Shown: positions 1 to 64,000 of the stretch, piece by piece
Layout of the letters: the number at the start of each line of letters is the position of its first letter
Numbering within the stretch: position 1 is the first letter of the stretch
NCBI GenBank assembly: GCA_024998595.1
Contig: JACOEK010000001.1
Location: 310,001-374,000 of the forward strand
Length of the DNA: 64,000 bases
Reading direction: 5' to 3'
Source: Nitrospira sp.
GTDB taxonomy: Bacteria > Nitrospirota > Nitrospiria > Nitrospirales > Nitrospiraceae
The notes under the pieces: model-generated
The model's input: the letters and a program-made list of their open reading frames with translations, nothing else
The model's database searches: none
Told to the model about the DNA's origin: nothing
Translations under genes and position numbers: made by a program

Positions 1-35
1 CACATTGGTTCCTGACCCCAGAACCGTGAGGCGGA

Positions 36-494
36 TCATACGCCCGGTTTCTCCTGAAAACTCTGATGGAGCCGCAGGAGCAGGTTGCGCAATTGATCGG
101 CTTCTGCAGCCGAGAGCGCACGTTCGAAGAAGGGACGAAGGAATGCAATGTGCGCGGAGAAGGTAGTTTGGAACAACCGGTTGCCCTTGGCCGTCAGGCA
201 GATGCGGGTACTGCGCCGATCGTCGGCGACTGGCGTTCGGCGAATCAGTCCCTTAGCCTCCAGACGGTCCAGCACGCCGGTGAGTGTGCCTTTCGTCACC
301 AACGTGGCGGTCGAGAGTTCGGCGCAGGTCAATCCCTTGGTGTCACCGAGGGTGGCGATCACGTCGAATTGCGACGGGGTGAGCCGCAGCGAGCGCACAT
401 GCCGGCTATCGGTGCGCCAAAATGCGAGATAGGTCTCGACCAGGGGACGGAGCACTTTGAGGTGGGGATCGTCTTTCAGGTCCGGAAGCTCCAT
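36..494 (-). CDS. MarR-family transcriptional regulator
   Basis: This 152-residue protein has the MarR winged-helix layout. An N-terminal dimerisation helix is followed by a helix-turn-helix around residues 40-75 (LTPSQFDVIATLGD, then CAELSTATLVTKGTLTGVLD). The wing follows as GLIRRTPVADDRRSTRICLT, with the family's DxRR signature, and a C-terminal dimerisation helix closes it. MarR proteins are dimeric repressors or activators that often sense phenolics, oxidants or antibiotics; no ligand can be read here. It is divergent from the HEAT-repeat gene starting at 595, with about 100 bp between the starts. A -35/-10 pair on this strand leaves only 9 nt before the ATG, so the mRNA is probably leaderless. 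The family call is firm; the regulon is unknown, though the divergent gene is the natural candidate. Confidence 0.9.
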   Translation of the reverse strand: MELPDLKDDPHLKVLRPLVETYLAFWRTDSRHVRSLRLTPSQFDVIATLGDTKGLTCAELSTATLVTKGTLTGVLDRLEAKGLIRRTPVADDRRSTRICLTAKGNRLFQTTFSAHIAFLRPFFERALSAAEADQLRNLLLRLHQSFQEKPGV

Positions 495-503
495 CGCGGG
501 CGA

Positions 504-533
504 AGACTAGTCATCCGTGAGGCTAGCTGTCAA
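504..533 (-). promoter_or_regulatory. Promoter of the MarR gene
   Basis: On the minus strand, TTGACA (528-533) is separated by 18 bp from TAGTCT (504-509), which lies 9 nt before the ATG at 494. The -35 is consensus and the -10 is a weak match. The spacing predicts transcription starting at or next to the start codon. No Shine-Dalgarno sequence is present. Confidence 0.55.
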
Positions 534-554
534 GAGTCGTTCGCGGGACTTGCG

Positions 555-584
555 TTGACGCCGCACGGACCGCCCCCCTATCAT
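555..584 (+). promoter_or_regulatory. Promoter of the HEAT-repeat gene
   Basis: TTGACG (555-560), an 18-bp spacer and TATCAT (579-584) fit a sigma-70-type promoter. The -10 ends 10 nt before the ATG at 595 and overlaps an alternative ATG at 583, which argues against 583 as the start. It lies back to back with the MarR promoter, so MarR binding between them could control both. Confidence 0.55.
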
Positions 585-594
585 GTCGCCTGCC

Positions 595-1227
595 ATGGCT
601 CGTCACTTGCAATCCGGCCAAGCCAATCTCACGACCATCTTTCTCCTGCTGGGCCTTGTTGTGTCCGGGGTGTGGGTGTGGAAGCGCCTGTCGCCGGATA
701 CGCAGGATGTGATCATCGATCAGGCCATTCCGCTGGCGGCACTGGTGATCGCCCTGCTGACCCTGGTATGGATACTGGCCGGAAAAATTCGCGCGCGCCA
801 CAGACGAAACCAGGAACGGGCTCGGCTGATCAAGCTGTTCGAGGGCCAGGCCGCGGGCGACAAACGACTGCAGCTCGCATTCGCCGTGATTGAAGTGAAT
901 GAGTACCGGCGCGCGGGCCTCGAGGCGATTGCGCCGCGCTTTCAAGAGTTGTTTCTCACGACACTCAAACGAGCGCTGGGTGACAAGCAACATCAGGTGC
1001 GAGGAATGGCGGCGAGCCACTTGGGCGTGATCGGGGATGACACGGTCGTGCCCCATCTTCTCGCCGCATTGGAAGACGACCATGCCTATGTGCGATCCAG
1101 TGCTGCCTTGGGCCTGGGGCGCCTGCGCGCCACTGCGGCCAAGGACAAGTTGGCCTATGTCAGTAAGGAAGATTGGGACCAAACGGTGCGGAGCCGGGCG
1201 CGGGAGGCGTTGGAGCGCATTCGCTGA
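595..1227 (+). CDS. Membrane-anchored HEAT-repeat protein
   Basis: I do not recognise this as a named gene. The 210-residue protein has two hydrophobic segments near the N-terminus (about residues 12-30 and 45-65). A basic stretch follows, then a C-terminal half with HEAT/PBS-lyase-like helical repeats: QHQVRGMAASHLGVIGD, then HAYVRSSAALGLGRLRA, then a final TVRSRAREALERIR helix. HEAT repeats form protein-binding solenoids, so it is probably an inner-membrane scaffold facing the cytoplasm. The ATG at 595 is chosen over 583 because the promoter -10 covers 583. It is divergent from the MarR gene, and that regulator may control it. Confidence 0.75.
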   Translation: MARHLQSGQANLTTIFLLLGLVVSGVWVWKRLSPDTQDVIIDQAIPLAALVIALLTLVWILAGKIRARHRRNQERARLIKLFEGQAAGDKRLQLAFAVIEVNEYRRAGLEAIAPRFQELFLTTLKRALGDKQHQVRGMAASHLGVIGDDTVVPHLLAALEDDHAYVRSSAALGLGRLRATAAKDKLAYVSKEDWDQTVRSRAREALERIR

Positions 1228-1260
1228 GCAAGCGGAATGGATAACCCTTGTGTCGCAGGT

Positions 1261-2094
1261 TCAAGCGGCCCACTCAAGCAGCACGATTTCCGGTGTGCAG
1301 TTCAACCGCATGGGGAGGACCGACCAGCCAAGGCCGCGATTGACATACAGACGGTGGCCGCCTTTTTCATACATGCCATGAGTCCGCCCATGACAACCGG
1401 GCGGCAACCAGAATGTCGGGATACCGGGAATCCGCCATTGGCCGGCATGGCTATGGCCGCAGAGCGTGAGATCGGTGTGCTGCTCGGGTGTCAGTTGATC
1501 CAGGATATTCGGCGCGTGCGCCAGCACCAGCGTGAACCGTCCCGGTTGCGGCGAAGGAAGGCATCGAAGGTCCGCCCGATGGAGTGACGGGTCATCCAGC
1601 CCGACGATAGCGAGTTCGCCGGTGGCCACCCGAATGAAGGTGACCTGATTGAGCAGGAGTGTGACCTTGCGGCGATCGAATTGCTCGGCGAATTCATCGA
1701 CACTGATGCCGCTGTAGTGATCGTGGTTTCCGAGGGTGACGAAGACGGGAGCCAGTCGGCGCAGTTCAGTGAGAAAGCGCAACACATGCGGGAGGCCGTC
1801 CCGTACGTTGACCAGATCGCCGGTGATGAAGATCCAATCCGGCTTCAGGTCTGCCACGGTGCGAACCAGGGAGCGATGCCGGGGGCGGTAGCGGTCCAGA
1901 TGCAGATCGCTCAAATGCACCGCGCGTCGTCCAGCCAGCGGGGCGTGGGTGAGCGGCAGTCTAGTCATGGCCGTCGTAGACAGACCGATCTCCACTCCCG
2001 GTATCAGATTGAACAAATGGTGAAAGGGACGACTGAGCCAGTGGCCGATCCAGACGCGCGCCAGCTCCTGCCATCGCATCAGCGTGGAGATCAT
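1261..2094 (-). CDS. Metallophosphoesterase (YaeI/YkuE-like)
   Basis: This 277-residue calcineurin-like phosphoesterase has the full metal-binding motif set: SDLHLD (DxH), GDLVN, GNHDHY, a lone histidine in LAHAP and GHSHAGQ. Together they bind two metal ions that activate water for phosphoester hydrolysis. The N-terminal 30-40 residues are hydrophobic and basic, as in membrane-associated YaeI/YkuE proteins that act on lipid or UDP-sugar phosphates. The substrate cannot be read. The ATG overlaps the stop of the upstream secreted-protein gene by four bases (2091-2094), so the two are translationally coupled. Confidence 0.88.
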   Translation of the reverse strand: MISTLMRWQELARVWIGHWLSRPFHHLFNLIPGVEIGLSTTAMTRLPLTHAPLAGRRAVHLSDLHLDRYRPRHRSLVRTVADLKPDWIFITGDLVNVRDGLPHVLRFLTELRRLAPVFVTLGNHDHYSGISVDEFAEQFDRRKVTLLLNQVTFIRVATGELAIVGLDDPSLHRADLRCLPSPQPGRFTLVLAHAPNILDQLTPEQHTDLTLCGHSHAGQWRIPGIPTFWLPPGCHGRTHGMYEKGGHRLYVNRGLGWSVLPMRLNCTPEIVLLEWAA

Positions 2095-2747
2095 TCCATC
2101 ACTCGATTTAAGTGAGCTTTGTCTGCGGGGGTGACACGATAGCCCTGATCGTAGAGTTTGCCCATACCGGTCATGAGCGCTTCCATGCCACGGGCGTCAT
2201 GCAGGGAATCGAACTGCGTGGTCAGTGAACGCAGATGGGCAGCGGCTCCCAGAGAGGGCTCGGCGGCCAGGTTCAACGCCACGAGCATGTCCTGCAGTTC
2301 ACGCGCGCTGTACAGTGAATTGTCGTCACCGTCGCCGACCAGAGCGAATTCGTAAAAGGTCAGGCTGAGAGAGAGCAGGGCCTGGGTGCGTTGAAAATCG
2401 ACGCGAACCCCATCCAGTCCGTCTGGATACCGCTTGCGGCAGTCGGCACCGTCCGTCTCTGACTCAGCAACGGGCAGGACTGAGGCCTCCGGTATGACCC
2501 AGGTGATGTTCTGCACGGCGGGAGCGGCCGGCTTCTGCCGCTGTTGCTTGTAGAACCAGTTCATGCATTGGCTGGCAATTGCAAAGGCTTGTTTGTCAGT
2601 GTCAGCCTGCCGCTTAATGTGTTGGGTCAGCTGCGCAAAGACATCGATCCCAATCGACCGGGAGGCCGCCGTCGCTGATGGGACGAGCGCGACCGCGCAC
2701 AAGAGGATCACGATCGCACCGCTGATATGGGCAACGCCTGTTCTCAT
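2091..2747 (-). CDS. Secreted protein of unknown function
   Basis: The 218-residue protein starts with a clear Sec signal peptide (MRTGVAHISGAIVILLCAVA, cleavage near SATAA). The mature part is mostly helical with no motif I recognise. It has two isolated cysteines (around SQCMNW and GADCRKRY). I chose the ATG at 2747 because the reading frame upstream of it is not protein-like. A TATACT-type -10 lies about 50 bp upstream on this strand. The stop overlaps the start of the metallophosphoesterase (ATGA), so the two form an operon. Role unknown. Confidence 0.75.
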   Translation of the reverse strand: MRTGVAHISGAIVILLCAVALVPSATAASRSIGIDVFAQLTQHIKRQADTDKQAFAIASQCMNWFYKQQRQKPAAPAVQNITWVIPEASVLPVAESETDGADCRKRYPDGLDGVRVDFQRTQALLSLSLTFYEFALVGDGDDNSLYSARELQDMLVALNLAAEPSLGAAAHLRSLTTQFDSLHDARGMEALMTGMGKLYDQGYRVTPADKAHLNRVME

Positions 2748-2870
2748 TGGGACCGCGTCCAGCAGGATGGTTGGCGTCGGAGACTGTCTGAACTGAGTAT
2801 AACACGGGTGGTCGACGCGCCTATCCAAATGACGTGAAGTGTAATCTTTCAAAAACGCTAAAGGAAACTC

Positions 2871-3923
2871 ATGCCGACTCCCTCCTGGCTCGATGACACG
2901 GTGCCCTATTTGACCGCCTCCATCCCCGCGCTCGGCGGCCGTATTCGCAGTACGCCGGAAGATTTTTGCGTGGAAGAACGTCCCTTGTACCTGCCCTGCG
3001 GGGAGGGAGAACATTTGTATATCAAAATCACTAAGCGGGGGCTGTCAACCCCTGATCTGGTGTTGCGCCTCTCGTCCCAACTCCATGTGAAGGCGCAGAC
3101 GATCGGTGTGGCCGGGCTCAAAGACGCGCAGGCTGTGACGACGCAGATGTTGTCCTTGCAGGGCGTGAAGGCCGAAGCGGTCGCGGCGTTACCGACCGAC
3201 GAGCGGCTCCTCAGTCTGGAGGTGTTGGGACGCCATCGCAATCGACTGCGGAAGGGGCATCATGCCGGCAATCAGTTCCGTTTGATCGTGCGGGACCTTC
3301 GCGAGGGGAGCGAGGACCTGTTAAGCCGTCTGTTCGATGAACTGGTGCGGCGCGGTGTGCCCAATTATTTTGGCCCGCAACGGCAAGGACGCTCAGGGAC
3401 GAATTTCCAATTGGGGGCCGAGTTGCTGCAGGATGCGGCGCGCCGCAATAAGATGCCCCGCTCCAAACGCATCTGGTTCATGAATGCGTACCAGTCGTAT
3501 GTGTTCAATCACATCGTCGCCAAGCGGATCGAGAGTATCGACCGGGTGTTTCTCGGCGACTGGGCCATGAAATCTGAAAACGGCGCCTGCTTTCCGGTGG
3601 AGCAGCCGGATGTCGAGCAGCTTCGGGCGGATCGATTCGAGATCAGCCCGACGGGACCGCTGTTCGGTTCCCGTGCGCCTTGGGCGACCGGTGTGCCGGG
3701 AGACATTGAACGAGCAGTCATTACCGATTTGGGGACGACTCCGGAGGTGCTGTCGAAAGCCGGCGCCGAATGCGGATTTCGCGGTGAGCGGCGCGCCTTG
3801 CGCGTTCGTCTCAATGATCTGGCTTGGTCGCTGGACGGTTCGGTGTTGACCCTCTCCTTTTGGCTGCCCCCTGGTTCCTATGCCACGAGTGTGCTGCGAG
3901 AGGTGGTGAAAACGAATGCGTAG
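2871..3923 (+). CDS. truD: tRNA pseudouridine(13) synthase TruD
   Basis: This 350-residue protein matches TruD, which isomerises U13 of tRNA(Glu) to pseudouridine. The catalytic loop GLKDAQAVTTQ places the nucleophilic Asp near residue 85. Other TruD blocks are present: DFCVEERPLY near the N-terminus, GNQFRLIVRDL, GVPNYFGPQRQG and NAYQSYVFNHIV. The length is normal. A purine-rich ribosome site (AAAGGAAA) lies before the ATG. It is divergent from the secreted-protein/metallophosphoesterase pair. Confidence 0.95.
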   Translation: MPTPSWLDDTVPYLTASIPALGGRIRSTPEDFCVEERPLYLPCGEGEHLYIKITKRGLSTPDLVLRLSSQLHVKAQTIGVAGLKDAQAVTTQMLSLQGVKAEAVAALPTDERLLSLEVLGRHRNRLRKGHHAGNQFRLIVRDLREGSEDLLSRLFDELVRRGVPNYFGPQRQGRSGTNFQLGAELLQDAARRNKMPRSKRIWFMNAYQSYVFNHIVAKRIESIDRVFLGDWAMKSENGACFPVEQPDVEQLRADRFEISPTGPLFGSRAPWATGVPGDIERAVITDLGTTPEVLSKAGAECGFRGERRALRVRLNDLAWSLDGSVLTLSFWLPPGSYATSVLREVVKTNA

Positions 3924-4024
3924 TTTGCGGGTCATCCGTCCGGACTAATGGTAGAATCATGATGCGCACCAGTTACCCACGGTGCCTGCTTCTTCCGGCA
4001 CCGACGTGAGTTGAGAGGTCCGGT

Positions 4025-5269
4025 ATGACTGCCTCGCAGGAAACCGTCTTTCTCCAGGGCCACATCATTGATTCGTTGATTCTCGCCAAGGTGCTGGACA
4101 CGATTGTGATGATGGGCGGTACCTTCGATCTGCAGGACGTCACCATAGGGGCGACGAGAGATGCGCCTTCCCAGGCGCGAATTGTCGTGCGCGCCCATTC
4201 CAGTCGGCTGCTGGCTGAGATTCTCCAGGCCATTCAACCCCATGGCGCCGCTGTCGAGCGAGACACCGATTGCCAATTCGTGCCGGCTCCGGCGACGGGG
4301 ATATTCCCCGATCAGTTCTATGCCACGACACATTTGCCGACTCAAATCCGTCTCGACGGTGACTGGGTCGAGGTTGAGGGCATGGAAATGGATCTCGGCA
4401 TTTGTGTGGATCCGGCGAAGGCTCGCGCCAGAACCTTGCCGATGGGGGCGGTAAAGGCCGGTGAACTAATCGTGACGGGGAGAGAAGGCATCAGGGTCAC
4501 GCCGCTGGCCCGCCCTGCCGAGCGCGATGTATTCGGCTTCATGGAGTCCGTGGTGTCCTCGGAGCGCCCGCATCAGCCGGTCATCGCCGATATCGCGCAG
4601 CGCATGCTGAAGTTGCGCGCAGGCTATCGGCAGGGACACCCCGGCACGAAGGTGCTTTTGGCAGGTGGACCGGCGATTGTGCATGCCGGAGGGCGGGAGG
4701 CGCTGACCTGGTTGATCGAAGCCGGCTTTATCCAAGTCCTGTTTTGCGGCAATGCGCTGGCTGCGCACGACATGGAAGCCGCATTGTACGGCACGTCTCT
4801 TGGGTATGGCTTGACCGCTGGCCGTTCCGTCCCCCATGGGCACGAGCATCATTTGCGGACGATCAATCGGATTCGCGCCATCGGCAGCATTCATGAAGCC
4901 GTGCGCTCCGGTGTAATTGCCGAGGGTATCATGGCGGCTTGCGTACGACACGACGTCAGCATGGTGATGGCCGGCACCATCCGGGACGATGGACCCTTGC
5001 CCGGTGTGGTGACGGACTCGATGCAGGCCCAGCAGGCAATGCGCGCAGAAGTGCAGGGCGTCGGGCTTGCTCTGCTGGTGGCGTCCACGCTGCATGCGAT
5101 CGCAACCGGCAATTTGTTGCCGGCCGCTGTTCCCACCGTCTGTGTCGATGTCAATCCTTCCGTGCCGACCAAACTGGCGGACCGGGGTAGTTTTCAAGCC
5201 GTCGGCCTTGTGATGGATGCTGCGTCATTTCTCAAAGAACTGGCGCGTGAACTCGGGTGGCGTCTATGA
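4025..5269 (+). CDS. LOR/SDH-domain protein, TIGR00300 (ornithine cyclodeaminase-like)
   Basis: This 414-residue protein belongs to the TIGR00300 family, related to the conserved region of lysine-oxoglutarate reductase/saccharopine dehydrogenase bifunctional enzymes. Family members include archaeal ornithine cyclodeaminase and the C-terminal half of cyanobacterial AgrE, which turns ornithine into proline with bound NAD+. Visible hallmarks are a Rossmann-like stretch (KVLLAGGPAIVHAGG, about residues 210-225) and GNALAAHDMEAALYGTSLG with HGHEHHLRTINRI. It overlaps the next gene, an arginine-dihydrolase-like amidinotransferase, by four bases, so the pair reconstructs AgrE as two proteins. Ornithine cyclodeaminase activity is an inference from family and context. 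Confidence 0.85.
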   Translation: MTASQETVFLQGHIIDSLILAKVLDTIVMMGGTFDLQDVTIGATRDAPSQARIVVRAHSSRLLAEILQAIQPHGAAVERDTDCQFVPAPATGIFPDQFYATTHLPTQIRLDGDWVEVEGMEMDLGICVDPAKARARTLPMGAVKAGELIVTGREGIRVTPLARPAERDVFGFMESVVSSERPHQPVIADIAQRMLKLRAGYRQGHPGTKVLLAGGPAIVHAGGREALTWLIEAGFIQVLFCGNALAAHDMEAALYGTSLGYGLTAGRSVPHGHEHHLRTINRIRAIGSIHEAVRSGVIAEGIMAACVRHDVSMVMAGTIRDDGPLPGVVTDSMQAQQAMRAEVQGVGLALLVASTLHAIATGNLLPAAVPTVCVDVNPSVPTKLADRGSFQAVGLVMDAASFLKELARELGWRL

Positions 5270-6066
5270 GCCGGTTGCTGGTCTGTCCACCCGAATATTT
5301 CCAGATCGATTACGAGATCAATCCCTGGATGCGGCGGGAGAATGCGGTGGTTCCGTCGCGCGCGGTGAGTCAGTGGCAGACGCTGATGCATGTCTTGGAG
5401 GAGGACGTCGGTGCAGGAGTCGAGCGGATGCCGCCTGTGCCCGGCCTCCCCGATCTGGTCTTTACGGCCAATGCCGGGGTGGTTGCCGGTCGCCGCGCCG
5501 TGATCAGCCGGTTTCGTTATCCCGAACGCCGTCGTGAAGAAGTCTACTTCGCGCAATGGTTTCGTGAGCATGGTTACGAAGTACTGATGCTGGAGGAGTC
5601 GCTCTATTTTGAAGGAGCCGGCGACCTCTTAGGATTTCCGGATACGTGGTTCGGCGGCTATCGCCAGAGATCGGATATCCGATCGTTTCCGAAGCTGAGC
5701 GAAATCTTTCAGCGTGAAATCATTCCGCTGGAACTCATCGATGGCCGGTTCTACCATCTCGATACGTGCTTCTGTCCTCTCAGCGGCGGAGAGCTCCTGT
5801 ATTTTCCTGCCGCTTTCGATGCCTACGGCCTGACCGCCATCGCGCAACGAATCCCCGATGAGCAGCGGCTGGGAGTGCCTGAAGAGGAGGCGATTCGATT
5901 TGCCTGCAACGCCGTCTGTATCGGCAAACACATCGTGATTCCGGCCGGCTGCCCCCGCACGATACAGCTTCTGGAGTCTCGCGGGTATCAGACCCATAGC
6001 GTGGAGCTGGGCGAGTTCATGAAGTCAGGTGGTGCGGCTAAATGCCTGACCCTCGCTCTGGATTAA
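5266..6066 (+). CDS. Arginine dihydrolase/deiminase-like amidinotransferase
   Basis: This 266-residue protein has the guanidine-modifying (pentein) fold. The diagnostic residues are FTANAG near 67-71, FEGAGD at 115-120, His164 and Asp166 in FYHLDTCFC, and a C-terminal catalytic Cys at about 260 (GGAAKCLTL). Relatives include dimethylarginine dimethylaminohydrolase and the cyanobacterial arginine dihydrolase ArgZ, the N-terminal part of AgrE. The likely reaction is removal of the guanidino nitrogen of arginine, giving citrulline or, if a true dihydrolase, ornithine plus ammonia. The ATG at 5266 overlaps the upstream stop (ATGA); a GTG at 5257 is the alternative. Confidence 0.85.
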   Translation: MSRLLVCPPEYFQIDYEINPWMRRENAVVPSRAVSQWQTLMHVLEEDVGAGVERMPPVPGLPDLVFTANAGVVAGRRAVISRFRYPERRREEVYFAQWFREHGYEVLMLEESLYFEGAGDLLGFPDTWFGGYRQRSDIRSFPKLSEIFQREIIPLELIDGRFYHLDTCFCPLSGGELLYFPAAFDAYGLTAIAQRIPDEQRLGVPEEEAIRFACNAVCIGKHIVIPAGCPRTIQLLESRGYQTHSVELGEFMKSGGAAKCLTLALD

Positions 6067-6098
6067 CAGCGGACCTGACTCGCCTGAGTGTCGTTCGG

Positions 6099-6464
6099 TC
6101 AGTGCTTTGACCGGAAGAGAAACGACAAGTACAGTCCTGCAATGGCAGTCGTAGTCAGTTCGATCGTGAGCAGTAAGCGGCTGACGATGGCATCCGGTTG
6201 CGGCGGTGAAAGAATGAAGTGAAAGCCGAGAAAGGCTGCCGGTTGCGAAGGCGGCGTTTCCCAGGGCGGCATGATGACAGAGACAATTAAGACTGTGACC
6301 ATGCCATACAGGATGTGGAGATTCAGCTGGTCTCTGGCGGAATCAGCCCCAGAAGTGCGCGGCGTCGCCGACTCTTCGTTGTCGCCGGCCACGCCGGTCC
6401 CGCAGTAGGTACAGTAGCGATTGATTTCTGGCAGGGCACGTCCGCAAGCTGGACAGGGCTTCAT
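6099..6464 (-). CDS. Zinc-ribbon membrane protein
   Basis: This 121-residue protein begins with a zinc ribbon (CPACG at about 3-7 and CTYCG at about 18-22). A short acidic linker and two hydrophobic segments (about residues 50-66 and 95-115) follow. Such double-CxxC plus transmembrane proteins are common and mostly uncharacterised. It is convergent with the amidinotransferase gene and stands alone, so context says nothing about its role. Confidence 0.7.
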   Translation of the reverse strand: MKPCPACGRALPEINRYCTYCGTGVAGDNEESATPRTSGADSARDQLNLHILYGMVTVLIVSVIMPPWETPPSQPAAFLGFHFILSPPQPDAIVSRLLLTIELTTTAIAGLYLSFLFRSKH

Positions 6465-6547
6465 GACTCTCGCTCCTCGTGGACCTGCAGCCTACCGTCT
6501 GTGCGAACGGAATTCCAGTGCCGATGTGCATGTGACGGCTGCCTTCG

Positions 6548-6577
6548 TTGACACCCTTCCAGACCCCTTCCTATAAT
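6548..6577 (+). promoter_or_regulatory. Consensus sigma-70-type promoter of gpsA
   Basis: TTGACA (6548-6553) and TATAAT (6572-6577) are both perfect consensus hexamers, with an 18-bp spacer. The -10 ends 8 nt before the gpsA ATG and no Shine-Dalgarno sequence is present, so the transcript should start at or within a few bases of the start codon. Confidence 0.8.
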
Positions 6578-6585
6578 CCGCGTCC

Positions 6586-7611
6586 ATGACGCAATCATTC
6601 ATTCAACGTGTAGCAGTCATCGGCGCCGGCGCCTGGGGAACGGCGTTGGCCCGGCACCTGGCCGAGAAACAGATCTCCGTGTGTGTGTGGGCGCATGAAC
6701 CGGAGGTGGTGCAGGCTATCGAACGACGCCGGGAAAATGTCGTATTTTTGCCGGGCGTGCAGCTGCCTTCCACCTTAACCGCCACGAACCACTTGTCCGA
6801 CGCCCTGGCCGAGGCAGATTGTGTGATCTTCGCCGTGCCCTCGCATGTGGCACGACTGGTCCTGAGCCAGCTCAGTCCCCACCTGTCGCAATCGGTGCCG
6901 TTCGTCAGCGCTACCAAGGGCATCGAGGAAACCACGCTCGATCTGATGACACAGGTGATGCAGGATGTCTTGCCCGTCCATCTGCGAAGCTCATTGATGG
7001 TCCTGTCGGGGCCGAGTTTCGCCAGCGAAGTCAGTCAAGGAAAACCAACCGCTCTCTGCCTCGCCGGCCAGGATGCCGGAGCCGTCAAGGCGATCCAGGC
7101 CCTGTTCATGACGCCGAACTTTCGGGTCTATGCAGACGACGACCTGATCGGGGTCCAACTCGGCGGGTCGTTGAAAAATGTGATGGCCCTGGCCGCCGGT
7201 GTCGTGGATGGGCTTGAACTCGGCCATAACGCTCGAGCGGCACTCATCACTCGAGGGCTGGCCGAAATGATTCGGCTTGGTCGGGCGATGGGCGCGGATC
7301 CGCGGACGTTTTACGGCTTGTCCGGAGTGGGAGATCTCATTCTGACCTGCACCGGCCCCTTGAGTCGTAACCATTCAGTCGGGGTGCGGTTAGGAAGGGG
7401 TGAACGATTGGACGGAATTCTTGCGAGTATGCAGGCCGTGGCCGAAGGCGTGCGTACGGCCAAGGCTGCGTTGGGCTTGGCGCAGCGCTGTGCGGTGGAT
7501 ATGCCGATTGTGCAGGAGGTCAACGCCGTACTGTTTGCCGATAAACCCTGTCGTCAGGCGGTCGGAGACCTGATGGAACGCGAAGCCAAGGAAGAAAAGG
7601 CCTTGTCATGA
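6586..7611 (+). CDS. gpsA: Glycerol-3-phosphate dehydrogenase [NAD(P)+]
   Basis: GpsA reduces dihydroxyacetone phosphate to sn-glycerol 3-phosphate, the backbone for phospholipids, in the cytoplasm. The 341-residue protein has the N-terminal Rossmann motif GAGAWGTALARHL, the family signature SGPSFASEV, the active-site lysine in GSLKNVMALAAG, and the C-terminal ARAALITRGLAEM and GDLILTCTG blocks. Its start lies 8 nt from a consensus -10 element. The stop overlaps larB by four bases (7608-7611), placing a lipid gene and a nickel-cofactor gene in one transcript. Confidence 0.96.
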   Translation: MTQSFIQRVAVIGAGAWGTALARHLAEKQISVCVWAHEPEVVQAIERRRENVVFLPGVQLPSTLTATNHLSDALAEADCVIFAVPSHVARLVLSQLSPHLSQSVPFVSATKGIEETTLDLMTQVMQDVLPVHLRSSLMVLSGPSFASEVSQGKPTALCLAGQDAGAVKAIQALFMTPNFRVYADDDLIGVQLGGSLKNVMALAAGVVDGLELGHNARAALITRGLAEMIRLGRAMGADPRTFYGLSGVGDLILTCTGPLSRNHSVGVRLGRGERLDGILASMQAVAEGVRTAKAALGLAQRCAVDMPIVQEVNAVLFADKPCRQAVGDLMEREAKEEKALS

Positions 7612-8390
7612 ACCAAGACCAGTTACGGGCGTTGCTCATTGAAGTTCAGGAGGGCGACCTGGCGGTGCCGGATGCCCTGCACCGGTTACGCACCCTCCCC
7701 TATGAGAATTTAGGATTTGCCTCGCTCGATCACCACCGTGCACTTCGACAGGGTTTTCCGGAAGTCATTTTTTGCGAAGGAAAAACTGTGTCGCAGGTGG
7801 TGGCCATCGCCAGGACCCTGTTGCAGAAGAACGATGCGCTGCTGGCCACGCGGGTAGAGCCTGCCGTCGCGCGTGCGTTGCTGCGGGTCAGCAAACGGGC
7901 GATCTATTACGAGGATGCGCGGGTAGTGGCGATCGTGCCGCCCAAGCTGGTGCGTCGAGGGTCTGTGCTCATTGTCACCGCCGGCACCGCCGATATTCCT
8001 GTCGCCGAAGAGGCGCGCGTGACGGCGGATATCATGGGCAGCAAGACCGACACGTTGTATGACGTGGGGGTGGCCGGGCTGCATCGGTTGCTCGGCCAAC
8101 AAGAACGGTTACATGACGCGCGGACGATCATCGTTGTCGCCGGGATGGACGGGGTACTCCCGAGCGTGGTCGGCGGGTTGGTACGGCAACCGGTGATTGC
8201 GGTGCCGACGAGCCGTGGATATGGCGCACATTTCGGCGGCTTGGCTGCGTTGTTGACGATGCTGAATTCCTGCGCGGCCGGTGTCGGCGTGATGAACATC
8301 GATAACGGGTTCGGTGCCGGCTGTCTGGCCCACCGCATCAATATGGTGGGGGAGACGGATCAGGAAGGATCGACTGGCAAGCAGCCTTGA
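7608..8390 (+). CDS. larB: Nickel-pincer cofactor biosynthesis protein LarB
   Basis: LarB carboxylates nicotinic acid adenine dinucleotide, the first step to the nickel-pincer nucleotide of lactate racemase and related epimerases. The 260-residue protein shows the PurE-like (AIR carboxylase) core: VTAGTADIPVAEEA, GMDGVLPSVVGGL, PVIAVPTSRGYGAHFGG and the terminal GVMNIDNGFGAG. The N-terminal motif FPEVIFCEGKT is typical of LarB. It is coupled to gpsA by an ATGA overlap. larC follows about 800 bp downstream beyond one opposite-strand gene. No larE or larA is in this window. Confidence 0.93.
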   Translation: MNQDQLRALLIEVQEGDLAVPDALHRLRTLPYENLGFASLDHHRALRQGFPEVIFCEGKTVSQVVAIARTLLQKNDALLATRVEPAVARALLRVSKRAIYYEDARVVAIVPPKLVRRGSVLIVTAGTADIPVAEEARVTADIMGSKTDTLYDVGVAGLHRLLGQQERLHDARTIIVVAGMDGVLPSVVGGLVRQPVIAVPTSRGYGAHFGGLAALLTMLNSCAAGVGVMNIDNGFGAGCLAHRINMVGETDQEGSTGKQP

Positions 8391-8440
8391 ATGAGGGGCG
8401 TGTTGTTGCTCGATCAGCTGTCTGCGGAAAGGATACGTCC

Positions 8441-8959
8441 CTAGTTCTTCACCACAATCTTCCCGCGTTTGGGCCACGAGAGCATTTGGGTGCGCTGGCC
8501 CTTCTCTCCGTTACTCAATAGCTTGACCCGCACTTCATATTCATACGATCCGACCGGGATCTGCTGTTTGTTGTGGTCCAGTCCGTCCCACGCCAGGTCG
8601 ACGTGCACGTGCTTTTGCGGCGTCTCTCCATTCGCGCTGGGAGTCGTTTGAACATGTTCATTCACCGGTTGTCGAATCGAGAGGAAGCGTAGCGAGGTCA
8701 TGGAGGAAGAGGTCACGAGGGCGGACACCTCCAACATGAGGTGCTCATCGATTTCCTTCGGCAACTGCACGGTGGCGATGAAATGAAAGGCCCCGTCCTG
8801 AGGCCGGTAGGGCATTGGCGCGGCTTGCAGCGAGAGAATTTTCAGGTCCGGCTCAGGGCGCGGGACACTGCTCTTCCCTTTGGTCTTGGCGAGGACGTCC
8901 GTGCTGTGTCCCCCCACTAGAAGGAAGACGCTGACGAGAAACAACAGGCCGAATCTCAT
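8441..8959 (-). CDS. Secreted protein of unknown function
   Basis: From the ATG at 8959 the 172-residue product begins with a signal peptide (MRFGLLFLVSVFLLVGG, cleavage near VLA). The mature part looks beta-rich, resembling an immunoglobulin-like fold (FHFIATVQLP, HVHVDLAWDGLD, VGSYEYEVRVKLLS). An in-frame ATG at 9013 would add 18 residues, so the start is uncertain. It lies between larB and larC on the opposite strand. No function can be assigned. Confidence 0.6.
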   Translation of the reverse strand: MRFGLLFLVSVFLLVGGHSTDVLAKTKGKSSVPRPEPDLKILSLQAAPMPYRPQDGAFHFIATVQLPKEIDEHLMLEVSALVTSSSMTSLRFLSIRQPVNEHVQTTPSANGETPQKHVHVDLAWDGLDHNKQQIPVGSYEYEVRVKLLSNGEKGQRTQMLSWPKRGKIVVKN

Positions 8960-9182
8960 GCCTGCCTGTGCGCGTGGGACGGTAGTCCGGAAAGCGGGTG
9001 TTGAATTGATCATGGGTGTCGGTGTCGCAGGTGGTGGCTGGTGATCCGATGGAATGCGTCTCTTGATTGGGGATAACACAGCATCGCAGGGCTGTCAATG
9101 AACGAGCGGAATGATTGCTGTCTGGGTGCGGCTCCGGTAAGATGCCGCTCGTTTGCGCGGAATTCTGAATCGTAGGAGTGAC

Positions 9183-10391
9183 GTGGCGAGGCATCTTCAT
9201 TTCGATTGTTTCTCCGGCATCAGCGGCGATATGACCTTGGGCGCGCTGGTGGATGCCGGTTTGCCGTTCAAGGATCTCGTGCGTGGCCTCGCCTCGCTCA
9301 AGATCGATGGGTACCGGCTTGCGCGGAAGAGGGTCGAGCGCGGAGCCATCACCGCGACCAAGGTCGATGTGCTGATCGAGAAGGGCTTTCGCGCGCCGCT
9401 AACCTTGGCGCAGATCAAACGGATTCTATTGAAAAGCGGCCTGCCGTCGGCGGTGAAAGAACGGAGTCAGGCGGTATTCGATGTTCTGGCAGACGCTGAA
9501 GGGAAGGCCCACGGGGTTGAGCCGTCGCATGTGCATTTTCATGAAGTGGGCGTGATCGATTCGTTTGTGGATGTCGTCGGCGGAATCCTCGGCCTGCACC
9601 TTCTCGACATTCAGCGGGTGACGGCCTCCGCGATCAACGTCGGGTCCGGCATGCTGCAGTCGGCCCACGGCGCCTTACCCGTGCCGGGACCTGCCGTGGC
9701 GGCATTAGCAGTCGGTGTGCCGATTTATGCCAAGGGACCTGAACGGGAGCTGACGACGCCGACCGGGATGGCCCTGCTCAGAACCGTGGCCACCGAATTC
9801 GGGGGTTTGCCCGCTATGCAAGTGCGGCAGGTGGGGTATGGCGCGGGGACTGCCGATCCGGCGCAGTGGGCGAATGTGTTGCGAGTGTTCATCGGCGAAG
9901 AGGCGGATGTGAACGGGGATGTGGAAACGATCGTTGAGCTCGAAACGAATCTCGATGATGTGAACCCGCAAGTGTACGACACGGTGTTCGACCGAGTGTT
10001 TGCCGCCGGGGCACTGGATGCCACGCTGGCGCCGGTCATCATGAAGAAAGGCCGTCCGGGAAACGTGCTGTCCATCCTCGCGCCGCGGGCACAGGCAGAG
10101 GCGGTGCTGGCTGTGCTCTTTGCCGAAACGACGGCGCTGGGTGTCCGGACGCGCGAGGTGCAGCGGCGTGTCTTGCCGCGGCGGTTTGCCACGGTACGGG
10201 TCAACGGGAATGACGTCCGCATCAAACTCGCTGATATTCGGCCGGGCCAGAGCAAAGCCGCTCCTGAATACGAGGATTGTAAACGTGTGGCCGAACAGAA
10301 CGGGCGTCCGGTCAAAGATATTCTAGAAGAGGCCATGCTGGCCTATCGGCAGTCACCAGGCAAGCCGCCAACGAGAAAGGTTCGGAAGTGA
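9183..10391 (+). CDS. larC: Nickel insertion protein LarC
   Basis: LarC inserts nickel into the dithio-pyridinium precursor, using CTP, to finish the nickel-pincer cofactor. The 402-residue protein shows the family blocks HFDCFSGISGDMTLGAL at the N-terminus, HVHFHEVGVIDSFVDVVG, TPTGMALL and ETNLDDVNPQVYD in the C-terminal domain. Here the gene is one continuous frame, unlike lactobacilli where larC is split by a programmed frameshift. The GTG at 9183 follows a TAGGAG ribosome site at 5-nt spacing and sits directly before the conserved ARHLHFD start. Confidence 0.93.
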   Translation: MARHLHFDCFSGISGDMTLGALVDAGLPFKDLVRGLASLKIDGYRLARKRVERGAITATKVDVLIEKGFRAPLTLAQIKRILLKSGLPSAVKERSQAVFDVLADAEGKAHGVEPSHVHFHEVGVIDSFVDVVGGILGLHLLDIQRVTASAINVGSGMLQSAHGALPVPGPAVAALAVGVPIYAKGPERELTTPTGMALLRTVATEFGGLPAMQVRQVGYGAGTADPAQWANVLRVFIGEEADVNGDVETIVELETNLDDVNPQVYDTVFDRVFAAGALDATLAPVIMKKGRPGNVLSILAPRAQAEAVLAVLFAETTALGVRTREVQRRVLPRRFATVRVNGNDVRIKLADIRPGQSKAAPEYEDCKRVAEQNGRPVKDILEEAMLAYRQSPGKPPTRKVRK

Positions 10392-10452
10392 ACCACGTGA
10401 CGATGTCCGTTCCTTGCTGCTCTTCCTCCGTTTCGACAGTGCGGAGACTTCT

Positions 10453-11469
10453 GTGACAATCCTGTTCTATGTAGGGTTGTTCATGGCCTCCGTCATCATC
10501 ACCCTCGCCGGGTGCCATCTCTTCACGAACGGAATCGAGTGGCTTGGAAAGCGCATGAATATCTCCGAAGGCGCTGTTGGGAGTGTCTTCGCTGCCGTCG
10601 GGACGACGCTGCCTGAAACCTCGATCCCGATCATCGCCATTTTTTTTGGGGCAGGCCGTGAGCAGATGGAAGTCGGCCTGGGAGCAATTCTTGGGGCGCC
10701 GTTCATGCTCAGCACGTTGGTCCTGCCGATTCTTGCGCTATTGCTGGTACTCTACGCCAAGCTGGGGAAGCGGACGGCGACGTTCAAACTCAATTATGGC
10801 GAGGTGCGGGTCGATATCAGCTTCTTTCTTGTCAGTTATGTGTTGGCGCTGACCTGCGCCATGATTCCTTCAAAGGGGTTCCATATAGCGGTGGCCCTTG
10901 TCCTGCTGGCGATGTACGTCTACTACATGAAGCTCAAATTTTCAGCCGAGGACGAGGAAAGTGAAGGGGGGGGTGACGAACTTGAACCACTGCTCTTCGC
11001 CCGCCGTTCCACGAAACCCTCTTATCTGGTGATCGGCGCCCAAGGAATCGTGGGATTGCTGGGATTAGTCGGAGGCGCTCATCTGTTTGTGACGGCGGCA
11101 AATTCCATTTCTGCGGAACTGCAGGTCTCGCCGCTCATCCTCGCGTTGCTGATTGCCCCGTTGGCTACGGAGTTGCCGGAGATGTCGAACAGCTTTCTCT
11201 GGTTGTACCGGAAGAAGGATCGGCTGGCGGTTGGAAATGTGACCGGTGCAATGGTGTTCCAGGGCTCGATTCCCGTATCCGTCGGATTGCTGGGGACCGA
11301 ATGGACCTTAGGCACGACGGCGTTGGCGACGATGGTTCTGGCAGTCATTGCCATGGGCCTCAGCCTCTTGCAGGCGGTCTGGTCGGGCCATTGGCGGCCC
11401 TGGTTGCTCAGCGGCAGCGCGCTGCTGTACCTTGGTTACACATTATTTTTGTATACCCATGGCTCGTAA
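10453..11469 (+). CDS. Cation/calcium antiporter (CaCA family)
   Basis: This 338-residue integral membrane protein has the two inverted alpha-repeats of the Ca2+/cation antiporter family. The first is EGAVGSVFAAVGTTLPETS, about residues 35-55, and the second is LIAPLATELPEMSNS, about 225-240. The acidic residues in GTTLPE and ATELPE coordinate the cation. About ten hydrophobic helices are split by an acidic cytoplasmic loop (SAEDEESEGGGDELE). It probably exchanges Ca2+ or another divalent ion for H+ or Na+ at the inner membrane. The GTG at 10453 has a GCGGAG site upstream. The 3' end overlaps pdxA by 11 bp. Confidence 0.85.
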   Translation: MTILFYVGLFMASVIITLAGCHLFTNGIEWLGKRMNISEGAVGSVFAAVGTTLPETSIPIIAIFFGAGREQMEVGLGAILGAPFMLSTLVLPILALLLVLYAKLGKRTATFKLNYGEVRVDISFFLVSYVLALTCAMIPSKGFHIAVALVLLAMYVYYMKLKFSAEDEESEGGGDELEPLLFARRSTKPSYLVIGAQGIVGLLGLVGGAHLFVTAANSISAELQVSPLILALLIAPLATELPEMSNSFLWLYRKKDRLAVGNVTGAMVFQGSIPVSVGLLGTEWTLGTTALATMVLAVIAMGLSLLQAVWSGHWRPWLLSGSALLYLGYTLFLYTHGS

Positions 11470-12502
11470 ACTCTCACCACGATTGATTCGTCCAGTCCTG
11501 GGGCTCACGATGGGCGATCCAGCCGGGATCGGGCCGGAAGTCATTGCCAAGGCGCTGGGCGACAGGGCCCTGACGCGGCTCTGTCAGCCGGTGGTCATCG
11601 GCTCCCGTCCGGTCATGGAACGCACGATCAAGTGGCTGGACTTGCCCTTAGATGTGGTCACGTTCGATCCGGCAGGCAGTTCACGAGTGAAGCCCGGACA
11701 GGTCGCTATTGCCGATCCGCTGGAGACTCCGTTGCCGAAGTTTCGCATGGGTGCCGCTACGGCAGTGACCGGTGCTGCCTCCATCGCGTTCATCAAGAGG
11801 GCGGTCGAACTGGCGCAGGCGGGGAGTGTAAGGGGGATCGTTACGGCGCCCATCAACAAAGAAGCCATGAACATGGCCGGGTTTCACTACCCGGGCCATA
11901 CGGAATTGCTGGCAGATCTCACCAGGACCAAAGAATTCGGGATGATGATTGTCGGCGGCCCGTTAAAGATCATGTTCACCACCACCCATGTGGCGATCAA
12001 TGCTTTGTCTCCGTTGTTGACGACTGAGAGAATTGCCAAGGCCATCCGCCTCGCGCATCTCGGGTTGACAAAGTATTTTGGGATCGCGCGCCCGAAAATC
12101 GGCGTGGCGGCGTTGAATCCTCATGCCGGGGAACATGGCCTGTTCGGGAACGAAGAGACGACCAGCATCGCTCCGGCCGTGAAGTTAGCCAGGGCCGCAG
12201 GGATCAAAGCCAGTGATCCGTTGCCTGCCGACACCCTGTTCGGAAAGGCCGCCCGCGGGGACTACGACGGCGTGGTGGCGATGTACCATGATCAGGGGCT
12301 CATTCCACTGAAGCTGGTGGCCTTCGGAACCTGCGTGAATTTGACCGTGGGGTTGCCGATTATCAGGACCTCGGTCGACCATGGAACGGCTTACGATATT
12401 GCCGGCAAAGGGGTTGCCGAGCATGGGAGTCTACTGGAGGCCGTGAAGGTCGCCGCCCGCCTGGCCACATCCTGGTCACCGGTCACTAAAATGTCCCGAT
12501 AG
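11459..12502 (+). CDS. pdxA: 4-hydroxythreonine-4-phosphate dehydrogenase PdxA
   Basis: PdxA oxidises 4-phosphohydroxy-L-threonine in deoxyxylulose-dependent vitamin B6 synthesis. The 347-residue protein has GLTMGDPAGIGPEVIAKAL at the N-terminus. The metal-binding histidines lie in FHYPGHTELLADLT, TTHVAINAL and MYHDQGLIPLKL, and GLPIIRTSVDHGTAYDIAGKG closes it. The ATG at 11459 is inside the end of the antiporter gene. The reading frame extends further upstream but that part is antiporter coding sequence. The small gene at 12522 follows by 19 bp. Confidence 0.95.
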   Translation: MARKLSPRLIRPVLGLTMGDPAGIGPEVIAKALGDRALTRLCQPVVIGSRPVMERTIKWLDLPLDVVTFDPAGSSRVKPGQVAIADPLETPLPKFRMGAATAVTGAASIAFIKRAVELAQAGSVRGIVTAPINKEAMNMAGFHYPGHTELLADLTRTKEFGMMIVGGPLKIMFTTTHVAINALSPLLTTERIAKAIRLAHLGLTKYFGIARPKIGVAALNPHAGEHGLFGNEETTSIAPAVKLARAAGIKASDPLPADTLFGKAARGDYDGVVAMYHDQGLIPLKLVAFGTCVNLTVGLPIIRTSVDHGTAYDIAGKGVAEHGSLLEAVKVAARLATSWSPVTKMSR

Positions 12503-12521
12503 GAGAGAGGGGTGCACGTTC

Positions 12522-12842
12522 ATGGCAGAGACAGGACTTTCCGCGGCGACGATGATCGATCAGCAGGTGAAGGAATTGGATGCGATCGCGACACGAACCA
12601 TCCAGGACTTCAACACCACCTTGGGCACTGAACGCGTGGGGCAGTGGAAGATCCGTACGGTGGCCCTGCTCCAGCAACATGCGGGTCAGGCCGAGGCGGA
12701 TGGGCTGGCGCGAAAAACTGCCGGCATGGCGTTCACAAACGATCTGATCGAAGAGTTCAGTGACGAGGTGGAATGCTATCGATCCTATCTGGTCACGCTT
12801 GCAAAACGCTTGCGGAACGCGGTTCCTCCGACCGCCGGATAG
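12522..12842 (+). CDS. Small helical protein of unknown function
   Basis: I do not recognise this 106-residue protein. It is soluble and looks almost wholly helical, with charged amphipathic stretches (QQVKELDAIATRTIQDF, ECYRSYLVTLAKRLRN). There is no signal peptide and only one cysteine. It sits 19 bp after pdxA and 17 bp before rsmA, so it is part of that operon. A GGAGAGAGGGG ribosome site precedes the ATG. Confidence 0.7.
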   Translation: MAETGLSAATMIDQQVKELDAIATRTIQDFNTTLGTERVGQWKIRTVALLQQHAGQAEADGLARKTAGMAFTNDLIEEFSDEVECYRSYLVTLAKRLRNAVPPTAG

Positions 12843-12859
12843 AAAGCCGCGTGAAAACC

Positions 12860-13699
12860 ATGGCTGCGTCCTTCCCCCCGGCCCTCAAACGACTTGGTCA
12901 GAATTTTCTCATCGACCCCAACATTATCCGAAAAATCGTCTCCCTAGCCGCGCTTCGTCCGGACGACACGGTATTGGAAATCGGACCGGGGCGAGGCGCG
13001 CTGACGGCCGGATTGTGTGCCGAGGCCGGGCGCGTCATTGCAGTCGAGATCGATCCGCAGCTCCAGCCTCAACTACAGGAGACGCTCGCTCATTGCCGCA
13101 ACCTGGACCTTCGAATTGGGGACGCGTTGGCATTTCCCTACGAAAGCTTGCCGCCGCGAACGGTAGTGGTCTCGAACCTACCGTATTATGTCTCCACGCC
13201 GATCCTGTTCGCGTTACTTGATGCCCGTGCCCATGTCGACCGTCTGGTGTTGATGCTGCAAACGGAAGTGGCGCTCAGATTGGCCGCCAAACCGAACAGC
13301 GAGGACTACGGAGTGCTTTCGGTGCTGACGCAGGAGGCGGCAGAGGTGGAGGTGGCGTTTCGTGTCTCCGCAAATTGTTTCCGTCCTCGTCCGACTGTCG
13401 GGTCGGCGGTGGTGCATCTCAAGATCAAGGCTTGGGATGGAGTCGATCCGGTGCGCTATGAGCGGTTCCGGCGTCTGGTCCGAGCGGCCTTTGCCCACCG
13501 GCGTAAGACGTTGGTGAATTCTCTGCGTGACGCGGGATATTCGTCCGAGGGGATTTCCCGCGCGATGCAGGCCGTCGGTGTTCCGTTGCAGGCTCGCGCG
13601 GAGACGCTGACTCTCGATCACTTTCGCGCCCTCGCGTCGGCGTTCGATGACGAGTCGGTTCGATGTCGAGGGTCCTCAAGGGGCATGGGCCGTGGCTGA
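12860..13699 (+). CDS. rsmA: 16S rRNA (adenine1518/1519-N6)-dimethyltransferase RsmA (KsgA)
   Basis: RsmA dimethylates two adjacent adenines in helix 45 of 16S rRNA during small-subunit maturation. The 279-residue protein shows KRLGQNFLIDPNIIRKIV at the start, the SAM-binding motif LEIGPGRGALT, acidic VIAVEIDPQL, the catalytic SNLPYYVSTPIL block, and the C-terminal helical domain with FAHRRKTLVNSL. The ATG at 12860 is preferred; a GTG at 12851 is possible. It continues the antiporter-pdxA operon. Confidence 0.95.
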   Translation: MAASFPPALKRLGQNFLIDPNIIRKIVSLAALRPDDTVLEIGPGRGALTAGLCAEAGRVIAVEIDPQLQPQLQETLAHCRNLDLRIGDALAFPYESLPPRTVVVSNLPYYVSTPILFALLDARAHVDRLVLMLQTEVALRLAAKPNSEDYGVLSVLTQEAAEVEVAFRVSANCFRPRPTVGSAVVHLKIKAWDGVDPVRYERFRRLVRAAFAHRRKTLVNSLRDAGYSSEGISRAMQAVGVPLQARAETLTLDHFRALASAFDDESVRCRGSSRGMGRG

Positions 13700-13726
13700 T
13701 CGACCTGCGCAACATTGCCCCTTTGT

Positions 13727-13755
13727 TTGAAAAGGCGTTTTCCCTGTGCTACGAT
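13727..13755 (+). promoter_or_regulatory. Promoter of ftsK
   Basis: TTGAAA (13727-13732), a 17-bp spacer and TACGAT (13750-13755) form a reasonable sigma-70-type promoter. The -10 ends 7 nt before the ATG at 13763. No ribosome site fits, so a leaderless mRNA is predicted. The match supports the 13763 start over upstream alternatives. Confidence 0.55.
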
Positions 13756-13762
13756 CCGCCGC

Positions 13763-16204
13763 ATGGGTGTATCCACCACGGCAAAGCGCGGTGACGCCCG
13801 CTCAGCCCCTTCCCGTTCCTCTCATGTGAAGCGCGAAGTGATCGGGGTTCTCCTGATCGCAGTCGGTCTCTTGATCCTGCTCAGTCTGGTGTCGTTCGTT
13901 CCCGGCGACGCCAAATCGATCGCGGCATCCGGAGCTGCCGGCAATCAGCCCAAAAACATGATCGGGTCGGTCGGAGCGCTGTCGGCGGCCGCATGTTTTT
14001 TTATGGTTGGTGGAGCCGCTTATCTCTTTCCGATTCTCCTCGGACTCCTCGGTGCGCGCTGTTTCACACCGACCCCGCTCACCATGCGACTGAGAAATGC
14101 CGCCAGCGGCCTCGTCGCCATGGTGTTCCTGAGCGGGCTGCTGCATTTGGAAGTGACGGCTGTCCCGACGATTTCCAGCGGATGGGTGAATCGGGGGATG
14201 GCGGGCGGCATCATCGGTCAGGTGCTGGCTGATGGAATCCGCGGGTATTTTGCCACGACCGGTGCGCATATCGTGATCCTTACCGGGCTGATGGTGGCCC
14301 TGTTGTTTACGGTGCCGATGTCGTTGACGTTGTTGTTGCAGCGGGTCCCGGACTGGTGGGTCGCAGTCCGCGAGCGCATGGTCGGACTCGTGCCGGAGTG
14401 GCCGGCAAAGCAGGAAGAGCCGATCAATCAAGCGAAGCGGGCGCGGGTGAAAGTCGCGCGGCCGTCACGCGAAGCGGAAGAGCCAGAGCTCGACCGGGAG
14501 GTGCAGGTAGTGGCTGAGGCCGTCGAGCAGATTGCGGTCCCCATGATTCCCCCCAAAATTCAGCCGCCGATGAAAGTGGAAAAGCGTGTCACGCCTGTAG
14601 ACGAGTCGGCTCCAGCCGTGGCGACGAGTCCCTCCGTCTCGGACGGGTATGTGCTGCCGGACCCGCAAGAATTACTCAGCGATCCATCAGGTCCTATCGC
14701 ACGCCTCAGCGACGACGAATTGAAGCTGCAATCGGAGATCCTGACCAAGGCGTTGAAAAGTTTTGCAATCGAGGGTCGCGTCACCGAAGTGCGCCCAGGG
14801 CCGGTCGTCACCATGTATGAATTCGAGCCGGCGCCCGGCACCAAGGTCGCGCGCATCGTGAACCTGGCCGATGATTTGGCGCTGGCGCTTAAGGCCATCA
14901 GTCTACGTATCGTGGCCCCCTTGCCGGGAAAATCCGTCGTGGGCATTGAAGTGCCAAACCCGCATCGGGAAATGGTGTCCATGAAGGAAGTCGTGACTAG
15001 CGATGCCTTTTCCCGGTCGCGTTCAAAGCTGAGCCTGGCGCTCGGCAAAGACATTTTCGGCGGTGCGGTTTGCGCCGATCTGCAAACGATGCCGCATTTG
15101 CTGGTCGCGGGTGCCACCGGGGCTGGAAAAAGCGTGGGGTTGAACACGATGCTCTTGAGTATCCTGTTCAGTGCGCGGCCGGATGAAGTGAAGTTACTGC
15201 TCATCGATCCTAAGATGCTGGAGTTCCAGAGTTACGATGGCATTCCTCATCTGCTTCGTCCCGTCATCACCGATCCCAAATCGGCTGCACGCGGGTTGGG
15301 GTGGGTTGTCCAGGAGATGGAGCGGCGGTACAAGCTGCTGGCCGAAGCCGGGGTGCGCAGCATCGACGCGTACAACAGACGGATTTCCGAGGTGCAGGGG
15401 GCGGTGAACGATGTCTGGCAATCCGGTAAACCTGAGCAGGTCGAACTGACGTTTCTGTCGGAAGAAGAGCGCCTCTCCAAGGGAGAAGATGCGGAGCCGG
15501 CCGGCGACAACGGACCGACAGATTCGGTCAAGCCGAGCCCGCCCGAGCCCTTGCCGTACATCATGGTGATGATCGACGAATTGGCGGATCTCATGATGGT
15601 GGCCCCGAAAGATGTGGAGGACAAGATTGCCCGTCTCGCTCAGATGGCGCGCGCCTCAGGCATTCACCTCGTGCTCGCCACTCAGCGGCCGTCGGTCGAT
15701 GTGCTGACCGGTTTGATCAAGGCCAACTTTCCGGCGCGTATCGCGTTTCAAGTCTCGTCCAAGACCGACTCGCGAACGATTCTCGATGCGAACGGTGCGG
15801 AAGCGCTACTTGGCCGCGGCGACATGCTGTATCTCGCGTCGGGAACCGGGAAGTTGATGCGTATTCACGGCTCTTTTGTCTCGGATGACGACGTGCGCCG
15901 AGTGGTCGAATTTGTGAAGAAACAGGCGTTGCCGTCTTATTGCCGCGAACTGCAATCGCTCAAAATCGAAGAGGCGGAAGAGGAGCAGGCCAAGGACGAA
16001 GTCTATGAACAGGCGAAGGACCTGGTCTTGTCGACCGGTCAGGCCTCTGCCTCATTGATTCAGCGGCGCCTCCGCGTGGGGTATCCCAGGGCGGCGCGCA
16101 TGATTGAACAGATGGAGGCGGAAGGCGTGGTCGGAGCGGCAGGACGGGATGGGCGTCGAGAGGTGCTGGGACGTCGAGGCCCGGTCGGTGGAGATGAAGC
16201 ATGA
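13763..16204 (+). CDS. ftsK: DNA translocase FtsK
   Basis: FtsK pumps DNA at the division septum to clear and resolve the chromosome terminus. The 813-residue protein has four N-terminal membrane helices (within about residues 25-190) and a short Pro/charged linker. The motor carries Walker A (GATGAGKSVG, about 449-458) and Walker B (YIMVMIDELADLMM, about 597-610), plus ATQRPSVDVLTG. A C-terminal winged-helix gamma domain (ASLIQRRLRVGYPRAARMIEQM) reads KOPS-type sequences. The linker is far shorter than in E. coli. The stop overlaps the lolA-like gene by four bases. Confidence 0.95.
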   Translation: MGVSTTAKRGDARSAPSRSSHVKREVIGVLLIAVGLLILLSLVSFVPGDAKSIAASGAAGNQPKNMIGSVGALSAAACFFMVGGAAYLFPILLGLLGARCFTPTPLTMRLRNAASGLVAMVFLSGLLHLEVTAVPTISSGWVNRGMAGGIIGQVLADGIRGYFATTGAHIVILTGLMVALLFTVPMSLTLLLQRVPDWWVAVRERMVGLVPEWPAKQEEPINQAKRARVKVARPSREAEEPELDREVQVVAEAVEQIAVPMIPPKIQPPMKVEKRVTPVDESAPAVATSPSVSDGYVLPDPQELLSDPSGPIARLSDDELKLQSEILTKALKSFAIEGRVTEVRPGPVVTMYEFEPAPGTKVARIVNLADDLALALKAISLRIVAPLPGKSVVGIEVPNPHREMVSMKEVVTSDAFSRSRSKLSLALGKDIFGGAVCADLQTMPHLLVAGATGAGKSVGLNTMLLSILFSARPDEVKLLLIDPKMLEFQSYDGIPHLLRPVITDPKSAARGLGWVVQEMERRYKLLAEAGVRSIDAYNRRISEVQGAVNDVWQSGKPEQVELTFLSEEERLSKGEDAEPAGDNGPTDSVKPSPPEPLPYIMVMIDELADLMMVAPKDVEDKIARLAQMARASGIHLVLATQRPSVDVLTGLIKANFPARIAFQVSSKTDSRTILDANGAEALLGRGDMLYLASGTGKLMRIHGSFVSDDDVRRVVEFVKKQALPSYCRELQSLKIEEAEEEQAKDEVYEQAKDLVLSTGQASASLIQRRLRVGYPRAARMIEQMEAEGVVGAAGRDGRREVLGRRGPVGGDEA

Positions 16205-16923
16205 TGCGGACATTCATCATCATTGTATTTCTGTTAGTCACCGGATTGCCGGCTATTGCCCAAACGATGAAGCCCGATGAGCCGGCGGTCAACCTCCAGC
16301 TTCTGAAGGAAGTTCAGGAAGTGGTGAAGAACATTCAGGCGCGGTACGAGAAGACCAAGGACTTGCAGGCCTCGTTCACGCAAAAAACCAGAATTGAAGG
16401 GTTTTCCACGCCCGTGATCTCGACCGGACATTTCTACATCAAGAAGCCCGGGCGTCTGCGATGGGATTATATCGAACCGGCTACGGAAGAGATTTACGTC
16501 AACAAAGACGATGTGAAAATGTACGTGCCGGAGCATAAGCAGGTCTTGGTCGGCAAGCTGACTTATATGGCGGCTTCTCAGGCGCCGCTGCAACTGCTGC
16601 AGGGGGTGGCCAAGCTGGATGAGGAATTCGATATCGAACCGATGCCCAATAAGGAGCGGGGAGCCGGAGGCATTCTCCTGGTCTCGCTGACTCCAAAGCA
16701 GGGACGTGCCGAGCCGGAGCGGGCGATTCAAAAAATCGTGATCGAGGTGCAGCCCAAGACGTACTTCCTCAAGACCATCGCGCTGCACGAGGTCAGCGGC
16801 AACGTCGCCACCTTTGAATTTTCAGAGTTGAAGCCGAACAGTGGATTAAAAGACGACCTATTTGATTTCAAGACTCCTGCCGATGTAGAAATCGTCAGGG
16901 CGCCGGTCCTGAGCCGACCCTAG
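16201..16923 (+). CDS. lolA: Outer-membrane lipoprotein carrier protein LolA
   Basis: LolA ferries lipoproteins through the periplasm from the LolCDE transporter to the outer membrane. The 240-residue protein starts with a signal peptide (MMRTFIIIVFLLVTGLPAIAQ). The mature part has LolA features: YEKTKDLQASFTQKT, GHFYIKKPGRLRWDY, DKDDVKMYVPEHKQV-type strands and FDFKTPADVEIV at the end. It is slightly longer than E. coli LolA. The ATGA overlap with ftsK is a common ftsK-lolA arrangement. Confidence 0.88.
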   Translation: MMRTFIIIVFLLVTGLPAIAQTMKPDEPAVNLQLLKEVQEVVKNIQARYEKTKDLQASFTQKTRIEGFSTPVISTGHFYIKKPGRLRWDYIEPATEEIYVNKDDVKMYVPEHKQVLVGKLTYMAASQAPLQLLQGVAKLDEEFDIEPMPNKERGAGGILLVSLTPKQGRAEPERAIQKIVIEVQPKTYFLKTIALHEVSGNVATFEFSELKPNSGLKDDLFDFKTPADVEIVRAPVLSRP

Positions 16924-17047
16924 CAGGATGGTGAAAAAGTCCACCAGCTTCGTTCTCGCATCGCAGAGAACCTCAACGTACCACAACGGTACGCCTCGAT
17001 TTTCTGCTCGCTGCGGCCTTGCTGGACGGCCTTTTTGCCCATCCTGC
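16923..17047. repeat. Imperfect palindromic repeat element, about 125 bp
   Basis: The segment from GCAGGATGG (16923) to CCATCCTGC (17047) folds back on itself along nearly its whole length. The terminal 9-10 bases are exact, the inner arms are imperfect, and the centre is GTACC-ACAAC-GGTAC (16978-16992). It begins at the last base of the lolA stop codon. This is the form of a non-autonomous palindromic or REP/MITE-like unit that can also end transcription. Copy number cannot be judged from one window. Confidence 0.7.
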
Positions 17048-17132
17048 GAATAAAGGGCTTTCAGTAGGCCAAGAAACAAACAAGACACCGTGATGACTGG
17101 TGAAGCGTGAACCCGGACTTGGCGAGGAAAGC

Positions 17133-17894
17133 ATGAACGAGGCCTGTGCAAGCAGTGTTACCGAAGCAGTTGAGCGGGCGATTGCGGCCTTGGATCTCGA
17201 TCGGTTGGAGCGGGAGTACTGGGAGCAGAACGAGTTCCTCTATATTCCTCAATTTTTGCCGCGCGAGTTTGTCGAGGCCGAGCTGACGTCGCAGGCGCAG
17301 GCACTCAAATCCGGATTGAACCGCAACTACATTCCCGGACACAAAAAGGGCGGCAGTGTCAGCTACTATGCGGTGAGGGAGCAGGCGCCTCAGTTCATCG
17401 ACCTCTATCGCTCGGAAGCCTTTCTGGCCATGCTCAACCGGTTGACCAAGGTCAATCTCCTCCTATGCCCTGACAACGATCCGCATTCTTGCGCGTTGTA
17501 TTATTACACGGAAGCCGGGGACCACATCGGGTACCACTACGACACCTCCTACTACAAAGGAGCTCGGTACACAATCTTGATGGGATTGCTCGACCAGTCG
17601 AAACAATGCCGCTTGGTGTGCGATCTTTTCAAAGATGTGCCGGGAAAGGAACCGGTGCACCGTGAATTGGCCACGGCGCCCGGTGACCTGGTGATCTTCA
17701 ACGGCGACAAGCTCTGGCACGCCGTGACGCCACTCGGCGATCAAGAGGAGCGAATCGTGCTGACGATGGAGTATGTGACCAATCCCGACATGGGCGCATT
17801 CAAGCGCCTCTATTCCAATTTGAAGGATTCGTTCGCCTACTTCGGATTGCGATCGGTGTTTAAGCGGGCCTATCCTACTCGTTCGCGCGCGTAA
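17133..17894 (+). CDS. 2-oxoglutarate/Fe(II)-dependent oxygenase-like protein
   Basis: The 253-residue protein carries the double-stranded beta-helix metal triad of 2OG-Fe(II) oxygenases. HxD is at His135/Asp137 (GYHYDTSYY), the distal His is at about 196 (KLWHAVTPLG), and a 2-oxoglutarate-binding Arg follows at about 207 (ERIVLTMEY). Substrate is unknown; nearby conserved tyrosines (ALYYYTEAGDH) suggest a specialised subfamily. The ATG at 17133 follows a GAGGAA ribosome site. It stands alone between the palindromic repeat and the convergent kinase gene. Confidence 0.82.
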   Translation: MNEACASSVTEAVERAIAALDLDRLEREYWEQNEFLYIPQFLPREFVEAELTSQAQALKSGLNRNYIPGHKKGGSVSYYAVREQAPQFIDLYRSEAFLAMLNRLTKVNLLLCPDNDPHSCALYYYTEAGDHIGYHYDTSYYKGARYTILMGLLDQSKQCRLVCDLFKDVPGKEPVHRELATAPGDLVIFNGDKLWHAVTPLGDQEERIVLTMEYVTNPDMGAFKRLYSNLKDSFAYFGLRSVFKRAYPTRSRA

Positions 17895-17933
17895 TCCCTT
17901 CCGCTCCTGCTTCTTCGAAGACTTGCGGTCGCG

Positions 17934-20666
17934 TCACTGCGATAGGGCGGGGAACCGCAGCCGGAACGTGGTGCCCTGCCCATCGACACTGTCCACCGTA
18001 ATTGTTCCTGCATGTCGAGTGACGATCTTCTGCACGATACTGAGCCCCAGTCCCGTCCCCTTTCCCGGCCCCTTGGTGGTAAAAAACGGATCAAAAATTC
18101 GGGGTCGTACCGTAGCCGGAATGCCCGGGCCGGTGTCGGAAATGGTCACATCGATCCATGCCCCATCTTGAGCGGCGCCTAAGGTCAGGCGACCGGTCCC
18201 GTTCATGGCTTGTGCGGCATTGTTGATCAAGTTGATGAAGACCTGATCAATTTCGTTCTTACGCGCGCGGAGAAATGTGGGTGCGTCGAATCGCGTGACG
18301 ACGTCTACGTAGCCAAAAGAGGGACCGCGGCGAGCCATTTTGACGGCTTCCATCAGGCGCTCCGCCACATCAATTTCCGTTTCACCATCTCGTCCGGCCG
18401 AACGAGCGTACCCGGCGAAATCCCGGACCACATTGGAAACGTGGCGAGCATAGCCCACGATATCTGCGGCAAATTCCTTGACCAACGCGGGGTCTTTTTC
18501 CTCTTGAATGAGTTCGGCCATGCTGAGAATGGCTTGCGCCGGATTGTTGATCTCGTGCGCCATTCCCGACACCATCGTGCCCAGACTGGTAAGCTTCTCC
18601 GATTGAATGAGCTGGTCTTGAAGATGTGCGTCGTCGGTGATGTCCCACAGGACAATGCCGATCTGATATTGAGTGGTGTCCGGAGTGGCGACTGGAAAAA
18701 AGCGATAACGATACAGCCGTGAGGCGACTTCGCACTCGCGCTCGCGAGCATGATGCGGTGAGTCCGCATTGAGGGCAGCCCATTCCTGAACCAATTGTTG
18801 AGCCGCGGCCTCAGTGAGTGCGAGGCATTCGAACAGAGGCCGACCGAGTAATGGCGCTCCTGCAACGGCAAAGTACTGATGCGCCAGGTTGTTGGCATAC
18901 TGGATCTGCAGATCGCGTCCGCAAAGGAAAATAGCCCCTGGCAGGCTGGCCAGCAAATTCTGCGTCATCCGATGGGTGGCGCGTAATGCGGTGCCGGCTT
19001 GTGCGCGGTCGATGAATTGTCCGATCTTCATGCCGGTGTCGGTGAGGATGTGAATGAGTTGGCTATCAGGGGGACGAGGCCTATCAGTATACAATTCCAG
19101 TACACCATGGATGAATCCTCCGGTCCTGATTGGGATGATGCAGGCTCCGTGAATTCCGAGGCGCGCGGCGGTCGGGGCGCGGGTGAAGCGGGCATCCGTC
19201 AAGGCGTCGGGAATCCACAGCGGGAGCTTCGTGCTCCAGACGGCTCCCGGGAAATCCATCCCCGGAGGGTATTCGCTGTTGCGACAAATCGTGACGAATT
19301 CATCCCATCGGCAGGATGGCCGGATCCATGTACCCTCACAGGCCAGCCTGTCGCTCATTGGTGCTTTACGCCAGAAGATCGTCATCTCCCATGGTCCCAT
19401 TTCTCCGATCACGCGAAGCAGCTGTGGAACGGCTTCCTCGAGGGCGCCGGACTGGGCCAGGATATGGCTGACGGAGAGTTGCGCTTGCTGCAAACATTCC
19501 ATCTGCTTCCGGGCGGTGATATCTTGAAAGACCACCACCACGCCCACCGGACGATCTTGCTCGCGAATAGGACTCGTGACGAATTGGACCGGGAACGACT
19601 CCCCGCCTTTACTGGTGAACACGTCGTTTTGTACACGATGAACCGCTCCATCGCGAACCGCGGCGGACAGACACAAGGGGTCTGAGAGCTGCTCGGTAGC
19701 GTCGCTGTGAAGCTTGTACAGGAGCGGCGCCAAGCGTTTGCCGATCAATTCAGCGGCATTCCATCCCAGCATTCGCGCCGCCGTGGCGTTCACGAAAGTG
19801 GTGCGTCCTTCAAGGTCAAGACCGAAGATCCCTTCCCCGGCAGCATCGAGAATTAACGCATTCTGGTGACTCAGCCGGACGACGGATTCTTCCGCCTTTT
19901 TACGCCGCGCAATGTTGCGAATGATTCCGCTGAAGAAGGCACCCTCTTTGGCGCGCCAGGAAGCCAGTGACAGTTCGATAGGAAACTCGTCTCCGGCTTT
20001 GGTCAGTCCAACCAGTTCAACGGTTCTCCCGATGACTTTTGCAGCCGCTCCTTTGGCCAGGCGCATGATGCCGGTGTCATGCGCCGCACGGAATCGTTCC
20101 GGCATGAGCATGGCGAGGGATTGTCCCAGCGCCTCCCGTTTGGAATACCCAAACATCCGTTCCGCCGCCCCGTTCCACCAAATGATATGGCCGCAGTGGT
20201 CGGCTAAGACAATAGCATCTGTTGCCGACTCCACCAGCGCGCGAAATCGTTCCTCGCTGGCATGCAGGGCTTGCTCGACATGTTCGGCGCGTACGGCGAG
20301 TCCTTTCACCGAAACGGCTCGGCGGATGATGGCCTTGAGTTCCTGAGCGTTGTACGGCTTGGTCAGATAGGCAAATGCGCCCTTGGCGAGGGAGCCGATG
20401 GTATTTTCAGAAGTCGCGTTTCCGGTCAGGATAATCACGGGAAGCGAGGCGTCCAATTCCATCAATACCTTCAGTACGGACAGCCCGTTGAGGTCAGGCA
20501 GCTGGATATCCAAAATGGCCGCGCCGTATTGCCGCTGTTTTGCCTGATCCAGCGCTTCATTTCCTGACCCGGCGCTCTCCACCAGATAGCCCTCATGCCG
20601 CAGCATGTCTGTGAGGGACTCCCGGATATCCCGATCATCATCGACAATAAGTACGGCGGTGTGCAC
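17934..20666 (-). CDS. Receiver-PAS-PAS-GAF-PAS histidine kinase
   Basis: This 910-residue protein opens with a receiver domain (AVLIVDDDRDIRESL, phosphoacceptor in AILDIQLPDLNG, Lys in YLTKPYN). Two PAS domains, a GAF domain (around residues 430-560), another PAS, then HisKA (GMAHEINNPAQAI, His near 703) and an HATPase domain (NLINNAAQAM, DTGPGIP, GTGLGLSIVQKI) follow. It is cytoplasmic, with no membrane helices. The GTG at 20666 has an AGGGTGGG ribosome site and lies downstream of a sigma-54 element at 20715-20730. Longer starts at 20726 and 20750 would fall within or upstream of that promoter. It ends the signalling cluster. Confidence 0.88.
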   Translation of the reverse strand: MHTAVLIVDDDRDIRESLTDMLRHEGYLVESAGSGNEALDQAKQRQYGAAILDIQLPDLNGLSVLKVLMELDASLPVIILTGNATSENTIGSLAKGAFAYLTKPYNAQELKAIIRRAVSVKGLAVRAEHVEQALHASEERFRALVESATDAIVLADHCGHIIWWNGAAERMFGYSKREALGQSLAMLMPERFRAAHDTGIMRLAKGAAAKVIGRTVELVGLTKAGDEFPIELSLASWRAKEGAFFSGIIRNIARRKKAEESVVRLSHQNALILDAAGEGIFGLDLEGRTTFVNATAARMLGWNAAELIGKRLAPLLYKLHSDATEQLSDPLCLSAAVRDGAVHRVQNDVFTSKGGESFPVQFVTSPIREQDRPVGVVVVFQDITARKQMECLQQAQLSVSHILAQSGALEEAVPQLLRVIGEMGPWEMTIFWRKAPMSDRLACEGTWIRPSCRWDEFVTICRNSEYPPGMDFPGAVWSTKLPLWIPDALTDARFTRAPTAARLGIHGACIIPIRTGGFIHGVLELYTDRPRPPDSQLIHILTDTGMKIGQFIDRAQAGTALRATHRMTQNLLASLPGAIFLCGRDLQIQYANNLAHQYFAVAGAPLLGRPLFECLALTEAAAQQLVQEWAALNADSPHHARERECEVASRLYRYRFFPVATPDTTQYQIGIVLWDITDDAHLQDQLIQSEKLTSLGTMVSGMAHEINNPAQAILSMAELIQEEKDPALVKEFAADIVGYARHVSNVVRDFAGYARSAGRDGETEIDVAERLMEAVKMARRGPSFGYVDVVTRFDAPTFLRARKNEIDQVFINLINNAAQAMNGTGRLTLGAAQDGAWIDVTISDTGPGIPATVRPRIFDPFFTTKGPGKGTGLGLSIVQKIVTRHAGTITVDSVDGQGTTFRLRFPALSQ

Positions 20667-20714
20667 GATATGCCCACCCTGGCTTGTGAAACCGCTTGTC
20701 TCGATGAATGCGAG

Positions 20715-20730
20715 CGCAATACCCATGCCG
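20715..20730 (-). promoter_or_regulatory. Sigma-54 promoter (-24/-12) of the hybrid kinase
   Basis: Minus-strand CGGCATGGGTATTGCG has the required GG-N10-GC spacing and matches TGGCACG-N4-TTGC at all but the first and sixth positions of the -24 block. The predicted start of transcription is about 37 nt before the GTG at 20666. Confidence 0.65.
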
Positions 20731-20856
20731 TAAGATCGAGGTTGATACAAACCTGACTCGGATCAACAACTCATTGATTCTCTGGTGAAGAGCGAAATCG
20801 CTTACGATGAATGAGGCGTAGTTGTCTGATAAGGGCTGTGCAAAAGAATGCAGCTA

Positions 20857-20872
20857 TTATCGGATCGGATAC
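20857..20872 (-). promoter_or_regulatory. Enhancer-type palindrome upstream of the kinase promoter
   Basis: TTATC-GGATCG-GATAC differs from the GTATC-N6-GATAC pattern by one base. It sits 126 bp upstream of the -24 element, a normal distance for an enhancer-binding-protein site. No paired second copy is visible here. Confidence 0.55.
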
Positions 20873-20909
20873 AGAAGCAAGAGCATGACGCGATCGGGTG
20901 GGAGGCGAC

Positions 20910-23225
20910 CTACTGTTGTGTCGGTTGCGTGGCGGCGAGCGGCAAGGTGAAAGAGAACTGCGTTCCCGCTCCCACCCGGCTTTCCACCCACATCTGGCCT
21001 CCATGCAGCGTGACGAGACTTTTGGTAATGAAGAGGCCGAGTTGAGCGCCCTGCGACGTGGGCATGGCCGATTCCACTTTTGAAAACTCGTTGAACACGA
21101 GCGGCAGCTCGTCTGCGGCAATTCCACAGCCGGTGTCCGCGACGGTGATTTGGGCGAAGCTTGCATCATGGGCACTGCATCGTACCGAGACGTGTCCGGC
21201 ATGCGGGGTAAACTTGATGGCGTTCCCGACGAGATTCCAGAGAATTTGCTCGAGTTTGTCACGGTCGGCGTATACCCTGAGAGGCTGCTCACAGGGGAGC
21301 ACGTCCAGTGTAATGGATTTCTCCGCCGCAAGGGTCTGAAAGCTTTCGACCACATCGCGGACAAACGCATCGATGGTCAACGCCTCGGGTTTGATGTCGA
21401 TTCGTCCGACATCCAGGCGCGACCAGTCCAGCAATTGATTAATGATCCTGGTCAGTCGATCCACGTTATGTTTTACGCGTTGGAGATAATGCTCTTGCCG
21501 TTCGGATAATTGTCCGGTCAGTCCATCCAGCATATTCTCGACAAATCCTTTAATGGAGGTCATCGGTGTGCGTAATTCGTGGGAGGCGACGGAGACGAAT
21601 TTCGAACGGCGCTGATCGTGGTCCTGCAGGCGTTCGTTAACGGTTTGCAATTCCTGCGTGCGTTCCTGTACGCGTCGTTCGAGATGTTCCGTCAAGGTGG
21701 CGAGTTCGGTATACGCCCGCGCATTATCCACGGCCACCGCCACATGGCTGGCAATGGTGACCAACAGATCAAGGTCTTCCTGAGTGCATGGCTGTGCTCC
21801 GCGATCGGCACCAAGGTAGCCAAGAATGCGCTGTTGACTACGGAGAGGGGCGGCGACGAAGGAGGACAATCCTACCTGGCGAAGCCAGGGCAAGACGGCC
21901 GGAGAGATACGGTCGGTCACGATTTCGATATTCGGCACCAGGACGGGTTTCCCGTGGAGCAGAATTTCGGCCGCGAAACCGCCGTCCTCATGCACGGGAA
22001 TTGCTAAACGTCGGGCGGCTTCCTCGGCCTCTGGGGGCATGCCGAGCATTTGTCCTACCGTAGCGATACCGCGCTCGCTGTCCCACAAGAACAGGACCAT
22101 CCTGGCGAATCCCAGATTCTCGCTGAGCAGCTGCAGCACCGTGGACAGGAGACGATCAAGGTCGAGGGTGGATGTGATCGCCGCGCTGGATTGGTTCAAG
22201 GTCGTGAGTTGTGTGACATGACGTCGGATGGTTTCGAGGTTTGCGGAGATAGCCTGATTGCGTTCCTGAAGAGATTTCGTCATCACGTTGAAGAGCGCCG
22301 TCAGCTGGCCGACTTCGTCTTGTGTGGTCGGCACGACAAACGTGGAGAGATCGCCTTCCCCGACCTTGCGCGCGCCCGCGGCAAGATTCCGCAAGGGCGT
22401 AATGATGCGGCGCGCAAGAAGATTGGTGGAGAGAATGCCGGCCGTGATGATGCCCAACGTGAGGAGAAGGAAGGTCCGCAGCACCTCCGCTAGTTCCCGT
22501 TGCATCGGTACCTCGGTCAGACCGATTTGGACCACGCCGAAGGCAGGCTGGGACGTTGGGGCGGTGCGGGTCTTGTGCGTTTCTTCCTCTTGAAGGGCGA
22601 GCGCTTCCAATCGAGGCTCAGCGCGTTTGAGCACCGGAAGAGCGAAATCGTAAAAGGTCTCTTCCCGTATGCCGGGGGTCGACACGCGAAGCGCAGAGTC
22701 GTCATCCTCGAGAGGGATCGTGCTCTCGCCGGTGAGCCGGAGCCGCGTGACGGTCGGTTCCGGAGCCGGATGTTTGATCAACAAGGCCGCGATGGAGGAG
22801 GCCGGGTAAAACGGTTGATCGCCCGCGCGCACCGTACCGAGCGGAGTTTTCAATTTGCCTTTGCTCTTTGCAGCCAGAACCTGGCCGTCGGCCCCCGTAA
22901 TCTGCGCGTACACGACTTCATCCACTCCCAGGACCCCATCGATGAACTGTTCTAGAATGACACGGTCTTCGAGAATGATGCCGTAGCGGACATTGTGAGC
23001 CAGGTTCTTGACCAGAATGCTACCCAGGTCCTGCACCCGTTCGGTCATGGCGATGCGTTTGCTGTGGATGAAATACCAACTCATGCCCGAGCAGGTCAGG
23101 ATGATGATGAGACTGAAAAACACGACGAACTTGGTCCGTAAGCTGACGAACCGCTTCAGACCGTTCGGGAGGAACGGCGGTGCGGCGAGGTGGACTGGAG
23201 CTTTCACAAGCGGTCCTTTCATCAA
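20910..23225 (-). CDS. Membrane sensor histidine kinase (HAMP-GAF-HisKA-HATPase)
   Basis: The 771-residue kinase has two membrane helices (about residues 30-50 and 250-275) enclosing a periplasmic sensor region of about 200 residues. A HAMP domain follows (IITPLRNLAAGARKVGEGDL), then a GAF domain, a coiled coil, HisKA (SVASHELRTPMTS, His near 547) and HATPase (NLVGNAIKFTPHAG, VADTGCGIAADELP, LGLFITKSLV). It lacks a receiver, so its partner must be elsewhere; neighbouring receivers are candidates. Its start overlaps the stop of the substrate-binding protein gene by four bases, suggesting the kinase senses that protein's ligand-bound state. Confidence 0.9.
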   Translation of the reverse strand: MMKGPLVKAPVHLAAPPFLPNGLKRFVSLRTKFVVFFSLIIILTCSGMSWYFIHSKRIAMTERVQDLGSILVKNLAHNVRYGIILEDRVILEQFIDGVLGVDEVVYAQITGADGQVLAAKSKGKLKTPLGTVRAGDQPFYPASSIAALLIKHPAPEPTVTRLRLTGESTIPLEDDDSALRVSTPGIREETFYDFALPVLKRAEPRLEALALQEEETHKTRTAPTSQPAFGVVQIGLTEVPMQRELAEVLRTFLLLTLGIITAGILSTNLLARRIITPLRNLAAGARKVGEGDLSTFVVPTTQDEVGQLTALFNVMTKSLQERNQAISANLETIRRHVTQLTTLNQSSAAITSTLDLDRLLSTVLQLLSENLGFARMVLFLWDSERGIATVGQMLGMPPEAEEAARRLAIPVHEDGGFAAEILLHGKPVLVPNIEIVTDRISPAVLPWLRQVGLSSFVAAPLRSQQRILGYLGADRGAQPCTQEDLDLLVTIASHVAVAVDNARAYTELATLTEHLERRVQERTQELQTVNERLQDHDQRRSKFVSVASHELRTPMTSIKGFVENMLDGLTGQLSERQEHYLQRVKHNVDRLTRIINQLLDWSRLDVGRIDIKPEALTIDAFVRDVVESFQTLAAEKSITLDVLPCEQPLRVYADRDKLEQILWNLVGNAIKFTPHAGHVSVRCSAHDASFAQITVADTGCGIAADELPLVFNEFSKVESAMPTSQGAQLGLFITKSLVTLHGGQMWVESRVGAGTQFSFTLPLAATQPTQQ

Positions 23226-24190
23226 TACAGCTCGTCGGCCTTTTGCTCGAGTTCCCGAGGAATGTCGATACCGAGGAATTTGGCCGTTTTCAAATTCAAG
23301 CTGGTTTCGATGCGTTCAGGGTGCCAGGGTTTCATGGGCAGCGCGAGCTGACCGTCGAGGAGCTTGCGGGCAAGTTGTCCGGCTTGCCGACCGATGTCGG
23401 CATAGTTGACGGACAAGCACAATAACGCTCCACTCCGCGCGAACTCACGAGAGAACCCGATCACCGGTACACGTCCTTCCAGTGCGGTATTCAAGATAAA
23501 GCGCAGAGACTCGTCGGTCAGCACCGTGGAATCGGGAACGAGCCACAAGGCGTCCACCGACGGCAGCAACGCGCGCAAGCTTCCCGGAACATCCCGCTCA
23601 CTGGTGATTTGCATGGGGACGAGTTCAGTTCCGCTCTGCTTCAGCAGACGCCTGGCTTCGTCGATGAGCGTCGACGTCTTGGCCGGGTCATAGAGCGTGC
23701 CGATGTGTTTGAGTTGAGGCAGAAGGTTTCGGATCATTGCCAGTTGCCGTTCAGCCGGCACTTCCAGCAGGACGCCGGTCATGTTCTGAGCATTGAGGCC
23801 ATATTTAGCGGGGTCTAACACCATGGAGTAGACCACGGGAATGTCGACGATCTCGAGTTGCGCGGCCTTCGCGGCTTTCAACCCGACGGCGAATACGAGC
23901 GCCGGATCGGAAGCGCGGATCCTCCGAGCTAGTTTGCGGCCTTTCTCGAGGTCTCCCTGTAAGTCGTATTCAGACAGGTTGATTCCTGGTGGAATGGTGG
24001 CTTTGAAGCCATTGATGGCCTGATTGTAGGCAGCGATATCGGAGGATTTGAGAATGATGACGTCCGTCGCCAAGGCCGGAGTCGCGAGCGGGAACGCCCA
24101 CAGGAACAGGCCTATGAGGCAGCACAGAAGGTTCCGCCGGCGTACGGAAGTCGGTGTGTCGAATCCTGCTTGTAGGAATGCAAACGTCAC
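23222..24190 (-). CDS. Orphan ABC-type substrate-binding protein (ABC_sub_bind family)
   Basis: The 322-residue protein has an N-terminal signal peptide (about residues 20-42, LLCCLIGLFLWAFPLATPALA). The two-lobed periplasmic binding fold of the TrpX/ABC_sub_bind family follows, with ILKSSDIAAYNQAINGF, DPALVFAVGLKAA, VVYSMVLDP, HIGTLYDPAKTS and SVDALWLVPDSTVL. No permease or ATPase gene is nearby. It is translationally coupled to the sensor kinase by ATGA. It therefore probably acts as a periplasmic ligand sensor for that kinase rather than in transport. The start is a GTG. Confidence 0.82.
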   Translation of the reverse strand: MTFAFLQAGFDTPTSVRRRNLLCCLIGLFLWAFPLATPALATDVIILKSSDIAAYNQAINGFKATIPPGINLSEYDLQGDLEKGRKLARRIRASDPALVFAVGLKAAKAAQLEIVDIPVVYSMVLDPAKYGLNAQNMTGVLLEVPAERQLAMIRNLLPQLKHIGTLYDPAKTSTLIDEARRLLKQSGTELVPMQITSERDVPGSLRALLPSVDALWLVPDSTVLTDESLRFILNTALEGRVPVIGFSREFARSGALLCLSVNYADIGRQAGQLARKLLDGQLALPMKPWHPERIETSLNLKTAKFLGIDIPRELEQKADELY

Positions 24191-24247
24191 AATCCGCGTC
24201 CTCGTCGAATCAGCCGGCCCGGTGTGAGGTCGCCGAAAGTCGCCAGG

Positions 24248-27200
24248 TCATTCGTCGGTGCGTCCCGTCGTATCGTGCACGATGCCGAGTACGCGCGTCG
24301 CGACTCCATCGGTATTCCGATAGATCCGTCCGCTCCATGCCAGCCAATGTATCGAGCGATCGGGCCATACGACGCGATGCCGAAGATGGACGGAGCTCTG
24401 ATCGCGAAGGCTGAGTTCGAGACGGGTGAGGGTGGATCCGCGGTCAAGCAGGTAGATCAATCCGATATATGCGGTGTACGTGCCGGGAAAGGACCCCGGA
24501 GCCAGGCCGAACAGCGTCTCGACGCCCTCGGACCAATAGAGACGGTCCGACGCCACATCCCAGTCCCAGATCCCGAGGTCTGACGAGGTGAGGGCCATAC
24601 GCAATCGTTCTTCGCTGAGGCGCAATCTGGCTTCAGTCCGCTTGCGGTCGGTAATATCTTGTAAGGCGCCCGCCATCCTGATGGCTCGTCCTTGCGCATC
24701 GCGCTGCACCACTTCCGCGCGGGCGTGAAACCATTGGTACTCATTCTTCTTGTTCAAGAGCCGGTACTCGACGTCGTAGTGGGAGATGCCCTGTTCCATG
24801 CATGCGGTCAGTCGCTCAAAGACCGCCTCGCGATCCTCGGGGTGTAATCGGGACGCCCAACTCTCCAGGACATCGGGGAAGTCTTCCTCATTGTATCCCA
24901 GCATTTCGCGCACGCGGGGAGACCACCAGACAGGGGTAATCGGTGCATACCAGGGATGATCCGGCAGGACACAACCATCCCAGAAGCCATCGTGAGAACC
25001 GCGAATGACGTGTTCTAATCGTTCCTCGCTGGCTCGCAGGGATTCCTGGACCTGCTTGTATGCGGTAATGTCGCGTGAGATGGCCAGGAGACGCCTCGAA
25101 TATCCCTGCGTGTCGAGCATGGGAGTGACCTGCACATCCCACCACTTCGCTTGCCCACCCGTGGTGGGGCAGAATCCGACAAACTTTCCGACGTCGCCAG
25201 CCTTCGCTGCTTCCAACGCGGCTAAAGCCGCATCGCGATCGTCGCCGTCCCAAAATTCCGACCAGGGTTTGTTGGTGTACGTCGTGAGATCCTTGATCTC
25301 CAAGAGCGTCTGGCCGGCATCGTTGATGTATTGCAGCCGCCCTTCCAGATCGAGAACTTTGATGCAGTCTGCGCTGCTGTGCAGGATCTGGTTCTTAAAC
25401 TCTTCACTGTCGTGAAGGGCGATTTCAGCCTCTTTGATGGCGGTGATGTCTTCACACACGATCAAGACCACCGGAGCCTGTTCGTGGCCCCGCACGGCCT
25501 GAGCGGTTTCTCGCACCCAGATCACGCTGCCATTTTTTCTGACCTTGCGAAGTTCCCACCGCTTAGGTTGTCCCACCTCGGACAGGCAGTCAGAAAGATT
25601 CCGGCGAACGGCTTCCTGATCGTCCGGATGAAACACATTTACGACGGAGGTTCCGATCAGGTCATGAACGTCGTAGCCCAGCCGTTCGGCACCGAAGCGA
25701 TTAACGGAGAGCACGATCCCGGCCGCATCCGCCATAAAATACATGGAGGGGTTGTCATCGAACAGGACTCGATAGCGGCGCTCACTGGCGATCAATTCCG
25801 CTTCGATCCGTTTGTGTTCGGTAATATCCTCGGCGAATCCCACGATGCGATAGACCTGATTTGATACATCACGGATCGGATAGGCGCGGTCCCAGATCCA
25901 TCGCATGGATCCGTCAGGCCGCAGGATGCGATAGGTTTCATCGTATACGTCCAGGATTTGGCGACTCATGGCGGCCTGCTCGATTCGAGGCCGATCGTCA
26001 GGATGGATGGCTTCGAGCCATGAAGCGGGATGGGCGTAGAGACTGTCACAGGAGCGGCCCCAGATTTGCTCGTACCCGGGGCTGATATACACCACATGTG
26101 TTTTTTCCGGATTGGTGATCCAGAACACTTCCCGGATATGTTCCGCCAGTTGCCGAAACCGCTCCTGACTTTCTTCGACCGCGCGCTCGGCTTCCTTACG
26201 CGCCGAGATATCTCGAAACACTACTACCGCGCCTGCCGTGTATCCTTTTTCGATAATCGGCGTACTGACATATTCTACCGGCACTGCGCCCCCGTCCTTT
26301 CGCCAAAACACATCGGTCGCCACGCGATGGACTAAGCCGTCCTGCAGGGACGTATAGATGGGGCACTGATCGGCCGGATAGGGACTGCCGTCGGGCCGAG
26401 AATGATGGAGCAGCCCATGCATCGGCCGGTCGATCAGTTCGTACGGTTCGTAGCCGAGCAATTGAGCCGCTGTCGGATTGACAAACGTGGTCATTCCGTC
26501 GCGGTCCAGTCCGTAGATGCCTTCACCGGCTTGAGTGAGGATAACTTCGTGCAGATGACGGAGGCGGTCCAGAATCTCCTCTGCCCGGCGTCGTTGTGTA
26601 ATGTCGCGGATGATGCCGCTGTAAAAGACCGCCTCGTCGCTCTTCCACATGGCCAGTGAGAGCTCCAGCGGGAATTCACTTCCGTCCTTCCTCAATCCTT
26701 CCAGCTCGACGAGGCGTCCGATGAGGCGAGACTGCCCCGTATCTCTGACGCGCGCGAGTCCGCGTTCGTGAGCGGCGCGGTGACGGAGCGGCATCAATAT
26801 GCTGAGAGATTTTCCAAGGACCTCGTCATCCGTATATCCGAAAAGATGCGCGGCGGCGCGGTTCCAGGAAAGGATATGACCGTTATGATCGGCCAGGACG
26901 ATAGAGTCGGTCGCCGCTTCGACCAGTGACCGGAATCGTGCTTCGCTCTCATGCAGGGCATGCTCGGCATGTTCAGCTTTGACGGCCAAGGCTTGAACTC
27001 CGACCGCCCGTTGCAGGACGGCGCGCAATTCATCCCGGTTATAGGGTTTGGTCAGATAGGCGAAGGCGCCTTGCGTCAGCGATCCGACCGTACGGTCGGC
27101 GCTAGTGTAGGCCGTGAGGATGATGACCGGCAGTTGCGGCTGTTGTTGCTGGAGGGTGAGCAGGACGGAGGAGCCGTCTCCATCCGGAAGCCCCAGGTCG

Positions 27201-27370
27201 AGTAACACGGCATTGTAGTGATGGGCATGGGCTTGCGCGAGCGCTTCCGCGCAGGTCATGGCGACGTTCACCTGATACCCGTCGTGATCGAGCAAATCCT
27301 GCAGCCCGAGTGCAATATCAGGATCGTCGTCTACGACCAGGATGGAATGAGTCAGTGTTGCCGGTGCCAT
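24248..27370 (-). CDS. Receiver protein with seven PAS domains and no output domain
   Basis: The 1040-residue cytoplasmic protein starts with a receiver (SILVVDDDPDIALGL, phosphoacceptor in VLLDLGLPDGDG, YLTKPYN). About seven PAS/PAC units follow, such as FRSLVEAATDSIVLADHNG, EVILTQAGEGIYGLDRDG, YRVLFDDNPSMYFMADAAG and LRMALTSSDLGIWDWDVAS. It ends at GIVHDTTGRTDE straight after the last PAC motif. There is no HisKA, GGDEF, EAL, AAA+ or DNA-binding domain, and the 57 bp before the next gene hold no continuation. The ATG at 27370 is chosen for its GGGAGG site at 5-nt spacing. It may act as a protein scaffold or multi-signal phosphate sink. Confidence 0.85.
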   Translation of the reverse strand: MAPATLTHSILVVDDDPDIALGLQDLLDHDGYQVNVAMTCAEALAQAHAHHYNAVLLDLGLPDGDGSSVLLTLQQQQPQLPVIILTAYTSADRTVGSLTQGAFAYLTKPYNRDELRAVLQRAVGVQALAVKAEHAEHALHESEARFRSLVEAATDSIVLADHNGHILSWNRAAAHLFGYTDDEVLGKSLSILMPLRHRAAHERGLARVRDTGQSRLIGRLVELEGLRKDGSEFPLELSLAMWKSDEAVFYSGIIRDITQRRRAEEILDRLRHLHEVILTQAGEGIYGLDRDGMTTFVNPTAAQLLGYEPYELIDRPMHGLLHHSRPDGSPYPADQCPIYTSLQDGLVHRVATDVFWRKDGGAVPVEYVSTPIIEKGYTAGAVVVFRDISARKEAERAVEESQERFRQLAEHIREVFWITNPEKTHVVYISPGYEQIWGRSCDSLYAHPASWLEAIHPDDRPRIEQAAMSRQILDVYDETYRILRPDGSMRWIWDRAYPIRDVSNQVYRIVGFAEDITEHKRIEAELIASERRYRVLFDDNPSMYFMADAAGIVLSVNRFGAERLGYDVHDLIGTSVVNVFHPDDQEAVRRNLSDCLSEVGQPKRWELRKVRKNGSVIWVRETAQAVRGHEQAPVVLIVCEDITAIKEAEIALHDSEEFKNQILHSSADCIKVLDLEGRLQYINDAGQTLLEIKDLTTYTNKPWSEFWDGDDRDAALAALEAAKAGDVGKFVGFCPTTGGQAKWWDVQVTPMLDTQGYSRRLLAISRDITAYKQVQESLRASEERLEHVIRGSHDGFWDGCVLPDHPWYAPITPVWWSPRVREMLGYNEEDFPDVLESWASRLHPEDREAVFERLTACMEQGISHYDVEYRLLNKKNEYQWFHARAEVVQRDAQGRAIRMAGALQDITDRKRTEARLRLSEERLRMALTSSDLGIWDWDVASDRLYWSEGVETLFGLAPGSFPGTYTAYIGLIYLLDRGSTLTRLELSLRDQSSVHLRHRVVWPDRSIHWLAWSGRIYRNTDGVATRVLGIVHDTTGRTDE

Positions 27371-27400
27371 CGCATCCTCCCGAGTGTCGTCGGGCACATG

Positions 27401-29467
27401 TTAAAACCGAAGGGTCAACCAGCCCATCACCCGCCGGCCGATGAGGTCGCCCAGCGGGTGTTCCTTGTGTTCGTCGTTTAACGCGTTGAAGACAGAAACT
27501 GCCACTTCGGCATCGCGCATGTAGCCCGCCGCCGCCTTCTGCTGCCAGAAGCGATACCCGGCCCGGAGGTTCAGCAGGTTGTAGCTGCCGACCTGACTGC
27601 CTGGCACCGTGACTCCAGCCGACGGAAAACTTGCCAGTTGGGTGAAACTTTGTGCGATCGGATAGGTGGCAGCGCCGACGTAGTAATAACTGATTTCTCC
27701 GCTGAGGCCATTGTCCCATTCGGTTCGGACACCCGCGCTGACTTTCGATCGCGGAGCGCCGCGGCGGACTGTTCCGGTGAAGGACTGACTGATCTCCTCG
27801 TACGAATAGTTTGCGAACCCACTCAGCCAGCGACTGGCCAGAACCTCGATGCCGGCTTCGCCTCCGTAAATGTCGGCGGACCCGGGATCGTTCACGAATT
27901 CAGAGGCTCCGCTGGAGGTGACCCGGCTCCCGACCAGATCCGAGACATGGTTATAGAAGAGATCGGCGCGCACGCGCACGCGATGCTTCCAGTACCAGCC
28001 TTGATACCCTGCCTCATACGAAATAATCCGTTCAGGAGCGAGGTTCGTCGAACCTGTCACCGGAACAGTGGACGAGACCGATGAAGGTAATGGAAAGGGC
28101 AGACCCGTTGGGATGGTCGTTGTGACCCGTTGGTCCTGATGAGACTCGAAGAGCGTGGGAGGACGATACGCCGCCGAGCCTGAGAGATGAAAAGTGTGGC
28201 CTTCCACCGGTTGATACAAAATAGCCAGGCGAGGGCTCCAGGTGCCGTTGATTTGGGTGTGGAGATCGTACCGGATGCCCGCCACGACGGTGATCGTTGA
28301 GGCGGCACGCCATTCGTCCTGCAAGAACAAGCCTAGCCGGTTCTCCCTGCTGAATTGATCGATTGCCGGACTGGAGAGTGAGTTGTGTCGATAGGTGGCT
28401 CCATACAGGAGCCGGTTTTCTGAACCCACATTCACCCCATGTTGAACATCTACATTGTAGGTATTTCCCGAAAAAGGATTGGTCGATACGCCGTTGCGGT
28501 CGGTCACACTGAGGAGCCCGGCCAATTGGGGAAGAGGATTGATGGTGGCATGGTCCGTATACCCGGACCACCAGGCTCGAACGAGAAGGGCTCCATGTTC
28601 GTAGACGGCATTGGCGTAGCCGAAAGAAGGACGGATGGAATTGCTGGTCACTTCTCCGACTTGCCCGTCGTAGCGGTTCGTTTCGACGAGCCCGCCGGAT
28701 AGTTGCAGCTTCGATATTGAGGACAGGGCATAGTCCGTCTGGACATTGAATTTGTGAGCGCGAAACGCCAAGGCGTCTCCGTCTTTCCATTGCTGCGCCT
28801 GATCCCGCCCGATAGAGAGCCGATAGCCGAACTTGCCGACTGTGCCTGCATGGACGGCGGCACTGCTGATGGTGCCTTGCTCCCCTCCGCCGAATTGTAG
28901 GGTGGTCCCTTTCATTTCTTCCGGTGACTTGGTGATGATATTGATGACCCCATCGAAGGCATTGAATCCATACATGGCGGAAGCGGGACCCTTCAGCACT
29001 TCGATTCGTTTAATCTCGGGGAGGGTGATGGGAAGAGATTTCCAAAACACGTTTCCTTGCACATCGAGGTAGATCGAACGTCCATCGACCATGACTAGCA
29101 TCTTGTTCGCGAAGGGTTGGTTGCCTCCTCTCGCGCTGACGTTGAAATCAGCGCCGGTCATCTGCATGACTTCCAGCCCCGGAATGCGGCGAAGCACGGT
29201 CGGAAGATCGGTTGCGCCGGATTGTCGGATATCCTCATCCGTGACGACGTAGACGTTTGACGGTGCCTGTGAAATGGGTTGTTCGTACCGTGACGCAATG
29301 CTCACGGTTTCTTCTTCCTTGAGAAGCTCCAGGTCGTTATTGGCAGAAAAGGCGAGGGGATCTTCGAAGGGGATCGTCGGGGATTCAGCGGCAGCGAAAC
29401 TGCTCACGCTGACCGTCAGAAATGCCGCGACCATCGTATGCCACACTCCCTTGAATTCAAATTGCAT
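27401..29467 (-). CDS. TonB-dependent outer-membrane receptor
   Basis: The 688-residue protein has a signal peptide (ending near SSFAAAES) and a TonB-box-like EEETVSIAS. The plug domain contains APSNVYVVTDEDIRQSGA, DLPTVLRRIPGLEVMQ, DGRSIYLDVQG and LPEIKRIEVLKGPASAMYG. A 22-strand-type beta-barrel ends in GWLTLRF with the outer-membrane C-terminal Phe. Such receptors import siderophores, vitamins, metals or oligosaccharides using TonB energy; the ligand is unknown. It is 30 bp upstream of the REC-PAS protein and heads the signalling operon. A decayed paralogue ends 10 bp before its start codon. Confidence 0.92.
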   Translation of the reverse strand: MQFEFKGVWHTMVAAFLTVSVSSFAAAESPTIPFEDPLAFSANNDLELLKEEETVSIASRYEQPISQAPSNVYVVTDEDIRQSGATDLPTVLRRIPGLEVMQMTGADFNVSARGGNQPFANKMLVMVDGRSIYLDVQGNVFWKSLPITLPEIKRIEVLKGPASAMYGFNAFDGVINIITKSPEEMKGTTLQFGGGEQGTISSAAVHAGTVGKFGYRLSIGRDQAQQWKDGDALAFRAHKFNVQTDYALSSISKLQLSGGLVETNRYDGQVGEVTSNSIRPSFGYANAVYEHGALLVRAWWSGYTDHATINPLPQLAGLLSVTDRNGVSTNPFSGNTYNVDVQHGVNVGSENRLLYGATYRHNSLSSPAIDQFSRENRLGLFLQDEWRAASTITVVAGIRYDLHTQINGTWSPRLAILYQPVEGHTFHLSGSAAYRPPTLFESHQDQRVTTTIPTGLPFPLPSSVSSTVPVTGSTNLAPERIISYEAGYQGWYWKHRVRVRADLFYNHVSDLVGSRVTSSGASEFVNDPGSADIYGGEAGIEVLASRWLSGFANYSYEEISQSFTGTVRRGAPRSKVSAGVRTEWDNGLSGEISYYYVGAATYPIAQSFTQLASFPSAGVTVPGSQVGSYNLLNLRAGYRFWQQKAAAGYMRDAEVAVSVFNALNDEHKEHPLGDLIGRRVMGWLTLRF

Positions 29468-29477
29468 ATCGCATGAC

Positions 29478-29850
29478 TCAATACCGTAATGTGATCCATC
29501 CCATGACCCGGCTTCCAATCGTGCCTCTCAACGGATGTTCTTGTGCGGTCCGTCAGGGCGTTATAGACGGCAAGGCGACCTCGGCCTTGTCATGCCAGAG
29601 TCGGTATCAGCCGCGCAGGATCAACAAGGTGTAACCATCGACGCCGGACTAATCAGATTCGGCAGCACCGGAGCGGGTGCGGGAACAATTCTGAGCGGGT
29701 AGCTTGCACCCGCAATGTAATGCACCGTGATTCTCCATTGAGACCGCTGTCCCAATCGCCACGGAAGGATAAGCAGTTTGCGTGGCCGCAGATGGACATT
29801 GAAAAATGATTCCGGGTCGCGTAGTCCGAGTGCGCATGGCATACCTTGAG
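29478..29850 (-). pseudogene. C-terminal remnant of a second TonB-dependent receptor
   Basis: On the minus strand, translated pieces match the last part of the adjacent intact receptor once frames are switched. They are WDSGLNGE then ITVHYIAGASYPL (intact: WDNGLSGE, ISYYYVGAATYP), TLLILRG-stop-YRLWHDKAEVAL (intact: NLLNLRAGYRFWQQKA...AEVAV), and PLRGTIGSRVMGWITLRY-stop (intact: PLGDLIGRRVMGWLTLRF). Frameshifts and an internal stop disrupt it. The final stop is at 29478-29480. The 5' limit is uncertain; recognisable similarity fades near 29800-29850. It is the relic of a tandem duplication. Confidence 0.75.
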
Positions 29851-29923
29851 CCCTCTAGCAGCGGCATCGGACATTGTCTGACGGAGAAATAGCGCGAGAC
29901 CTGCCTTGCTCAAGAAAGTCTCA

Positions 29924-29939
29924 CGCAAAAGGCATGCTT
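29924..29939 (-). promoter_or_regulatory. Degenerate sigma-54 promoter upstream of the TonB receptor block
   Basis: Minus-strand AAGCATGCCTTTTGCG keeps TTGC at -12 and GCA-G at -24, but the first G of the invariant -24 GG is A. Its enhancer pair lies at the same distance as in intact modules. It would read into the receptor remnant and then the intact receptor. It may be weak or dead. Confidence 0.4.
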
Positions 29940-30052
29940 GTCCTACCCAGATGGTTGTAGAAATGGCGGGTTAAGATTTCGAAAGGATCTACGCGATTTG
30001 GATAATCTTCGGAGGAAGGAAGGTCTTGTCTGAAATCTCGTAGTCGAGGTGC

Positions 30053-30089
30053 GTATCTAAGGGGATACAGACTGTATGTTTTCAGATAC
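30053..30089 (-). promoter_or_regulatory. Paired enhancer-type palindromes
   Basis: GTATC-TAAGGG-GATAC (30053-30068) and GTATG-TTTTCA-GATAC (30074-30089) are 21 bp apart centre to centre, two helical turns. They start 113 bp upstream of the degenerate -24/-12 element and overlap the 3' end of the ribbon-helix-helix gene. Confidence 0.6.
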
Positions 30090-30338
30090 AGAGAGGTGAT
30101 TCGTTTTACTGGATCGCGGCCGACCTGGTTTCAAGTCTTGAAGCCTCGGCGAGAAGGGACGGCCATTTTGCGATTCCAGATTGTGAAGCAGATCTTCAAT
30201 TGCCGATGAAATGAGGCCCGCCATTGTACTCCCGGAGGTCCAGTACGCAGCATCGCGCATGCGCTCTAAAAGATCCGCCGGCAGGCTGACGGTCATGCGT
30301 TGCCGCTTTTGAGGTCTCAAATAGATGAATCGGTTCAT
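30057..30338 (-). CDS. Ribbon-helix-helix (CopG-like) DNA-binding protein
   Basis: The 93-residue protein has the ribbon-helix-helix pattern: strand QRMTVSLPADL, helix LLERMRDAAYW, turn, then helix MAGLISSAIEDLLHNLE, followed by a basic, disordered tail. Ribbon-helix-helix proteins bind palindromic operators as dimers and include antitoxins and metal regulators. No toxin gene adjoins it, so an antitoxin role is unsupported. The ATG at 30338 follows an AAAGGAG ribosome site. It is 105 bp downstream of the 41-residue membrane-protein gene and may be co-transcribed from the sigma-54 promoter at 30651-30666. Confidence 0.78.
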   Translation of the reverse strand: MNRFIYLRPQKRQRMTVSLPADLLERMRDAAYWTSGSTMAGLISSAIEDLLHNLESQNGRPFSPRLQDLKPGRPRSSKTNHLSVSENIQSVSP

Positions 30339-30443
30339 GGTGCAACTCCTTTGCACGAGAGGCGTATGGAGGTGTACGCCTCCCGATCCGTTCTTGCTTC
30401 GTCTTTACGAGGTGCCGCTCCCCTCCAAAAATGAATCAGTCGG

Positions 30444-30569
30444 CTACATCCTCCGCTGTGGCGGATGCGTCTCGGCGCGATGTGAGGCGCTGTCCTTCCA
30501 TACCGCAACGATCAAGACGGCCAACATACCACTGACTCCCACCAGGAGACCGCCCATGACGAGTTCCAT
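30444..30569 (-). CDS. 41-residue single-pass membrane protein
   Basis: The product has one N-terminal hydrophobic helix (MELVMGGLLVGVSGMLAVLI) and a short charged, His/Arg-containing tail (WKDSASHRAETHPPQRRM). The ATG at 30569 has an AAAGGAG ribosome site at 8-nt spacing. Upstream there is a sigma-54 -24/-12 element and paired enhancer palindromes. The same gene layout recurs at 43537-43689, where the product is also one helix plus a short polar tail. Function unknown; it could be a membrane regulator, a subunit of a larger complex or a toxin-like peptide. Confidence 0.65.
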   Translation of the reverse strand: MELVMGGLLVGVSGMLAVLIVAVWKDSASHRAETHPPQRRM

Positions 30570-30650
30570 GTCAGGCTCCTTTCTATCTCGAACGGGGCTG
30601 CGTTTCTCTATAGCTGCTCCAAGAATGTCTACGTATGCACTCATACACAC

Positions 30651-30666
30651 AGCAACAGCCGTGCCA
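30651..30666 (-). promoter_or_regulatory. Sigma-54 promoter (-24/-12) of the 41-residue membrane-protein gene
   Basis: Minus-strand TGGCACGGCTGTTGCT is a full match to TGGCACG-N4-TTGCW with exact GG-N10-GC spacing. Transcription should start about 70 nt before the ATG at 30569. Confidence 0.85.
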
Positions 30667-30780
30667 CTATGATCCTTGCCAGCGATTCTTACTCAATGAA
30701 GAAAATGTTTGAAAGTCGGGATTTAAAAATACTAGCTGCTCGCGTAAAGAGGTGCCGCAAGGGTAGGGAGGGGTCTCACT

Positions 30781-30817
30781 GTATCGGATCCGATGCAAGG
30801 CGTATCCGATCTGATAC
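30781..30817 (-). promoter_or_regulatory. Paired enhancer-type palindromes
   Basis: GTATC-GGATCC-GATGC (30781-30796) and GTATC-CGATCT-GATAC (30802-30817) are 21 bp apart, 114 bp upstream of the -24 element. The same pair recurs upstream of the 50-residue membrane-protein gene at a matching distance. Confidence 0.75.
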
Positions 30818-30986
30818 CAGGCAAGGTCGGGGGCAGTGTCCTTGAACTGCGGGGAATCTGATTACATGGAGAGAATCAACTCGCGCCGGGTCTCGCTTCC
30901 GATCCAGATACAAGGAGGTGATGGCCGATGGCAGCATTGTGGCGGAGGTCTCGAAGGATTCATCGTGTGGGAATCCAGTGCTGTGA

Positions 30987-31727
30987 TTAAGGTGAGGACT
31001 CTCCCGGCAGGTGCACACCGGCTTGATGCAACAAATGGTCGAGCATTCGCCGTAATCTCTCCTTGTCTGACTCCTGTTCAATTAGTTCCACCAGACAGGC
31101 AATGGCGTCGTACCAGAGGCCTGACTCGGCATAGCGATAAATCCCTTCCGTATCACAAGGAGACGAAGGACAGGGCATACCGAGGGCGCATGCCTCATCC
31201 AGAGAGATTCGTTCGATCATCCCACCCGCCACCACGTCGAGTGATGGTCTATGAGGGTCCATCACAACCGTCACATACCATCGGTAGGACTCTTCCACCC
31301 GGAACTCCACTCCATACTCACGCGGTCTCAGGCAGTGAATCCCATGACGAACAGGTGCGGGAAGTGATTGTTCAAGGATGGGACGGATCCCCCGGGAATC
31401 GACCACCGTTAGAACCATTGGTCGAGATGCGTGCAAAGATTGGTACCAGCATAGGGTGGGATCATTCTTCACCGTAAAGGCAATGTGATCGGGCACCAAG
31501 GCAATGAGGACGGGGGTGCCAGTCTCCACTCCCCGGCCCTGCCCGCCAATGCGCGCCCGTGGCGCGTCCGCCTTTCTTGGTTTGTACTCAGGCAGGCGGC
31601 TTTCAGGAGTAGCAACAGGCTCGGCCGCAATGCTGCTCAAAAAGCTGAATGCCACCCGAGACCGATGCCCGCCGGTCAGCCACGTTATAGTGAGGAACAG
31701 AAGGAAACAAATTCGCAAGTATGGCAT
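30987..31727 (-). CDS. DUF928 protein (second copy)
   Basis: The 246-residue protein has an N-terminal hydrophobic export signal (ICFLLFLTITWLTGG). The DUF928 pattern follows: LPEYKPRKADAPRARIGGQG near residues 45-64, LIALVPDHIAFTVKNDPTLCWY, a middle IPILEQSL-type region and YRWYVTVVMDP. DUF928 proteins are found mainly in cyanobacteria and Nitrospira-like bacteria beside CHAT and two-partner-secretion genes; their function is unknown. It is a diverged paralogue of the preceding gene, 3 bp away, and is the last gene of the island operon. Confidence 0.82.
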   Translation of the reverse strand: MPYLRICFLLFLTITWLTGGHRSRVAFSFLSSIAAEPVATPESRLPEYKPRKADAPRARIGGQGRGVETGTPVLIALVPDHIAFTVKNDPTLCWYQSLHASRPMVLTVVDSRGIRPILEQSLPAPVRHGIHCLRPREYGVEFRVEESYRWYVTVVMDPHRPSLDVVAGGMIERISLDEACALGMPCPSSPCDTEGIYRYAESGLWYDAIACLVELIEQESDKERLRRMLDHLLHQAGVHLPGESSP

Positions 31728-31730
31728 TCG

Positions 31731-32498
31731 TCACCGTTGTCGGGCATGGGATTGCGCAAGGTCCCAGTCCGCCACATCATGGAGGCCCACTTGCCTGAGC
31801 AAGGCGGCACGCTGTTTCCGGAGCCCTGTGTCGGACGGGTTGGATTCAATGAGATCGCATAGACACGCCATGGCATCGTACCAAAATCCTTTGACGGCAC
31901 TGGCTATGACCGCTTCGCGGTTACACATGGTCATAGCCCCTAATATCGAGCATTCACTGAACTCGCAGCGCTCGATCATTCCGCCAGTCACGAGATCCTG
32001 GGAGGGGGAGTCCGTGGCTTTGATCACGGAGATATACCATCGGTATTGCACATTCGCCTGAAGTGCCAAGCCGAGATCCTCGAGCTTGACGGCGTGAACT
32101 CCTGCCTTGTGCGGGGGCGTGAGGGACCGTTCGACCAAGGCGTGGATGGATCGCTCATCGATCAGGGTGAACGTGATCGGCAACGAAGTGTGCTTGGATA
32201 AAAACCAGTTCAGCGCCGGATGTTGTCTGACGGTGATGCCGACATGGTCTGGAACGAGCGCCGCGACAGCGGGATCTTCACCCTCGCCGCCCCGCAAGCT
32301 TCCACCTAGGCGGGCACGTGGTGTCATCTTCTGTGGGGCATGGTACTGCGGGAGGTCCGGTTCCTCTTCCGGCAAGGCTGTGCTCGTGCCCACCAGGGAG
32401 ACGGTGAGCAGGACCGTGGCTCCTAGTAACTGAACCATGAAATGATAGAGCCACGTAGCCAAGCAATTACCCTTCTTCCCCGAGTCGGTCACAGCCAA
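31731..32498 (-). CDS. DUF928 protein (first copy)
   Basis: The 255-residue protein has an export signal around residues 20-42 (MVQLLGATVLLTVSLVG). The DUF928 core PQYHAPQKMTPRARLGGSLRGG, VAALVPDHVGITVRQHPALNWFL and YRWYISVIKATD follows. A C-terminal helical part has ILGAMTMCNREAVIASAVKGFWYDAMACLCDL. It overlaps the CHAT gene by 10 bp and precedes the second DUF928 gene by 3 bp, so all three are co-translated. Predicted periplasmic. A start at 32438 is possible. Function unknown. Confidence 0.82.
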   Translation of the reverse strand: MAVTDSGKKGNCLATWLYHFMVQLLGATVLLTVSLVGTSTALPEEEPDLPQYHAPQKMTPRARLGGSLRGGEGEDPAVAALVPDHVGITVRQHPALNWFLSKHTSLPITFTLIDERSIHALVERSLTPPHKAGVHAVKLEDLGLALQANVQYRWYISVIKATDSPSQDLVTGGMIERCEFSECSILGAMTMCNREAVIASAVKGFWYDAMACLCDLIESNPSDTGLRKQRAALLRQVGLHDVADWDLAQSHARQR

Positions 32499-34831
32499 TT
32501 ATTTAACAACAGAAACGCTGCCCAATAGGCCGGATGTTCATACACGCGATCTGAGAGTAGTTTCATCTGTGCTTGCTGCAAGGCTCGCGCCTTCGAGATC
32601 GAGGGGTCATGCAATTGACGGTAAAATTCTGCGACCAGTTCGGAGGAGGCGTCGTCATTGATGAACCACAGGGTAGCCAACGCACTTCTGGCTCCTGCCT
32701 TCACCGCGATCCCAGCCAATCCAAGCGCCGCCCGGTCATCACCGCTTCCAGTCTGACAGGCGCTTAAGGTCAGTAATTCAAGTGGCTCCCGGCGAAAGCG
32801 AAACAGGCCCACCAGCTGTTCCAACTGAGTCATGCTCAGCCGAGCGTCGAACGTCAGGAGGAACGACTGATTTACGTCGGTGGCGAACTGCCCATGGGTG
32901 GCGATGTGGAGGATGCTGTAGCGTCCTCCCCTCAATTCTTCTTCCAGCCGCGGCGTCAAAAAGTCCTGGTCGACGAGGCGCTCTCCCTTAAACAACGCAT
33001 GAATCGAATTGAGTTCGTCGGCCACATGCGGCAAAGGAGGAAACCCCTGCACCGCTTTAGTCAGCCCGCTGGACAAAAGGTGAACGTTGGCACGATCGAT
33101 TGGTTGAGGGTCGGTCAGATCAAGACCGGGAGACATGGCCACGGCAAAGTGTTCGATCAGAAACTGCTTTCCATCATGCAGGGCCGACATCGGAATGGTG
33201 CGGAGCGATCCGTCGGGGACAAAGACCAATGTGTCCACGTTGAGTCGGCGAAGGTCAGGTTCGAGTGGCCGAATCAGCCAGTCATACAATTGCTGGGCAT
33301 GAGGCAGGTATTCGCGGGTTGTGCGCTTTTCGAGCATATGTCGAAAACGACGCACTTCCTCCGTCAGAGTCGTCGCCGTCACCGGAATGGAATGTCGTGT
33401 CAGGCCGTCAGGAAGGCTGACGAGAAGCTCGGTGCGATCGCTGAAGATTATCGGATAGACGATGGCGGTGGAAGGAGAGAGCACATCCAGCTTCGTGATG
33501 CGGGCTTGCATCTGGTCGACACAATCGTCTCGAAAGTAGTCCCGAAGTTCCGCGGCCTTAAACGCTTCAATCACATCCCGGGCCGCTCGCAAGTAAGGTT
33601 CCGCCTCTCGGTTATCGCGCATCAGGGCCGCTCGCCTCAGCAGTAGGTCCGCCAATTCAAAATATAACGCCCGAACGGATGGCTGATGCTGATCCGGGAT
33701 TGTCTGTAAGGCGAATGTCACTTCGCTTCGAATGGGGTGCAGGGTGAGGGCGGCTTCTTGATAAGCCGACAGGGCGTCGTCGAGTTGCCCCAGCTGATTC
33801 AGCACACGTCCACTTTGCCACTGCCAACGGTACAGCGACTCCGGCGCGCGCGCTGACTGGGCTGTGAAGACCGCTCGTCGGGTCAACTGAAGCGCTTCGT
33901 CGAATCGGCGTTCGATTTCATAGAGATGCCCGAGGTGGCCAAAGGCATAGGACGCAAGACGCGCATCCGCGGGGTTTTGTGCCATCCCGGCCGCTTCTTG
34001 CAGCAACGCAGCAGACCGCGTTAAGGCAGAAGCGTAGGATGGTGAATGAGCCAACGCCAGATCGCGATATCCCAAAGCCAGGTTCACGAGTCCTTCTGTC
34101 TTCTCGTAAGAAGGTCCGCCTTCAGCAAGCCGCACTACCGCTTCGTCCAAAGCCGGAGCGACCGCATCGAATTGTGCGAGCTGAATCGCCATCCGGGCTT
34201 CGTTGACGCGGGCACGGATGAAAAGGGAGGTGAGCTCCTCCTGTTTCGAACTCACCGCGCACTTGCGGAATGCCGTCAAAGCATCTTCCAGGCGTCCCTG
34301 TAAGGCCATGACAATGCCCAGATCGTTCTGGAGGGCCAGACTCAGAGCTCTCAACGGCTGGGCCTCCGCGATCTCGAACGCTTGGGTGAGATAGTCTGCT
34401 GCAACTTCGTATTGATGGTTCGCGACATAGGTTTTACCTAACTCGGAGAGGGTAAGGGCCAGCAATTGAGGATCGTGCAGCTTGCGTGCGAGGTGCAGGG
34501 CCAATTCTTCCTGCAGAAACGCTTGATTTACATGCCCTAAGGTGCGAGCGGCAAAAGCGGCCTGTGTGAGTGCGTGAATATGACCCTTCGTCTCGCCGGT
34601 CTGGTCGTACAAGTCTGCGGCTGCCTTCCATGCAAGAAGGGCTTCCTCAAATGCTCCTTGATGGGCAGCCGCTCGTCCTCGTTGCATGAGTTCATCGGCC
34701 GAAGGCGGATTGTCTGCAGCCAGAGAGACGGTGCAGGAGAGCAGGGCAAACAGGCAGAGACTGAGCGTCCTTGATAGGTATTGGCGGAAATGTGAGGCTG
34801 ACGGGAACAGCGTGGGTCCATAATGGTCCAT
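32489..34831 (-). CDS. Exported TPR-CHAT caspase-like protein
   Basis: The 780-residue protein has a Sec signal (LSLCLFALLSCTVSLAADN). About 400 residues of TPR helices follow (ADELMQRGRAAAHQGAFEEALLAWK, then many repeats), then a CHAT domain. The caspase-type dyad is intact: His near 646 (ILHIATHGQF) and Cys near 692 (LTLSACQTGSGD), with the usual AGARSALATLWFINDDAS and FYRQLHD blocks. CHAT domains are cysteine peptidases often activated through TPR-bound partners. Its start directly abuts the TpsB stop. Export, with the exoprotein and transporter genes upstream, suggests that it processes or releases the surface exoproteins. That substrate assignment is inference. Confidence 0.9.
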   Translation of the reverse strand: MDHYGPTLFPSASHFRQYLSRTLSLCLFALLSCTVSLAADNPPSADELMQRGRAAAHQGAFEEALLAWKAAADLYDQTGETKGHIHALTQAAFAARTLGHVNQAFLQEELALHLARKLHDPQLLALTLSELGKTYVANHQYEVAADYLTQAFEIAEAQPLRALSLALQNDLGIVMALQGRLEDALTAFRKCAVSSKQEELTSLFIRARVNEARMAIQLAQFDAVAPALDEAVVRLAEGGPSYEKTEGLVNLALGYRDLALAHSPSYASALTRSAALLQEAAGMAQNPADARLASYAFGHLGHLYEIERRFDEALQLTRRAVFTAQSARAPESLYRWQWQSGRVLNQLGQLDDALSAYQEAALTLHPIRSEVTFALQTIPDQHQPSVRALYFELADLLLRRAALMRDNREAEPYLRAARDVIEAFKAAELRDYFRDDCVDQMQARITKLDVLSPSTAIVYPIIFSDRTELLVSLPDGLTRHSIPVTATTLTEEVRRFRHMLEKRTTREYLPHAQQLYDWLIRPLEPDLRRLNVDTLVFVPDGSLRTIPMSALHDGKQFLIEHFAVAMSPGLDLTDPQPIDRANVHLLSSGLTKAVQGFPPLPHVADELNSIHALFKGERLVDQDFLTPRLEEELRGGRYSILHIATHGQFATDVNQSFLLTFDARLSMTQLEQLVGLFRFRREPLELLTLSACQTGSGDDRAALGLAGIAVKAGARSALATLWFINDDASSELVAEFYRQLHDPSISKARALQQAQMKLLSDRVYEHPAYWAAFLLLNNWL

Positions 34832-36580
34832 TCACAACACCTGCACGACGAGTTGAAGGTGAATCCCATGATCCTGCATATTGCCTTCTCCACCGCGGAC
34901 ATGATTGAGCTGTTGGCCCCAGTACACCTCAAACCGCGCACGCTCCTGAGGAAGAATCATCCAGCGCAATCCCGCCCCGACGCTCGCCAAGGTACGGAGA
35001 TCGGGGGTATCGCCCTTGGCGTTCCAGGCGTGACCGAAATCGACGAATGGAGCGAACTGTACTCTGTCCTCGCCAGAAGGAAACCGCAGTAGCGGAAATC
35101 GCGACTCGAATGAAGCCAGCACCGCGTCATCTCGCACCAACGTATTCTCTCGATACCCGCGCACGCTGAAGCGTCCCCCGAGGGGCATTTGCTCGAGAGG
35201 GAACAGCCGGTCGCTCGCGACCTGTGCCGCGACGCGTCCCAACAATTGAACGCCCCACCAGTCATCCAACCGTTTCACGATCTGGGCCTGACCTAACCAG
35301 GAAACAAATTGCCCGTCGGGGAGCGGTCCGCTGTTGATCGTGGCGCCGAGCACATCCAGCCCGACGCTCACCCGGGACAGGGCAGCAAACACCAAGGACG
35401 GGGAACGATGCGTATATTCCTGGCTAAAGCGGAGTGCGCTTACGGTGGCCACGCCCGTCGTGGAAGACCCAGGAATGAACAAAGAGGGCAGTCCAGGCGC
35501 ATCAAACGCCGAGGTGGTCTTCAGATATAGATGTTCGCCCGTTAGCGTGACGGCAAACTCGTCGGTTACCGTACGATAGACCGGCTGGCGCAGGGCTATG
35601 CCGATCACTTGGGAATCCACATTCAAATCCAGGGTGCGAAAAGGATTCTCGACGACGAGAAAAGCATTGCGCCGATAGTAGGCCGTGAAAGTGGTTTCAT
35701 ACGAATTGAGCGGCAGACTGTAAGAGGTATCAATGATGGGGTTCACCCCGCGTGACCGTCCATAGGTAAACATAAATTGGTCGCCGTGACCGGTCACGTT
35801 TTGATGTGCCACTGTCGCCAGGCCACGTTCGGCACCGACCGTCGGCGTTTGATAGTTATTGAACTCCAGCCAGGCCCGAAACGGATTGGCGTCTTTGACG
35901 CGCACGTTCAAGACGCTTTCCCCGCGAATGTCGCCAGGCTTTAATTCCGCATTGACCCGTTCGATGCGAGGATCTTGCTGGAGGAGTTGTATCCGCTCCT
36001 GTAGGGGATGGATGCTGAGGGGCGTGGATAATCCGCGTGCCACGCGATCTCGCAGGTATGAGCTTCGAAACCACTCATTGCCCTCGACGTCAATTCGGGC
36101 GAGTGTGCCCTCCACTATCTGGATCACGATCGTACCGAATGTCACGTCCTGGTCAGGAATCACCGCTCCAGATGTGAGATAGCCTTTGTTCACATACAAA
36201 AGGGTGAGCGCGAGACGTACCTTCTCGAGATCTTCAGTCGTGAGGTCCCGATTGCGATAAGGAGCCGTCACCTCAGCGAGTTCAGTATCAGAAAAGACGG
36301 TGCTGCCGGTCACGTGAATGTCGTGCACGAATACTCGAAACGCGCCTAACCTGTTGTCCGGAAGCGTGAGCGGTGTGGTCGGCACGATCGGAAGAATCGA
36401 GCTGGGTGGCTCGGACGGTGGAGCGTTGAGGTCTTCTTTGAGTAGAGCAGGCGGTTTCGCCGATTTCCCGGTCGGGTCAAAAATCGGGGGGAGTGGGGGC
36501 GCCACTTGAGCGAAGGCTTGGATTTCCATGAGGCAGAGGCTCAATAACAGCCCTTGGCACAAAGATCGGTTGGTAAACAT
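34832..36580 (-). CDS. TpsB/ShlB-type two-partner-secretion outer-membrane transporter
   Basis: The 582-residue protein has a signal peptide (LLLSLCLMEIQAFAQ) and a Pro-rich linker. Two POTRA domains follow (FVHDIHVTGSTVFSDTEL, then GTLARIDVEGNEWFRSSYLRDR with RIQLLQQDPRIERVNAEL), then a 16-strand barrel. The conserved L6 loop motif is seen as FSVRGYRENTLVRDDA. Omp85-superfamily TpsB pores move an exoprotein with an N-terminal TPS domain across the outer membrane. The exoprotein genes lie directly upstream. The ATG at 36580 is chosen because the longer frame before it has no protein character. Confidence 0.9.
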   Translation of the reverse strand: MFTNRSLCQGLLLSLCLMEIQAFAQVAPPLPPIFDPTGKSAKPPALLKEDLNAPPSEPPSSILPIVPTTPLTLPDNRLGAFRVFVHDIHVTGSTVFSDTELAEVTAPYRNRDLTTEDLEKVRLALTLLYVNKGYLTSGAVIPDQDVTFGTIVIQIVEGTLARIDVEGNEWFRSSYLRDRVARGLSTPLSIHPLQERIQLLQQDPRIERVNAELKPGDIRGESVLNVRVKDANPFRAWLEFNNYQTPTVGAERGLATVAHQNVTGHGDQFMFTYGRSRGVNPIIDTSYSLPLNSYETTFTAYYRRNAFLVVENPFRTLDLNVDSQVIGIALRQPVYRTVTDEFAVTLTGEHLYLKTTSAFDAPGLPSLFIPGSSTTGVATVSALRFSQEYTHRSPSLVFAALSRVSVGLDVLGATINSGPLPDGQFVSWLGQAQIVKRLDDWWGVQLLGRVAAQVASDRLFPLEQMPLGGRFSVRGYRENTLVRDDAVLASFESRFPLLRFPSGEDRVQFAPFVDFGHAWNAKGDTPDLRTLASVGAGLRWMILPQERARFEVYWGQQLNHVRGGEGNMQDHGIHLQLVVQVL

Positions 36581-36629
36581 CCGCAAGGCCAAGTGTCGTC
36601 CCCGTCCGCCGGCGCGCCGGCTTGATCCG

Positions 36630-39600
36630 TTATGAGCGACAGCCTTCTCCCCAGGCGGTGAATCGTGATCCGGACTGAAGCGCCGGATGCCCTTCTCCCA
36701 TCTCCGCCACGGTGTCCTTCTGTTCCCACGTTTCGGCACTGATCCCGGCGACCGGCCGAATGTCCTGATCTTGGGCTGCAGTAGTCATGACGCTCAGCGG
36801 GCTCATCAGCCATCCGCCCGGTTCGACGGGAAGCATATCTCGTCCCGCGACGACGAGGCTGCTGAGTTTGCCCACGGCTTGTGCCGCACAGCGTTGAGTG
36901 AGAAGAGGTGGTGTCGACAGCGGATGTTGCGGCAGCGTGGCCAAGGTGTTGCTGAGGCTCGAGACGGGTGACTGAATATTCACCGAGCCGCTCAACCCGA
37001 ACTGCGAGGAGGCACTCACCACGCTCGTAGGGTCCGCAAGGAATGTCCCGGCAATGATGCTGATGTTTCCTCCCTGGCCTTGGATCGCTTCAGCGCGGAC
37101 TTGGCTGTTTTGTAACGTGACCACGGCAGGATCGAGAATGATGTTCCCGCCGGATGTATTGGCCCCCCCCTTCACCGAAGTACTGAGTTGGCTGTTAACC
37201 AGCCTGATGGAATCCACGGCTTGGATGAGAATGTTGCCACCGCTGGCACGTTGTGCTTCCGTAGATAACACTCCATTTTGACTCAGAAATTGAGAGCCGG
37301 CGTTGATGGAAATGCTCCCCGCATTTCCAAGGCCCGCGCTGCTTGCCGTGATCGATGACCCCCCATTGAGGATGACCGATCCAGTGGCAGCGACCGTAAC
37401 AGACCCTCCCGGGCCTGATCCGGAGCTAGTAGTACTGATCGTTGTTCCCTGATCGATCCTCAGATTTCTTGTAATGAAGACGGCGTTTCCGGCAGGCGCA
37501 GCGCCAGCCGTATCGGTACGAATATTAGGGCTATTGGTCAGACTGATTGTATCCGCGGTCATAGTAATGGATGCTGGGAGAGTCGCCTCTGTACCACCTC
37601 TCACAGCGGTGCTGACTTCAGTATTGTTGAGTGCAATCAGCTTGGCAGGGTCCGTAGTTCCAGGGGCAAGACCTGATATTGTGACAGTTCCTCCCCGTCC
37701 GGAGGAACTGTCCTCCCCTACGCCGACGCTTGCGAGGAGTGATCTGGGCTGGCCGTCATTGATCAGCGTTCCGTCAGCGTTTACATTCGCCCGCAAGGTA
37801 TTGACATTGAGGGCGATATTCCCTGCCGGCGCGGGACTGGTCGTGAAGGCAAATATCTGTGTTCTTCCGCTCATGGTCATGGTATCTGCCGTAATCGTAA
37901 TCGTCCCAGGAGGGAGAGCCGCTGTCCCGCCTTCCACTGCTGTGCTCATCTGCGCATTGTAAAGAGCAACCAGTTTTGCGGCATCCGTGGGTTCGGGGCC
38001 GGGGCCCGAAATAGTCACAGTCCCCGGTGGACCGGCTGTGCTGTCCAAGCGTCCACTGGGGCTGTTGAGAAAGACCCGATTGGCGCTGGTTATTGGCGTG
38101 CCATCCGGACGCACGTTCACCCGTAGAGTGTTGACGTTGAGAGCAATGTCCCCGGCAGGCGCCGGAGCAGCAGCTCCTGAGGTCGTCACGAGGATGGTCA
38201 TATTACTGAGTGAAACGGTGTCTGCTGTGATGATGATCGGAGCCGGTATTGGTGACGATCCGCCCACCGCAAAGGTATCAATCTCCGTATTGCTGAGCAT
38301 GACTAGCTTGGCAAGGTCGGCGGACGCCGAGCCGGGGCCTGAGATCGTGACGATGCCAGGCGGTCCGGCCGTGCTGGCAGGGTGTTCGGTAGGGCTACCG
38401 ATTAACACGGGCCTACCGTCCACGAACGATCCATCCGGATTCCAATTCGACCATAACTGATTGACGCTCAATGACACTGGACCCGCGGGCGCCGCCCCGT
38501 TGGTCGTGGTATAGATTTCTACTTGATCGCTCAGCACCAGCGAGTTCGCAGCGATGGTGATTCCTCCCGGTAGAGAGGCCGATGTCCCACCGAACGATCG
38601 CGTGTGTAGAATGGTATCGGTGAGACTGATCTTGTTCGCTACGCTTCCCGAACCATTGACCCCCTGGATCGTAATATGGCCGGCGTTACCCGCCCCGGTA
38701 TCAATGCTTCTGCTCGTACTCTCAATCAGTACCCCGGTCTCGGAAATGATCGGGTTGGTGATCAAACTCTCCGGAGACACGTGCAGGCGAGTCGGACCTC
38801 CTTTGGTGGCCAGGTTTTCTACATTGAAAGTAATATTGCCCGCAGAGGCGGGCCCGAATGTATCCGTCGTGATATAGACCCCATTATTTAAGGTGACTTG
38901 ATCAGCTGTGATGGTAATAGTCCCTGGGGTACTGTTTGCATCGCCCCCGTTGACAGTTGCACTGAGCGCGGCGTTATCCATGATCACGTTCCCGGCGGCA
39001 CTTCCCGTTCCCCCGATTCCCTGAATCGTAAGGGCACCCGCGTGTCCACCATTGTCTGCATTGGCCAGGATGGCCGCTCCATTTTGCAGCCGGATGTTCG
39101 ATGCGGAAAGGGTAACGGCTCCGCTATTTTCGGAAGCCGGGGGACCAGCTCCCGGACCGCTCATCGTTGCGACAATTGTCGAGTTATTCAAGACAAACTG
39201 GCCGCTTCGAATGGCCACTCGACCGTTTCCAGTGCCGCTGACATCTAGGGTAGATTTTTGCGCAATCTGGATGGCTCCGAGTGATCCAAATGACGGACCA
39301 TTCATATTAGAGGCCTGCTCCAACGTTCCAGCCAGGATTTCTCCTGGCGAGCTGAGGCTGGCCAGGTTGATCCGTCCCGCGGGAGCCGAAAGACGCGCGG
39401 ACTGTGAGGAACCATTCTCCAGCAAGCCGGAACGAATATCGATATTCCCGCCCACCAACGAAAGCCCCTGGCCCTCTGCTACCCCGAGATGTCCCCCCTG
39501 CACGGTGATCGCTCCTGGGTTTGATCCCAGAAAACCAAATGCTGCCACCGGCGCGCTGGAGATGGCTATATCCTGTGTCCCTGGAGTAGCGGTAAATCGT

Positions 39601-40094
39601 GCCCCGTCTCCTAAGCGGAGGTAATCCGCCGTCGTGAAATTCACCGAGCCCCCGACATTCAAGGATGCATTGGGGCCGAAGACGATCCCGGCCGGATTCA
39701 TCACAAACAGATTGGCGCCGCCGAAGCCGGTCGTCTGGATCGTGCCGAAGATGTTGGACGGGTTCCCGCCGGTCACACGGCTGAGAATATTGGAGGTGGC
39801 GAGCCCTGAATCGTTGAGGAAATTCGCGACATGATGCGTGGGGACGCCGAACTCACCGAAGCTGTGAAAGAGGTTCGATCCGCCGCCTGGACGAGTGCCG
39901 CCGGTGATATCGAAGGTCGTTCCGCTTTGAGTGACGGTCGTATTCAGTCCCGAGGAAGTGATGGGAGCCGCAGTTTGAGACTGCCCGATGGCCGGCAAGA
40001 ATGGCTGGATCAGCAAGGAGGCGAGCAGCGCAGCCGAAAGCTGGGGGTGGTACCGGTGACGAGCATGTAACAATTTGCTGATGAGAGAAACCAT
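36630..40094 (-). CDS. Filamentous-haemagglutinin-like TPS exoprotein (copy 2)
   Basis: The 1154-residue exoprotein has an N-terminal signal followed by the haemagglutination-activity/TPS domain (NLFHSFGEFGVPTHHVANFL, GGNPSNIFGTIQTTG, ANLFVMNPAGIVFGPNASLN). About six imperfect repeats of roughly 95-110 residues follow, with GTVTISGPGPEPTDAAKL, ITITADTMTMSG and SPAPAGNIALNVNTLRANV as markers; these should form a beta-helix. The C-terminal block NTLATLPQHPL...QRCAAQ...VVAGRDMLPVEPGGWL has the protein's only obvious cysteine. It has one more repeat than copy 1. Probably exported through the TpsB 49 bp downstream as an adhesin or matrix protein. Confidence 0.9.
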   Translation of the reverse strand: MVSLISKLLHARHRYHPQLSAALLASLLIQPFLPAIGQSQTAAPITSSGLNTTVTQSGTTFDITGGTRPGGGSNLFHSFGEFGVPTHHVANFLNDSGLATSNILSRVTGGNPSNIFGTIQTTGFGGANLFVMNPAGIVFGPNASLNVGGSVNFTTADYLRLGDGARFTATPGTQDIAISSAPVAAFGFLGSNPGAITVQGGHLGVAEGQGLSLVGGNIDIRSGLLENGSSQSARLSAPAGRINLASLSSPGEILAGTLEQASNMNGPSFGSLGAIQIAQKSTLDVSGTGNGRVAIRSGQFVLNNSTIVATMSGPGAGPPASENSGAVTLSASNIRLQNGAAILANADNGGHAGALTIQGIGGTGSAAGNVIMDNAALSATVNGGDANSTPGTITITADQVTLNNGVYITTDTFGPASAGNITFNVENLATKGGPTRLHVSPESLITNPIISETGVLIESTSRSIDTGAGNAGHITIQGVNGSGSVANKISLTDTILHTRSFGGTSASLPGGITIAANSLVLSDQVEIYTTTNGAAPAGPVSLSVNQLWSNWNPDGSFVDGRPVLIGSPTEHPASTAGPPGIVTISGPGSASADLAKLVMLSNTEIDTFAVGGSSPIPAPIIITADTVSLSNMTILVTTSGAAAPAPAGDIALNVNTLRVNVRPDGTPITSANRVFLNSPSGRLDSTAGPPGTVTISGPGPEPTDAAKLVALYNAQMSTAVEGGTAALPPGTITITADTMTMSGRTQIFAFTTSPAPAGNIALNVNTLRANVNADGTLINDGQPRSLLASVGVGEDSSSGRGGTVTISGLAPGTTDPAKLIALNNTEVSTAVRGGTEATLPASITMTADTISLTNSPNIRTDTAGAAPAGNAVFITRNLRIDQGTTISTTSSGSGPGGSVTVAATGSVILNGGSSITASSAGLGNAGSISINAGSQFLSQNGVLSTEAQRASGGNILIQAVDSIRLVNSQLSTSVKGGANTSGGNIILDPAVVTLQNSQVRAEAIQGQGGNISIIAGTFLADPTSVVSASSQFGLSGSVNIQSPVSSLSNTLATLPQHPLSTPPLLTQRCAAQAVGKLSSLVVAGRDMLPVEPGGWLMSPLSVMTTAAQDQDIRPVAGISAETWEQKDTVAEMGEGHPALQSGSRFTAWGEGCRS
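39622..39780 (-). repeat. 159-bp near-identical segment shared with the paralogous exoprotein gene (copy A)
   Basis: This part of the TPS-domain coding region differs from 42827-42985 at only four positions by eye, whereas flanking DNA has diverged strongly. It covers the NFTTADYLRL to GGNPSNIF region. Recent gene conversion is the simplest explanation. Confidence 0.8.
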
Positions 40095-40125
40095 TCGGAT
40101 TACCCATGTGTCGCTGTGTTAGCAG

Positions 40126-43100
40126 TCAGGACCCGCAACCGGTTGCCAGACCGGTGCCATCTCGTTGTGACGATCCGTTGAGTTGTTCCGACCATCGTTG
40201 CACAGGCGCTTCAATTGAGCGCGTAGTCTCAAAGACCTCGTCGGCTGCGAGGTGAACAGGCGAGGTCGGCTCGGCACCCGCCATCATGGCGGGTGAACTC
40301 ATGAGCCATCCACCAGGTTCTAGTGGCAAAGTATCTCGCCCCGCGATCACGAGGCTGCTCATGTGACCCTCCGCTTGGGCGGCACAGCGTTGGCGCAACA
40401 GGTTCTGTGCTTGCAGAGGGCGTTGGGGTAGGATGGCCAAGGTGTTGCTGAGGCTTGAGACAGGTGACTGAATGTTCACCGAGCCGCTTAACCCGAACTG
40501 CGAGGAGGCACTCACGATGCTGGTCTGGTCGGCAAGAAAGGTCCCCGCAATGATATTGATGTTGCCGCCTGCACCCTGCACTGCTTGGGCCGTGATCTGG
40601 CTATTTTGGAGAGTGACGACCGTAGGATCGAGCGTAATGTTCCCGCCCGCTGTATTGGGGCCTCCATTGACCGAAGTGCTGAGTCGACTGTTGATGAGCC
40701 GAATTGAATCGGTAGCTTGAATAACAATATTGCCTCCGCTCGCCTGTATAGCTTCGGTCGTGATCGAGGCATTCTGTGCGACAAACTGCGAGCCGGCTTG
40801 AATGACAATATTGCCCGCATTGCCCGACCCTGTACTGCTCGCAGTAACGGAGGAATTGTCGCCGAGTGTAACTGATCTCGCTGCCTCAATCGCAATCTTA
40901 CCGCCCGGTCCAGTTCCGGAAGTCCGGCTGCTAATCTTTGTACCATGGTCAGCGATAAGTTGGTTCACACTGAACGCAAGATTTCCGGCTGGGGCTCCGC
41001 CACTCGTATCGGTCTTGATATTCTTGCTGTTCGTTAGACTGAGTGTATCTGCTGTCAACGTGATACTGGCCGGGGTAGTAGCCGCTGTTCCGGTCGTTAT
41101 GACCGTGCTGATCTCGGTATTGTTAATGGCAATCAGTTTGGCGGGTACCGTCGACCCTGGACCAAGACCGGAGATTGTGACGGTTCCTGCTCTTCCTCCA
41201 CTGCTGTCTGGACTTATGCTGAGGCTGCTGATAAACGATTGCGGCTGGCCATTGATAAAGCTGCCGTCCGAAGTCACGTTGGCGAGCAGGTTATTGGTAT
41301 GGAGGGTTATATTTCCAGCGGGTGCCGCGCTGGATGTGAATGCAAAAATCCCTGTAGCACCGGTGAGCGTGATCGTATCTGCCGTCATTGTGATGAGGCC
41401 CGGAGCCAAGGCTGCTGTCCCGCCCTCCACGGCAGTGCTGAGAGAAACATTATTGAGAGCGATTAGATTCGCGTGGGTCGTTGGCTGCGAGCCAATACCC
41501 GAGATAGTGATGGTTCCTGCCGGCCCGCCTGTCGTGCCAAACCCAGATCCTGGGCTATTGATGTATACCCGATGGGCGTCTGCGATGGGAGTGCCATCCG
41601 GGTTAACATTGACCCGCAATGAGTTGACTTGGAGCGCGATGTTACCCGCGGGCGCGGCGCCAAGCGAGGTCGTAAACAGCGTGGCAGCACCCCCTTCGTC
41701 ATTCGGATAAACTTCGTTGGTCAGCAACAGCGAGTCAGCCGTAATAGTAATCGCCGACGGGGAAGTCATGGCTGACCCGCCAAAGATGTTCGTGTTAAGA
41801 GAAGTATCCTTGAGAGTGACATTCTTTGCTGAGGTACCAGGGCCGCCGGCGCCTTGAATGGTGATGCTGCCTGCAGGGCCAGCCCCTGTGTCCACGCTCC
41901 TGCTAGAACTTGTGATCACATTTCCATTCACCGTGTCATCGTCGATCGGCGGATTGAGCAGAACACGGCCCGAGCCTGCGTTGCTGGTCAGCGTGTCTAC
42001 GTTAAATGCGATATTGCCAGCCGGTGCGGCCCCATAGGTATCAGATCTAATCGAGGTCCCATTGGCCAGTGTCAACGTATCCGCCGTGATCGTGATGGCT
42101 CCCGGTATACTGCTTGGGCTGCCACCGCTGGCGATTGCAGTGACGGTAGCATTGTTCATACTAATGCTCGCGGCTGCGCTGCCGTTCCCGTCCACGCCTT
42201 GGATCGTGATCGTCCCTGCGCTTCCAGCATTTGCCGCATTTGCCTGAATTAAGCTCCCATTTTCCAGGCGGACGGAAGAGGCAGAGATGATGACCGTTCC
42301 GCCAATTGTCGCAGTCGATGGACCGGCCGGAGGGCTGGCGTTATTGGCAGAGAGTGCCGAATCATTCATAACAAAACTGCCTCCACGAATGGCAATGGTG
42401 CCTAGGCCGTTCCCGCTAACATCAATGATGGATTTTTGTGAAATTTCAATTGCACCCAGTGCGCCAACGGGTTGCCCATTGAAAATTGGCGCCTGGGTCA
42501 AATCTCCCGTCAAGATCTCGGCCGGGGAGGCCACGCTTGCCAGCTTGATCTGGCCGCTGGGCGCCGAAAGCTTAGCTCCAGTAACCATGATCCCATTGGG
42601 TACGGCAGAAGGATCGCCGGTGTCTGGATTCGTGTAATTGAATCCCTGGTTTCCCCCAACTAGTGATAGAGACTGGCCGGGTTGAACAGATAACATCCCG
42701 CCTTGCACGGTAATCGCTGCCGGGTTTGATCCTAGAAAGCCAAATGCCGCCACCGGCGCGCTGGAGATGGCCGCATCCTGCAGCCCAGGCAAGGCGGTGA
42801 ACTTGCCGCCGTCCGCCAATCGCAGATAATCCGCCGTCGTGAAATTCACCGAGCCTCCGACATTCAAGGATGCATTGGGGCCGAAGACGATCCCGGCCGG
42901 ATTCATCACGAACAGATTGGCGCCGCCGAAGCCGGTCGTCTGGATCGTGCCGAAGATGTTGGACGGGTTCCCGCCGGTTACGCGGCCTAAAATGTTTGAA
43001 GTTGCCAAACCCGAATCATTGAGAAAGTTGGCGACGTGATTCGTGGGCACGCCGAATTCGCTGAAACTATGGAACAGATTCGCGCCATTGCTCGGGCGTG

Positions 43101-43290
43101 CGCCACCGGTGATATCGAAGGTGGTTCCGTTTCTGGTGACGGTCGTATTCAAGCCCGATGAGGTGATCGGCGAGGAAGTCTGGGCCGGGCATTGAGCGGG
43201 CGCGCAGAGTTGGGCCAACACACAGGAGAGTAATGCGGCTTTGAGGTATAAGTGGTCCGTAGGCCCGGCGCGTATTCTACTCCTGACCAT
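40126..43290 (-). CDS. Filamentous-haemagglutinin-like TPS exoprotein (copy 1)
   Basis: The 1054-residue paralogue of the next gene starts MVRSRIRAGPTDHLYL with a hydrophobic export segment. The TPS domain follows (NLFHSFSEFGVPTNHVANFL, VMNPAGIVFGPNASLN), then about five beta-helix repeats (GTITIQGVDGNGSAAASISM, ITITADTLTLANG, GAAPAGNIAFNVDTL). The C-terminal block NTLAILPQRPL...LRQRCAAQAEGHMSSLV has a lone Cys. The ATG at 43290 aligns with copy 2's start and has an AAAGGG ribosome site. The frame is open further upstream, but that part does not align. It is the first large gene of the island operon; copy 2 follows after 31 bp. Confidence 0.9.
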   Translation of the reverse strand: MVRSRIRAGPTDHLYLKAALLSCVLAQLCAPAQCPAQTSSPITSSGLNTTVTRNGTTFDITGGARPSNGANLFHSFSEFGVPTNHVANFLNDSGLATSNILGRVTGGNPSNIFGTIQTTGFGGANLFVMNPAGIVFGPNASLNVGGSVNFTTADYLRLADGGKFTALPGLQDAAISSAPVAAFGFLGSNPAAITVQGGMLSVQPGQSLSLVGGNQGFNYTNPDTGDPSAVPNGIMVTGAKLSAPSGQIKLASVASPAEILTGDLTQAPIFNGQPVGALGAIEISQKSIIDVSGNGLGTIAIRGGSFVMNDSALSANNASPPAGPSTATIGGTVIISASSVRLENGSLIQANAANAGSAGTITIQGVDGNGSAAASISMNNATVTAIASGGSPSSIPGAITITADTLTLANGTSIRSDTYGAAPAGNIAFNVDTLTSNAGSGRVLLNPPIDDDTVNGNVITSSSRSVDTGAGPAGSITIQGAGGPGTSAKNVTLKDTSLNTNIFGGSAMTSPSAITITADSLLLTNEVYPNDEGGAATLFTTSLGAAPAGNIALQVNSLRVNVNPDGTPIADAHRVYINSPGSGFGTTGGPAGTITISGIGSQPTTHANLIALNNVSLSTAVEGGTAALAPGLITMTADTITLTGATGIFAFTSSAAPAGNITLHTNNLLANVTSDGSFINGQPQSFISSLSISPDSSGGRAGTVTISGLGPGSTVPAKLIAINNTEISTVITTGTAATTPASITLTADTLSLTNSKNIKTDTSGGAPAGNLAFSVNQLIADHGTKISSRTSGTGPGGKIAIEAARSVTLGDNSSVTASSTGSGNAGNIVIQAGSQFVAQNASITTEAIQASGGNIVIQATDSIRLINSRLSTSVNGGPNTAGGNITLDPTVVTLQNSQITAQAVQGAGGNINIIAGTFLADQTSIVSASSQFGLSGSVNIQSPVSSLSNTLAILPQRPLQAQNLLRQRCAAQAEGHMSSLVIAGRDTLPLEPGGWLMSSPAMMAGAEPTSPVHLAADEVFETTRSIEAPVQRWSEQLNGSSQRDGTGLATGCGS
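42827..42985 (-). repeat. 159-bp near-identical segment shared with the paralogous exoprotein gene (copy B)
   Basis: Partner of 39622-39780 with about four differences over 159 bp. It lies at the equivalent place in the TPS domain of copy 1. Confidence 0.8.
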
Positions 43291-43536
43291 AGAAGCCCTT
43301 TGGTTACTACACCGAGGTGCCGCAGTCAGAATCCTCAACCGGTTGTCGGCTTAGTACAGGTCCGTCGGGACACCCGGCTAGGGTGATTCAGTCATGGCCG
43401 CAAGTACCTTTCACGAGACTCTCGCCCCTCGAAGGAGACGGTCAGTATACTCGTTCTCACCATCGAATCCTGGTCTTCTACGGGGGCGGCGCAGATTGAG
43501 CGTCGTGACGCCAGTAGCCGAGTGGACCTCACGTCT

Positions 43537-43689
43537 CTAGACCGTGCGCCGTGGCTCGGCCGTGCCGGGGTTGTCGGTTGCTGGTGAATTGCTCTCCTTC
43601 AACGTTCCTGGGGTTGCATTCATCCAGACGCGACCGGCTGCTGCGAGAAGGATCATTACACCTAATAGCAGAAAGATGAGTGCAACCAT
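43537..43689 (-). CDS. 50-residue single-pass membrane protein
   Basis: The product is one strong N-terminal helix (MVALIFLLLGVMILLAAAGR) and a polar, Pro/Thr-rich tail ending PGTAEPRRTV. The ATG at 43689 has an AGGAGG ribosome site at 6-nt spacing. A sigma-54 -24/-12 element sits at 43763-43778 and paired enhancer palindromes at 43896-43933. It is upstream of, and on the same strand as, the TPS exoprotein operon, with a 246-bp gap. The design mirrors the 41-residue gene at 30444-30569. Function unknown; a role in island regulation or secretion is only a guess. Confidence 0.65.
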   Translation of the reverse strand: MVALIFLLLGVMILLAAAGRVWMNATPGTLKESNSPATDNPGTAEPRRTV

Positions 43690-43762
43690 GTTGGCCTCCT
43701 GGGGCGACGTCATCCCGTCATGGAGCCTCCTCCGAGGAACCTGCTGCCAGGCCTATATGGTG

Positions 43763-43778
43763 CGCAAAGGCTGTGCCA
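43763..43778 (-). promoter_or_regulatory. Sigma-54 promoter (-24/-12) upstream of the TPS/CHAT island
   Basis: Minus-strand TGGCACAGCCTTTGCG has GG-N10-GC spacing, a TGGCAC -24 and a TTGC -12. Transcription should start about 62 nt before the 50-residue gene and could continue into the exoprotein operon. Confidence 0.8.
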
Positions 43779-43895
43779 TCGAGGAGTATCCTCGGCGAAA
43801 AAATTGTGATGGCGAGATGTGTAGAAATTCTAATGACATCCCATCGCATCACCGATGCCTCGGTTGGGCCTGTCCAGGTACGTATGATCCAAGGT

Positions 43896-43933
43896 GTATC
43901 GGATTGGATTCTGTGCCGTATCTGATCCGATAC
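43896..43933 (-). promoter_or_regulatory. Paired enhancer-type palindromes
   Basis: GTATC-GGATTG-GATTC (43896-43911) and GTATC-TGATCC-GATAC (43918-43933) are 22 bp apart and 117 bp upstream of the -24 element. The layout is nearly the same as at 30781-30817. Confidence 0.75.
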
Positions 43934-44050
43934 GAAGATGTCTCTCACAAAAGTGGATGTCGAGCGAGCAATCGCCGTGAATCGGCGATGCTCGGAGAAG
44001 TTTGGCGAAGGGCGAGGTGTAGGATTTACTGCGATGACTCAGTGAAAAGA

Positions 44051-44081
44051 GCCGCGTCTTCGTTGGGGACGAAGACGCGGC
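44051..44081 (-). terminator. Strong stem-loop, probable terminator for the FadL-like operon
   Basis: GCCGCGTCTTCGT (44051-44063) and its exact complement ACGAAGACGCGGC (44069-44081) flank a 5-nt loop. Read on the minus strand it is followed by CTCTTTTC, a short T-rich run. It lies about 260 bp beyond the end of the FadL-like gene and separates that operon from the island promoter. Confidence 0.55.
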
Positions 44082-44343
44082 AGATGGCGTGAGGATGAAG
44101 GCGGTCTACTCAGCGCTGGATGGGCACGATCCAGGAGGCGTGAGATACGGCCGGTTGTTCACAACCGGCGACAGGAAACCGGCTCCAGGCCACGCCACGA
44201 TGTTCGCCCACCTTGCGGGGATGAGGTGCTTCCGCAGGTGCCTCTGTCAGGACGTGAGGGAAGCAATCACTGTGCCCTTATGTGCCCTGAGGGTCAGCAC
44301 CGTGAATGGGCCACCTGCATGTGCACGGATCGGCTGGAGAGGG

Positions 44344-45732
44344 TTAGTAGTTGAAACGCAAGGAGAGTGAACCGGCATGAATGAGGGTATCGTACCGGCC
44401 GTTGACGGTCGGATTTTGATTGCCTGTGACGGTGCGCACTTCATAGAACGCGGCTTGGTATGACAAATCAATGGCGAAGAGTTTTGGCTTAAGCGGACCG
44501 ATGCCCAATTCGCCGCAGCGTATGAAGCCGAGGAAATACCCATTCGCATGACAGGCGAATCCAATGCCGATGGAGGGGATGTGGGCGTTGGCCGATGGAA
44601 CCCCCGGATTGAAGGTTCGATCGGGGATTTGCGTTTGTTGATTCATGTAGCCGGCCCGCAGGGCGACATCCCAGTCCGGCAGTGATGCCAGCCGGAGCCA
44701 CCGGTATTCGGTCCCGATCATCGCCGTATACCCGCTCTGCCAGTTTTGCGGGAACGGAAGCACGGTGCCGTTCGTCAAATGAACATCGAGGCTCCGGTTC
44801 GATTTCCAGCCGACATAGTCCACATCGAATTCCAGCTTCCATTCGCGATCAGGCGTACGCACCGGCCAGACGGCGATGCCGCCGGAGAACACTTGCGGCA
44901 GGACAAAGGTGGCGGCCGTGCCCGCGATCGAAGCGCCATTGGCCAAAAAGTTACCGGTGAGATGCAAGGTGGCCTGACTGCGATAGACCATCCCGATGTT
45001 GACGAGAGGTTTGCCCTCGCTGTTGCGGTAAGGAGTATAGAGAAGGCTGACGTTGAAGCCTGCGGTGGTATCGCTCCCGTTGATTTCGACGAGTGAGCCA
45101 GCCGGAATGCCTAACCCGCCGGGCCAGACCGATTTCTGCTCGAGATGACCTTCACCGAAGAGGCCTGAAAAGGTATAGATGTCCGCACCCAGTCCAAACG
45201 ACAGCTGCTCGTTGAGCTTGTAAGCAATAGTGGGTTTGATGTCGAGCAACGGCAGCGTGGTGAAGGTCAGCGCGCTGCGGAACGGCCCATCACTTGGGTA
45301 CCTGGTCAACGAACCGAAAGGATTGTTGAATCCGATTCCCGCGCTGAAATCTCCCAGCGCAGAGAGGCCGAGGTCTTTGAGATTGGCGACCAGATACACG
45401 TGACCAGGGGGCGGCCAAGCCAGGCTTCCGTTGCGATCTCCCGTCGCTTGGACGCCGGTGGGGCTGGTGAATTGGGTGGTGCCACCGATCAGCGACGTTC
45501 CGAATAGGCTTTGGAATCCGTGCAACTGAGTCATGCCGGCCGGATTGTAATGCAGCGCGGAGGGATCATCCGCCTGGGCGACAAATGCATTGCCCATGGC
45601 GGCGGCAGAAGCCGATTGCCCCTGGAGGCGAGGGGTCTGAGCTTGAGCGGGTGTCATCAGAAGCGAGAGACCCAGTGGGAGCAAAATCAGGAACAGGACC
45701 AGGGCGAGGCGGAATCTCCGAGAGAACAGCAT
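44344..45732 (-). CDS. FadL/OmpP1/TodX-family outer-membrane transport protein
   Basis: The 462-residue protein has a signal peptide ending at PAQAQ and the FadL hatch motif GNAFVAQADDPSALHYNPAGMTQL. A 14-strand barrel follows with typical segments (ITLHLTGNF, WKLEFDVDYVGW, VALRAGYMNQQTQIPDRTFNPG) and a terminal RFNY. FadL proteins admit hydrophobic compounds such as fatty acids or hydrocarbons by lateral diffusion. It starts 4 bp after the V4R kinase gene, so sensing and uptake are co-expressed. Ligand unknown. Confidence 0.9.
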   Translation of the reverse strand: MLFSRRFRLALVLFLILLPLGLSLLMTPAQAQTPRLQGQSASAAAMGNAFVAQADDPSALHYNPAGMTQLHGFQSLFGTSLIGGTTQFTSPTGVQATGDRNGSLAWPPPGHVYLVANLKDLGLSALGDFSAGIGFNNPFGSLTRYPSDGPFRSALTFTTLPLLDIKPTIAYKLNEQLSFGLGADIYTFSGLFGEGHLEQKSVWPGGLGIPAGSLVEINGSDTTAGFNVSLLYTPYRNSEGKPLVNIGMVYRSQATLHLTGNFLANGASIAGTAATFVLPQVFSGGIAVWPVRTPDREWKLEFDVDYVGWKSNRSLDVHLTNGTVLPFPQNWQSGYTAMIGTEYRWLRLASLPDWDVALRAGYMNQQTQIPDRTFNPGVPSANAHIPSIGIGFACHANGYFLGFIRCGELGIGPLKPKLFAIDLSYQAAFYEVRTVTGNQNPTVNGRYDTLIHAGSLSLRFNY

Positions 45733-45736
45733 AGAG

Positions 45737-48454
45737 TTATCGTCCTATTGTCGGGTCGGTTTTGCCTGAGCTCGGCAGGAACCAGTGATCGACGATTTGT
45801 CGCAAGCGGGCGGCATCGAATGGTTTGAGAAGATATCCTTGCGCACCGGCTTCTACTGCCGCCATAGCGCGATCCAACGCTTCCACGGCCGTCATCATCA
45901 CGACCGGCAGCGAGGGTTGTTGGGGGCGCAGTTGTCGCAAGACCTCCAGCCCACCTATTTCCGGCAAGGCGATGTCCAACAAGACGCCGTCGACCGGTGT
46001 CTCCGAGAGGATGCGCAACGCCGTCCGGCCGTCCGCTGCCGTGTCGACATGAAATCCTTCCGATTCCAGGCGATCTCGCAACAGGTGGCAAATGTCGGCA
46101 TCGTCATCAACGACCAGGAGTCTGCGGCGGGCGGCAGGTAATTGAGTGGCGGGCTCCGGCGTACGCGAGTGGAGAGGCAGGGTGAACGTAAATTCCGTGC
46201 CTTCATCCACCGTGCTGTGCACCATGATGCTGCCGCCGTGCAGATCCACCAAATCTTTCACAATCGCCAGTCCGAGGCCTAACCCCTTCGTCTGGCTCCG
46301 CTCTTGATGCTGCACGCGGAAAAACGGATCGAAGAGCTTAGGCAGGGCGTCGGCGGGGATGCCTTGACCGGTGTCACGGACGACGACACGGGCCATCTCA
46401 TGATCACCGACCGAAAGGTCAACGGAAATGTGTCCCCCATCCGGCGTGTACTTGATAGCATTATCCAATAAATTCGTCAAAATCTGGCTGACGCGATCCG
46501 GATCGGCCCAGACCAGCAGCGCCGGATCGGGACTCCGGAGTTCGATCTGTAAGTGTTTGGCGATCGCCAGCGGCAGGAGTTGTTCGATGACATCGCTGAC
46601 CACTGTTTGAAGCGCCACGTGATCGAAAGAGAGGACCAGTTTGCCGGCCTCGACCCGCGAGAGGTCGAGCAAATCAGTGATCATGCGCGCGAGCCTGGTT
46701 CCGTTGGCCCTCATGCGAGTCAAATATTGTTCCTGTTTCATGTTGAGCGAGCCGACCAGCCCTTCGAGCATATTGTCTGCAAACCCGACGATGCTGGTGA
46801 GAGGGGTACGCAACTCGTGGGAGACATGGGCGAGGAATTTTGATTTGAGCCGATCCATTTGCTTGAGCTGAGCGTTGGCTGCCTCCAATTCGGCGGTGCG
46901 TTCACGAACCCGGGCTTCCAAGCCGGCGTTGAGTGCCTCAATCTCCCGATAGGCTTGGGCATTATCGAGGGCAATGGCGACCTGACTGGCCAGGGTTACC
47001 AGCATGTCGAGGTCGTCTTGAGTCAGGGCCTGATTATGGGTGCGATCCACAGAGAGCGAGCCGATCACGGCGTCGTGCGTTTTCAGCGGAACGGTAATGA
47101 AGGACTTCACATTGACCATGGTGATCAATTTTTGGTCAAACGGGTGTATCCGATCCCAGATCTCATGAACGTTATTGGTGAGCACCGGTTCGCCACGCAA
47201 AAACACGGCGCCTTCCACCGTCTCTGGATCGGTGACGGACACCTCCTGTGTACGCAAAAAATCCGCGACTTCCTGCGGCATACCCCGGACCCGAAAGTCG
47301 TGTGAGACCTGCCTGGTTCGATCGAATTGCGTAATCATGGCGCGATCGTAATGCAAATCGCGGACGATGGTGTCCAGGACATTGGTCAGCAACTCTTCGC
47401 GATCGAACGTCGAGCTGAACAAGAGTCCCGCGCGGTGAAGCGTTGTGAGGTCGTTCACTTTCCGGCGTAGCATCACGGCCGTGCTTTGTTGTTCGAGGTA
47501 GGCCTCGCGCAATTCCTCATGCCTGGCATCGACGACCTGCTCTTGATCTTTGATCAACCGCTGGAGGGGTTTGGTGGCCTGCCGCATATGGCTCGTAATC
47601 ATCCACCACAGGAGCGAGGCGGGAACGGCCGCAAGCCCCAGCGCTTCGAATGTGGGGACGTCTGGCCAGCGCAGATGGACGTAGGTGAAGGTGCCGCCGG
47701 CTACCAGCGTCCACATGGCGAGGGGGATGGAACTGCGCACTTGAGGGGTCCAGGTAAACTCCCACTCGCAATACGGATCGCCGTGGGCGGTGCACGAGAG
47801 ATCTTTGACCGTCGCGGCCGGTGTGCCGTGCAGTTGAGTTTGCACGCGTGCGATGCTGCTCTTGCAGGACAAGCAGATCACGTCGACGCAGCGTTTTCGG
47901 TAAGGACCGAATTGGGCAAGGGCCCGTTCCGTAAATGTCATGCGTAGCACGGCCGAGCGTCGGGTCACCCGACCAACTTCGAACTCCAACACATCACGCA
48001 CGTATTTCCGGCCGAAGTAGGGCCACATTTTATAGAGTTGCGGGGTCGAAAACGGGCGACAGAGGATCTGGATGAGCGGCGGCACCTTTCGGTCTGTTCC
48101 TACGTTGACGTGGAACTGTGGATCTCCGGATAACTGCTCGCAGAATTCTCTCAGATAACAGACGAATTCATAGGAGTAGCTATTCCAGATGTTGCGGAGA
48201 AAGTCGGGAGTGACGTGATAGGTGCGGTCGGGGAGTCGGGCATTGAGAAGACGGCAGAGTTGATTCACGGCTTCAGTCGCTGCTGAGGAGCCTGCGGTGC
48301 GACTGAGATAGTCGAACATGTAGTCCACGTTGGACTGAACGACGACTCCGCTGATATCGGAGATCTTTTCGCCCTGATCGTTGAGGCCGAAAGGACGAAA
48401 CTCCATGAACGGACGTTCGAGAATGGAGTGGTCATTGGAAAGCAGGTCGGTCAT
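45737..48454 (-). CDS. Hybrid histidine kinase with N-terminal V4R-like sensor
   Basis: The 905-residue protein opens with about 230 residues resembling the V4R/haem-NO-binding-like ligand fold. This part ends in VICLSCKSSI, then CTAHGDPYCEWEFTW, a typical V4R cysteine pattern. Two close membrane helices (about 240-290), a coiled coil, a GAF domain (about 330-490), HisKA (HVSHELRTPLTS, His near 545) and HATPase (NLLDNAIKYTPDGG, GLGLGLAIVKDL) follow. A C-terminal receiver closes it (LLVVDDDADICHLL, phosphoacceptor in VLLDIALPEIGG). V4R domains bind small hydrophobic or aromatic ligands, matching the FadL porin 4 bp downstream and the oxygenase-like cytochrome upstream. Confidence 0.85.
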   Translation of the reverse strand: MTDLLSNDHSILERPFMEFRPFGLNDQGEKISDISGVVVQSNVDYMFDYLSRTAGSSAATEAVNQLCRLLNARLPDRTYHVTPDFLRNIWNSYSYEFVCYLREFCEQLSGDPQFHVNVGTDRKVPPLIQILCRPFSTPQLYKMWPYFGRKYVRDVLEFEVGRVTRRSAVLRMTFTERALAQFGPYRKRCVDVICLSCKSSIARVQTQLHGTPAATVKDLSCTAHGDPYCEWEFTWTPQVRSSIPLAMWTLVAGGTFTYVHLRWPDVPTFEALGLAAVPASLLWWMITSHMRQATKPLQRLIKDQEQVVDARHEELREAYLEQQSTAVMLRRKVNDLTTLHRAGLLFSSTFDREELLTNVLDTIVRDLHYDRAMITQFDRTRQVSHDFRVRGMPQEVADFLRTQEVSVTDPETVEGAVFLRGEPVLTNNVHEIWDRIHPFDQKLITMVNVKSFITVPLKTHDAVIGSLSVDRTHNQALTQDDLDMLVTLASQVAIALDNAQAYREIEALNAGLEARVRERTAELEAANAQLKQMDRLKSKFLAHVSHELRTPLTSIVGFADNMLEGLVGSLNMKQEQYLTRMRANGTRLARMITDLLDLSRVEAGKLVLSFDHVALQTVVSDVIEQLLPLAIAKHLQIELRSPDPALLVWADPDRVSQILTNLLDNAIKYTPDGGHISVDLSVGDHEMARVVVRDTGQGIPADALPKLFDPFFRVQHQERSQTKGLGLGLAIVKDLVDLHGGSIMVHSTVDEGTEFTFTLPLHSRTPEPATQLPAARRRLLVVDDDADICHLLRDRLESEGFHVDTAADGRTALRILSETPVDGVLLDIALPEIGGLEVLRQLRPQQPSLPVVMMTAVEALDRAMAAVEAGAQGYLLKPFDAARLRQIVDHWFLPSSGKTDPTIGR

Positions 48455-48591
48455 ATGCGAACAGCCTGATTCCGTGCCTGACTCGTCAGGGCAGCGTGCC
48501 TGGTCGGCAGGATCATACGTAACTTGTCAGTCGAAGGCGAGTCCCAATGTCGTCACGACCAACTGGTTTCTCGTGTTCCGGGCATCTGTGG

Positions 48592-50376
48592 CTATTCAAG
48601 GTCTCGACAAGCCGGAGCATCCCGTATCACAAGCCGGTCGAGGTCACAGGTTTTGAGGTATTCAATAAGGGCCCGCCGGTCTTCCACCGGCAACTCGCAT
48701 CCCAACACGCCATTCCCGTTCCCGTTCTCGCAACCGGGAACGTTGGCGAATTCGTGTCCTCCGTTCCCGTTTCCAGGGAGTTGTGTCTTGAATTCAAATC
48801 CTCCCAGCGGGTTACGGCTGGCCGGTGACCCAGTACACTCCTCAACTACAAATCCGACCTTCTCAGGGTCAAATTGCATGACAGGATTGAGGTAGAAGCA
48901 TCCATGGCGCTCCCGTGCCGGGGAGAGTAACTCATACAGGTTCGGGATCGATCCGTTGTGGAGAAACGGAGCCGTTGCCCAGACGGCGACGTGCGGGCGA
49001 GCGATATATTGTGCGGTATCTCTCCACGTGTTCGTCAGGTGTCGATACTCGGAATCCTCCGCTCCGCCGTTGAGCGCCATTAATTCGTTCGTGATGTATT
49101 CCGAAGCGTCTTTCGCCGACATCCGTCCACGTTGTAAGGGCCCCGTATCCACCGTGCGACGGGAAAAGTTCTCAAGATAGAGGGAGTCAGTCCCGATTTC
49201 TTTCAGCGGCACCATGGTGAGCGTGAGGCTTGGACCACTGCGGGGAGCATTCTTCATTGATGCGGCGACATGGCAATGGGCACACAGGTTTTGGATGCCT
49301 TTGACCTTGTTGCCGTAATAGAGTTCCTTGCCTCTCGCCGCCAATGTGCGATCGATGGGCGGAAACGTGTTCGGCCAGCGAGGCGGCGGCACACTTCGGG
49401 CAAGGTTCTCCAGCGTTTTGAGGGAGTTCAGATCGACAGATGAGCGAAACAGCTCACTCTTTTCTGAGGGAATCGACGTCGCGGTGGGTGTCCAGGCGAA
49501 GAGACCCGCATTTACCCCGATCACTTGGGCGATATTCCTCGCGAGCGGGTGTTGAATCGATCCGCTCCATTGCACCCAATCGTATTCCCATACACCCCAC
49601 AGCGGCGGAATGCTCACTGACGCATTGGCAGGCCTGATGTTATCCGGGTTGAGGGGTGCAAAGACTGTATTTCCTCCACGTCCGAGCGCATCGAAGCGGC
49701 CCGGTCCCCACTGTTCCGGCGAAATATCTCTTCCTCCTCGAGCAAGGAGTCCCTGTGTACGCATGGCCACGTCCATCCCCAAGGTGGTGAGCGTATACGA
49801 GGTCATGGCTTCCCCGCGACGCGCAAGCACGCGGGTGGCGAAGGCTTTGAATTTGTCGGGCGGGTTGGATGCTTTCAGACTCTTTATGAAGGCGGGCACA
49901 TCCGGCGGGATGAGCTCGCCCAGGCTCTTGAACAGAAGGTGTAAGAACCGAGCGTTGTACTGAAGTGATGGGCCTCCTTCGATGCGAACCGTATGGGTTT
50001 TGTATCTGAATTCGCTCGTATGGCAAAACGCACAGGTGAAGCCCACCATCGCTGGTGAGGAGGTCCCTCGGTCGAGTTTTGCGAATCCGACGGGAAGGTT
50101 GTCCGGATGGACCGGGTTACTCAGGACTCCGGTAGCACCGAATGCCGAGAGGAGCGATTCATCCTCAATCAATGTCACGAACCAGTCGTAAGGAATCAAT
50201 TGGGTTCCGGCGGACGTATGGTACCACTGTTGCCGTACCTGCTCAGGCCAACCTTGAATGTCAGACGGATTGTTGTTCTGTGAAGGGGAGAGGTCCATTG
50301 CCTGGCAATGGACGTTCGACAACGCGAATAGGACTACGACAAGTGCCGCGACACGTCGAGGGAAGAAATGCATCAT
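48592..50376 (-). CDS. RoxA-like di-heme c-type cytochrome
   Basis: The 594-residue exported protein has a signal peptide (VAALVVVLFALSNVHCQA). Two CxxCH haem sites are at residues 115-119 (CAFCH) and 365-369 (CAHCH). C-terminal blocks resemble the RoxA/di-haem-peroxidase superfamily (HVAVWATAPFLHNGSIPNLYELLSP, then RHGCFYLNPVMQFDPEKVG). RoxA cleaves rubber with dioxygen, while MauG/CcpA relatives are peroxidases. Which activity applies cannot be read. The ATG at 50376 has a GAGGAG site and sits downstream of a sigma-54 promoter. It is followed at 137 bp by the V4R kinase and then the FadL porin. Confidence 0.85.
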   Translation of the reverse strand: MMHFFPRRVAALVVVLFALSNVHCQAMDLSPSQNNNPSDIQGWPEQVRQQWYHTSAGTQLIPYDWFVTLIEDESLLSAFGATGVLSNPVHPDNLPVGFAKLDRGTSSPAMVGFTCAFCHTSEFRYKTHTVRIEGGPSLQYNARFLHLLFKSLGELIPPDVPAFIKSLKASNPPDKFKAFATRVLARRGEAMTSYTLTTLGMDVAMRTQGLLARGGRDISPEQWGPGRFDALGRGGNTVFAPLNPDNIRPANASVSIPPLWGVWEYDWVQWSGSIQHPLARNIAQVIGVNAGLFAWTPTATSIPSEKSELFRSSVDLNSLKTLENLARSVPPPRWPNTFPPIDRTLAARGKELYYGNKVKGIQNLCAHCHVAASMKNAPRSGPSLTLTMVPLKEIGTDSLYLENFSRRTVDTGPLQRGRMSAKDASEYITNELMALNGGAEDSEYRHLTNTWRDTAQYIARPHVAVWATAPFLHNGSIPNLYELLSPARERHGCFYLNPVMQFDPEKVGFVVEECTGSPASRNPLGGFEFKTQLPGNGNGGHEFANVPGCENGNGNGVLGCELPVEDRRALIEYLKTCDLDRLVIRDAPACRDLE

Positions 50377-50522
50377 TCATCTCCTCATGATGGACGGGAT
50401 TACACTGAACGATTGTGCATGACCGATACCAGAGGTTCGTCAGCCTGATGCGTCGTCATCCTCCATGTGCGCATGGGGAGGGGCTGGATGGAGGTATGTA
50501 CTCACGTTCACCCATTCTGTAA

Positions 50523-50538
50523 AGCAACTCACATGCCA
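50523..50538 (-). promoter_or_regulatory. Sigma-54 promoter (-24/-12) of the cytochrome-kinase-porin operon
   Basis: Minus-strand TGGCATGTGAGTTGCT has GG-N10-GC spacing and matches TGGCAYG-N4-TTGCT. Transcription should start about 135 nt before the cytochrome ATG. Confidence 0.75.
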
Positions 50539-50664
50539 TTGGCGCGGGAAGGGTACCTGGATCGGTACATGAAAGCCATTTATTTTTTGCGACAGGGCGT
50601 GGCGCGGAACAGGCTCGAAATCCCTCGCGTTCGGCATGGAACGGGGAGGCTCTCCAATGCAGAG

Positions 50665-50680
50665 GTATCCGAAGAGATAC
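50665..50680 (-). promoter_or_regulatory. Enhancer-type palindrome upstream of the cytochrome promoter
   Basis: GTATC-CGAAGA-GATAC is an exact GTATC-N6-GATAC palindrome, 126 bp upstream of the -24 element. That is the same distance as in the kinase module at 20715-20872. Confidence 0.65.
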
Positions 50681-50721
50681 AACGCAACCGGCGAAGGTAT
50701 TGGGGAGTGGATGGGAGGAGA

Positions 50722-51237
50722 CTACTGATGAAGATGCTTCATGGCGGCGGCGCAGAGGATGATGAAGAAGCCCATCCAGAGGGCGGCGCGTTGAAAGGGA
50801 ATCGATTCGTAGTTTTCGCCTTCCTCTTCTTCATCCTGATCTGCTTTAAAAATGACGGTGTAGAGAAACAGGGTGAGAAGGCACAGGACCAGAATCAGCT
50901 TGATGCAGAAAATCCACAGATACTTAGGATGGTTCTGCATGCCCTGGCCGGTCTGCGACACGAAGATCTGATTGACGTAGTGGAGGTTGATGCCGCCGGT
51001 GAACAGCAGGACCACCAACAAAATTCCCGCCACCCGCTTGTAATGCTTGTAAAAGGCGTCAGTGATGGGGCGAACATATTCCTTGGGCAGGGCGGCGTCC
51101 CGAAGCCCTGGCTTGACGGCCATCACGATGAACGCGAGCCCGCCGATCCAGATCACCGCCGAGAGGAGATGGAACCAGTGATTGACGATCGGGATGAGCT
51201 GGTTCAGATCAAGGAAGATGCTTTGTACGGAATCCAT
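50722..51237 (-). CDS. CopD-like four-helix membrane protein
   Basis: The 171-residue inner-membrane protein has four hydrophobic helices and the CopD-type start WFHLLSAVIWIGGLAFIVMAV. Histidines in HWFHLL and INLHYVNQ could bind metal or haem. An acidic loop (KADQDEEEEGENYE) precedes the last helix, and the C-terminus ends MKHLHQ. CopD-family proteins are linked to copper handling or act as haem-bearing membrane oxidases. It follows the radical-SAM gene by 67 bp on the same strand and is the last gene of the Usp-radical SAM operon. Confidence 0.7.
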   Translation of the reverse strand: MDSVQSIFLDLNQLIPIVNHWFHLLSAVIWIGGLAFIVMAVKPGLRDAALPKEYVRPITDAFYKHYKRVAGILLVVLLFTGGINLHYVNQIFVSQTGQGMQNHPKYLWIFCIKLILVLCLLTLFLYTVIFKADQDEEEEGENYESIPFQRAALWMGFFIILCAAAMKHLHQ

Positions 51238-51304
51238 GATAGATCGGTCAGGGCGGATAGCGAAGGTAACGTGGCTTACCAGAGGCAGTGTCTCTCGCCC
51301 GCTC

Positions 51305-52711
51305 CTAGTCCTTCCCTCTCATATCGAAATTGAAGACAGGGGCGTCGTTTCCGAAGCGCTTCTTTCGCAGCTCTTCCATCAATTCAATGGTCACGAGGGC
51401 AATGCCGTTTTCACGGGCGTGGCGTTCCACACCCTTCTTGACCATGGCGCGGAGAAAATAGGGAATCCGGCTGAGTCGAAGTTCAGAGGCTTCGTCCCAT
51501 GCAACTTCGCTCTCCTCCGGCGTGTTGAAGGCGACTTTGATCTTCTCGCCGCCCTTGGGCGTGTAGAGGCACCATTGGTCCTCGTCCAGCCAGTCGCCAT
51601 GATCCACGTAGGGACGAGCCCGACAGCCACCGCAGATGTCGGTGTATTCGCAGTCACCGCATTTGCCTTTGAGTTGAGGGTACCGGAACGAATTGAACAC
51701 ATCCGACCGTTCCCACAAATCAGCAAAACTCGTCTCGCGAACATTGCCGGCCGATAGCGGCATATAGGGGCAGGGCGTAAGTTCGCCGTTCGGGGTGACA
51801 CGCGCGTAATTGGTTCCGGCGAGGCACCCTCCGCCCATGTAGCCCGTCGCCTTGGTGAGTGGCGAATTGGGATCTTTTTCGTAAGCCAACCGTTTGAAGT
51901 GCGGAGCGCAGCGCGCGCGCACCAGCATGTCTTTGTATTGGTCCTGGCAATCTACCAGATAACCTAACACTTCCTCATACTGTTGGGGCGTGATGTCAGT
52001 GAGCTCTTCGCCACGCCCGGTGCACACCATGAAGAAGACATTCAGAACCCGGGCGCCCAGAGTATGAGCCCATTCCACCACGGCGGGCAGCTCTTGATAG
52101 TTCATGGGCTGGGCGCTGAAATGTACTTGGAACTGCAGGCCGTTACGTTTGCAGGCTTCAATACCGGCCAGCGCGCTGGCAAATGCGCCCGGCACTCCGC
52201 GGAAGTGATCGTGCTTGTCAGGATTGAGCGAATCAATGCTGATCCCCACGCCCATCACACCGATTTCGACCAGCGTTTTGGCCATACGGTCGTTGATCAA
52301 CATGCCGTTGGTGCCGAACACGACGATGAATCCTAGTTTCACCGCGTGCCGGGCGATGTCCAAAATATCAGGGCGCACGAGCGGTTCTCCGCCGGTGATG
52401 ACCAGCAGACACCCTTTATTCACTTCGGCGATCTGATCGATGAGGCGGTAGCATTCCTCAGTGCTAAGCTCATCCGACCCGCCGCCGGCTTTTGTGGTGG
52501 CGTCGAGATAACAATGATCGCATTTGAGGTTGCAACGCTTGGTGAGATTCAGGGCGACGAGATAGGGCTTGAAGTCATCGACCGTCCGGCCATCGTTCGG
52601 CGCTGCGGCCGGAGAGGTCGGCGAGATGAACTTCGAGATCTGCTGCTGAAGGGACTCCAGCTTGTCTCCGAGAAACGGGAAATTGAGCACCGGCAATGAT
52701 TTTCCCATCAC
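51305..52711 (-). CDS. Radical SAM/SPASM protein (NirJ/AhbC-like) with C-terminal PCP_red domain
   Basis: The 468-residue protein has the radical-SAM cluster motif C60-x3-C64-x2-C67 (TKRCNLKCDHCYLDA), then GGEPLVRPD and GISIDSL. A SPASM region supplies auxiliary cysteines (GGGCLAGTNY, LTPCPY, KGKCGDCEYTDICGGCRARPY). This matches the NirJ/AhbC family that decarboxylates or modifies siroheme-derived tetrapyrroles. The last 60 residues form a PCP_red-like domain (ELRLSRIPYFLRAMVKKGVE, then ALVTIELMEEL), also found three times in the co-translated upstream protein. The ATG overlaps that gene's stop by four bases. A tetrapyrrole or haem-related role is likely, but the substrate is unknown. Confidence 0.85.
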   Translation of the reverse strand: MMGKSLPVLNFPFLGDKLESLQQQISKFISPTSPAAAPNDGRTVDDFKPYLVALNLTKRCNLKCDHCYLDATTKAGGGSDELSTEECYRLIDQIAEVNKGCLLVITGGEPLVRPDILDIARHAVKLGFIVVFGTNGMLINDRMAKTLVEIGVMGVGISIDSLNPDKHDHFRGVPGAFASALAGIEACKRNGLQFQVHFSAQPMNYQELPAVVEWAHTLGARVLNVFFMVCTGRGEELTDITPQQYEEVLGYLVDCQDQYKDMLVRARCAPHFKRLAYEKDPNSPLTKATGYMGGGCLAGTNYARVTPNGELTPCPYMPLSAGNVRETSFADLWERSDVFNSFRYPQLKGKCGDCEYTDICGGCRARPYVDHGDWLDEDQWCLYTPKGGEKIKVAFNTPEESEVAWDEASELRLSRIPYFLRAMVKKGVERHARENGIALVTIELMEELRKKRFGNDAPVFNFDMRGKD

Positions 52712-54813
52712 CGGTTCGCCCCGGTCTTGGAGCCCGTCAGATTGGCAATCATGTCCTTTAAGTTACCCGTCTTCATGGCATCGGCCATGTAGCCCTTGGC
52801 TTGCTCAATCCCTTCAGTCGCCACTTCCAGGGTGATGACCGTTGTGCCGATCTTGTCGGCATGTTTCTCGATCAAGGCCTTGGTGCATTCCCGCATGAAA
52901 CCCTCGGGAGCCCGATCTAAACGGCCCTGTGCATCCGGGGTCCAGGTGTAAGGTGACGATGGTTCTTGTGGGGCCTGAGCTTGTTCTGTCCCATTTATGG
53001 CCGCCGCCGCGGTTTCGTTACTAGTTGCCGTAGCCAGGTCGGTCGAAGGCTGGGCTGCGGTTCCTGTCCCCTTATTGGCAAAGATCGGGGTGTAGTCCTC
53101 CGAGGCCGCTTCTTGAATCATGGGGCCGGCATATTCGAACGTGATCGTCGTCATGCCGAGTTTGCGAGCGCTCTTTTCGATCTTGGCTTTGGCCCGGCGG
53201 CGCTGGAACCCGGCTGGTACCGCGCGAATCGCTTCCTTCGCGTCTTTCGTCCACTGCATCGGAACGTCGTCATAGGCGACGTCGGTCTCAAGGCCGCCTT
53301 CGGCTTTGGCCGCCGCTTCGAAGATCGTCTTGTCGACTTGTTTGAATCGATCGCCTTCGGCGCTACACACGGGGCATTTCACGGGGGTATCGCCCTTGCC
53401 GATATATCCGCAACCGTCACAGACAAAATAGTTTTGGCTCATGCGGTCCAGGTAAGCCTGTGTTCCAGGGCTATGAGCCGGCTTCTCTTCGACGACCTGA
53501 GTCATCATCCCGCTCAGAGTGGAGCCCATCAGGTCCTGTGCGACTGAATCGTCGGCTTGCATCTTGTCGCGATCGATACCGGCGGCATCCAGATTGCCTC
53601 CGAGTGCTCGCATGGCATCCATCGCACCCTTGGGAAGGATATGTCCGACAGCGGAATCCACGACCGTATTGCTGATGATCGTGTGTCCCTTCTCAATGGC
53701 GTAGCGGTGAATGGCGGTCTTGGCCACGCCGCGGGCAAACACCGGGATGCGTTCCATCCGGCGCAAGGCTTCTTCCGTCCAAGCAATGGTGTATTCCGCC
53801 TGCGTATCGATCGGCGGAACATATTTGCGGTTCGAGACCAGGATATTGCATGCAGCGGATCGGAGCAGGTTTTCCGTGTTGCTGCCGATGTCCATGTCTT
53901 CGTCGCTGTGGACGCCGATTCGGCCCACGATGAGGAGCCAGGGATTCTCTTTCCGCACGTATTGAATGATTTTTTCGAAGGCCTTGCCGTCCAGTAGGGT
54001 CGTTTTGACATCGGTCTGTTCGGCCTGGGCAATTTCGCGGGAAATATCGAGGTGCGATTGGTAGATCTTCGCTAAGCCGCTGTCGATGACTTCCTCATGC
54101 AATTTTTCCTGCTCTTTGAAGCGGAACACTTTTCCGGCTTCTTCGTTGAGGACACCGGAAATGCTGTGAAACGCCGCATAGTGGAAGTAGGGATCGAAGG
54201 CTGAAATCGCTTCCACCGGCACATTGAAGGCTTTGCCGAGCGCCAAGCCGGTCATGAGGCCGCCGAAGGAATAGGGACTTCCGTCCACGGCCACGACGAT
54301 TTTACCGCTGCCCACCGGAGTCGGCTGCTTGATGATCAACATGTCGGAATTGCGAACACGTCGCAGGACTCGCTCGGTGTTGCTGCCGATTACGCTGTCC
54401 TTGACGGCCCCGACTCCCAAGGCCCCCATGATCACGAGGTCGTAGGCGTTGGTATTGATGTCCTCCGCCAGCACTTTCCAATTGCGCCCTTCCAACGAGC
54501 GACGTTCCACCGGCAGATTGGCCTCATTACATTTCTTGTCGACGTAGTCGAGGTATGAGTCCGTGATGATCTGAAGTCCGCGCGTGATGAGCGAGTCATG
54601 GATTTGGCGCTGCCGGTCCAGTTCTTTCTCGTCGTGATATTCTTCCGGAAGGCCTGCTTCCATCTGCTTAAATCGCTTATCGTGCATCTTCGCCGCGTAG
54701 ACATGGCTACCCACGATCTTTGAGCCATAGGTTTTCGCCAGCTCAACTCCGACATCGACGGCTGTATTGGAATGGTCGGAATTATCGACCGGGATATAGA
54801 TCGTCTTGTACAT
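52708..54813 (-). CDS. Tandem universal-stress protein fused to three PCP_red domains and a rubredoxin-like domain
   Basis: The 701-residue protein has two Usp domains with ATP-binding motifs (MGALGVGAVKDSVIGSNTE near 129-147; VGRIGVHSDEDMDIGSNTE near 296-314). A PCP_red domain at about 343-392 (WTEEALRRMERIPVFARGVAK) follows. A rubredoxin-like iron site is formed by C465-x2-C468 and C480-x2-C483. Two more PCP_red domains lie at about 518-566 and 622-672. PCP_red is otherwise known from the protochlorophyllide reductase B subunit. The ATG has an AGGAGG site. It heads an operon with a radical-SAM protein that also bears PCP_red, suggesting joint redox work on a tetrapyrrole. Confidence 0.88.
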   Translation of the reverse strand: MYKTIYIPVDNSDHSNTAVDVGVELAKTYGSKIVGSHVYAAKMHDKRFKQMEAGLPEEYHDEKELDRQRQIHDSLITRGLQIITDSYLDYVDKKCNEANLPVERRSLEGRNWKVLAEDINTNAYDLVIMGALGVGAVKDSVIGSNTERVLRRVRNSDMLIIKQPTPVGSGKIVVAVDGSPYSFGGLMTGLALGKAFNVPVEAISAFDPYFHYAAFHSISGVLNEEAGKVFRFKEQEKLHEEVIDSGLAKIYQSHLDISREIAQAEQTDVKTTLLDGKAFEKIIQYVRKENPWLLIVGRIGVHSDEDMDIGSNTENLLRSAACNILVSNRKYVPPIDTQAEYTIAWTEEALRRMERIPVFARGVAKTAIHRYAIEKGHTIISNTVVDSAVGHILPKGAMDAMRALGGNLDAAGIDRDKMQADDSVAQDLMGSTLSGMMTQVVEEKPAHSPGTQAYLDRMSQNYFVCDGCGYIGKGDTPVKCPVCSAEGDRFKQVDKTIFEAAAKAEGGLETDVAYDDVPMQWTKDAKEAIRAVPAGFQRRRAKAKIEKSARKLGMTTITFEYAGPMIQEAASEDYTPIFANKGTGTAAQPSTDLATATSNETAAAAINGTEQAQAPQEPSSPYTWTPDAQGRLDRAPEGFMRECTKALIEKHADKIGTTVITLEVATEGIEQAKGYMADAMKTGNLKDMIANLTGSKTGANR

Positions 54814-54978
54814 CGAAACGCCTCCTAGGCAAACACTCTATAGGGGGATGGAGATCAAGAACCGCCAGGAATTCAAACGGTTGAATGGAACTTTACCCCA
54901 AAAGAAGCGGCATGATAGCACCGTGTTCTCGGGGAATGCAAGCAAACCGACGGTGGTCGAAGGGCCTGTGGATAGTCG

Positions 54979-56622
54979 CTAACTCATTGGACTCACAGCT
55001 GTCTTTTCCGTTTGGGCGGGTGACGGTTGAGCCGTCCGACGGGAGAGGAGAATCTCTTCCAGTGTCAGGAGCGCTTCCCGTCCGGAGTTATTCTGAATCC
55101 CGCGAATGAGATTCGCATCGGCATAATGGGCCTGGTTTGGCTTGGCTTCGGAAGAAGTCGTTTGAGAAAGAGATCCGGTCCATGCACGTGGGTCGCGGCT
55201 GCCATCCTTCTGCTCCCATGCGGCGAGGCAGGCCTTGGCGATGAGTTTGTTGAGCGGCGCCGGGTTGTACAACAATTTACGAATGCTCGTGGGCGTCAAC
55301 ATGAGCGGGTTATACCCGGCCGAGAGGTAGCCCTCTTCCAGCAGACGGTGTTCCAGGTCTGTATTGGGCTGGATGCCGAGGAAGAACATGAGGGGGAACA
55401 CACGCTCTTCTCCTAAAATCGACGCGACCTTTTTGTAGGATTCCACGCTCTGCAGCAGGCTCTCTTCCGTCTCCTTCGGAGAGTTCAGCGAGTAATTCAG
55501 GATCACCTTGCCCCTGAATCCGGCTTCGGCCAGATAACGACAGCCGTCGTAAAGGCGCTCGAGCTTGAAGCCCATGTGCAGATTATTCAGGACCTCTTGC
55601 GAACCGGAGGTGATGGCGACTTCCAAGTCTCCGACACCCGATCGGACCATCAGCTTGGCCAACTCCGGAGTGATCAGCGAGGTACGAATATAGCCGGACC
55701 ACTCAATTTCAAGCTTCTCGCTGAGAATTCGTTCAAGAATCTCCGTGCATTGGGGATACGCTTCTTTTCCCGTGATGAACTGGGCATCGGTAAACCAGAA
55801 TCGACGGGCACCCCACTGATGATAGTGCTGAGAGATGTCCTTGACGACCATTTCCGGCGGCCGGTACCTGACCCGTTTGCCTTCAATGTAGGGATAGAGG
55901 CAGAACGCGCAATCGTAGGGACAGCCGCGTTTCGTCTGGACCCCGATCGATTCATCCATATAAGAGGCGTGCTGCGGGAAAATAGAGGTCAGATAGGGTA
56001 GATCGACGGTCAAGGCGTCCAAGAGTGCCGGCGAGCCCTGGTTACCCTTGCGCGTCTGTTTCCCCTCACGAATGATATAGCGTTCGTTTTCCAGCGATTC
56101 GCCGTTGACCACCTTGAGAATCGCATCTTCTCCTTCACCCAGGATGCCGATGGTGCCTTCAGGAAGTTTTTCGATCAATTGATCCGCAAAGGCCGTGAAG
56201 GCTCCGCCGCCGATCATGATCTGCGTTTTGGGGAACTCCTTCCGGATCAGCCAGGGGTACGACAGGTTGGCGCGAATGTGGCTGTAGTAGCGATAGAGCT
56301 GCTTGAGACCGGCGAATGACGCGGCCACGCGCTTGATCGGATTGCTGGCGAAGTAAAAATTAAAGGCGTGCTCCAGCGAGGCATCACCTTCGTGGGGGGA
56401 GAAAATCTGAATGTCCCGCCACGAAAAACAGACCAGATCCGGCTTGAAGTCGAGCGCGGCATCCCGGATGGCTTGTGTGCGATGAGATTCCGGAAACAGC
56501 GACAGGTCGAGAATGCGTTGCCGTACTTCCGGCTTCCGGCGGTGGATAAAGTCTGCCAGATAGGTCACACCGATCGGGTAGACCTTTTTGCAAGGGAGGA
56601 AAATGTAGAGAATTGAATTCAT
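54979..56622 (-). CDS. B12-binding-domain radical SAM protein
   Basis: The 547-residue protein has a cobalamin-binding-like N-terminal domain (about residues 1-200, with DLVCFSWRD, IMIGGGAFTAFADQLI and GEGEDAILKV). The radical-SAM motif C234-x3-C238-x2-C241 (KRGCPYDCAFCLYPY) and the rest of the barrel follow (FWFTDAQFITG, LEVAITSGSQEVLNNL, NYSLNSPKETEES). This class includes methyltransferases and ring-forming enzymes of lipid, hopanoid and tetrapyrrole pathways. I cannot place the substrate. It starts 65 bp after ubiE, so it probably belongs to that operon. Confidence 0.85.
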   Translation of the reverse strand: MNSILYIFLPCKKVYPIGVTYLADFIHRRKPEVRQRILDLSLFPESHRTQAIRDAALDFKPDLVCFSWRDIQIFSPHEGDASLEHAFNFYFASNPIKRVAASFAGLKQLYRYYSHIRANLSYPWLIRKEFPKTQIMIGGGAFTAFADQLIEKLPEGTIGILGEGEDAILKVVNGESLENERYIIREGKQTRKGNQGSPALLDALTVDLPYLTSIFPQHASYMDESIGVQTKRGCPYDCAFCLYPYIEGKRVRYRPPEMVVKDISQHYHQWGARRFWFTDAQFITGKEAYPQCTEILERILSEKLEIEWSGYIRTSLITPELAKLMVRSGVGDLEVAITSGSQEVLNNLHMGFKLERLYDGCRYLAEAGFRGKVILNYSLNSPKETEESLLQSVESYKKVASILGEERVFPLMFFLGIQPNTDLEHRLLEEGYLSAGYNPLMLTPTSIRKLLYNPAPLNKLIAKACLAAWEQKDGSRDPRAWTGSLSQTTSSEAKPNQAHYADANLIRGIQNNSGREALLTLEEILLSRRTAQPSPAQTEKTAVSPMS

Positions 56623-56687
56623 AAGCTATCAACCGTCAGCTCGTAGCCATCAGCCTGCGCTGAGAGCTGAAGCTGATCGCGTTTTTG

Positions 56688-57464
56688 CTATTTCGTTGCC
56701 ACGTGGATTGCGACGATGCCCCCGGTGAGGTTCCGGTACTCCACCTGATGGAATCCGGCTTCCCTGAGCAACGTCGCCAACCGTTCTTGATCGGGAAAGG
56801 TCCTGATGGAGGCCGGCAGGTACTCGTAGACACCGGTCCGGTCTCGCGCGACCTTGGTGCCGATCCAAGGAAGTAGACGAAACGAATACCAATCATAGAG
56901 TGCGCGTAACCAGCCATAGGCCGGGCGGGAAAACTCCAAACAGACAAAGCGGCCGCCGGGCCGTAAGACCCGCCGGATTTCTGTGAACGCCTGTGTCAGA
57001 TTGCCCACATTGCGCATGCAGAAGCCTGTTGTCACCGCATGGAAGGTGTCATCCGGAAATCCTAGTTGCTCGGCATTGGCTTGCAGGCAGGTAATCCGGT
57101 CGAGGAGACCTCGGCCTGCCACTTTGCGGAGACCTTCGGCCAACATGGCATGGTTCAAATCGGACGCCACCACATGACCCTGTTCACCCATTTTAGGTTC
57201 GATCAAAAGCGCGAGGTCCGCCGTTCCGGCACCGATGTCGAGCGCACGACCGTTCGTCACGCTGGGCACATACGAAGCGGTAAGGCGTTTCCAATGGTGA
57301 TGGAGGCCGAAGCTGAGCAGGGTGTTGTTGAGATCGTAGACGCCTGCGATCGCCGTGAACATGCGCTGGACGGCCTGTTCACGAGCCTGGCCGGACCAGG
57401 TCGAGACGGCTTGTGCCGCACCCTCAGCCGGTTCGGTTATGGAAGTTTGTTCTGCCCGCACCAT
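56688..57464 (-). CDS. ubiE: Demethylmenaquinone/ubiquinone methyltransferase UbiE/MenG
   Basis: The 258-residue SAM methyltransferase performs the last C-methylation of menaquinone (or ubiquinone). UbiE blocks are present: MFTAIAGVYDLNNTLLSFGL, motif I ALDIGAGTADLALLI, VVASDLNHAMLAEG, the family pattern FHAVTTGFCMRNVGN and RVLRPGGRFVCLEFSRP. The ATG at 57464 fits the family length. A perfect TTGACA -35 sits at 57495-57500, with only a weak -10 about 8 nt before the start. It follows the ODP di-iron protein gene by 95 bp. Confidence 0.93.
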   Translation of the reverse strand: MVRAEQTSITEPAEGAAQAVSTWSGQAREQAVQRMFTAIAGVYDLNNTLLSFGLHHHWKRLTASYVPSVTNGRALDIGAGTADLALLIEPKMGEQGHVVASDLNHAMLAEGLRKVAGRGLLDRITCLQANAEQLGFPDDTFHAVTTGFCMRNVGNLTQAFTEIRRVLRPGGRFVCLEFSRPAYGWLRALYDWYSFRLLPWIGTKVARDRTGVYEYLPASIRTFPDQERLATLLREAGFHQVEYRNLTGGIVAIHVATK

Positions 57465-57559
57465 GGGAGGGTGGTAGCACCCGCTTTTGCCTGTTGTCAA
57501 GGTCGCGGGTCTGCTCGGGCGAAGGGGACGAGCACGGTTGGCTCGCCGGGGTGCCGGGG

Positions 57560-58339
57560 TCAGGCTGCAGCGCGGGTCTCGGTCTTCGGGGTAGCCCCTT
57601 TCCACTGACCGACTTCGAGGCTTTCCAGCCAGTCCAGCAGTTTGCCGACCATCTCACCCTCGAAAATCGAGCCGTGTTGCGGGCAGATCATTTTGGGCTT
57701 GATGGCGCGGACACGCTGGACCCATCCGCGGAGCGCGGTGGTCGAGGGCATCCAGCGGAGATGAAACCCTCGCATGTACTGAATGTGCTGCTCGAAATCG
57801 GTGACGACCAGGCTGGCATGGTGATCCGGGACCAGGGCGCCGCCGATGTCCCCTGAGAACAGAATCCCTGCCGTCGGATCATACAGTGAGAAATTGCCGG
57901 AGGAGTGGCAGTAATGGGCCGGAACAGCTTCCATTTCCGGGCCTTCTTCGCCGATCTTGATGCGCGTCCCATCGTCGGGAATCGGGTTGAGCGTGATGAC
58001 GGCGCCGGTGCTGAAATGGCTGACAAACCCGGTCCAGAGCCAGGAACAATAGGTTTTGATCGCCGGGTTAAGGTCGAGCCACATGGCGAGCGACGAGCAG
58101 ATATCCGGGTCCTGGTGGCTGGCAAAGATCACTTTGATGTCCTGCATGCGGACATACTTCGCCAGTTCAGCCAGGACCTGGGGGAAAATCTGAATGCCTC
58201 CCGGATCCAGCAGCATGGCATGGCCGCGATGGATGATCACATATTCATTCGTATCGATGACATGGTCGTCTTTTTCGGGATCCCGGCCGATGACGACCCA
58301 CTGATGATCATCTTTGTGGAACAACACCTTACTTTGCAT
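57560..58339 (-). CDS. Oxygen-binding di-iron (ODP) metallo-beta-lactamase-fold protein
   Basis: The 259-residue protein has the flavodiiron/ODP version of the metallo-beta-lactamase fold: YVIIHRGHAMLLDPGG, metal motif SHQDPDICSSL, then AHYCHSSGNFSLYD, LFSGDIGGAL and PQHGSIFEG. It lacks the flavodoxin domain of flavodiiron NO/O2 reductases. In Treponema a stand-alone ODP with a partner receptor senses oxygen. Here it overlaps a helical, signalling-like gene by 11 bp. An O2- or NO-sensing role is inferred from family and context. Confidence 0.85.
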   Translation of the reverse strand: MQSKVLFHKDDHQWVVIGRDPEKDDHVIDTNEYVIIHRGHAMLLDPGGIQIFPQVLAELAKYVRMQDIKVIFASHQDPDICSSLAMWLDLNPAIKTYCSWLWTGFVSHFSTGAVITLNPIPDDGTRIKIGEEGPEMEAVPAHYCHSSGNFSLYDPTAGILFSGDIGGALVPDHHASLVVTDFEQHIQYMRGFHLRWMPSTTALRGWVQRVRAIKPKMICPQHGSIFEGEMVGKLLDWLESLEVGQWKGATPKTETRAAA

Positions 58340-59120
58340 AGGTATACCCTTTCAGCAGCAGTCCGAGGAGCTCTTGTCCATGTTCGATGGCCTCTTTCAT
58401 CGCGCGTGTTTTGTGATCGAGGTCGTCGACGACACGGCTGATTTCGGCCGCCAGATTCTTGAAGTTGCCTTCCGCCTCGGCCAGGCCGGCGGCTTCAGAA
58501 GAGATGCAGAACGCCATATAGCGCGCCGTGAGTCCGATCATCTTCAGACCATTCAACGCCTGATGAGTTTCCCCCAGGCAGCGTAGGGCATCCTTCAGCC
58601 GATCATGCAGCTCGGCGAGATTGGTCTGGCAGTGATGGACCAGGTAGAGGCGATTCTCCCGCTCAAGGCCCCCCGCGGCCGTGAACGCGGGATGCTGCGT
58701 CAATTGTGCGACGTCAGCCGCCGTGGTAAAGCGAAGATGCGAAAGAGTGTCCAAGCTGGTGGCCTTTGATGCCGGTTCACCCTGCGTCATTGCCGAGAGG
58801 AGGCTCGCAATCAATTGGTGATATCGCCAGACAATATTCGAACTGCTGGCGGTGACCTTGGCCAGCCCCGCACAGAGATGCTCCAGGGCTTCCACCTCCG
58901 GCCGGATTTCTTTAGGGGTGTTGTTCAGGATTTCGACCAGCGCCAGCATGGGCCGGCCTTTCCCCCCAGGGATTTTGGCCGCTTGGACCACGCCGTTATT
59001 CGCGAGAATTTGCATGGACAGCGACAGCTGCTGGAGAGAGCGGCCCACGTTGAGGATGTCGACCGTAATCCCGAACAGCTGATTGATATTTCGTTTGAAG
59101 AGACTTAGCACGTCGTGCAT
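58329..59120 (-). CDS. Helical protein, possible signalling partner of the ODP protein
   Basis: The 263-residue protein is soluble and almost wholly helical, with long amphipathic stretches suggesting a coiled-coil bundle (NINQLFGITVDILNVGRSLQQ, AAEISRVVDDLDHKTRAMKE, EHGQELLGLLLKG). This resembles the cytoplasmic part of chemoreceptor-like proteins, but I see no diagnostic motif and no membrane helix. The ATG at 59120 is chosen; the frame is open for 800 bp further upstream but that part is antisense to uvrA and not protein-like. It overlaps the ODP gene by 11 bp. Confidence 0.65.
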   Translation of the reverse strand: MHDVLSLFKRNINQLFGITVDILNVGRSLQQLSLSMQILANNGVVQAAKIPGGKGRPMLALVEILNNTPKEIRPEVEALEHLCAGLAKVTASSSNIVWRYHQLIASLLSAMTQGEPASKATSLDTLSHLRFTTAADVAQLTQHPAFTAAGGLERENRLYLVHHCQTNLAELHDRLKDALRCLGETHQALNGLKMIGLTARYMAFCISSEAAGLAEAEGNFKNLAAEISRVVDDLDHKTRAMKEAIEHGQELLGLLLKGYTYAK

Positions 59121-59306
59121 GGCGGCCGTCGAAATCGTGGGTGGTTGTGGATCGGGGCGAAAGCTCCCGCAGTTCTCTATCGGCGCATCTCTCGAAAACT
59201 GAAATGCGTTCCGGCCGATGCTGTCGGGGCGCGTCGATATTTTGACGGTCTTCCTGGCATGGGCGTCAAAGTCATGATGGTTGGATGCCGAGACTCGCGG
59301 ATCGCG

Positions 59307-59315
59307 TGATATAAT
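59307..59315 (+). promoter_or_regulatory. Extended -10 promoter of uvrA
   Basis: TGA-TATAAT (59307-59315) is an extended -10 element with a consensus hexamer, 9 nt before the ATG. No good -35, Shine-Dalgarno or LexA-type box is visible, so the mRNA is probably leaderless and SOS control is not indicated. Confidence 0.6.
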
Positions 59316-59324
59316 CCCGCGCTT

Positions 59325-61832
59325 ATGAGCAATTCCATCATCATCAAAGGGGCGCGTGAACATAATCTGAAGAATCTCGATGTCGAGATTCCACGAGACA
59401 AACTGATCGTCATGACCGGCCTGAGCGGGTCGGGGAAATCCTCCCTCGCCTTCGACACGATCTATGCGGAGGGCCAGCGGCGGTATGTCGAGTCGCTGTC
59501 CGCCTATGCCCGGCAGTTTCTCGAACAGATGGGGAAGCCCGATGTGGACTCCATCGAGGGGTTGTCGCCGGCGATCTCCATTGAACAGAAGAGCACCAGC
59601 CACAATCCGCGGTCCACGGTCGGGACCGTCACCGAAATCTATGACTATCTGCGTCTGCTCTACGCCCGCGTCGGGCACCCGTTCTGTTTCCAATGCGGCC
59701 AGGAGATTACGGCGCAGACGGTGCAGCAGATGGTGGATGCCATCTGTGAACTGCCGGAAGGCTCGAAGTTCCAGATCCTTTCCCCGATTGTCCGGGGGCG
59801 GAAAGGGGAATACCGCAAAGAACTGGTAGAGATGCGCAAGGCCGGCTACGTGCGCGCGCGGATCAACGGCGAGATGGTCGATCTGGGCGACGACATTACG
59901 CTCGATAAACAGAAGAAGCACACCATCGAAATCGTGGTCGATCGGCTGGTGATGAAGCCGGGCGATGCCTTGATGCGACGAATCGCGGACTCCGTCGAAA
60001 CATCAGTGAAGTTGGCTGGAGGATTGGTTGGGGTGCTCTCTGAAACAGGCAAACTGCACCTCTACAGCGACAAGTTGGCCTGTATCAAATGCGGCGTCAG
60101 TTATCCGGAGATCACACCGCGGGTGTTCTCGTTTAACAGCCCGCACGGCGCTTGCCCGGCCTGCGACGGGATCGGGTATGCCATGACCCCCGGCGCCACA
60201 GAAGAGGAAGACTTCACCCTGCTCGAACGTTGCGAGACCTGTCAGGGCGCGCGTCTCAAGCCGGAAAGTATGGCCGTGAAGATTGCCAAAAAGTCCATTG
60301 CCGAAATCACCGGGCTATCCGTGCGGGCCGCCGCGGATTTTTTTGCGACGCTCAAGTTCACCGAGCGTGAACTCGTCATCGCTCATCGCATTTTGAAGGA
60401 AATCCGCGAGCGGCTGGGGTTTCTGGTCAATGTCGGACTGGATTACCTGACGCTGGATCGTCCCGCGGCGACGCTCTCGGGCGGGGAGGGGCAACGCATT
60501 CGTCTGGCGACCCAAATCGGGTCGGGGCTGGTCGGTGTGTTGTACATTCTCGACGAACCGTCGATCGGACTCCATCAACGGGATAACCGGCGACTCCTTC
60601 AAACATTGCTCCGCCTTCGCGACCTCGGCAACACGGTGATCGTGGTCGAGCACGACGCGGAGACCATGGAAGCCGCGGACTACATTCTCGACTTGGGGCC
60701 GGGCGCCGGCACGCATGGCGGCAGAATCATCGCGCAAGGCACCCCGAAGCAGGTCAAGGCGAACCCCGATTCGTTGACCGGACTGTACCTGCGCGGCGCG
60801 CAGATGGTGTCCCTTCCGGTGCGCCAGCGGAAACCGAAAGGCTTCGTCACAGTCGTCGGGGCGAAGAAACACAATCTGAAAGGGGTCACGGTCAATGTGC
60901 CGCTGGGTTTGTTGACTTGCGTGACCGGTGTGTCGGGGTCGGGGAAAAGCACCCTCGTGCTCGAAGTTTTATTCCATTCGCTCTCGCAGCTGCTCTATCA
61001 CAAGAAGCCGAAGATCGACGGCTGCAAAGACATCAAGGGCGTAGACGCGTTGGATAAAATCATCGACATCGACCAGTCTCCGATCGGTCGCACGCCGCGA
61101 TCGAATCCGGCGACCTACACCGGGCTCTTCACCTTCATCCGTGACCTGTTTTCAAATCTGCCGGAATCCCGTGTGCGGGGCTACAAGCCGGGCCGCTACA
61201 GCTTCAACGTCAAAGGCGGGCGGTGTGAAGCCTGTCAGGGCGATGGCCTCATCAAGATCGAGATGCATTTCCTGCCCGATGTCTATGTGACTTGCGAGGT
61301 CTGCAAAGGCCAACGCTACAACCGCGAGACCCTGGAGATTCAATATAAGGGGCGCAGCATCGCCGATATCCTCAACATGACGGTGGACGACGCCTTGGAG
61401 TTCTTCGAGAACATCCCTTACATCAAGACGAAGTTGCAGACGCTCCACGACGTGGGGCTGCATTACGTCAAGCTCGGTCAGTCCGCCACTACGTTGTCGG
61501 GCGGCGAAGCCCAGCGGGTAAAGCTCTCTCGCGAACTCTCCAAACGTCCCACCGGCCGCACCATGTACATTCTCGATGAACCCACCACTGGCCTGCATTT
61601 CGCCGACATCCAACGACTGCTGGACGTGCTCGATCGTCTGGTCGAGACCGGCAATACCGTCCTGGTGATCGAACACAACCTCGACATGATCCGCAATGCG
61701 GATTGGATCATTGACCTGGGACCTGAAGGCGGAGACCGAGGCGGCGAAATCGTGGCCGAAGGCCCGCCGAAAGAAATCGCGAAGGTGAAGCGGTCGTATA
61801 CGGGACAGGTGCTGAGGGAAGCGGGGGTGTGA
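59325..61832 (+). CDS. uvrA: Excinuclease ABC subunit A, short form lacking the insertion domain
   Basis: UvrA finds bulky DNA damage and loads UvrB in nucleotide excision repair. The 835-residue protein has both ABC cassettes (Walker [13 protein letters not shown] and [11 protein letters not shown]; signatures LSGGEGQRI and LSGGEAQRV), the UvrB-binding region and both zinc modules. It is about 100 residues shorter than usual. Between the first-module CPACDG and CETCQGARL only about 20 residues remain where other UvrAs have the DNA-contacting insertion domain. All flanking blocks are intact, so this is a domain loss, not a frameshift. Confidence 0.95.
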
Positions 61833-61931
61833 GCGGGGCGGACTGGCCATCCTTCTTGCTCGCGCAACGCGCGGCCTCAGAAGGCCCTCGTTGGACGCGC
61901 GCAGTGAAGAACGGTCCAGTCCGCCCGCTTC
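61831..61931. repeat. Imperfect palindromic repeat element, about 100 bp
   Basis: Starting on the uvrA stop codon, GAGCGGGGCGGACTGG pairs with CCAGTCCGCCCGCTTC at 61931, the inner arms pair imperfectly, and the tip is GGCCT-CAGA-AGGCC (61873-61886). Its build and position (right after a stop codon) match the 125-bp palindrome behind lolA. It may be a repeat-family member and probably forms a terminating hairpin. Confidence 0.65.
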
Positions 61932-62163
61932 GAGGGAATTGGACATTGGGAAGATAGGGTAGAGAGGGACCTTCCATGCCGCGGATGGCTTCAAACGGAC
62001 CGAAGGCCACATGCCGTCGCGTAGCGGCAGGTTTATCCGCTACATCTCTCCACCCCTGCTATGAATGGAGCGATGTGGGGAGGCTAGAGACGCCAATGAT
62101 GTTCAGTCTCCAGGTAAGCACTTCTTTCCCCGCTGCTGTTTGCCCATATCCCAGAGGAGGCCC
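61932..62163. other. Leader region before the DUF486 gene
   Basis: Together with the palindrome this makes a 330-bp gap after uvrA. I see no gene. A GAGGAGG ribosome site ends it at 62152-62158. Confidence 0.5.
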
Positions 62164-62493
62164 ATGCACACCATTCTCTTGCTGACCATCTCCAACATCT
62201 TCATGACCTTCGCTTGGTATGGGCACCTCAAGTACAAGGAGTCGCCGCTGTGGATTGCGATTCTTGCCAGTTGGGGCATCGCGTTCGTGGAGTACTGCTT
62301 CCAGGTGCCGGCCAATCGTATCGGCCATTATGAGTTCACCGCGGCGCAGCTCAAGACGATACAGGAGGTGATCACGCTCATCGTGTTCTGCGTATTCTCC
62401 GTCCTCTATCTCAAGGAGGAGCTGAAATGGAACTATCTGGTGGGATTCGGCATGATGATCGGCGCCGTGTTCTTTGTCTTCAAAGAATGGTGA
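62164..62493 (+). CDS. DUF486 small membrane protein
   Basis: The 109-residue protein has four hydrophobic helices and matches the DUF486 pattern: TISNIFMTFAWYGHLKY, then WGIAFVEYCFQVPANRIGH, the conserved AAQLKTIQEVITLIVFC and a terminal GAVFFVFKEW. The family is related to small drug/metabolite transporters, but its function is unknown. The ATG at 62164 follows a strong GAGGAGG site. It stands alone downstream of uvrA. Confidence 0.88.
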   Translation: MHTILLLTISNIFMTFAWYGHLKYKESPLWIAILASWGIAFVEYCFQVPANRIGHYEFTAAQLKTIQEVITLIVFCVFSVLYLKEELKWNYLVGFGMMIGAVFFVFKEW

Positions 62494-62723
62494 CATTCGC
62501 GCCACAGCCTCCGCCTGTCCGCTGACCCTCCTTGAGACGGGCATTCCTCTCTTTGCCCCGCAGCTGACCCGTCCATTCCCAGCTTAGTGATCTCGCTAGG
62601 GCCTTTCTGCTCCTACTCCTAGGGTAATAACCAGGCTCTCCTTTACCCTGGGCCATGTACAACAAGGTGAGAGTTGCGTTGAATGAAAAGTGTTCACTGG
62701 CGAGTCATGACAAGGAGGTCTGT

Positions 62724-63152
62724 ATGAAATCATCCACATCTATTCAAAACTTAGCCATTGCCCTCTGTGTGGCGGCCACCGGCCTCACGGTCGGAGGGTG
62801 CAACACCACCAAAGCTACGGTCGATACAACCGTCAATTTTTTCTCCAGCACGAGCCCGAATGAACTCTTTACGTCCGATGGCATGGTCGTGAAGGAACAG
62901 AAGATCAATTTGTTCGCTGGGGTCGCGTATGAAAATCTGCGGCAGGAAGCGGCGACGGGCAGCGGGCAGTATGTGACTGCGCTGGCCTCGCTCTACGAAA
63001 TTCCCGCCGCCAGGCAAGGGGAGTTCGGGCAGGTCCTGCAGCGCAAGCATGCCGATTTATTTGCGGCGGATCTTGAACAGGATCGTAGCGCGCACCTGAA
63101 AATGGTGGCGGCCTTGAATCGCGAGCTTATGGCGGCAGCGCTATTACCGTAA
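62724..63152 (+). CDS. Lipoprotein of unknown function
   Basis: The 142-residue product has a lipoprotein signal (IQNLAIALCVAATGLTVGGC) with the lipobox cysteine at about residue 27, so it is membrane-anchored. The mature domain is helical, with YVTALASLYEIPAARQGEFG and HLKMVAALNRELM. I do not assign a family with confidence. The ATG has an AAGGAGGT site. It precedes the 30-residue membrane peptide by 24 bp and the crystallin-like gene by about 180 bp on the same strand. Confidence 0.75.
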   Translation: MKSSTSIQNLAIALCVAATGLTVGGCNTTKATVDTTVNFFSSTSPNELFTSDGMVVKEQKINLFAGVAYENLRQEAATGSGQYVTALASLYEIPAARQGEFGQVLQRKHADLFAADLEQDRSAHLKMVAALNRELMAAALLP

Positions 63153-63176
63153 TCCAGGGCTCACAAGGAGGTCTCC

Positions 63177-63269
63177 ATGGGAACGATGGGAAAAGGCTTC
63201 ATTCTCTGGTTGTTGGGCGTGCCGGCCAGCATTCTCGTGCTGCTGTGGTTCCTGGGGATCTTGAAATAA
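63177..63269 (+). CDS. 30-residue membrane peptide
   Basis: The reading frame encodes a single hydrophobic helix (MGTMGKGFILWLLGVPASIL, then a Leu/Trp-rich stretch ending GILK). The ribosome site AAGGAGGT lies 7 nt before the ATG, as strong as that of the lipoprotein gene before it. Short one-helix peptides of this type with a GKG...LW start are widespread but poorly described. Function unknown. Confidence 0.6.
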   Translation: MGTMGKGFILWLLGVPASILVLLWFLGILK

Positions 63270-63334
63270 CCGTCGTCTCATCTGGCTACTACAGTCAGGA
63301 CGATGACAATATGACCACTGATGGGAGGTGTGCG

Positions 63335-63718
63335 ATGCGAGGGAAACTCATTCCGCTGATGACAGTCGGCCTGGCTCTGGTGGGACTACCGGTCTTTGCC
63401 GCCGATTTGGAAACGCAGGTGATAGACAAGAACTGCTTCATGGAAATCTTCGAAGACGACAACTTCGATGTCGATGACCCGCACGTCGTCCTTCAAGGCC
63501 CGAAGGAATATGCCACATTAAAGAATCTGGCGGGCAAGGATTGGAGTAACGATATCGAAAGTGTGATTGTGGGCTCTAATGCCACGGTGCGCGCGTATGA
63601 AGACAAAGACTTCAAGGGGACGGAGATCGCCTTCGCGCCGGGACAGCGGGTGCCCAATCTAGGCAAGCTGGACATGGCGAACGACATCGAGTCGCTCAAG
63701 ATCAGCTGCGGCAAGTGA
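63335..63718 (+). CDS. Secreted beta/gamma-crystallin-like protein
   Basis: The 127-residue protein has a signal peptide (MRGKLIPLMTVGLALVGLPVFA). Two crystallin Greek-key motifs follow: FMEIFEDDNFD...WSNDIESVIV and VRAYEDKDFKG...MANDIESLKI. The paired NDIES sequences resemble the calcium-binding N/D-N/D-x-x-S/T-S motif of microbial crystallins. Two cysteines remain (KNCFME, KISCGK). It probably is a periplasmic or surface calcium-binding stability domain. The ATG at 63335 follows a GGGAGGT site. Confidence 0.8.
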   Translation: MRGKLIPLMTVGLALVGLPVFAADLETQVIDKNCFMEIFEDDNFDVDDPHVVLQGPKEYATLKNLAGKDWSNDIESVIVGSNATVRAYEDKDFKGTEIAFAPGQRVPNLGKLDMANDIESLKISCGK

Positions 63719-63745
63719 ACAATTAGGGGAGAACCGGTCCGGCCT

Positions 63746-64000
63746 TCAGTGAAACCAGCGGTCGTACATATAGAACAAATCGAGCGTCAGGCGGGCGCCG
63801 AAGGTCGGGCCGTAATCCTTCTGATTGATGAGATCGTTCCACGTTTCGAAGGTAAACGCAGAATAGCGTAGCGCCAGCGATACAAATCGTTCCTCCAGCG
63901 CGTCCCCCCGGTGGTCTACAAACAAGCCGGAATCCACGGTCACCGCCAGTTCAACTTCCCACGGCGTCCAATCCTTCCAGCGGTGATAGTTCCCCAATCC
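63746..64000 (-). CDS. C-terminal part of an outer-membrane-like protein (cut by window edge)
   Basis: The frame stays open to the right edge of the window. The visible 80-odd residues alternate polar and hydrophobic residues like beta-barrel strands (VELAVTVDSGLF, RFVSLALRYSAFTFETW, GARLTLDLFYMYDRWFH) and end in aromatic residues. The true start lies outside. Convergent with the crystallin-like gene. Specific identity is not clear. Confidence 0.5.
   Translation of the reverse strand, partial: GLGNYHRWKDWTPWEVELAVTVDSGLFVDHRGDALEERFVSLALRYSAFTFETWNDLINQKDYGPTFGARLTLDLFYMYDRWFH

Follow-up and report, generated by a model that had tools for sequence, protein, structure and literature searches.

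The closest described counterpart of the locus analysed here is the CdrA/CdrB-LapG-LapD system of Pseudomonas aeruginosa, in which the periplasmic cysteine protease LapG cuts the periplasmic tail of the two-partner secretion (TPS) adhesin CdrA under the control of the transmembrane receptor LapD, and in which a cysteine hook is believed to keep the CdrA C-terminus inside the TpsB pore (PMC4694147, PMC11898600, PMC7616799, PMC5422565). Likewise, in HMW1/HMW1B and HxuA a C-terminal disulfide anchor locks the TpsA in its TpsB (PMC5422565). A further system of relevance is MtxA of Magnetospirillum, a protein with Big (Ig-like) and TPR regions whose gene is followed by a CHASE2-adenylate cyclase gene, and whose deletion gave no phenotype under standard conditions (PMC4439547).

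We analysed a 64,000-nucleotide stretch of a Nitrospira genome (4.23 Mb, ~58% GC), hereafter the window, in which six genes on the minus strand (30987-43338) encode two TPS exoproteins, a TpsB, a TPR-CHAT protein and two DUF928 proteins:

40126-43338, minus strand: TPS exoprotein 1 (P0006), Pfam TPS (PF05860) E 2e-39, likely start 43290
36630-40094, minus strand: TPS exoprotein 2 (P0005), Pfam TPS (PF05860) E 4e-41
34832-36739, minus strand: TpsB outer-membrane transporter (P0004), Pfam ShlB (PF03865) and POTRA_2 (PF08479), 7e-27 and 4e-21, likely start 36580
32489-34831, minus strand: exported TPR-CHAT cysteine peptidase (P0003), Pfam CHAT (PF12770) E 4e-58, N-terminal TPRs, His646/Cys692
31731-32498, minus strand: DUF928 protein b (P0002), Pfam E 1e-31, signal helix, Ig-like domain and helical (TPR-like) domain
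30987-31727, minus strand: DUF928 protein a (P0001), Pfam E 6e-25

Both exoproteins have an N-terminal TPS domain and, by Pfam, the TpsB has ShlB-type POTRA and barrel regions, which makes this a two-partner secretion (type Vb) locus; the peptidase that it also encodes is an exported member of the caspase family (CHAT, clan CD). The genes for DUF928b and CHAT overlap by 10 bp, those for CHAT and TpsB abut, 3 bp separate the two DUF928 genes, and the exoprotein-TpsB gap is 49 bp if TpsB begins at its likely start. The original prediction had described six contiguous minus-strand genes with tight, abutting or overlapping junctions and an intact CHAT His-Cys dyad, and all of these are present with the expected Pfam families; its end coordinate of 43689 is to be corrected, as it takes in a 50-aa upstream ORF (43540-43689) and exoprotein 1 probably starts at 43290. 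This ORF, located just 5' of the operon, has a hydrophobic start, and weak similarity to it was seen upstream of the exoprotein gene in loci L043 and L045. Elsewhere in the window (51305-54813), PCP_red domains occur both in a radical SAM/SPASM protein and in a Usp protein, and the Usp protein also contains a rubredoxin-like segment.

CHAT peptidases have been studied mainly inside cells. By its domain and its dyad, carried in the motifs HIATHG and SACQTG, P0003 is assigned to the clan CD peptidases and is predicted to be proteolytically active. Of the 59 linked CHATs, 58 retain the His-Cys dyad; the exception is L109 (7637-10300), in which Gln replaces the catalytic His (HLATQG). Using a simple hydropathy rule rather than a trained predictor, we detected an N-terminal hydrophobic export segment in 69/74 CHATs, P0003 among them, consistent with the earlier claim that the CHAT is exported. 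Three of the five exceptions (L038, L047 and L048) look like over-long ORF starts, L119 is near the threshold, and L067 is an unlinked cytoplasmic-type CHAT from the same genome as the window operon. When examined with PADLOC, the CHAT gave a generic TPR match alone and no defence-system family, and an anti-phage defence reading was dropped on this basis and because of the export segment.

Reading up to 20 kb around DUF928, we found the arrangement TPS(1-2)-TpsB-CHAT-DUF928(1-3), with gene order and orientation preserved, at about 20 loci of Nitrospirota, while in Cyanobacteria the genes are rearranged; this is far beyond chance. Cyanobacterial DUF928-anchored loci contained CHASE2 in 69/80, CHAT in 43/80 and TPS in 42/80 cases, and those with full flanks in 36/43, 30/43 and 28/43, respectively, with all five genes together in some (L073, L118, L122, L129). 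The genome scan behind these loci, which are nearly all cyanobacterial, used a cyanobacterial alignment because a mixed DUF928 alignment had no stretch usable for scanning. The expectation that the association extends beyond one strain therefore holds, with the same order across Nitrospirota and the same partners plus CHASE2 in Cyanobacteria. Two relatives (L064 and L065) lack the stretch equivalent to window 31322-44051 between conserved flanks, with a DUF928 3' remnant left behind, and these natural deletions indicate that genomes can do without the locus and can lose it whole. Our literature search found no paper naming both 'CHAT domain' and 'two-partner secretion'.

Both exoproteins end in a two-Cys module:

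40126-40425, minus strand: module of exoprotein 1, with Cys985, GRDTLP (1000-1005) and Cys1068
36630-36932, minus strand: module of exoprotein 2, with Cys1069, GRDMLP (1084-1089) and Cys1152, predicted to be unstructured

This shared module, newly recognised here on CHAT-linked exoproteins, occupies ~85-110 residues at the C-terminus in both phyla and has a GR[GDE]xLP motif between its two cysteines, which are about 80-105 residues apart. Its pattern reads Q-x-C ... S-F-V-V-x-G-R-[GDE]-x-L-P-x-x-P, followed by a variable stretch and a last Cys 1-21 residues before the end. Cys1069 and Cys1152 are the sole cysteines of exoprotein 2, and, counted from the TPS domain to the end (mean 989 aa), 56/70 exoproteins contain exactly two cysteines, which among those listed are the module pair; another 8/70 have four, the extra ones typically forming a close pair. 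The invariant module residues are G, P and C, and much of the module is as conserved as the beta-helix. AlphaFold2 modelling of a 235-residue exoprotein fragment gave a confident beta-helix to ~residue 125 and pLDDT values of 30-46 in the module, which is predicted to be unfolded despite its conservation. A structural search with the model of the module, whose confidence is too low to show cysteine proximity, returned no match. Pfam finds no toxin domain in the exoproteins and their C-terminus is the conserved module, and a CDI/polymorphic toxin reading was dropped for these reasons. In a second operon of the same genome (L066:9974-15809), a TpsB and a TPR-CHAT accompany a 427-aa exoprotein that is little beyond a TPS domain and the module, without DUF928. 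Four CHAT-unlinked TPS proteins of ~1400-1550 aa (L201-L204) share a different C-terminus near VRVKRGVVIQVDVKPQ, and three of the four are without cysteines after the TPS domain.

The module is closely paired with CHAT. Across 148 Nitrospirota genomes we tallied 97 TPS proteins, excluding four weak matches under the Pfam cut-off, and a CHAT gene lay within 15 kb of 47/51 module-bearing compared with 5/46 module-less proteins (Fisher 3.5e-17), counts that are not phylogenetically independent. A genus-level test gave 0.004, or 7e-5 if a one-Cys variant is counted as module. Four module proteins had no CHAT within 15 kb, and 51/51 sit in CHAT-positive genomes. Three of the five module-less proteins near CHAT (two in genome G099, one in G134) come from one-Cys-variant lineages, and we read the remaining two as frame-split genes. 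TPS proteins unlinked to CHAT, mostly from CHAT-bearing genomes, are without the two-Cys module, and many CHATs in the sampled genomes are unrelated to TPS. Among 106 TPS proteins from 59 cyanobacterial genomes, 69 carry the module, 23 are fused to a C-terminal CHAT, 14 have neither, and none truly has both, the single apparent case being read as an opposite-strand CHAT neighbour and scored module-only. The module and DUF928 were found in exactly the same 14/59 cyanobacterial genomes (p 7.5e-14), with up to 45 module matches per genome. The existence of TPS-CHAT fusions places CHAT on the same export route as the exoproteins. TPS and CHAT also lie in one protein in L101:198-5141 and L156:13951-17538, the L101 ORF beginning with a glycosyltransferase-like stretch, perhaps due to an over-long start.

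DUF928, named in a single paper of the literature searched, was present in 29/148 sampled Nitrospirota genomes, and 122/127 of the proteins have an N-terminal hydrophobic segment by the hydropathy rule. In the AlphaFold2 model of DUF928b (pLDDT 82), a signal helix is followed by an Ig-like sandwich at 78-177 and by helices at 180-254. Among solved structures the model best matches the C-terminal domain of MtxA (Z 10.5, rmsd 4.6, 159 aligned, residues 77-255), with the next at Z 6.8. Like MtxA, DUF928 is exported and has an Ig-like domain followed by TPR-like helices, with a CHASE2 gene nearby in relatives; however, sequence-profile searches with DUF928 gave no solved relative and no match to MtxA, making this a predicted link by common fold alone, and neither TPS nor CHAT is mentioned for MtxA (PMC4439547). 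A CHASE2-cyclase gene adjoins CHAT and DUF928 in L034, L036, L038, L039 and L054 (Pfam-checked in one of the five), and the outputs of CHASE2 proteins vary between cyclase, histidine kinase, degenerate CHAT and none recognised. DUF928 is dispensable in places, since L066 and its relatives have TPS-module and CHAT without it. In L062:9553-13614 and L063:6345-10475, DUF928 occurs without TPS; its neighbour there is a protein of 725/726 aa to which Pfam assigns no domain, and in L062 it also adjoins an NlpC/P60-like protein.

Upstream of the operon we identified candidate regulatory sites, all of them, including the hairpin below, called by pattern matching:

43896-43933, no strand: pair of palindromic operator-like elements GTATCNGATCNGATAC, separated by 22 bp, 5' of the operon
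43763-43778, minus strand: sigma-54-like promoter TGGCAC-AGCCT-TTGC, a consensus match alone

Matches to the palindrome within the window exceeded those in every one of 100 shuffles, and the 4.2 Mb genome contains exact copies at just four sites, of which three (20857, 30802 and 43918) fall within the window. In L043 an equivalent of the sigma-54-like site precedes the exoprotein gene, and in the window a strong hairpin (44081-44051) lies between the upstream gene and the operon. The downstream TonB-receptor/PAS/kinase operon is preceded by the same pair, a sigma-54-like site at 30666 and palindromes at 30781-30817, and the palindrome at 20857 is upstream of a 938-aa hybrid kinase. The shared sites suggest a small common regulon.

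LapG cutting CdrA is a direct precedent for the proposed action of CHAT on the module. As in that system, a TPS exoprotein here has two C-terminal cysteines; unlike it, the protease is a CHAT (clan CD), whereas LapG is transglutaminase-like (BTLCP), CHASE2/DUF928 stand in place of LapD, a shared module has GR[GDE]xLP between widely spaced cysteines, and TPS-CHAT fusions exist. Scanning of ten neighbouring window genes revealed no LapD-type c-di-GMP receptor, with CHASE2 receptors instead in relatives. As CHAT is not of the LapG family, the locus may work like LapG/CdrA without being a member of it. The C-terminal cysteine-pair anchor proposed for these exoproteins likewise resembles that of HMW1 and HxuA, although to our knowledge neither HMW1/HMW1B nor HxuA has a dedicated CHAT peptidase.

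We propose, with the balance tipping slightly in favour, that the target of CHAT is a disulfide-hooked periplasmic tail and that its action on this tail sets exoprotein retention or release, with DUF928 and CHASE2 sensing and regulating. The exoprotein would thread through TpsB N-terminus first and fold outside as a beta-helix, while the unfolded module would remain in the periplasm, where its cysteines, probably joined as a disulfide hook, would keep the exoprotein in the TpsB pore. TPR-CHAT would then recognise and cleave the module, such that the exoprotein is kept on the cell, released or matured, and DUF928, as an Ig+TPR periplasmic protein and together with a CHASE2 receptor where encoded, may sense envelope state and regulate the cleavage step. 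The specific CHAT-module pairing strengthens the original prediction of a CHAT action on the exoproteins, a prediction that did not include the C-terminal module, the CHASE2 partner or the TPS-CHAT fusions. What the analysis shows is the gene order, the export segments, the conserved dyad, the module with its statistical tie to CHAT and DUF928, and the predicted DUF928 fold; we infer, by analogy with LapG, the cleavage and its site, the disulfide, periplasmic retention, and regulation with the role of DUF928. Our guess for the cleavage site is between GR and [GDE]xLP. Strict Arg cleavage is doubtful, since R occupies the motif Arg position in 54/61 cases and K, H, S or L in the others, and a cut inside the loop is awkward for release because the disulfide would still hold the exoprotein. 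Moreover, the hook cannot be universal, as variants L038, L055 and L192 keep Cys1 without the tail and Cys2, with a related motif in at least L038 and L055.

PorU is a clan CD cysteine peptidase dedicated to the shared C-terminal signal (CTD) of type IX cargo. It is possible, and we offer this tentatively, that the module is a counterpart of the CTD/PorU pair, namely a general type Vb C-terminal sorting signal read by exported CHATs (free TPR-CHAT or TPS-CHAT) on tens of exoproteins per cyanobacterial cell; however, the secretion system and peptidase family differ, and the CTD is folded whereas the two-Cys tail here is predicted unfolded. CHAT might even be a sortase-like transpeptidase that, having cut the module, links the exoprotein covalently to an acceptor in the envelope, the way PorU does for type IX cargo. 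One dedicated clan CD peptidase with a C-terminal signal on many exoproteins is a sorting-system pattern, as the up to 45 matches per cyanobacterial genome illustrate, but we consider this improbable, with no acceptor or LPS-linking gene linked, a disulfide hook that would retain the exoprotein already, and a PorU resemblance drawn from general knowledge.

Gene linkage by itself would also fit if CHAT were a periplasmic quality-control peptidase that clears stalled or misfolded exoproteins, with the module serving secretion or beta-helix capping rather than as its substrate, and binding of other protein chains is common among TPR domains. This is unlikely given that module-less TPS proteins of the same genomes are without a linked CHAT, that TPS-CHAT fusions export CHAT itself, and that the module is predicted to be unfolded and not a cap. 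CHAT proteins are also well known in conflict systems, and the fusions end in a C-terminal CHAT, where TPS-type toxins bear their toxin domains, which would suit an exoprotein that is a surface sensor or weapon, with CHAT as the effector peptidase that contact releases or activates in conflict between cells or in cell death. We think this very unlikely, as an immunity gene pattern is absent, the exoprotein C-terminus is conserved and not polymorphic, PADLOC gives its generic TPR match alone, and linked CHATs have export segments.

If our preferred reading, in which an exported CHAT acts on the hooked module, is true, CHAT peptidases would gain a role at the bacterial surface. It would also explain the tail that cyanobacterial and Nitrospira surface proteins share in very large numbers, and would assign DUF928, an otherwise uncharacterised domain, to a sensing pathway, together with MtxA on the basis of its fold.
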